NCBI GenBank assembly: GCA_947629115.1
Contig: CANRCL010000021.1
Location: 1-14,575, forward strand
Source of the DNA: an uncultured Bacilli bacterium
GTDB taxonomy: Bacteria > Bacillota_I > Bacilli_A > RF39 > UBA660
Length of the DNA: 14,575 bases
Reading direction: 5' to 3'
Shown piece after piece: positions 1-14,575 of this stretch; within the stretch, counting starts at the first letter, position 1, and each line of letters opens with the position of its first letter. Under the pieces are notes generated by a model. That model ran no database searches. It worked only from the letters and a program-made list of their open reading frames with translations, and had not been told where the DNA came from. A program made the position numbers and the translations under genes.

Positions 1-2
1 CC

Positions 3-1556
3 TTATTTTGCTTCTTCTTGAGCTCTTGTTTCTCTAATAACAGTAATTTTAATTGTACCTGGGTATTGCATTTCGGCTTCAATTTTATCTTTCATTTCTC
101 GAGCAATTTTATAACTTTTGGCATCATCAATTTCATTTGGTTTTACCATTACTCTGATTTCTCTTCCGGCTTGCATTGCATAAGCCTTTTCAACACCCTC
201 AAAAGAATTACCAATTTCTTCTAATTGTTCTAATCGTTTAATGTAATTTTCTAATGAATCGTTTCTAGCCCCAGGACGAGCCGCAGATAAAGTATCAGCT
301 ACACTTACAAGTTCAGCAATAATTGTCTTTGGTGCTTTATCTCCGTGATGGGAAGTAATTGCATCAATAACAGTTTCACTTTCGTGATATTTTTTAGCAA
401 TTTGTTCACCAACTTCAACATGACTTCCTTCAATTTCAAAATCAATTGCTTTACCAATATCGTGAAGTAATCCCGCTCTTTTAGCAAGAGTGACATTTTC
501 TCCTAATTCAGCAGCCATTAAACCACATAAATTAGCAACTTCGATAGAGTGCTTTAAAGCATTTTGACCATAACTAGTTCGGAAATTTAACTTACCAATT
601 AAATTTATAAGTTCAACATCCATTTTCGCAAGTCCTAAATCGGTAATAGCATTATTACCAATTTCAGTAATACGATTATTGACATCTTTACAAGTTTTTT
701 CATAAACTTCTTCAATTCTGCTTGGATGAATTCTTCCATCCTTAATTAATGTTTCAATAGTTATCTTGGCAATTTCTCTTCTTAAAGGGTCAAATGAAGA
801 TATAACTATCGCTTCAGGAGTATCATCAATTATTAAATCAACTCCCGTTACTGATTCAATTGTTCTAATGTTTCTTCCCTCTCTACCAATCAATCTACCT
901 TTCATTTCATCATTAGGTAAATCAATTGTTGAAACAGTTTGAACACCAACAACATCATCAGCATATCTTTCCATACTGTTAATTATTAATTGTTTTGCTT
1001 TATCATTAGCAACTACTTTAGCCTTGGCTTCTTCATCTCTAATATATTCAGCAATTTCTAAAGCCATATCTGATTCAATTTTAGCCATAATTAAATCGTG
1101 GGCTTTTTCTTTACTTAAACCAGAAATTTTTTCTAGTTCTTGGATTTCTTCTTTTAGAATTTTATCCATCTTATCTTCTTTTTCTTGTAAGTTTTGAGTT
1201 CTTACTAACAAATTATTTTCTTTTTCTTCTAAAGTTGCATCCCGTTTTTGTAGCATTTCTTCTCTTTTGTCCAAATTATTTTCTCTTGCTATTAAACGGT
1301 CTTCACTTTCTTTAATTTCTAATTTTTTTTCTTTAATTTCATCATTAGTTTGTTGTTTTAATTTATATGATTCCTCTTTTAATTCTAATAAAGAATCTCT
1401 TTTATGTTTTTCAGCTTCTTTTTTAGCATTTTCTAATAATTTATTAGCATTATTTTGAGCACTTACGCCTTTAAAATGATTTAAAATAAAGACAATTACC
1501 GCTCCAATAACTATTCCAAGAAATAGAAATAAGATGATAACGGCTATATTATCCAT
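3..1556 (-). CDS. rny: Ribonuclease Y, membrane-anchored endoribonuclease
   Basis: RNase Y starts mRNA decay in many Gram-positive bacteria by endonucleolytic cleavage at the inner face of the membrane. The 517-residue protein has the full family layout and usual length. It has one N-terminal membrane helix (about residues 4-26), a long charged coiled coil (about 35-190), a KH RNA-binding domain with the GxxG loop at 224-227 (GREG), and an HD metal-dependent phosphohydrolase domain. The HD residues are visible: H336, H365-D366 in LLHDIGKA, H403-H404 and D421. The start is supported by GGAG (complement of 1564-1567) 7 nt upstream. The gene has its own promoter after the recA terminator. The recA-rny order is also seen in Bacillus. 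The stop codon TAA lies at 3-5, so nothing downstream is visible. Identification is secure. Confidence 0.97.
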   Translation of the reverse strand: MDNIAVIILFLFLGIVIGAVIVFILNHFKGVSAQNNANKLLENAKKEAEKHKRDSLLELKEESYKLKQQTNDEIKEKKLEIKESEDRLIARENNLDKREEMLQKRDATLEEKENNLLVRTQNLQEKEDKMDKILKEEIQELEKISGLSKEKAHDLIMAKIESDMALEIAEYIRDEEAKAKVVANDKAKQLIINSMERYADDVVGVQTVSTIDLPNDEMKGRLIGREGRNIRTIESVTGVDLIIDDTPEAIVISSFDPLRREIAKITIETLIKDGRIHPSRIEEVYEKTCKDVNNRITEIGNNAITDLGLAKMDVELINLIGKLNFRTSYGQNALKHSIEVANLCGLMAAELGENVTLAKRAGLLHDIGKAIDFEIEGSHVEVGEQIAKKYHESETVIDAITSHHGDKAPKTIIAELVSVADTLSAARPGARNDSLENYIKRLEQLEEIGNSFEGVEKAYAMQAGREIRVMVKPNEIDDAKSYKIAREMKDKIEAEMQYPGTIKITVIRETRAQEEAK

Positions 1557-1606
1557 TCTCTCACTCCATTTCCATTTTTATAAATATTAAATTTATTTAT
1601 AATTTA

Positions 1607-1635
1607 ATTATAATCGGAATTAAAATATTTAGCAA
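1607..1635 (-). promoter_or_regulatory. Sigma-A-type promoter of rny
   Basis: On the minus strand, a -35 box TTGCTA (1630-1635) and a perfect -10 box TATAAT (1607-1612) are separated by 17 nt. The promoter lies between the recA terminator and the rny start, leaving a leader of about 40-45 nt. It is predicted from sequence only. Confidence 0.7.
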
Positions 1636-1637
1636 GT

Positions 1638-1663
1638 TAAAAAGGAAGAATTTACTCTTCCTT
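1638..1663 (-). terminator. Intrinsic terminator of recA
   Basis: An 8-bp stem (AAGGAAGA / TCTTCCTT, plus-strand arms 1642-1649 and 1656-1663) with a 6-nt loop is followed on the minus strand by a short T run (complement of A1639-1643). The recA stop codon (1652-1654) is in the loop and the last recA codons form the first arm. The stem is short and AT-rich, so efficiency is uncertain. Confidence 0.7.
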
Positions 1664-2689
1664 ATCTTTATTTGTATTAGCATCTTCAGTAGCAAAACCA
1701 TAATGTTCATAAATTTTATTTTCAATTTCTGAAGCAATATCGGGATTTTCTTTTAAGAAAGCCTTGACATTTTCTTTACCTTGGCCAATTTTTTCACCAT
1801 TATAAGCATACCATGCACCGCTTTTATCTAAAACTCCTATTTCACTACCAATGTCAACTAATTCTCCAACATGAGATATTCCCTCACCATACATAATATC
1901 TACTGAAGCCGTTTTAAATGGAGGTGCTACTTTATTTTTTACTACTTTAATATTTGTTCTATTTCCTAAAATTTGTTCTCCTTGTTTTATTTGTTCTCCT
2001 TTTCGAATATCTAAACGAATTGAAGAATAAAACTTTAAGGCCCTTCCACCTGGAGTAGTTTCGGGATTACCAAACATAATTCCTACTTTTTCTCTTAATT
2101 GATTAATGAAAATAGCAGTTGTATTAGTTCGATTTAAAGTACCAGCTAATTTTCTTAAGGCTTGAGACATAAGTCTAGCTTGTAAACCAATATGACTATC
2201 ACCCATTTCTCCATCGATTTCGGCTTGAGGAACTAAAGCTGCTACTGAATCTATTACAACAATATCAATGGCCTCACTTTTAACTAACGCATCACAAATT
2301 TCTAATGCTTGTTCTCCAGAATCCGGTTGACTAATTAAAAGTTCATCAATATTAACACCTAAATTTTTAGCATAGACTGGGTCTAAAGCATTTTCAGCAT
2401 CTATAAATGCTGCTCGGCCACCCTTTTTTTGAACTTCAGCAATAGCATGTAAAGCAAAAGTTGTTTTACCAGATGATTCAGGTCCATATATTTCAATAAT
2501 TCTTCCTTTGGGATAACCACCAACACCCAAAGCAACATCTAATGCAATAGAACCTGTACTTGTCACGTCTATTTTTGTAAAATTGTCAGCCCCTAATTTC
2601 ATAATAGCGTTTTCCCCAAATTGTTTTTCAATATCTTTTAAAACTTGTTCTAACGCTTTATCAGTATTTTTAACTTCTTTTGATTTCAT
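1652..2689 (-). CDS. recA: Recombinase RecA
   Basis: RecA forms ATP-dependent filaments on single-stranded DNA, catalyses strand exchange and triggers LexA self-cleavage. At 345 residues it has the normal family length. Visible motifs are the Walker A GPESSGKT (69-76), the catalytic Glu of the DAE motif (E99), the Walker B strand VVIDSVA (144-150), DNA-binding loop L1 around 157-164 and loop L2 from NQLREKVG to GGRALKF (196-220). One oddity: the residue after the catalytic Glu, usually His (AEHALDP), is Asn100 here (AENALDP). The start has a strong AAGGAG (complement of 2695-2700) at 5 nt spacing. The gene is monocistronic, with its own promoter, a LexA-like operator and a terminator. In a genome with repeated mosaic genes nearby, RecA is the obvious candidate for exchanging those repeats, but this is inference. 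Confidence 0.98.
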
Positions 2690-2718
2690 TTTTTCTCCTT
2701 CAACTCTCTGACATTTTA

Positions 2719-2747
2719 ATTTTATCTTAATTTTATTGCATTGTCAA
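2719..2747 (-). promoter_or_regulatory. Sigma-A-type promoter of recA
   Basis: A perfect -35 box TTGACA (2742-2747) and a -10 box TAAAAT (2719-2724) sit 17 nt apart on the minus strand, ahead of the AAGGAG-ATG of recA. The leader would be about 22-25 nt. This is one of the best promoter matches in the window. Confidence 0.8.
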
Positions 2748-2755
2748 CATTAAAG

Positions 2756-2769
2756 CGAACAATTGTTTT
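2756..2769. promoter_or_regulatory. LexA/DinR-like SOS box upstream of recA
   Basis: CGAACAATTGTTTT has one perfect half-site (CGAAC) and one relaxed half-site (GTTTT) around a 4-nt centre. It resembles the Bacillus-type DinR box CGAAC-N4-GTTYC. It lies 8 nt upstream of the recA -35 box and just next to the dnaI terminator. SOS control of recA is expected from the family, but binding by LexA is not shown and no lexA gene is in the window. Confidence 0.6.
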
Positions 2770-2805
2770 AAAAAAATAATACTACCTTAAAATAGTATTA
2801 TTTTT
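2769..2805 (-). terminator. Intrinsic terminator of dnaB-dnaI operon
   Basis: A 13-bp A/T-rich stem (plus-strand arms 2772-2784 and 2793-2805) with an 8-nt loop is followed on the minus strand by seven T residues. The dnaI stop codon (2798-2800) lies inside the stem. It separates dnaB-dnaI from recA. Confidence 0.8.
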
Positions 2806-3679
2806 CACGATAATTATTTCCTAGTAATTCAATATCATCAGTTAAATATTTAATTCTTTCAATAATTCTTTTTGCCTTAACCACATCTTCACTTTCTTTA
2901 GTTGAACATAAATATTTTTCTAACTCAGTTAAATTATAATTAGAAGTAAAGAATGTTGGCATTCCTTTATTCATTCTAGTTTGTAAGATGGTTCCTAATA
3001 TTTCATCTCTACCCCAATCAGTCACTTTTTCAGCCCCTATATCATCTAATAATAAGATAGCCACATTTTCTAAATAATCTAATTTTTCTCCTACTAAATT
3101 TAAATTTTCTTTTAATCTTCTTAAAAGTTCCGGTACATAAATTATTTCAACATTAACATGATATTTTATTTTTATTTCATTTAATAAAGCCGCCATTAAA
3201 AATGTTTTACCAGTTCCAAAATTACCATGTAAATATAAACCTTTTGTTGTTTTATAAGGGTCATATTCATCAAAATATTTTTTTATCCATTTAATAACTA
3301 CTTCCCTACTTTTAGTAATTTTAATATCTTTAATTCTAACATTATCTAAAATATTTTCTCTTGTTTTCTTTTCTTCTAATGCTCTAACGGCTTGTTTTTG
3401 ATATTTACAAGGAACAAAGGAAAATTGTAATTTACTTTCTTTTTTTTCAGGGAAAAAAACGTGACCTTTAACTTTATTTTGACATTCATATAAACTATCA
3501 CAATTTTTACAATGCGAAAGTTCTTCTAAAGAATCAAATAATTTTATAGTATTTTTTTGAGCATCACTTTCACTGATTTTTAATTTCTTAACTAAGGCTT
3601 TATAATCGGCATTATTCAAGGCTTCTTTAAATTCTTTTTCTTGCTTTACTTTAACTTTTTTTTCCACTTTTATTTCCAT
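2798..3679 (-). CDS. dnaI: Primosomal protein DnaI, helicase-loader AAA+ ATPase
   Basis: DnaI loads the replicative helicase (DnaC in Bacillus naming) onto DNA during initiation and restart. The 293-residue protein shows both expected halves. The N-terminal helicase-binding domain has a probable zinc site (C57, C60, C66, C91). The C-terminal AAA+ domain has Walker A GNFGTGKT (152-159), Walker B LLLDDIGAE (209-217), a sensor-I-like TSN (245-247) and a candidate Arg finger in the 271-275 region. The start follows the dnaB stop by one base (TAA-G-ATG), and its AAAGGAG (complement of 3690-3696) lies inside the dnaB 3' end. The two are therefore co-transcribed and probably translationally coupled. 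A strong terminator follows. Identification rests on motifs, size and the dnaB neighbour. Confidence 0.95.
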   Translation of the reverse strand: MEIKVEKKVKVKQEKEFKEALNNADYKALVKKLKISESDAQKNTIKLFDSLEELSHCKNCDSLYECQNKVKGHVFFPEKKESKLQFSFVPCKYQKQAVRALEEKKTRENILDNVRIKDIKITKSREVVIKWIKKYFDEYDPYKTTKGLYLHGNFGTGKTFLMAALLNEIKIKYHVNVEIIYVPELLRRLKENLNLVGEKLDYLENVAILLLDDIGAEKVTDWGRDEILGTILQTRMNKGMPTFFTSNYNLTELEKYLCSTKESEDVVKAKRIIERIKYLTDDIELLGNNYREK

Positions 3680-3680
3680 C

Positions 3681-4958
3681 TTACTTAAACTCCTTTAACA
3701 AATCTTTTAATTCTGCTTCTTCCTCTTCTGTTAAAATTTCATCTTCTATCTTTTTATTAAACCAAACTGGTACATCGCCAACCTTTTTCTTGCTTACAGT
3801 ACTTGTTTCTTTCTTTTGCATATTTTTATATTCTTTTTCAGCAAATTCCATAGCATCACTGGCCGTTTTAAGTCCCGCTCTTTTCCATTGGGCCGCTAAA
3901 ACTTCAACATAAGATGGAACTAATTTATTTTTACTTTTCTTTAAAACATAATCGAGTAAAACATTCACAACTGCTGGGGGAAGTTCCAAATCTACCATTA
4001 AATGCTCCACTAATTTTAAATCTCTTGCTAAAGGTTCAGCCCCATGAAATTTAGTTTTCAAAAAATCATGAGGAGTTGTATTTTCAAAAGCCGTTATAAT
4101 TCGTCCTTTTTTAGAATTATCTCCTAAAGGATTTTTTAAATATTCTGGTTGAGTTCGATAAACTAAAGTTGGTAAGGTGCCTTTCTTATATTGATAATCT
4201 TTTCTTGCTACAATTCTTAAACCATTTTTATCAATATTGCCATATTCATTTAAAACACTTCTAATAAGTTCAGTCATTTTTAAAGTATCAATATTATATA
4301 TAAAAGATAAATTATTAATTAATTCTTTTGTCTTTTTATTAAATGTTCTTTCATTAATAATTCCTTTAGGTATGGCTGCAATTATTTCATCAAAATTAAT
4401 TTTATTATCAACTAAAATACTACTAGTCTTTTTATCCATTAAATCATTAGATAAAGAAAATTTAGATGGGTCATATACTTCATCAAGTCTTTTTGTAATA
4501 TCAGTATAATCTTTTAAATCTATTTTCGGATAACGATACATACTTTTTAATAATTCATATTCTCTATCGCCAACATTATTATATAAAACAATATTTAAAA
4601 TAGGATGATTAAAAAATTCTTGAGGAGTAAGAGGTGAATATAATTCATAAATATAATCATTAATACTTCCCTCTTTAGCATAGGCTTTTAAAAGGCCAAA
4701 AGACTCTAAAGATTCCCGAGCAAGTTTAATATTACTTATTCCACTTTTTAAAACTACCATTAAATGATGATGGGTTAAATCACGGCTCATCATATTAAAT
4801 GTTCCTAAATCATTCCATAAAGTAAAATATAAGGAAACTGCTAAAGGACCAATTAGGGGTTCATATAAATTTATAATAATATTACGGTCAGTATCAGATA
4901 AAATACTTTTATTAATAACAACATATCTATCAGCAGGAAGTAAAGTAATATTAGCCAT
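3681..4958 (-). CDS. dnaB: Replication initiation/restart protein DnaB (Gram-positive type)
   Basis: This is the DnaB of Firmicutes (DnaB_2/DnaD-like family), not the helicase. It acts with DnaD and DnaI to place the helicase at oriC and at stalled forks, and is partly membrane-associated. Of its 425 residues, the N-terminal part (about 1-160, starting LLPADRYVV) fits the winged-helix DDBH1 domain. A DDBH2-like helical stretch follows (about 185-240), and a second DnaD-like domain covers about 295-380. That last domain carries the family Y-x3-L/I-x3-W signature (Y350, L354, W358). The C-terminal tail is short and acidic. It is somewhat shorter than B. subtilis DnaB (472 residues), mainly in the linkers. 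The start has GAGGGTGAT upstream (complement of 4963-4971) and a good promoter. Confidence 0.93.
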   Translation of the reverse strand: MANITLLPADRYVVINKSILSDTDRNIIINLYEPLIGPLAVSLYFTLWNDLGTFNMMSRDLTHHHLMVVLKSGISNIKLARESLESFGLLKAYAKEGSINDYIYELYSPLTPQEFFNHPILNIVLYNNVGDREYELLKSMYRYPKIDLKDYTDITKRLDEVYDPSKFSLSNDLMDKKTSSILVDNKINFDEIIAAIPKGIINERTFNKKTKELINNLSFIYNIDTLKMTELIRSVLNEYGNIDKNGLRIVARKDYQYKKGTLPTLVYRTQPEYLKNPLGDNSKKGRIITAFENTTPHDFLKTKFHGAEPLARDLKLVEHLMVDLELPPAVVNVLLDYVLKKSKNKLVPSYVEVLAAQWKRAGLKTASDAMEFAEKEYKNMQKKETSTVSKKKVGDVPVWFNKKIEDEILTEEEEAELKDLLKEFK

Positions 4959-4978
4959 CTAAATCACCCTCAAGTTAT

Positions 4979-5007
4979 ATTATAATAAAAAGTAAAATTT
5001 ATAACAA
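4979..5007 (-). promoter_or_regulatory. Sigma-A-type promoter of dnaB-dnaI
   Basis: On the minus strand, -35 TTGTTA (5002-5007), a 17-nt spacer and a perfect -10 TATAAT (4979-4984) lie just upstream of the dnaB RBS. The predicted leader is short, about 12-15 nt. The P4 terminator upstream makes dnaB-dnaI an independent unit. Confidence 0.75.
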
Positions 5008-5048
5008 GATTTATTTAATTTTTAATTGTAATTCATCATTAATAAAGC

Positions 5049-5077
5049 AAAAAATAGTGAGTGTTTTTCACTATTTT
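5049..5077 (-). terminator. Intrinsic terminator after P4
   Basis: A 10-bp stem (AAAATAGTGA / TCACTATTTT, plus-strand arms 5051-5060 and 5068-5077) with a 7-nt loop ends in a run of six T on the minus strand. It begins 3 nt after the P4 stop codon. The same stem core, AAATAGTGA, is used in the leuS terminator at 14187-14213. Confidence 0.8.
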
Positions 5078-5080
5078 CTA

Positions 5081-6754
5081 CTAATACACATAACCACTAA
5101 AAATATATGTTTGATTATTTTTAAATTTTACTACATATAAAACTTCTTGTTCTTCTGAATAATCATTTACCACTTTTTTATATATTGTATCTATTTGACT
5201 ATTTTCTATTACTGAATTATTTTCTACGGAGTATAAATAATTATCAGTAGTTATAAAATGTGCTCCCTTTTCACCATTATAATTTAATATTTCTTTTAAT
5301 TTATAATTTATAACTTTATTATTAATTTCAACTTCTCGATTTTCTTTAATAAAAGCATTATTTTTTTCATTTGTTAATACATTTACATAATCATATTTTC
5401 TATTATACTCTAATGAATATCTTTCTCCATTTTGAGTTTCGCCTAAAATTTCATACGTATAATCACAAGTCGCTGGACCAGCAGTTCTTAATAATAATAA
5501 TTTTTGATATTTTTGATTAGCATTTACTTTTACAAAACTGCTAGACAAAGTTTTTAATGCATTTAACATTTCATTTTTTTCATCATCTGTTGTTACCGAA
5601 AAATAATAATGTTCAATTTTATCATTTGGCAATACATACACAATACCATCAGTAGTTAGAAAATAAATATTAGTAGCGGATGCACATTCCATACCTTGAA
5701 GATAGATTTTTTCAACATTAGGAACATTAATATTTATTTTAGTATCTTCAAAAGCATAAGAAGCCTTACCATTTTCTAATACTATTTCAATGTCCTTTTT
5801 TTGATTATTGCCATAACTTATGCTTCCTATTTTATCTTTACCATTTTTTTCAATAGTATTTAAATTAGAACTAACATTTTTAAATTCTTCCACACTATAA
5901 TAATAATTCAATTTACTTGCACTATCTATGGCATTTAAATCTAATTTATCAAATCCATAAAATTCAAAATCTTCATCAATATTTTCAATTAGATATTTTA
6001 TATATCCTTCTAAAGTTTCCTTATCACTTATAGTGGGATTATCTAAATCCAAATTATCATTTTTCAATTTATAATGTAAAATTTCTGAAGTAACTGAATC
6101 TTTACCTAATTTTTTATACAATTCACTAGTATTATCAAAATATTCAAATATATTATAACGTTCATCATTATAAATTAAATCCATATTATGAGTTGTTCTA
6201 TCAGCAATTACTTGTAATTCATCATCTTTAATTTCGTAATTAATATAAACTAAACCAGGAACATTATCAATTTCATTTATTGCTTTAAGAGAATTACCTT
6301 GTAAAATATTTAGTTCAGCACATCTTATATCTGTACAAGTTCCCTCATTATTATATATTAAAGCATTACCTAATGTTTCAAAGTTAAATTTATTATTAGG
6401 AACTAATTTCCAAATTATAAATTCATTATTATCAATATATAAAGTATCTGCCCATTCATCATCAGTAATTTCAAATTTTAAAGTATGACCTTGGATATTA
6501 AATAATAAATTATTTACTCTATTAACATCTTCTCCTACATTAAATGTATATTTTGCATGCTTATCAGTAATTTTTTCTTCAGTTAAATGTTCTTTTATAA
6601 AGGCATTATTATTAAAATTTGGTTTTTCTTTTTGACTATCGTTATCTTTATTATCGTTTAAATAGTAAAGACCACTTCCTATTCCTAAACCAACTAAAAC
6701 CGTTATCAATACCACTACTACCATCAAAATTGTAAATTTCTTATTTTCTTTCAT
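5081..6754 (-). CDS. P4: membrane-anchored surface protein, module X + module C
   Basis: I do not recognise this protein as a named family. Of its 557 residues, residues 7-32 form an N-terminal membrane helix after Lys-rich residues (N-in, C-out expected). An Asn/Asp/Lys-rich linker follows. Module X (about 55-260) has a Cys pair (C140, C145). Module C (about 262-557) is clearly homologous to the second half of P2. Shared segments include NRKYDY and a GFDKLDL / GFEELDF start, and Cys357 and Cys430 match P2 Cys361 and Cys422. No lipobox and no sortase motif are visible. The RBS AAGGTGG (complement of 6763-6769) sits 8 nt before ATG. Its promoter has a G8 tract in the spacer, suggesting on/off or graded expression by slippage. 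It lies between herA and dnaB and has its own terminator. Function is unknown; an extracellular sensor, adhesin or decoy role would be a guess. Confidence 0.85.
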   Translation of the reverse strand: MKENKKFTILMVVVVLITVLVGLGIGSGLYYLNDNKDNDSQKEKPNFNNNAFIKEHLTEEKITDKHAKYTFNVGEDVNRVNNLLFNIQGHTLKFEITDDEWADTLYIDNNEFIIWKLVPNNKFNFETLGNALIYNNEGTCTDIRCAELNILQGNSLKAINEIDNVPGLVYINYEIKDDELQVIADRTTHNMDLIYNDERYNIFEYFDNTSELYKKLGKDSVTSEILHYKLKNDNLDLDNPTISDKETLEGYIKYLIENIDEDFEFYGFDKLDLNAIDSASKLNYYYSVEEFKNVSSNLNTIEKNGKDKIGSISYGNNQKKDIEIVLENGKASYAFEDTKININVPNVEKIYLQGMECASATNIYFLTTDGIVYVLPNDKIEHYYFSVTTDDEKNEMLNALKTLSSSFVKVNANQKYQKLLLLRTAGPATCDYTYEILGETQNGERYSLEYNRKYDYVNVLTNEKNNAFIKENREVEINNKVINYKLKEILNYNGEKGAHFITTDNYLYSVENNSVIENSQIDTIYKKVVNDYSEEQEVLYVVKFKNNQTYIFSGYVY

Positions 6755-6782
6755 TTATTTAACCACCTTATCTTATGATTAT

Positions 6783-6810
6783 ATTATAAAATATTACCCC
6801 CCCCAATCAA
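6783..6810 (-). promoter_or_regulatory. P4 promoter with G8 tract in the spacer, candidate phase-variable promoter
   Basis: On the minus strand, -35 TTGATT (6805-6810) is followed by eight G residues, then TAATATTT, then a perfect -10 TATAAT (6783-6788). The spacer is 16 nt. A second overlapping TATAAT (6778-6783) would give a 21-nt spacer. The -10 is about 28 nt from the P4 start codon. Adding or losing one G would change the spacer to 17 or 15 nt, and spacer length strongly affects sigma-A promoter strength. Variation itself cannot be seen from one sequence. Confidence 0.72.
6797..6804 (-). repeat. Homopolymeric G8 tract (C8 on plus strand)
   Basis: Eight consecutive G:C pairs lie in an otherwise very AT-rich non-coding stretch. 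I saw no comparable G or C run elsewhere in the window. It lies wholly inside the P4 promoter spacer. Confidence 0.95.
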
Positions 6811-6871
6811 TATTTTAGAGTATGATTTTTGTTAAGTTTACATTATTTTTACTTTAAGTTGACATTTATGA

Positions 6872-8647
6872 TTAATTAACATTTTCACTATTCTCTTCTT
6901 TAAACCAAATTTTAGAAATATCACAACTACTACTAGATGGAGCCGGAGTTGCCATATCTATTTTAGTAATTGTAGGAATTAAAAAGGCTGTTCCAAAAGT
7001 TAAACAATTACCTACTTGTAAATTTTTTATCTTTTCCACCATTTCATCATCAACATAAGGTATCATTGCTTTAATATATTCAATATCAGCCGGATGTGTA
7101 ATTTTAAAAACTAAAAAGTTATTACATTGAGATAAAACGGTTTGGGATAATTCAGATGGTCTTTGACTAATTAAATTTAAAAGTATTCCATACTTTCTAC
7201 CCTCTTTGGCTATTCTTTCAAATATATTATAACCTAAAATTTCAATATCTTTATCCATTTGAACATAACGATGGGCTTCTTCTAAAACAATGTGAATTGG
7301 TACCGTAGCCCTTTTAGTTTCATTTTTTACATAGTCAAATAAAAATTTAGAATATATTTTAGCCACTATTTTAGCAAATCTATCATCAAGTTCACTTAAA
7401 TTAAGATTAATAACTTGACATCTTTCTCCATTTTCATAAATTAAATTTTTAAAGAATGCTTGTTTAGAAAAATATCTATCAAATTCAAAATATTGAGCAC
7501 TTTCACTATCAACTAAACTAGCAAGTCTAACTCGTAATTCATTAGCAATTGTATAAATATGGTCACTATTTAAAATTCCCTCATCTATTAAAGCAAAATC
7601 AAAAGCATATAATAAATCTTTTAAAGTATAAACAAAAGTACCATCCGGTAAATTTAAATGCATTTCTTCTAATAAAAATTGTTGTAAAAAGTTAATAACT
7701 AATTCCATATCTCTAATTTTACCAGTTTCATCTATTTTTAAGCATTGTTTTAATGGCCTTGTATAACCAGGCATATATATAGGCGATTCTAAATTTAAAT
7801 TTTTCGTATTATAACGTGTAAGAACTGAAAAAACTTGGTCTCTTATTTGGGCCGGTGTTTTACCATTAATAAAAATATCTAATAGGGCTTTAGAAATAAT
7901 ACTATTTTTATATTTAACAACTTCTTCATCTTCTCTTTTAAAAACATTAACAATTTTTAAGGCTTTCTCAACAATTGGAATTTGATTTTTATTTTTAATT
8001 TCTAATAATAAACATATATCATCTAAACTTAAAAGCCATAAAGGTATTTGTAATAAATGACTATTATTTTCATTTTTAGTTTTATAACTTTTAAGTCTTA
8101 AATTATGATTAGTATAATTAATACTACTAAAGGCATTTTGATATTCGCCATAAGCATCAATGATAAAAAAAGTAGAATTTATAGGATTACAATCTTTTTT
8201 ATAAAATAAATTTTGCATAATTCTAGCCATTCCACAAGATTTACCACTTCCCGTATTACCTAAAACAACTAAATGATTAGCAAATAAATTATTAATGTTT
8301 ATATAAATAGGATAATTTTCATAAATGGTACTTTTTCCTAAATATAATTTTGTTTCTGGTTGATAATTATTTAACCCAAATAAAATTTTTATTTCACTAT
8401 CTTCTAGTAAACTTACTTGTGAATTAAAAGATGGTTTAGTATTTAACCCATGAATAAATGTATTATTTACGATTTCTCCAAATAACTTTATTTCAATAAT
8501 ATCTTTTGTAAAAGAAACTATTTCACCAACATATTTTTTCTTTTTATCAATTACTTTAACATATAAATTAATGATGTCACTTGATACATCAGCATTTTTC
8601 TTTAAAGTTACAAAACTATTTTTAATTTCTAGTATTTCACCTAACAT
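6872..8647 (-). CDS. HerA/DUF87-type DNA translocase-like ATPase
   Basis: This is a HerA-like hexameric ATPase family protein of 591 residues from the chosen start. The N-terminal 90 or so residues are beta-rich and fit a HAS-barrel. The RecA-like core has Walker A GNTGSGKS (130-137), the family DAYGEY motif (164-169), Walker B IVLEEAH (453-459) and SQRPSELS (494-501) followed by a conserved-looking THPAD segment. HerA proteins pump or remodel DNA and often work with a nuclease (NurA in archaea) or a defence effector, but no such partner is in the window. The start is set at ATG 8645-8647 because AAAGGG lies 7 nt upstream. A longer GTG start at 8719 has no RBS and falls inside the preceding terminator. 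It has its own promoter. I see no clear terminator after it, so read-through into P4 is possible. Confidence 0.88.
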   Translation of the reverse strand: MLGEILEIKNSFVTLKKNADVSSDIINLYVKVIDKKKKYVGEIVSFTKDIIEIKLFGEIVNNTFIHGLNTKPSFNSQVSLLEDSEIKILFGLNNYQPETKLYLGKSTIYENYPIYININNLFANHLVVLGNTGSGKSCGMARIMQNLFYKKDCNPINSTFFIIDAYGEYQNAFSSINYTNHNLRLKSYKTKNENNSHLLQIPLWLLSLDDICLLLEIKNKNQIPIVEKALKIVNVFKREDEEVVKYKNSIISKALLDIFINGKTPAQIRDQVFSVLTRYNTKNLNLESPIYMPGYTRPLKQCLKIDETGKIRDMELVINFLQQFLLEEMHLNLPDGTFVYTLKDLLYAFDFALIDEGILNSDHIYTIANELRVRLASLVDSESAQYFEFDRYFSKQAFFKNLIYENGERCQVINLNLSELDDRFAKIVAKIYSKFLFDYVKNETKRATVPIHIVLEEAHRYVQMDKDIEILGYNIFERIAKEGRKYGILLNLISQRPSELSQTVLSQCNNFLVFKITHPADIEYIKAMIPYVDDEMVEKIKNLQVGNCLTFGTAFLIPTITKIDMATPAPSSSSCDISKIWFKEENSENVN

Positions 8648-8654
8648 AATAATT

Positions 8655-8660
8655 CCCTTT
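8655..8660 (-). promoter_or_regulatory. RBS deciding the herA-like start
   Basis: AAAGGG on the minus strand, 7 nt before ATG 8645-8647, is the only good Shine-Dalgarno near this gene's 5' end. It fixes the start 24 codons downstream of the longest open frame. Confidence 0.7.
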
Positions 8661-8675
8661 ACTTTTCTTATAATC

Positions 8676-8704
8676 ATTATACAATATAATTTAAGATTAT
8701 TAAA
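8676..8704 (-). promoter_or_regulatory. Probable promoter of the herA-like gene
   Basis: A perfect -10 TATAAT (8676-8681) has a weak -35-like TTTAAT (8699-8704) 17 nt upstream. It lies directly after the P3 terminator and before the AAAGGG-ATG of the ATPase gene. The -35 is poor, so the promoter may be weak or activator-dependent. Confidence 0.5.
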
Positions 8705-8711
8705 GTAAAAG

Positions 8712-8737
8712 AAAAACACTTAACATAAGTTAAGCAT
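8712..8737 (-). terminator. Intrinsic terminator of the P1-P2-P3 operon
   Basis: On the minus strand, ATGCTTAAC-TTAT-GTTAAGTGT forms a 9-bp stem with two G:U pairs and a tetraloop. A T run follows (complement of A8712-8716). It starts 3 nt after the P3 stop codon and ends the three-gene unit. Confidence 0.7.
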
Positions 8738-8740
8738 TTC

Positions 8741-10486
8741 TTAATTATTAATGTCTTCAAAATTTACTTCACTAGCCGATACCAAATAATATCTACCATC
8801 TTTTTCTTTAAATGCTACTTTTACATAAAATGGTGTGGGATTTTCTTCAAAAGCATCTTCTAACTTATAGAAATATTCAAGGTCATTGTGAGATACTAAT
8901 TCATGGTTATAAGCAGAACCTCTTCCATCACATTTAAGAATAAAATTATCAGTTAATTCATCATCATACGCTATACTATCAATATTATTTGTTTTTTGCC
9001 CAAAGATATATTCATAAGTATCTTTAAGTAATTCTTTAGAATAATAACCACAACCAGAATTCAAAAAGTCAAATAATATATTTCTTAAATTATCACCACC
9101 AAGTTTACTTGCATCATCAAAAGTGCCACCATCTAAAGAAAACATAATTTTTTCGCTTATCTTTTCCAAATTATTTTTTGTGAATGTTAAATTCTCACCC
9201 CACCCATAGTTTTCTTCATCTGTTTTAGTTAAATAAAGTTCTGAACCATATAATTTATTTTTTTCACAATGATTTTTTAACTCTTCATCATATGATTTAT
9301 TACCAGTATTAAAATCACAATCGTATTCTTCATCATTGTTATCTTTATCATTAGTATTTTCATTTTCAATTTTTGTTAAAGTTTTGTTCGCTATACTATA
9401 TTCATATACTAAATTGTTTTCATCTAATGCTTCTTCTTCATAATCCTTATTTAAAATAACAATTATATTATTATTTTTTAATATAATTTTTATTGTTTTA
9501 TAAGAATTTGTTGCAACCACTTCATTTGTTAAATTTTTACCACTTAAATCTTTAAAATAAATATTATTATTTTCTTCAACTATTAATATATCATTTAAAA
9601 CATTCCAAATATTATCATAACCATTATCATTTACTTTTTTATTATTAGTAGTTTCAAATAGATAAAATTTATTTCCAATTTTTACTTTATAATATTTATT
9701 ATTCATATTAAAATCATCATAGTATTCATTTTCTTTATCATATGACATAAATAATATATTATCATATTCGGGTTTTAATATGACATCGCCAGTTAATAAA
9801 TTCAATATACCAAATTTATTATTATTTTCAAAAGTTATAAAATTCTTCTCAAGTAAATAACTACTTGGTGAAGTACTACGAATTTCATCAATTGTTCCGA
9901 CATTGGCATATTTATATTTAATTACTAAATTACCAGATTTATCAATTAAACTAATACCATTATTTTTTTCTACCAAATAATATGCTATTTCGGGTTCATT
10001 TTTATAATTATTAACATTTTGTTCTCTAATAATATGAATATCATCATATTCCCCAATTATTCCTTTATCAAGATTAAATAATTCATAAGCATATTGGTCG
10101 TTTTCTCCGTTCCACTCCATAATTATTGCTATGCCATCATTTACACCTTTTTTTATAGTCACAGCCAAATCTTGTCTAGAGCCACCAACAGCACAAATAT
10201 ATTTGCATTGATATTCATTAATTGCAAAATATCTTTCTTTCTCTTTATCATATTTATAGAAAAACATTTTGCTAGTTTTTTCGTCAAAAATATAACTGTA
10301 ATCTTCTTCATATTCATAATCTTTAATTAAATTATTAGCATAATCATAATCCATAGGGTTATCATTTATATTTTCATTTTTATCTTTATTTAGAAAATAT
10401 ACTCCCGTTCCTATACCTACTCCAACTAATATTAATAGTACTACTCCTAACACAGTAAATAGTATTTTTTTATTATTTTCTTGCAT
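8741..10486 (-). CDS. P3: membrane-anchored surface protein, WG-repeat module B + module D
   Basis: P3 is a 581-residue member of the local paralogue family. Residues 8-33 are a membrane helix nearly identical to those of P1 and P2, followed by the linker KNENIND. Module B (about 62-372) aligns with the second half of P1. It contains WG-type repeats, for example FGILNLLTGDVILKPEYDNI at 225-244, and degenerate copies at about 175-197 and 270-293. A second NTNDKDNND linker (378-385) leads to module D (about 388-581), which has an SGCGY motif (477-481) and resembles a diverged module A. WG repeats are known in secreted or surface proteins, usually of unknown role. The start has AAAGGA (complement of 10495-10500). 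P3 is 31 nt after P2, last in the operon, and ends at a terminator. Function is unknown. Confidence 0.85.
   Translation of the reverse strand: MQENNKKILFTVLGVVLLILVGVGIGTGVYFLNKDKNENINDNPMDYDYANNLIKDYEYEEDYSYIFDEKTSKMFFYKYDKEKERYFAINEYQCKYICAVGGSRQDLAVTIKKGVNDGIAIIMEWNGENDQYAYELFNLDKGIIGEYDDIHIIREQNVNNYKNEPEIAYYLVEKNNGISLIDKSGNLVIKYKYANVGTIDEIRSTSPSSYLLEKNFITFENNNKFGILNLLTGDVILKPEYDNILFMSYDKENEYYDDFNMNNKYYKVKIGNKFYLFETTNNKKVNDNGYDNIWNVLNDILIVEENNNIYFKDLSGKNLTNEVVATNSYKTIKIILKNNNIIVILNKDYEEEALDENNLVYEYSIANKTLTKIENENTNDKDNNDEEYDCDFNTGNKSYDEELKNHCEKNKLYGSELYLTKTDEENYGWGENLTFTKNNLEKISEKIMFSLDGGTFDDASKLGGDNLRNILFDFLNSGCGYYSKELLKDTYEYIFGQKTNNIDSIAYDDELTDNFILKCDGRGSAYNHELVSHNDLEYFYKLEDAFEENPTPFYVKVAFKEKDGRYYLVSASEVNFEDINN
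9343..9367 (-). repeat. Degenerate copy of the module linker inside P3
   Basis: This segment encodes NENTNDKD and is a diverged copy of the 26-27 bp linker word found intact in P1, P2 and at the P3 N-terminus. It marks the B/D boundary. Confidence 0.5.
10359..10486 (-). repeat. Anchor repeat, copy in P3
   Basis: About 128 bp encode the cytoplasmic start, membrane helix and first linker of P3. They are nearly identical to 12027-12155 (P2) and 13819-13950 (P1), with scattered substitutions and small length differences only at the extreme 5' codons. The linker word itself is 10359-10384. Confidence 0.9.
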
Positions 10487-10517
10487 AACTCATTTCCTTT
10501 CTTTAAATTAAAATTAT

Positions 10518-12155
10518 CTACATATCAACTTGCCACATTAAAATTAATCTATTATTATTTTCAAATTCTATAATATATCTTTCAACATCCCAATCGCTCA
10601 TATAATATATGGATTTTATTTTACTATTTTCTACTTTACTATTATTATTTAAAGAATATAAATAATCATCTTCACTTACAAAAAACTCATCTAAATTGCC
10701 TAATATTAATTTAATTTTAGTATGTACTATTTCATTTTTATATTCAATTTCTCGATTACTTTTAACATAATATTTTTCATTGTTATCTTCATTTAATTGA
10801 ATTTCCCTAATATAATCATATTTTCTATTGTTATTTAATGAATACTTATCTCCAGTTTCAGTTATTCCTAAAACATCATAGCCATATCCACAACCAGAAT
10901 TACTAATATGTAATTCTTTTAATTTAATAAATTTTTGATTTATAGCCACTTTTTCAAAAGAATTAGCATATTGATTTAATTCTTCTAATTTAATATCTTC
11001 AAAATAACTTTTAGTATCTAATTTGTAAACATCACCATTAGTTGTTAATAAATATAAATTTACTACGGTAGTACATTCAGCATTATGAATATATATACTT
11101 TTTACATTATCTACTTTGATTTCAATTTTGTTGTTGTTAAAAGAATAATAGGCTTTATTATTTTCTAATATTAATTTTACTGCTTGAATATCTGCACTTC
11201 CATTATTCTCTAGAGCATTAACACTTTCATATTTTTGACTTGAAAAATCATATTCTTCATAATTCGTTTTCATTTCACTATTAATATTAATGCTTTTAAA
11301 ATCTAATTCTTCAAATCCCTCTTTTTTTAATCCTTCTTTAGTAATATTTTCACATTTATTTTTAAGTAAATCATCCGAAATGGCTAAATCATTATAATAT
11401 TTGCAATTATTTATATCTTCAGTTAAATTATTATCATTATTGTCTTTATCATTTATATTTTCATTTTTATCATTATAATCACAAGTATAAATAAATGATT
11501 TTATTAATTTTTGATTATTTTTTTCAGTAAAAGTTAAAATAGCACTTCTTTCTTTTTTACCTAATTCTTCATTTACAAATTCGATTTTCAAAAAGTATTC
11601 TTTAGTATTTGAATTATATAACTTATCTATAACTTTTATTTTTAATCCTGTTTCTCCACCACCATTAGCATATGGAGAACCAGTCTCTACTTGTTTATCT
11701 TCAATATCAAAAAATTCTTTAACTTTAGAATAAATATACGATGGCATTATACCAGGCATTTCATCATTTGCACTATCATGGATTAAATAATTTTCTATTT
11801 TCCCATTCCATAATTCATGTTCAACAATATAATACATAGCAAATTCATATCTACTTTCTGGTGTATCAAAAATATTTTTTCCTACTAAAGCATCATAATA
11901 ATTTAATTTATATACAGTATAAAAAGGAATTTTTTCATTTAATTCATCACTTATTTTTTCTAATTCATTATCGCTTAAATTTAATGATTTAGCATTTTTT
12001 AAAATTTCATTTTCAGTAATGTTTCCTTTATCATTTATATTTTCATTTTTATCTTTATTTAGAAAATATACTCCCGTTCCTATACCTACTCCAACTAAAA
12101 TTAATAGTACTACTCCTAACACAGTAAAAAGTATTTTTTTATTATTTTCTGTCAT
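10518..12155 (-). CDS. P2: membrane-anchored surface protein, module A + module C
   Basis: P2 has 545 residues and no recognised family. It has a membrane helix (8-33), linker KNENIND (37-43), module A (about 44-225), linker KNENINDKDNNDNN (230-243) and module C (about 250-545). The second half of module A, from GGGETG at 165, is almost identical to P1, while its first half is strongly diverged. Module C is homologous to the C-terminal half of P4, including two matching cysteines (C361, C422), the second within SGCGY. No lipobox or cell-wall sorting signal is seen. The start has AGGAG (complement of 12164-12168), 8 nt before ATG. It begins 16 nt after P1 and ends 31 nt before P3, so the three are co-transcribed. 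An outside-facing binding or sensing role is plausible but unproven. Confidence 0.85.
   Translation of the reverse strand: MTENNKKILFTVLGVVLLILVGVGIGTGVYFLNKDKNENINDKGNITENEILKNAKSLNLSDNELEKISDELNEKIPFYTVYKLNYYDALVGKNIFDTPESRYEFAMYYIVEHELWNGKIENYLIHDSANDEMPGIMPSYIYSKVKEFFDIEDKQVETGSPYANGGGETGLKIKVIDKLYNSNTKEYFLKIEFVNEELGKKERSAILTFTEKNNQKLIKSFIYTCDYNDKNENINDKDNNDNNLTEDINNCKYYNDLAISDDLLKNKCENITKEGLKKEGFEELDFKSININSEMKTNYEEYDFSSQKYESVNALENNGSADIQAVKLILENNKAYYSFNNNKIEIKVDNVKSIYIHNAECTTVVNLYLLTTNGDVYKLDTKSYFEDIKLEELNQYANSFEKVAINQKFIKLKELHISNSGCGYGYDVLGITETGDKYSLNNNRKYDYIREIQLNEDNNEKYYVKSNREIEYKNEIVHTKIKLILGNLDEFFVSEDDYLYSLNNNSKVENSKIKSIYYMSDWDVERYIIEFENNNRLILMWQVDM
11417..11664 (-). repeat. 248-bp near-identical patch, P2 copy
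   Basis: This stretch codes for the second half of module A plus the A/C linker. It aligns without gaps to 13191-13438 in P1, with 6 differences by my count. It includes an exact 27-nt linker word at 11445-11471. Confidence 0.9.
12027..12155 (-). repeat. Anchor repeat, copy in P2
   Basis: Encodes the membrane anchor and first linker (word at 12027-12053). Similarity to P1 continues into the first 25 or so codons of module A, to about position 11951, before fading. Confidence 0.9.
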
Positions 12156-12171
12156 AAATCAAACTCCTATA

Positions 12172-13950
12172 CTAGTTAATTTGTTTTAATTCTTTAGTTT
12201 GTAAATTAAATTCATAGATATTTTCACAAACAGTTGGATTTGACTGATTATCGTCTTGCCATAAACATTCATCATCTTTTAATATTTCTATTTTTAAAAT
12301 ATTATGGTCTTTATTGAATGATGGTTCAACACCTCTTATATCATAGCCACAACCACCACGATATACTTCGCAAACTTCCATTGTTTCTTCATAATATTTA
12401 ATTTTTTCATTTGTTAAATTATTTCCTTTTAAATCTTTGATTAAAACATAACCATTTTCTTTTACTACCATAACATTATCAGTAGCAAAAACTATATCAT
12501 CATAACCATTAGTATTAACTTTTTTATAATTTGTTAAATCATATAAATACCATTTACCATTTTCTTTGGCTTTATAATATTTTTTAGATAAATTATAAAA
12601 ATCATCTTCTTCAGATTCAAGTAAAATATCTATATCATCATATTGTGCCTCAACTAAAACTTTACCAGTTGTTAGTTCTAAAATTCCCCATTTATTATTA
12701 TTTTTATATAAAATATAATTATTATCTATTGAAAATGAGTATTCACTAATGCCATCTAAACTATCACTATATTTTCCTATCTCTTGATATTTATAATCAA
12801 CAATTTTAGTACCATCTTCAGTAATTAAAGCCGCTAATTTATTATCATTTTTAATTGTAAAATATTTTCCACCAGTACTTCTAGAAATAACTGCAATGTC
12901 TTCCAAATCTTTAGCAGTGGCTATAACACCTTTTTCATAGTTATATAATACTAATTTTGTATCATCTACAATAAGATAAACCAAATCATTTTCATATCCA
13001 TTATCTAAAGAACACTGAAAATTTTCATTTTTTGAAGTTTCACAATAATACTTATCTATTTTTTTATATTTACTATCTTTTTCATCATATTTATAGAAAA
13101 CTAAAGCATTATCTCTTTCATTATATTTTTCTATATATTTAAAACCATCATCATATTTTTCGTTTGACACTAAATTTTCATCATATTCATCTTCAGTTAA
13201 ATTATTATCATTATTGTCTTTATCATTTATATTTTCATTTTTATCACTATAATCACTAGTATAAATAAATGATTTAATTAATTTTTGATTATTTTTTTCA
13301 ATAAATGTTAAAATAGCACTTCTTTCTTTTTTATCTAATTCTTCATTTACAAATTCGATTTTCAAAAAGTATTCTTTAGTATTTGAATTATATAACTTAT
13401 CTATAACTTTTATTTTTAATCCTGTTTCTCCACCACCACTATCAAGAAATGATATATAATTATCATTATTTGTATCATCTTTTATTTTTTCAACTGCAAA
13501 TATATTATTTATAACTTTATTTAAAAATTCTTTTTTTATACCTTCTATTTCATCACTATCATCATAGTATACAAAATCATCATCAGTCATATTTTGCCTT
13601 ATTTCATCATGTGTTAGAATACAAACAACTAAAAATCTATATATTTCTTGTTTACTTTCAAAAATATTATAACCTGTTTCAGCATCATAATAATCTAAAT
13701 TATAAATTGTAGAAAATGTTATGTTATTTTTTAATTCATCAGTTATTTTTTTCAATTCATTATCGTTTAAATTTAATGATTTAGCATTTTTTAAAATTTC
13801 ATTTTCAGTAATGTTTCCTTTATCATTTATATTTTCATTTTTATCTTTATTTAGAAAATATACTCCCGTTCCTATACCTACTCCAACTAAAATTAATAAT
13901 ACTACTCCTAATACAGCAAAAAGTATTTTTTTGCTATTTTCTTCTTGCAT
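12172..13950 (-). CDS. P1: membrane-anchored surface protein, module A + WG-repeat module B
   Basis: P1 has 592 residues and is first in the three-gene operon. It has a membrane helix (9-34) and linker KNENIND (37-43). Module A (about 45-232) contains GGGETG at 172-177. The linker KNENINDKDNNDNN spans 237-250, and module B covers about 265-592. Module B has a textbook WG repeat, WGILELTTGKVLVEAQYDDI (421-440), and weaker repeats at about 368-391 and 462-486. This suggests a beta-rich, possibly propeller-like ectodomain. Near the C-terminus are several cysteines, including GGCGY (532-536) and C561, C575. Module B is shared with P3 and module A with P2. The RBS-like GAGGG lies 10 nt before ATG, a slightly long spacing. 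No lipobox is present. The domains are recognisable as WG-type but the function is unknown. Confidence 0.85.
   Translation of the reverse strand: MQEENSKKILFAVLGVVLLILVGVGIGTGVYFLNKDKNENINDKGNITENEILKNAKSLNLNDNELKKITDELKNNITFSTIYNLDYYDAETGYNIFESKQEIYRFLVVCILTHDEIRQNMTDDDFVYYDDSDEIEGIKKEFLNKVINNIFAVEKIKDDTNNDNYISFLDSGGGETGLKIKVIDKLYNSNTKEYFLKIEFVNEELDKKERSAILTFIEKNNQKLIKSFIYTSDYSDKNENINDKDNNDNNLTEDEYDENLVSNEKYDDGFKYIEKYNERDNALVFYKYDEKDSKYKKIDKYYCETSKNENFQCSLDNGYENDLVYLIVDDTKLVLYNYEKGVIATAKDLEDIAVISRSTGGKYFTIKNDNKLAALITEDGTKIVDYKYQEIGKYSDSLDGISEYSFSIDNNYILYKNNNKWGILELTTGKVLVEAQYDDIDILLESEEDDFYNLSKKYYKAKENGKWYLYDLTNYKKVNTNGYDDIVFATDNVMVVKENGYVLIKDLKGNNLTNEKIKYYEETMEVCEVYRGGCGYDIRGVEPSFNKDHNILKIEILKDDECLWQDDNQSNPTVCENIYEFNLQTKELKQIN
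13191..13438 (-). repeat. 248-bp near-identical patch, P1 copy
   Basis: Partner of 11417-11664. It codes for the second half of module A plus the A/B linker, with the exact 27-nt linker word at 13219-13245. Most differences to P2 change an amino acid (Cys/Ser, Asn/Ser, Thr/Ile, Gly/Asp). Confidence 0.9.
13819..13950 (-). repeat. Anchor repeat, copy in P1
   Basis: Encodes the membrane anchor and first linker of P1 (word at 13819-13845). Together with 12027-12155 and 10359-10486 it forms three direct repeats spaced about 1.7-1.8 kb apart. Confidence 0.9.
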
Positions 13951-13978
13951 ATTTATTTATCCCTCTATTCTTAAATCT

Positions 13979-14007
13979 ATATTACAATATGATTAGTTTA
14001 AAATCAA
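13979..14007 (-). promoter_or_regulatory. Probable promoter of the P1-P2-P3 operon
   Basis: On the minus strand, -35 TTGATT (14002-14007), a 17-nt spacer and a -10-like TAATAT (13979-13984) precede P1. The -35 is identical to that of the P4 promoter, but there is no homopolymer in this spacer. The -10 is imperfect. Confidence 0.45.
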
Positions 14008-14043
14008 ATATTTTACATAAAATTAATTTTAGTTTACATTTTC

Positions 14044-14192
14044 ATGTCAAAGAAAAATTTGCTTTTTAAACTTTATTTAAGATAATCATTATTAAATATT
14101 TAGAAGATAATAAAAATTATAATATTTATATTGATTTAGAACACGATAATATTTTTTCTTCATTAGAAATATTTTTAACAACTAAAAAATAG
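14044..14192 (+). pseudogene. Possible remnant of a short plus-strand gene
   Basis: This lies in the 257-base gap between P1 and leuS. An ATG at 14044 opens a short frame (MSKKNLLFKLYLR) that stops at 14083. A second frame, open from about 14070 to a TAG at 14190-14192, reads like normal protein (KYLEDNKNYNIYIDLEHDN) and lacks a start codon. A single frameshift near 14080 would join them into a protein of about 50 residues. No RBS is visible. Its TAG falls in the stem of the leuS terminator, as expected for a convergent gene sharing a bidirectional terminator. It could equally be a chance open stretch. Confidence 0.28.
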
Positions 14193-14213
14193 TGAACATT
14201 TAATTCACTATTT
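14184..14213. terminator. Intrinsic terminator of leuS, possibly bidirectional
   Basis: A 10-bp stem (AAATAGTGAA / TTCACTATTT, plus-strand arms 14187-14196 and 14204-14213) with a 7-nt loop is followed by six T on the minus strand. The leuS stop codon TAG (14208-14210) is inside the stem. The palindromic arm also offers AAA-TAG to plus-strand translation. Confidence 0.8.
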
Positions 14214-14575
14214 AACTACAATATTAACAATTTTATTTGGTACAACAATAGTTTTAACTATAACTTTACCCTCAATATGTTTTTGAACATTATCTTCTTT
14301 TAAAGCCTTCTCGATAACAGAATCTTTATCTTCATCTTTAGAAATAACTATTGAAGCCCTTAATTTACCATTTACTTGAACACCAATTTCTATATTTTGG
14401 TCAATAGTTTTTGCTTCATCATACTCTGGCCATTTCATATCAACAATATATTCTTTTGAACCTATTTGTTCATTTAACTCTTCTGTTGTATGAGGGGCAA
14501 TTGGATTAAGTAAAATAAGTAATATTTGATAATCTTTAAAAGTAATTGTTTTTTCATCTTCCAAAGCATTAGTTA
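14208..14575 (-). CDS. leuS: Leucyl-tRNA synthetase, C-terminal fragment (cut by window edge)
   Basis: The open frame runs through the right edge of the window, so only about the last 122 residues are visible. Leucyl-tRNA synthetase charges tRNA-Leu. The segment NPIAPHTTEELNEQIG belongs to the end of the anticodon-binding domain. W-P-E-Y-D, then QVNGKLRA, and the tail IVVPNKIVNIVVK match the C-terminal end of bacterial LeuRS. There is no reason to call a start inside the window, because candidate starts near 14562 are internal codons. The gene ends in its own hairpin terminator. It is the core-genome border of the accessory block. Confidence 0.93.
   Translation of the reverse strand, partial: TNALEDEKTITFKDYQILLILLNPIAPHTTEELNEQIGSKEYIVDMKWPEYDEAKTIDQNIEIGVQVNGKLRASIVISKDEDKDSVIEKALKEDNVQKHIEGKVIVKTIVVPNKIVNIVVK

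Follow-up and report, generated by a model that had tools for sequence, protein, structure and literature searches.

In the fim genes of Bordetella and the vlp genes of Mycoplasma, a homopolymer lies in or near the promoter of a surface structure; the tract consists of C or A residues, or it overlaps the -35 element or is situated upstream of it. The opc gene of Neisseria, likewise with a homopolymer in or near the promoter of a surface structure, belongs to the same group (PMC7864442, excerpt). Poly-G tracts within a promoter spacer are represented by Neisseria meningitidis porA and Treponema pallidum tp0126, the experimental precedents for switching via a spacer tract (PMC7864442, excerpt). 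In porA, the poly-G tract is located wholly between the -35 and -10 elements of a surface-protein promoter; a single gene is concerned, an effect on expression has been shown and the optimum is given as 17 nt (PMC7864442, excerpt). In T. pallidum, poly-G lies between the -35 and -10 elements of tp0126, a gene for an outer-membrane protein, and the genome harbors several poly-G tracts of at least eight residues; the lengths of the tp0126 and tpr tracts vary within isolates and affect reporters (PMC7864442, excerpt). Candidatus Mycoplasma girerdii, an uncultured host-associated bacterium, has length-variable repeats at surface genes; these are mostly dinucleotide repeats that were assessed for how they affect the reading frame, and the main text never uses the word "promoter" (PMC5476646, excerpt).

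Here, we analyzed a 14,575-nt stretch of DNA from an uncultured gut-type Bacilli bacterium (the window), in which eight consecutive G residues lie between putative -35 and -10 elements in front of a gene referred to as P4. We liken this promoter, and those of the same type in related genomes, to the poly-G spacer promoters of Neisseria and Treponema, and consider it a candidate for phase variation. In contrast to porA, tens of such putative promoters per genome occur in some of the relatives, with modal spacers of 15–19 nt. Differing from the situation in T. pallidum, the organisms are uncultured Bacilli and tract lengths are near-fixed in some genomes. Unlike in opc, fim and vlp, the tract consists of G and is situated inside the spacer.

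A G8 tract separates putative -35 and -10 elements upstream of P4

On the minus strand, positions 6810–6783 read TTGATT, eight G residues, TAATATTT and TATAAT, with a spacer of 16 nt between the -35 and -10 elements. The sequence-only reading had described this layout, and all parts of it were confirmed. The features of the region are as follows.

6805–6810, minus strand: -35 element TTGATT (sequence match)
6797–6804, minus strand: G8 tract, abutting the -35 element (sequence)
6789–6796, minus strand: remainder of the 16-nt spacer, TAATATTT (sequence)
6783–6788, minus strand: -10 element TATAAT (sequence match)
6778–6783, minus strand: second TATAAT, overlapping the first, with a 21-nt spacer from TTGATT
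6763–6769, minus strand: ribosome-binding site AAGGTGG (sequence)
5081–6754, minus strand: P4, 557 residues with a hydrophobic N-terminal segment (translated sequence)
5046–5082, minus strand: terminator-like stem-loop directly after P4 (consensus scan only)

The homopolymer lies wholly between the -35 and -10 elements in the window, as in the relatives described below, these elements being sequence matches rather than mapped promoters. The tract is located 42 nt from the P4 start (6754). As had also been pointed out before, it has no counterpart elsewhere in the window, where no other run of G or C reaches six residues.

A G8 run might have fallen by chance between promoter-like hexamers in this AT-rich DNA. 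Such hexamer pairs are indeed plentiful, with 141 promoter-like sites in the window compared to a mean of 121 (sd 11) in shuffled sequences, and the 10/12 match of the P4 pair, taken alone, is unremarkable for the window. However, a G8 run is expected only 0.01 times in the window, and it was present in 2 of 200 dinucleotide shuffles. The weight of the P4 promoter call comes from the position of the G8 run within the hexamer pair and from the recurrence of this arrangement in relatives.

The overlapping second TATAAT had been proposed to serve as an alternative register. It is unlikely to act as a -10 element for TTGATT, because the spacer would measure 21 nt and about four G residues would have to go.

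P4 is a putative surface protein and probably a single-gene transcription unit

The hydrophobic N-terminal segment of P4 suggests a surface location of the protein, with the long region that follows the segment probably extracellular. P4 matched no Pfam family at an E value of 0.01, and word-based searches with the whole protein or with residues 295–555 returned no database relative at E ≤ 0.001, one of these searches having scored only the 7992 candidates that shared most words with the query. Residues 267–556 resemble the protein encoded at positions 10518–12155 (37% identity over 294 columns). A structure prediction placed a helix at residues 4–33, with low confidence (mean pLDDT 38, alignment of four rows). 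As the terminator-like stem-loop directly follows the gene, P4 probably constitutes a transcription unit of its own.

Four paralogues in the window (positions 8741–13950 and 5081–6754) have a similar hydrophobic N-terminus, which is nearly identical in three of them; a G-tract promoter is found in front of P4 alone. The proteins encoded at 8741–10486 and 12172–13950 gave weak matches, below the cut-off, to WG repeats. The gene of a HerA-like helicase (6872–8719) adjoins P4, and in two related loci (L009 and L010) the gene before dnaB encodes a protein that starts similarly.

Tracts in related genomes combine promoter elements with hydrophobic N-termini

We retrieved 80 stretches around tracts of at least eight G residues from genomes G001, G004, G005 and G006, comprising all 31 distinct tracts of G001 and part of the tracts listed for the other three. 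Deduplication of tracts with identical 60-nt flanks gave 90 tracts, 82 of them with full flanks. A -35/-10 pair matching in at least nine of 12 positions spanned the tract in 77 of these 82 cases, compared to a mean of 14.4 and a maximum of 23 in 200 rounds with shuffled flanks. With at least ten of 12 positions, 67 of the 82 tracts were spanned (shuffled flanks: mean 3.0, maximum 10), and in the opposite orientation none of the 90 tracts had a spanning pair. Chance placement of the G8 run is thus contradicted by the relatives, and we regard it as highly improbable.

Open reading frames (ORFs) of at least 60 residues began within 160 nt downstream of 72 of the 82 tracts, but on the other side of only 12. 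A hydrophobic segment within the first 50 residues was present in 69 of 74 downstream ORFs (at least 150 residues long) versus 11 of 55 other ORFs (at least 200 residues), with start codons assigned by a simple rule; of the five misses, L105 at least is due to the choice of start site. These observations suggest that the promoter class drives surface or secreted proteins. They also bear on the earlier description of P4 as a membrane-anchored surface protein: the hydrophobic N-terminus is there, as in the relatives' ORFs, while the surface location itself is suggested by that segment.

The five tracts that fell below a 9/12 match were L077, L115, L137, L141 and L146. L137 and L141 have no credible -35/-10 pair, and L155 passes at 9/12 with a spacer of 21 nt, which makes it doubtful. 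G8 runs outside promoters thus also occur among the relatives. L137, L141 and L155, all from G006, share a G8 or G9 run after AAAATTC, lack a convincing -35/-10 pair and precede ORFs that show no hydrophobic segment at the chosen start. In many tract promoters of G001, G003, G004 and G006, a CTTATA-like leader follows a few nt past the -10 element (for example, L116 and L076).

G-tract promoters are patchily distributed and vary in geometry

In the family of G001 (145 genomes), a strict pattern (TTGAC, 0–10 nt, G7, 0–12 nt, TATAAT) matched in 30 genomes, with 167 matches in sum and up to 42 in a single genome (G095); its reversed control gave no match in the 145 genomes. G001 itself was missed by this pattern because its -10 element reads TATACT. 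A relaxed pattern, which counted some sites twice, matched in 45 of the 145 genomes (control, 0), leaving 100 family genomes without a match even to this version. At the class level, 33 of 395 genomes matched (control, 0), ten of which were already part of the family sample. The poly-C version of the pattern was found in none of the 145 family genomes and in one of the 395 class genomes, where its reversed control also gave one match. Judged by these matches, the trait is patchy and heavy in a few genomes, and it is nearly always the coding strand that carries the G residues. Patterns with variant spacers found nothing in viral contigs.

The geometry of the window promoter (no residue between the -35 element and G8, 8 nt to the -10 element, 16-nt spacer) is the commonest one in G050, where it accounts for seven of 14 matches. 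Among six G050 tracts that were retrieved, four had exactly this geometry, and an ORF with an early hydrophobic segment followed three of these four and five of the six overall. Across 134 tract promoters of relatives, a set that includes loci chosen by a promoter pattern, TTGATT ranked third among the -35 elements (19/134), and the tract lay 0–11 nt from the -35 element and 0–10 nt from the -10 element. P4 expression had been predicted to be strongest at a spacer of 17 nt (G9). The promoter set lends no support to this idea, with 16 nt being the commonest spacer (56/134) and 17 nt occurring in 11/134, commonness not being a measure of activity. Modal spacers differ between species (15 nt in G001, 16 nt in G003, 19 nt in the main type of G134), and G004 and G006 each keep G8 in two geometries within one genome, with spacers of 16 and 18 nt.

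Tract lengths differ between paralogous promoters and are near-uniform in several genomes

The proposal that slipped-strand changes switch P4 expression was assessed through tract lengths across relatives, and the outcome was divided: paralogous promoters differ in length in G112, G493, G147 and G001, which is in line with slippage, but several genomes are near-fixed.

Three tandem paralogues in G112 have almost identical leaders and tracts of G9, G11 and G10. In G493, one G7, one G8 and three G9 tracts stand behind identical short flanks. For G147, length counts rest on the 27 of 38 matches that were listed; among these, 15 tracts preceded by an identical 16-nt sequence comprise five G9, eight G10 and two G11, and nine of the 15, which also share TATTAT after the tract, comprise four G9, four G10 and one G11. 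In G001, eight of 25 promoters are one base longer. On the G001 gene tree, from which three rows of another promoter type were left out, G8 and G9 are scattered, requiring six changes over 19 rows compared to a mean of 6.0 after shuffling. Two of the seven G9 rows (L079 and L081) appear to have arisen by a T-to-G substitution at the tract edge, and these two would not represent slippage because the substitution leaves the spacer unchanged. Across 104 promoters of seven genomes, tallied from printed coordinates, 14 deviated from the modal length of their genome within the tract and two elsewhere, and one further G001 promoter had reached G9 by edge substitution.

Near-uniform lengths were observed in G003 (G8 in 22/23 promoters), G006 (16/16) and G004 (25/29 of the main type), while 32 of 37 main-type promoters of G095 have one total spacer length and 15 of 16 listed main-type promoters of G134 have G9. 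Three syntenic tracts of G004 and G006, with surroundings about 90–94% identical, are all G8, as are L114 and L139, which are 90% identical over 515 nt in their upstream part; L115 and L146, with 84% identity, have G9 and G8, respectively.

This near-constancy of modal length within several genomes fits the strongest alternative to slippage switching, namely a fixed promoter element in which about eight coding-strand G residues serve as a signal for a dedicated regulator, or for RNA polymerase itself, and mark co-regulated surface genes. The nearly exclusive use of G, with C hardly ever found, is consistent with such an element, and so are the retention of G8 in spacers of both 16 and 18 nt within G004 and G006, the similarity of the flanking bases (YTC on the 5' side, TA on the 3' side) and the CTTATA leader in several genomes, this leader having been part of one search pattern. 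However, lengths differ behind near-identical flanks in the four genomes named above, and the tract wanders relative to both the -35 and -10 elements in a manner unlike that of a bound operator. We therefore consider a fixed element possible, if rather unlikely.

Alternatively, common descent and gene conversion alone might account for the pattern, if an ancestral G8 promoter had been copied along with surface genes and homogenized by recombination, with length changes playing no role. Within a genome, the promoters resemble one another much more closely than do the downstream genes; those of G001 are almost identical, with the closest pairs showing 80–90% identity over the next 700 nt, and the tract lies nearly always on one strand. 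Against this stand the different geometries within one genome, the occurrence of the tract before different protein N-termini and the persistence of runs of 7 to 12 or more G residues at loci with 24–29% GC, where neutral runs would be expected to decay. An origin by descent and conversion alone consequently appears improbable to us.

Two further observations concern the assemblies. Contig ends near G001 tracts were considered as a sign of mixed tract lengths and discounted, because the promoters are repeats common to paralogues, and such shared repeats break assemblies anyway. In L182 (G147), near position 2978 and beside a contig end, a tract promoter enters a different sequence after just seven G residues, possibly an assembly or recombination joint.

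A model for P4 expression

We favor, as the probable explanation, that the P4 G8 tract forms part of the spacer of a sigma-A-type promoter that belongs to a large class of G-tract promoters of surface or secreted proteins, and that this class is switched by slippage at a low to moderate rate. Evidence for this reading comes from the anatomy of the putative promoter, its recurrence in relatives, its link to genes with hydrophobic N-termini, the location of G on the coding strand and the length differences between paralogues. By analogy to porA and tp0126, where slippage shifts the spacing of the boxes (PMC7864442, excerpt), slipped-strand changes of the tract would alter the -35/-10 distance and thereby turn transcription up or down, gene by gene. 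Single cells could possibly raise or lower the levels of surface or secreted proteins via such promoters. The G8 state of the window, with its 16-nt spacer, is probably the active, majority state, and loss or gain of a G at the P4 tract would give rise to weaker variants in a minority of cells.

Switching probably proceeds at a low to moderate rate, and most loci would stay at a length that works, given that most of the relatives tested possess mismatch-repair genes and that several genomes keep one modal length. The genes mutS and mutL each scored above the cut-off in 18 of 20 relatives; among these draft genomes, G007 and G010 gave no match to mutS, G005 gave none to mutL and G006 contained a mutL fragment only. 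For the relatives, the same data do not support a general explanation of slippage by missing mismatch repair.

Several observations do not sit easily with slippage. Species-specific modal spacers are not predicted by a plain 17-nt rule, poly-C would be expected to slip like poly-G yet is essentially absent, the trait is patchy and P4 itself lacks a close relative. A distinct class of promoter could combine both behaviors: about eight spacer G residues would be a recognized element of a large surface regulon of gut Bacilli, and their number would set expression and act as a slow switch. Were this the case, the near-total lack of poly-C would point to strand-specific reading; we put the idea forward tentatively and hold it to be unlikely.

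In searches of open-licence PubMed Central, no title or beginning of an abstract dealt with G-tract promoters in this lineage, and no paper combined "RF39" with "phase variation". Within the open-licence literature searched, three points thus appear to be new: the lineage, how many such promoters some genomes contain, and the almost exclusive use of G. If switching by slippage occurs, the repertoire of surface genes switchable through their promoters is very large in some uncultured Bacilli, which are not known as pathogens. If it does not, the G run may represent a new kind of fixed promoter signal.

Tract-led genes near dnaB

A scan for dnaB yielded 15 related loci from uncultured metagenome-assembled genomes, mostly titled Bacilli (for example, Goat_Rectum and Lapin), with dnaB identities of 46–79%. 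G8 was found in 12 of the 15 genomes of this set. At the dnaB loci themselves, G runs of at least eight residues were present in four (L006, L010, L011 and L015), in each case between -35-like and -10-like boxes and 33–71 nt upstream of an ORF whose product has a hydrophobic N-terminus. The tract-led surface-type gene immediately precedes dnaB in L011 and L015; in L010, a HerA-like gene comes between the two. Upstream of dnaB, where P4 is located in the window, the 15 loci vary in content: depending on the relative, the region contains various surface-type genes, a gene resembling that of a regulator, a gene resembling that of a DNA-binding protein, or next to nothing.
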